A stretch of 6,425 nucleotides of DNA from an uncultured Bacteriovorax sp. (GTDB lineage: Bacteria > Bdellovibrionota > Bacteriovoracia > Bacteriovoracales > Bacteriovoracaceae), in assembly GCA_946482295.1 (NCBI GenBank), contig CAMLRB010000203.1:1-6425 (forward strand), read 5' to 3'. Positions 1 through 6,425 of this stretch are shown here, in pieces. The notes below the pieces were generated by a model. It was given only the letters and a program-made list of their open reading frames with translations, was not told the origin of the DNA and did not search any database. Each line of letters begins with the position of its first letter. Within the stretch, counting starts at the first letter, position 1. A program made the position numbers and the translations under genes.

Positions 1-936
1 AAAGCCGAGGCAGGAAAAATTGATATTGAGTCTGTGAGTTTCGATTTTAATCATTTGTTGAATAATGTCGAAAAAACTATGTCTTTTGCTATTGAAAGCA
101 AAGGCCTTCAGTTCAAGAAAGATTTTTCGAAAGAATTACCAGCATTTTTGAGGGGGGATCCCAATCGTTTAAAGCAGGTGCTCTTCAATCTCATAAACAA
201 TGCTATTAAGTTTACTCTTCATGGAGAAATCAAACTGTCCATTGCAGTAGAAAATGTTGAAGGTGAAAAAATTAGTTTAAAATTTGCTGTCACTGATACA
301 GGTATTGGTATTCCAACTGGTGTTGTTAATCGTTTGTTTCAGCCTTTCACTCAAGCTGATTCGAGTACCACACGTCAATTCGGAGGAACTGGACTTGGTC
401 TTTCTATATCAAAACATCTAGTTGAGTTGATGGGAGGAACAATTGGAGTGAGCAGTGAAGAGGGAGTAGGTTCCACTTTTTGGTTTATTCTACCGTTCAC
501 TCCCGATGTTCAAGGTGTTGTAGATATAGCACCTGATGCAACTATCATGACTGCTGCAGATCATTTAAAAATTTTAATAGCTGAAGATAATTCTGTTAAC
601 CAATTTATCGCGATCAAGTTTCTCGAAAAAATGGGGCATGAAGTAGTCACTACTTTCAACGGGCAAGAGACCATCGAAGCATTGAAGAAAGATAAATTCG
701 ATCTCGTCTTCATGGATTGCCAGATGCCAATTATGGATGGTTTCCAGGCCACAAAAAAAATTAGAATGAGCAATGAGTCCTTTAAGACTATTCCCATCGT
801 TGCGATGACGGCCAATGCGATGGCCGGTGATCGCGAAATCTGCCTGAATGCGGGAATGGACGATTACATTACTAAACCAATTAAGCCAAAAGATCTTTCA
901 GACGCCATTAAAAGAATTTTCAAAGAAAAAAATTGA
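1..936 (+). CDS. Hybrid sensor histidine kinase, C-terminal part (HATPase + receiver); 5' end outside window
   Basis: Open in frame from the first base, so the start lies upstream; the Met at 34 is internal. Counting the first codon as residue 1, the text KAEAGKID at the window start is the usual sequence just after a HisKA dimerisation helix. The HATPase_c domain follows: N box (about 56-72, [11 protein letters not shown]), G1 box DTGIGIP (99-105), F box LFQPF (112-116) and G2 box GGTGLGL (128-134). After a linker, a receiver domain (about 189-310) has the acidic pair E195-D196, phosphoacceptor D239 (in [11 protein letters not shown]), T270 and K292 (ITKP). All ATP-binding and receiver residues are intact, so it should autophosphorylate on an upstream His and pass phosphate to its own receiver. 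No Hpt domain follows; output needs a separate partner. Sensor part and signal are unknown. The TGA stop lies inside the -35 box of the next transcription unit. Confidence 0.95.
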
Positions 937-964
937 CTCCGTACCATGGTACAGAGGATATAAT
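933..964 (+). promoter_or_regulatory. MerR-type promoter/operator driving the metal-resistance operon
   Basis: A consensus-like -35 TTGACT (933-938) and a perfect -10 TATAAT (959-964) are separated by 20 bp. That is longer than the 17 bp favoured by sigma-70 and is the hallmark of promoters activated by MerR proteins through DNA untwisting. Between the boxes lies a dyad at 937-956: 10-bp arms CTCCGTACCA and TGGTACAGAG, nine of ten pairs complementary, with the central 12 bp GTACCATGGTAC perfect. From memory, the Tn501/Tn21 mer promoter also starts TTGACTCCGTAC, so the left half-site looks identical. Expected behaviour (family knowledge): the apo-regulator holds the promoter closed, the metal-bound form activates it. 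The only MerR-family gene in the window begins 7 bp downstream, so autoregulation is the obvious inference. Confidence 0.88.
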
Positions 965-970
965 GTTTCT

Positions 971-1387
971 ATGGAAAAGATAACAATTGGAAAATTAGCA
1001 GAAATGTCAGGAGTTGGTGTCGAGACTATTCGGTTTTACCAACGTAAAGAACTCATTCGTGAACCTAAGACCCAGTCAGGTTTTAGGACCTATAATGAAG
1101 AAGACGCCCAACGCATTCAATTTATTAAAAGAGCTCAAGATTTGGGTTTCACACTCAGTGAAATTAAAGAACTTCTAGAGTTGAACACCAAACCTCGCAT
1201 GACTTGCGGAACAGTCAAATTAAAAACTACTGAAAAACTAAAAGAAATAGAAAAAAAAATTAATGATCTCAATCGTATGAAAGCAAGTCTGGAGAAGCTG
1301 TCCAATGCTTGCGATGCGAATCAGGACAATATTAGACAGTTCAAAGTACAAGAATGTTTTAATTTTGGCCTAAACTGCAAATGTTAA
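971..1387 (+). CDS. MerR-family metal(loid)-responsive transcriptional regulator
   Basis: 138 aa, the normal length for MerR/ZntR-type activators. The N-terminal winged helix-turn-helix is clear (about 4-72: IGKLAEMSGVGVETIRFYQRK, then GFRTY, RIQFIKRAQDLGFTLSEIKELL), followed by a long dimerisation helix (about 81-111) and a short C-terminal metal-binding loop. Cysteines are C79, C114, C129, C136 and C138. The 35-residue spacing of C79 to C114 equals MerR C82-C117 and ZntR C79-C114, so a dimer-interface thiolate metal site is likely. The third Cys is 15 residues further on rather than about 9-10, so the loop differs and the metal cannot be read from sequence. Context (arsI, arsC, channel) suggests arsenite, but Hg, Cd, Zn or Pb are possible. 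Start: ATG 971 sits 7 bp after the -10 box, so the mRNA is probably leaderless. An in-frame upstream extension to 848 would run through the kinase receiver and the promoter and is not real. Confidence 0.93.
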   Translation: MEKITIGKLAEMSGVGVETIRFYQRKELIREPKTQSGFRTYNEEDAQRIQFIKRAQDLGFTLSEIKELLELNTKPRMTCGTVKLKTTEKLKEIEKKINDLNRMKASLEKLSNACDANQDNIRQFKVQECFNFGLNCKC

Positions 1388-1399
1388 AAGGAGTATTTT

Positions 1400-1840
1400 A
1401 TGAAACGTTTTCACGTGCACGTAGGTGTAAAAAATTTAGAAGATTCAATTCAGTTTTACTCGACATTGTTTGGACAAGCACCCACCAAATTAAAAGACGA
1501 TTATGCTAAGTGGATGCTTGAGGATCCAAGAATTAATTTTGCAATTTCGACTAGAGTAAGTGAAGGTGTTGATCACTTGGGGTTCCAGGTGGATGAAAGT
1601 GTCGAACTTGGTGAACTAACTGCTCGACTTAAAAAAGCGGATCTAGGTCTTTATGATGAAGGAACAACAACTTGTTGTTATGCAAATTCGGAAAAAGCTT
1701 GGGTGCAAGATCCTTCAGGAATCGCATGGGAAACTTATCACACAATGAACGACGCAGAAGTTTTTAACGAAAAAGTAAAAACGGTCGAGTCGAGCGCATG
1801 TTGTGTTCCTAAAAATCCTTCAGCAAAGAGTTGTTGTTAG
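1400..1840 (+). CDS. arsI: ArsI/CadI-family VOC protein (putative C-As lyase)
   Basis: 146 aa, vicinal-oxygen-chelate fold (glyoxalase/bleomycin-resistance type). Known ArsI enzymes are Fe(II)-dependent dioxygenases that split the C-As bond of trivalent methylarsenite or aromatic arsenicals, giving arsenite; CadI is a cadmium-induced relative. Seen here: first-strand candidate ligand H5 (with H7) in MKRFHVHV, H59 in DHLGFQV, E111 in WETY, and the arsenical-binding Cys pair C92-C93 in TTTCCYA, the signature separating this group from other VOC proteins. The C-terminal tail adds two more Cys pairs, C134-C135 and C145-C146, a likely soft-metal tether. AAGGAG (1388-1393) lies six bases before the ATG and only 12 bp separate it from the regulator stop, so they are co-transcribed. 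ArsI versus CadI function cannot be decided from sequence, but the arsC neighbour favours arsenic. Confidence 0.88.
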
Positions 1841-2259
1841 TGAAAAAGAATATTTTATTTCTCTGCACCGGGAACTCTTGTCGTTCACAAATGGCGGAAG
1901 GATTCGCCAAGTTCTACCACGGAGATAGATTTAATTTTTACTCCGCTGGAACTGAAAAGCATGGATTAAATCCTCGTGCAGTGAAAGTCATGAAGGAAAG
2001 TGGAGTAGATATTTCGAATCATCATTCGAAAACGGTAGATGATTTATCAGGGGTGACTTTTGATATTGTCTTCACTGTTTGCGGACATGCAAATGAAAAC
2101 TGTCCGTACTTTCCAGAAAAGGCGAAGATCGTTCATGTTGGATTTGATGATCCTCCCAAATTGTCAGCGGGATTAAGTGAGGAAGAGGAAATTCTGGAAC
2201 ACTACAGAAGAGTTCGAGATGAGATCAAGGTTTTTATTATTAATATAGAAAACGTATGA
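1840..2259 (+). CDS. arsC: Arsenate reductase, thioredoxin-coupled type
   Basis: 139 aa, low-molecular-weight tyrosine phosphatase fold; the pI258 ArsC family is about 131 aa. It reduces As(V) to As(III) in the cytoplasm through a triple-cysteine relay recycled by thioredoxin. All key parts are visible: P-loop CTGNSCRSQ with nucleophile C9, C14, R15 and S16; relay cysteines C81 and C88 in [11 protein letters not shown], with the same 7-residue spacing as Cys82/Cys89 of the staphylococcal enzyme; and the catalytic Asp loop GFDDP (101-105). The C-terminal YRRVRDEIK matches FQRVRDEIK of that family. Start: the GTG at 1840 shares its G with the upstream TAG stop, and AAAGAG (1825-1830) is suitably placed; an in-frame TTG at 1831 is possible but poorer. 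The one-base overlap implies translational coupling to arsI. It should work with the channel just downstream, which would release the arsenite it makes. Confidence 0.95.
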
Positions 2260-2909
2260 ATAAAAAAATTCTTGCAGAATTTCTTGGATCTATGTTTTTA
2301 CTCATGATTGTCGTTGGTTCAGGAATTATGGGTGAAAACCTCTCAAATGGTAACGACGCCATCACGTTGTTAGCAAACTCTATTGCTACTGGTGCAGGCC
2401 TATTTGTACTTATCCAAAATATTGGGCCCATTTCAGGAGCGCATTTTAATCCCGTTGTAAGTCTATCGGAATTTTTATGGAAAAGACTGACAATGAAAGA
2501 TATGGTGTTTTATTGGATGGCCCAAATTCTTGGCGCCATTCTGGGAGTTATTTTTTCTCATTTTTTATTCAATTTGAATCTTTTACAAATTTCTGAAAAG
2601 AGTAGGCTTGGTTCACATTTTTTGGCCTCTGAAGTACTTGCAACTTTTGGTCTCATTATGACAATTGCATTAGCAGGGAAGAAAAATGTAGAGTTTGCTC
2701 CACTGACAATTGCACTCTATATCACTTCGGCCTACTGGTTTACTTCATCAACTTCATTTGCAAATCCTGCAGTTACAATCGCTCGCACTTTTACAGATAC
2801 ATTTAGCGGTATTGCTCCAAATAGTGTTACTCCGTTTATTGCTGCTCAATTCGTTGGAATGTTTCTCGCTATAATGCTTATGAAATTTAAATTCAAAGGA
2901 GATGTTTAA
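2256..2909 (+). CDS. MIP-family channel (aquaporin-like), probable arsenite channel of the ars operon
   Basis: 217 aa, six predicted membrane helices plus two half-helices, the size of bacterial aquaporins. N-terminal [12 protein letters not shown] is typical. Loop B reads [11 protein letters not shown], so the first NPA motif is NPV (65-67). Loop E reads [11 protein letters not shown], with NPA at 170-172. In AqpZ and GlpF the residue directly after the second NPA is the Arg of the aromatic/arginine selectivity filter; here it is V173, with the nearest Arg at 177. Channels like this in ars operons (AqpS of Sinorhizobium meliloti is the studied case) let arsenite flow out downhill after ArsC has made it, replacing an ArsB or Acr3 pump. 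ATG overlaps the arsC TGA by four bases (ATGA), so translation is coupled. Role in arsenite exit is inferred from context; the MIP family itself is certain. Confidence 0.92.
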
Positions 2910-3473
2910 GTGGAATATGTAAGTATAGTTTTTATAATTCTGACTTCGATCATAGCTCTCTTTGATGGTATTTTAATCCACCTCTTTCAATTAAATCTCC
3001 ATGCAAGAAGTGAAACTAAATATGAGCATTTTTTACATTCACTACGGGCCTTATTTTTTACTTTGATTTTGATTTTTCTTTTCTACTTTAGACCAAGTGG
3101 ATTTTATCTGTATTTCAGTTTATTCCTGATTCTTGTAGATGTATTAGTAGAAATTCTTGATATACGTGAAGAAGGAAGAAGCCGTAAGATTTTTAATGGA
3201 CTTTCTAATAGTGAATACCTTATCCACGCTCTTGCCATGAGTTTTAGGTGTTTCGGAATTGGATTATGGCTTTCGCAATTCACTATGAATGATTTTATGT
3301 TGGAAAAGTCGAGTCTTGTTCTCATTGAGAATTCAGTTCTACGAATGATCTTTGCTCAGCTTGTTTTTTCCGCTCTCATTGGAACGATCTTCCACTTTTT
3401 TCTTATTTGGAAACCCATCAAGTTAAAAATGAATCTCAAAATGGGGAGATGCTGCTTAACTGTAGAAAATTGA
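2910..3473 (+). CDS. Uncharacterised multi-pass membrane protein, last gene of the ars-type operon
   Basis: 187 aa, function not recognised. GTG start directly follows the channel's TAA with no gap; AAAGGA (2895-2900) lies nine bases upstream. Four or five hydrophobic segments are visible (about 3-26, 45-63, 66-84, 103-122, 142-166). Between and at the edges of them sit many charged and His residues: D19, H24, H31, R33, E39, H40, H43, R46, D77, E81, D84, E102, H106, R113, C114. The spacing of D19, H24, H31, H40 and H43 around the first two helices looks like an intramembrane metal or haem site rather than a simple pump. I have an impression of similar unnamed proteins with the same H...EH..H..R and E...H pattern but cannot name the family. 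A Cys pair, C181-C182, ends the protein, inside the 18-bp overlap with the convergent dioxygenase gene. The tight linkage makes it a candidate metalloid-resistance component, by inference only. Confidence 0.85.
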   Translation: MEYVSIVFIILTSIIALFDGILIHLFQLNLHARSETKYEHFLHSLRALFFTLILIFLFYFRPSGFYLYFSLFLILVDVLVEILDIREEGRSRKIFNGLSNSEYLIHALAMSFRCFGIGLWLSQFTMNDFMLEKSSLVLIENSVLRMIFAQLVFSALIGTIFHFFLIWKPIKLKMNLKMGRCCLTVEN

Positions 3474-4307
3474 TTTCATCGAAATCGCACTTTCTTGAAA
3501 CCCATCAATTGGTATTTGGAGTTGATCAGTTTTTTGACTTGCCCCTAGAGTATAGAGCAGTGGAATGAAATGTTCCAAAGTTGGATGTGCTAGCTGAACA
3601 ATTCTTTTATCTAAACCTTGAAAGGTGAAAATACCCTGAAAATCCCTATTGTAAATTTTCTTTTGTATCCATTGATCAAATTCTAGGGCCCAATCATAAA
3701 CTTTAAAATTAGGTTCACCTTCTGTCAGGCGGAGGTTGTGAACAATGTTTCCTGAACCTAAAATCATCAGACCTTTTTCACGTAGAGCACTCAATTCAGA
3801 GGCAATCTCGAAGTGTTCTTTTAGTGAAACATTTTGATTAATGCTCAATTGGAAAACTGGAACTTGGGCCTTAGGAAATAATCGAGTGAGTACAGACCAA
3901 GCTCCATGATCTAGGCCCCAATCGTTAGTAAGAATGGCCTGACGTTTGCTTAAGATATTCTTCGTGTCTTCGGAAAATTTTTTAGATCCTTTTGCATTGT
4001 ACTTAAATTCTTGAAGAGGTTTTGGAAATCCACTGAAGTCGTGAATGATTTCTGGTTTTACTGAATGTTGAATCTGAATTCCATTTGTTTCCCAATGAGC
4101 ACTAACAACTAAGATGGCCTGGGGAACTGATAATTTTTTGCCAAATTGAGTTTGGGCCCTCGAGAAGTTATTGTCTTCGATGGCGTTCATTGGAGAGCCA
4201 TGACCAATAAATATTGCGGGTGCCTTTTTGAGTTTTGATTCTTTTCCAATTAAAGGAACAGAGAGTGTGCTTAATAAAGACGTAAATAGAAAATGACGAC
4301 GATTCAT
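3456..4307 (-). CDS. YgiD/DODA-type extradiol ring-cleavage dioxygenase with Tat-like signal
   Basis: 283 aa. Belongs to the LigB-like class III extradiol dioxygenases, 4,5-DOPA-dioxygenase type (E. coli YgiD, plant DODA). Candidate metal ligands are all present: H36 (IGHGSPMNA), H71 (SAHWET), H190 (GSGNIVHN) and H241 (LAHPTLEH); the family-typical DHGAW is at 133-137. The true substrate is unknown; DOPA cleavage is only the family name. Start: the CAT at 4305-4307 is chosen because AAGGAG (complement of 4313-4318) lies five bases upstream, whereas an in-frame ATG ending at 4328 falls inside the predicted -10 box. The resulting N-terminus MNRRHFLFTSLLS resembles a twin-arginine signal (RRxFL then a hydrophobic run and polar region to about 25), so periplasmic export is likely. 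That is not typical of cytoplasmic YgiD. Convergent with the ars-type operon, overlapping its end by 18 bp; divergent from mntP. Confidence 0.92.
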   Translation of the reverse strand: MNRRHFLFTSLLSTLSVPLIGKESKLKKAPAIFIGHGSPMNAIEDNNFSRAQTQFGKKLSVPQAILVVSAHWETNGIQIQHSVKPEIIHDFSGFPKPLQEFKYNAKGSKKFSEDTKNILSKRQAILTNDWGLDHGAWSVLTRLFPKAQVPVFQLSINQNVSLKEHFEIASELSALREKGLMILGSGNIVHNLRLTEGEPNFKVYDWALEFDQWIQKKIYNRDFQGIFTFQGLDKRIVQLAHPTLEHFIPLLYTLGASQKTDQLQIPIDGFQESAISMKSIFYS

Positions 4308-4312
4308 GTGAA

Positions 4313-4332
4313 CTCCTTCAAGATTCATTATA
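4313..4332 (-). promoter_or_regulatory. -10 box and ribosome binding site of the dioxygenase gene
   Basis: Read on the minus strand, a perfect TATAAT occupies 4332-4327 and AAGGAG occupies 4318-4313. Transcription starting about seven bases after the -10 box, near 4320, would give a 13-base leader that contains the ribosome binding site and ends at ATG 4307. No good -35 box is seen: the bases around 4349-4356 read roughly GTCAGT or CGGTCA on the minus strand, so the promoter may need an activator. This arrangement decides the start codon. Confidence 0.6.
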
Positions 4333-4341
4333 ACATAATGA

Positions 4342-4385
4342 AAAATTCACTGACCGTTTTTAGCGCCTACTAAAATTCACTTGAC
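4342..4385. repeat. Direct repeat pair in the divergent dioxygenase-mntP promoter region
   Basis: AAAATTCACTGAC at 4342-4354 recurs as AAAATTCACTTGAC at 4372-4385, differing by one inserted T. The starts are 30 bp apart, close to three helical turns, so a protein could bind both copies on one DNA face. The first copy lies where the -35 of the minus-strand gene should be; the second contains TTGAC, a candidate -35 for mntP (TTGACT, 4381-4386), though no convincing -10 follows it. Between and partly overlapping them is the inverted repeat TTTTAG (4358-4363) and CTAAAA (4370-4375). An operator role is inference. The rest of this 156-base gap shows no gene, terminator or recognisable riboswitch. 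Confidence 0.45.
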
Positions 4386-4463
4386 TAGTAAGGCCTGATT
4401 TTGCAAACTTTTACTTGTTAGGGAGTTTTCATTTGATGAACCTCACAGCACAAGTGGGGGGAT

Positions 4464-5042
4464 ATGTCAGAATCAATTTTTACATTCGCTTATTTTTTTG
4501 AAGTCCTCATCGTTGGTCTTGTTTTGAGTGCTGATTCATTTTCTGCCGCGATTGCCATGGGACATAAACCTTTCTCAGAGAAAGACGCTTTTAAATTTGC
4601 CCTTTCTTCTGGTGGAGCTGAAGCGCTTGTTGCATCCATCGGGGCCATCGCTGGAAAAAAGATTATCAGTCAATTCGCGGCCATTGATCACTGGATCGCT
4701 TTTACTTTACTCTTACTAGTCGCTCTACACATGGCCTATGAAGGTATTCGTGATTTGCTGAATAAAGAAGTAAAGGAAGAAGCACTAAGTTTTCATAGTT
4801 TCACAAAAATTCTGATTGTATCCTTTGCCACAAGTCTCGATGCTTTTGGTGTGGGAATAGGATTAGGAATTCAATCAAAACCAATTTATCCTTTTATTAT
4901 TTCGATTGGGATTTGGGCCTTTGTATCAACTATAGTTGGTCTACATCTTGCGAGAAAACTCTCTGAAAAATTTGGACCAATAATGAATATTGTTGGTGCC
5001 CTTGTCTTAACAATCATGTCTATTAAAATGTTAGAGATTTAA
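4464..5042 (+). CDS. mntP: Manganese efflux protein MntP
   Basis: 192 aa (E. coli MntP is about 188), six hydrophobic segments in two repeated halves. It exports excess Mn(II) across the inner membrane. The paired family motifs are present: [13 protein letters not shown] with D24 in the first half and [14 protein letters not shown] with D126 in the second; these Asp positions match those known to be needed for Mn transport in E. coli MntP. DHWIAF (75-80) matches NHWIAF of the E. coli protein. The first motif reads ADSF where MDAF is usual. No in-frame start lies upstream (TGA codons at 4434 and 4437). The ribosome binding site is odd: a run of six G at 4456-4461 ends two bases before ATG. I see no yybP-ykoY manganese riboswitch in the leader, although many mntP genes carry one. 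Only 16 bp separate it from the next gene, so they probably share a transcript. Confidence 0.93.
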
Positions 5043-5058
5043 AAAAAAGGAGAAATAT

Positions 5059-6105
5059 ATGCTTAAAGTAAAAGGATATGCCGCGACTTCTGCAACGGCA
5101 CCTCTCGCTCCATATGCATTTACACGCAGGGAACCAAAACCCTATGATGTCGTCGTCGACATCAAGTACTGTGGTATTTGTCACTCTGATATTCACAACG
5201 CCAAAAACGAATGGGGAGGAACAACTTATCCTGTAGTTCCCGGTCATGAAATCGCAGGTATTGTTACGGGCGTTGGTGCAAAAGTTACAAAGCATAAAGT
5301 TGGTGATCGTGTTGGAATTGGATGTTTAGTTGATTCCTGCAGAACATGTTCATCATGCAAAGAAAGTTTGGAAAATTTTTGTGAAAATGGATACGTTGGT
5401 ACATACGGTGGACAAGAAAAAGATGGAAGTGGTGTGACCCAAGGTGGATATTCTAACATCATTGTAACCAATGAAGATTTTGTTCTTAAAATTCCTGATT
5501 TAATTCCACTTGATAAAGCTGCACCTTTGTTATGCGCAGGAATCACACTTTATTCACCACTGTCTCATTGGAAGGCCGGGCCAGGTAAAAATGTCGGTAT
5601 CGTTGGGCTGGGTGGGCTCGGTCATATGGGAGTAAAAATTGCGGTGGCCATGGGAGCTAACGTGACCGTGTTAAGCCACTCGGATAAAAAACGTGACGAC
5701 GCAAAACTTTTTGGGGCCCAAAACTTTTTAAATACAAAAAATCCAGATGTTTTCGCTCAATATACAGAAAAATTCGATCTTATCATCAACACTGTTTCTT
5801 CAGCTGACTTAGATATGGCCGCTTATTTTGGACTGCTTAAACGAGATGGAACTTTAGTCAATGTTGGCGCTCCTGACAAACCCCTTTCAGTGAATGTTTT
5901 TCCACTCATCATGAAACGCAGAAATTTTGCCGGATCATTAATCGGAGGAATTAAGGAAACACAAGAAATGTTGAATTTCTGCGCCCAACACAACATCACT
6001 CCTGAGATTGAAGTTATTGAACCATCAAGAGTGAATGAAGCTTATGAGCGTGTTTTGAAAAGTGATGTTCGCTACAGATTCGTTCTCGATATCGAAAAAC
6101 TTTAA
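5059..6105 (+). CDS. Zinc-dependent alcohol dehydrogenase / aldehyde reductase, YahK (cinnamyl-alcohol) type
   Basis: 348 aa, same length as E. coli YahK (349) and closely similar throughout. Medium-chain dehydrogenase that interconverts aldehydes and alcohols, usually reducing aldehydes with NADPH. Catalytic zinc ligands: C38 (YCGICHSD), H63-E64 (PGHE), C159 (PLLCAGIT). Structural zinc: C94, C97, C100 and C108 in [17 protein letters not shown]. The Rossmann fingerprint GLGGLG is at 183-188, and SHSDKKR (206-212) after the second strand, with small and basic residues rather than an acid, fits NADPH preference. [21 protein letters not shown] and the C-terminal INEAYER-like and YRFV motifs are typical of the subfamily. 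AAGGAG (5047-5052) is six bases before ATG. Likely in one transcript with mntP, but no functional link is obvious; general aldehyde detoxification is the plausible role. Its stop is six bases from the stop of the convergent gene. Confidence 0.95.
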
Positions 6106-6111
6106 ATAACA

Positions 6112-6425
6112 TTAGTTCTCTAACTTCAAAGGCCATTTATACACGGCATCTCGACCGATGCTCTTTTCGCGTTTTGCAGTCACAACAATTTCTTTTAATG
6201 TATTCATATTCTCTTTAGGCCTAGGGCAAATAAATTTGTTGCCCTCAGGTCTACATTCAACAAATGAATCTTTATTAGCTTTATATTTCAAAGAAACACT
6301 TGAAGATTCAACAATCGGGTTTTTGAATGAAATATCAAGCAAGAAAACGTGAAATTCTTTTCCCTTATCCACAAGTTCTGTGTGAAACGCTCCCGGCATT
6401 TGAATATATCCACCGTTCGGACCAT
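6112..6425 (-). CDS. Protein of unknown function, C-terminal 104 residues; 5' end outside window
   Basis: The frame stays open to the window edge, so the Met whose codon ends at 6399 is internal and the gene starts beyond 6425. The first residues visible read GPNGGYIQMPGAFHTELVDKG. A Gly-Gly pair followed about ten residues later by HxELV resembles short beta-rich domains (HGG...HFELV type) found in exported proteins linked to metal handling; I treat this as a hint, not an assignment. The rest alternates short hydrophobic and polar stretches as in a beta-sandwich (FHVFLLDISF, SVSLKYKA, EIVVTAKR) and has two Cys in FVECRPEGNKFICPRP that could form a disulphide if exported. No membrane helix is seen in this part. 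Convergent with the dehydrogenase gene, stop codons six bases apart, with no clear terminator between. Confidence 0.75.
   Translation of the reverse strand, partial: GPNGGYIQMPGAFHTELVDKGKEFHVFLLDISFKNPIVESSSVSLKYKANKDSFVECRPEGNKFICPRPKENMNTLKEIVVTAKREKSIGRDAVYKWPLKLEN

Follow-up and report, generated by a model that had tools for sequence, protein, structure and literature searches.

The window analysed here, a 6,425 nt stretch of DNA, carries a run of five plus-strand genes that begins with a MerR-family regulator of 138 amino acids (971–1387; PF13411 71.1 bits and PF09278 72.8 bits, both over cut-off). Behind it lie an arsI gene of the ArsI/CadI family (1400–1840; NF041414 148.5 bits, cut-off 116), an arsC gene with a GTG start for a thioredoxin-type arsenate reductase (1840–2259; over cut-off only with the Pfam model PF01451, the NCBIfam model TIGR02691 giving 158.3 bits against a cut-off of 174.3), a MIP-family channel gene (2256–2909; PF00230 100.8 bits, over cut-off, with the NCBIfam MIP models below theirs) and, as the last gene of the run, a membrane protein gene without a Pfam or NCBIfam match (2910–3473). 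The arsI and arsC genes overlap by 1 base, arsC and the channel gene by 4, and there is no gap between the channel and membrane protein genes; the five genes read as one operon. A sequence-only reading of this DNA had named arsI, arsC and a MIP channel as the genes behind the promoter described below and had seen no mercuric reductase or mer transporter with them, and Pfam and NCBIfam searches of the window's genes agree on both points and place the regulator first. The membrane protein was considered as a new ars gene and dropped: one search gave three relatives besides itself, and among the 14 of 368 genomes of the phylum that have a relative, only three of the 14 adjoin the regulator or its operator (L151/L191, L194 and L198).

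The best NCBIfam model for the regulator is TIGR02051, that of the Hg(II)-responsive MerR, at 130.4 bits against a cut-off of 150.85. Among Pfam models only those of the MerR family match it, and HTH_5, the ArsR/SmtB domain, does not.

The promoter in front of this run faces the regulator gene itself. Direct reading of the plus strand gives a −35 hexamer TTGACT (933–938), a spacer of 20 bp (939–958) and a −10 hexamer TATAAT (959–964), and the dyad CTCCGTACCA|TGGTACAGAG occupies 937–956 with nine of its ten pairs (10+10) matched, exactly the arrangement that had been proposed for 933–964; both the −35 hexamer and the dyad are kept in relatives (below). The −35 hexamer overlaps the TGA stop codon (934–936) of a hybrid histidine kinase gene upstream. 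The ATG at 971 begins 6 nt past the −10 hexamer, so that a transcript from this promoter would start at or beside the start codon and the regulator mRNA is probably leaderless. A longer regulator frame from 848 is probably not the true gene, since in relatives the ATG that corresponds to 971 stays at the same short distance from the −10 hexamer; the N termini of some database regulator entries of 161–195 amino acids (P0026, P0096) may have been extended too far. Neither the whole element nor a dyad with three or fewer mismatches arose in any of 200 dinucleotide shuffles of the window, and no second copy of the element lies within its 6,425 nt. An Rfam search of the window gave no match. On the minus strand of 937–956 the dyad and the T-run after it score as a terminator-like hairpin, and such hits are no commoner in the window than in shuffles.

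The first 12 promoter bases, TTGACTCCGTAC, had been likened to those of the mer promoters of Tn501 and Tn21, and they are indeed identical in the Tn21-type promoter of a Salmonella plasmid (NZ_CP092000), TTGACTCCGTACATGAGTACGGAAGTAAGGT. The resemblance to that system extends to the regulator, which belongs to the same family, but there are several differences: the Tn21-type spacer is 19 bp rather than 20, the window regulator falls under the TIGR02051 cut-off and has its third mercury cysteine replaced, there are no mer genes in the window, and the window regulator is the first gene of its operon whereas the regulator of L046 is divergent. Firmicute-type MerR proteins act at a 20 bp spacer, with merR leading one operon. 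The window shares that spacer length with them, and most of our Bacilli outgroup loci have the same kind of operator before the regulator; it differs from them in its proteobacterial-type palindrome, its probably leaderless start and the ars genes behind. In Permina et al. 2006 (PMC1526738) the proteobacterial mer palindrome is given as TCCGTAC-4-GTACGGA in a 19 bp spacer, the Firmicutes spacer is given as 20 bp, and mixed sites are mentioned in which the proteobacterial palindrome sits in a 20 bp spacer. By its letters the window has such a mixed site, a proteobacterial palindrome with one mismatch in a 20 bp spacer.

Is a mer-like promoter before arsenic genes peculiar to this one stretch? 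A scan for the regulator in a collection of genomes from 84,980 species, one per species, gave 37 loci. The top twenty are 52–86% identical to it and all labelled Bacteriovorax or Bacteriovoracaceae, and in every one of them the regulator is followed by an arsenic gene (arsM in L008, arsI and/or arsC in the other 19). Among 129 whole genomes of the family to which L007 belongs, 60 carry the regulator, at 71 places (E ≤ 1e-25); tblastn finds arsenic genes (arsI, arsC, ACR3, arsH, arsM or ArsP-type) beside it at 58 of these, MerC-type genes at 11 and neither at two. In the phylum scan 77 of 368 genomes match the regulator, and the 20 places outside the family (in 17 genomes) divide into 15 arsenic, three MerC-type and two with neither. 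Whether a place is called "arsenic" or "MerC-type" was decided by tblastn of a reference set against the surrounding stretches, which vary in length; gene identities were taken from Pfam and NCBIfam on representatives, where ArsM, ArsH and ACR3 are over cut-off in relatives. Because both labels cluster by descent, the 58 arsenic places are not independent events.

Most of the 11 MerC-type places in the family also have a thioredoxin-like gene. The MerC-type label comes from Pfam MerC, over cut-off in L021, L077 and L097, the NCBIfam MerC models being below theirs, and L092 is labelled solely through the N-terminal domain that is common to its metal P-type ATPase. From the reference set, tblastn picked up no MerA, MerT or MerP beside the MerC-linked regulators; for this reason, and because of the weak label of L092, the mercury role of these regulators is a reading and not a result. 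A "DF family (seleno)protein" domain (below cut-off) opens the MerC-type genes next to this family's regulators; its fusion partner is MerC in L077 and a metal P-type ATPase in L092.

There are 107 arsC matches in the 129 genomes, and at 54 of them the regulator lies upstream in the same orientation, no more than 3 kb away. HTH_5 proteins are over cut-off in 120 of the 129 genomes, and ArsR-type matches occur near some arsC genes of the family. Among the matches listed (read by eye), an HTH_5 match lies within 3 kb of at least eight of the 53 arsC places that lack the regulator and of none of the 54 that have it; none of ten reading frames chosen from seven of ten stretches with a regulator-less arsC is an ArsR. 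At G065:C19:27595-28320 the HTH_5 and arsC matches fall at the same place, each in a 268 amino acid open frame, which is possibly an ArsR-ArsC fusion.

In a tree of 84 rows the regulators of interest fall into one supported clade of 66 (98/85), in which clade A (33 rows, all arsenic) is sister to clade B (eight MerC-type, 24 arsenic and one unlabelled); within it the MerC-linked regulators are the sister of the arsenic members of clade B. The arsenic label requires two changes on this tree against 20.3 in shuffles, and on a 100-row tree with relatives from the phylum two changes against 21.8, of which branches that are well supported (by SH-aLRT only) force just one. If the outgroups are mercury-type, arsenic control would have arisen twice, or once with a return, and the trees do not decide between these. 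All outgroup rows were grouped as mercury-type, the Bacilli from a thioredoxin-like gene alone, and some of these labels are soft: L029 is without that gene, and arsenic-type matches turn up in the stretches of L028, L030 and L031 as well. L009, L070 and L087 (shorter than 110 amino acids, at contig ends or broken) and identical proteins were excluded from the 84-row tree, in which L115 lies outside the 66-row clade; L115, ZntR, CueR and L029 were excluded from the 100-row tree, and the partial matches L034–L037 and the copies L038–L045 from the comparison of promoters and operators.

Conservation of the dyad and long spacer among orthologous operons had been set beforehand as one point on which the sequence-only reading would stand or fall, and it held: the spacer to a hexamer starting TA is 20 bp in 64 of the 66 regulators (24 of 25 in group A1, 4/4 in A1b, 3/3 in A0, 8/8 MerC-linked and 25/25 in B). 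The arsenic-linked L088 has no such promoter (0/1). Automatic scoring gave 18 or 21 bp at eight loci, where an anchored recount gives 20 bp, and in L066 and L067 the 20 bp spacer reaches only a poor TAATAA. The start codon lies 5–9 nt past the −10 hexamer in 59 of the 66 (A1 20/25, A1b 4/4, A0 3/3, L088 0/1, MerC-linked 8/8, B 24/25); the leader is longer in L056, L062, L065, L069 and L109, and L052, whose −35 hexamer is decayed, fits by eye.

The operator itself was sought as the pattern TTGACYCYGTACYNNNGTACRG with at most one mismatch, which occurs at 65 sites in 54 of the 129 genomes, while the reversed pattern occurs at none in the same genomes. Fifty-five of these sites are within 150 bp upstream of the regulator. 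Seven of the ten that lie elsewhere precede arsenic-type genes, one of them weakly identified: arsH (L148 and L156), arsC-ACR3 (L150), a second, divergent arsC-like gene that adjoins the regulator (L149, below NCBIfam cut-off), arsI at an internal site (L154), arsI with just the end of a regulator gene before it (L155), and a gene with a weak likeness to ArsI (L153; 27.9 bits, cut-off 116). Of the other three sites, that of L151 precedes a gene related to the one for the window's membrane protein, that of L157 an 81 amino acid frame of no known identity, and that of L152 lies inside a long reading frame, where the match is probably chance. In L150 (1488-1969) the regulator gene is lost except for its first codons, which are fused to arsC as its start immediately after the operator; by sequence this is a natural deletion that placed arsC under the operator-promoter. 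The genome of L150 has a regulator on another contig, beside arsM.

Does the regulator read this dyad? Of 102 rows examined for covariation, 92 have a readable operator and ten do not. Arg25, the residue present in the window regulator (codon 1043–1045), goes with GTAC in both half-sites in 69 of 74 rows; the five exceptions are L181 (one GTAG), L025 (GAAG) and L029, L090 and L188 (other letters). With Gln25 (10 rows) or Leu25 (2 rows) at least one half-site is GTAG in all 12, and the remaining rows are L086 (Asn25, one GTAG) and five with Lys25, two of which have one GTAG. Residue 25 is the best separator of the operator classes among positions 1–74 (overlap 0.09), and its association with the half-site recurs in the family's MerC-linked clade, in Rhodospirillaceae and in the arsenic-linked L175; the MerC-linked L097 has Arg25 and GTAC. 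Short of a gel shift, this covariation is the strongest indication that the regulator reads the dyad.

The ligand site was compared by reference to the mercury cysteines of Tn501 MerR, C82, C117 and C126. The first two are present in the window regulator as C79 (codon 1205–1207) and C114 (1310–1312), the third aligned position is F124 (1340–1342), and a cysteine, C129 (1355–1357), lies five residues further on. The clade of the window regulator has C79, C114 and C129 in 25 of 25 members, with Tyr, Phe or His and never Cys at 124; in four near relatives the three cysteines are accompanied by Val at 124, and three others of clade A have C79 and C114 plus C123, C124 and C129. The arsenic regulators of clade B have C79, C113, C114 and C124 in 25 of 25 (among them L095, a row whose neighbours carry no label) and C129 in 22. 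In their MerC-linked sister (L076, L078–L080, L082, L084, L092 and L097) the classical C79/C114/C124 set is present in all eight, C113 in none and C129 in three. No single cysteine set fits all arsenic-linked members, because position 114 is Ser in L088 and C129 is missing from three members of clade B. The arsenic-linked L174–L177 (G276 and G277, outside the family) have Gly for C79 and keep C114, C124, C129 and a terminal Cys, which suggests a site within one subunit. An AlphaFold model of the regulator (mean pLDDT 78.4, pTM 0.47) has a continuous helix over 79–133 with weak confidence, too weak to place C124 and C129.

We conclude that the element is very probably the operator-promoter of an autoregulated and co-transcribed MerR-type ars activator that senses a trivalent arsenical, most likely As(III). 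In MerR, CueR and their relatives the apo dimer bends an over-long spacer and keeps the promoter closed, and the ligand untwists the DNA so that the polymerase engages both hexamers. By analogy a regulator dimer on the dyad in the 20 bp spacer would hold the promoter off until a trivalent arsenical, most likely As(III), bound its cysteines; the DNA would then be distorted so that RNA polymerase could use the −35 and −10 hexamers, raising transcription of the regulator, arsI, arsC, the MIP channel and the membrane protein. The arsenic site would consist of C79 from one subunit together with C114 and C129 from its partner, in effect a mercury site with its third cysteine shifted five residues. 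Since the regulator leads the operon, it would also activate its own synthesis. The products would remove arsenic: ArsC would reduce arsenate to arsenite, ArsI would cleave the C–As bond, and the MIP channel would let arsenite leave down its gradient, as described for AqpS, a MIP channel of Sinorhizobium meliloti. The S. meliloti operon, arsR-aqpS-arsC-arsH, is under ArsR/SmtB-family control; the window operon has the same kind of gene set (arsC plus a MIP channel), but its regulator is of the MerR family without HTH_5 and is expected to activate and not just repress.

The sequence-only reading had offered two possibilities, a mercury-type switch rewired to arsenic or an operon that answers to another thiophilic metal. 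The first is now strongly favoured, as ars genes lie behind the clade's regulators and also behind operators away from a regulator start, and we infer As(III) as the ligand. It is favoured further because the sister lineage with the classical triad and a different half-site in seven of eight serves MerC-type genes. These MerC-linked proteins have the same 20 bp spacer and start near the −10 hexamer and belong to the same 66-row clade as the window regulator; they differ from it in the C79/C114/C124 triad, in having at least one GTAG half-site in 7/8, and in the MerC-type and thioredoxin-like genes that accompany them.

Which arsenical is sensed is less certain. MAs(III), the methylated trivalent arsenical, or Sb(III) is a possible inducer in place of inorganic As(III), though on the evidence we doubt it: arsI leads the genes behind the window regulator, and other members control arsH, arsM or ArsP-type genes, but half or so of the arsC matches (the 54 of 107 above) have the regulator before them and ArsC acts on inorganic arsenate, and the arsI reference finds little in the operons of clade B. 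MAs(III) takes two cysteines, and the three invariant cysteines fit As(III) better.

It is improbable that the regulator still senses Hg(II) and that the arsenic genes came under mercury control by cross-talk. The operator is almost identical to that of the Tn21-type mer promoter, and in a report on P. pseudoalcaligenes Ars proteins rise under mercury and a MerR2 site is predicted at arsR (PMC10433974). Against this, the reference set finds no mer gene around the arsenic-linked places except for a weak MerP match (31%) on the other strand upstream of the regulator at L049, and the third mercury cysteine position is Tyr, Phe or His throughout the window clade. Furthermore, in each of five genomes (G025, G028, G032, G033 and G036) a MerC-linked regulator occurs together with an arsenic-linked one, and their operators differ. 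A plain Hg(II) MerR identity was rejected on the sub-threshold TIGR02051 score and the incomplete cysteine triad. That the regulator senses some other metal (Zn, Cd, Pb or Cu), the arsenic linkage being incidental, is very improbable: the NCBIfam ZntR, CueR and CadR/PbrR models do score it, below their cut-offs, but arsenic genes recur in divergent lineages and behind operators away from a regulator start, and a CDF exporter near L007 is on the opposite strand. Finally, a simple sigma-70 scan of the window, limited to spacers of 16–18 bp, did no better than on shuffles, but the dyad has virtually no chance of being an accidental or non-functional sequence, which the 0/200 shuffles, the 65 sites against none for the reversed pattern in 129 genomes and the residue 25 covariation rule out.

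Arsenic operons are thought of as ArsR-repressed. For the arsenic-sensing activator preferred here, a MerR protein that would respond to As(III), we lean, by a small degree, toward the broader view that it represents a phylum-wide MerR lineage and the first native arsenic branch of the family. As(III) sensing would have come through two changes of the mercury site, a third cysteine moved five residues in the window clade and a vicinal C113 added in clade B, and a mercury-sensing sister present in some of the same genomes would be set apart by the residue 25 change that re-codes the half-site. The full-text literature searched, which leaves most subscription papers and bioRxiv preprints outside its scope, yielded no arsenic-responsive MerR; the closest report found is the predicted MerR2 site at arsR of P. 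pseudoalcaligenes (PMC10433974). A MerR activator in control of ars operons, alongside a sister that has the classical triad, would be a natural experiment on ligand change in metal sensors, and the same pair bears on how related sensors avoid each other's operators; the key residues can be named as 25, 113, 114, 124 and 129. Arsenic regulons would be predictable from the operator alone, and activator-type arsenic biosensors may be possible.

Similar sites occur in other settings. On the plasmid of the arsenite-oxidising bacterium NT-25 a MerR gene and an MFS transporter gene are separated by a stretch with a near-identical operator-promoter, TTGACTCCGTACCGCAGTACGGAGCGTATAAT (L047:3591-3630); sites similar to it are seen on other plasmids, several of which carry annotated MerR genes. 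In Geomicrobium halophilum of the Bacilli outgroup arsC is directly upstream of a MerR gene (L030:5455-6354), and given this locus the arsenic linkage of MerR genes may extend beyond the phylum.
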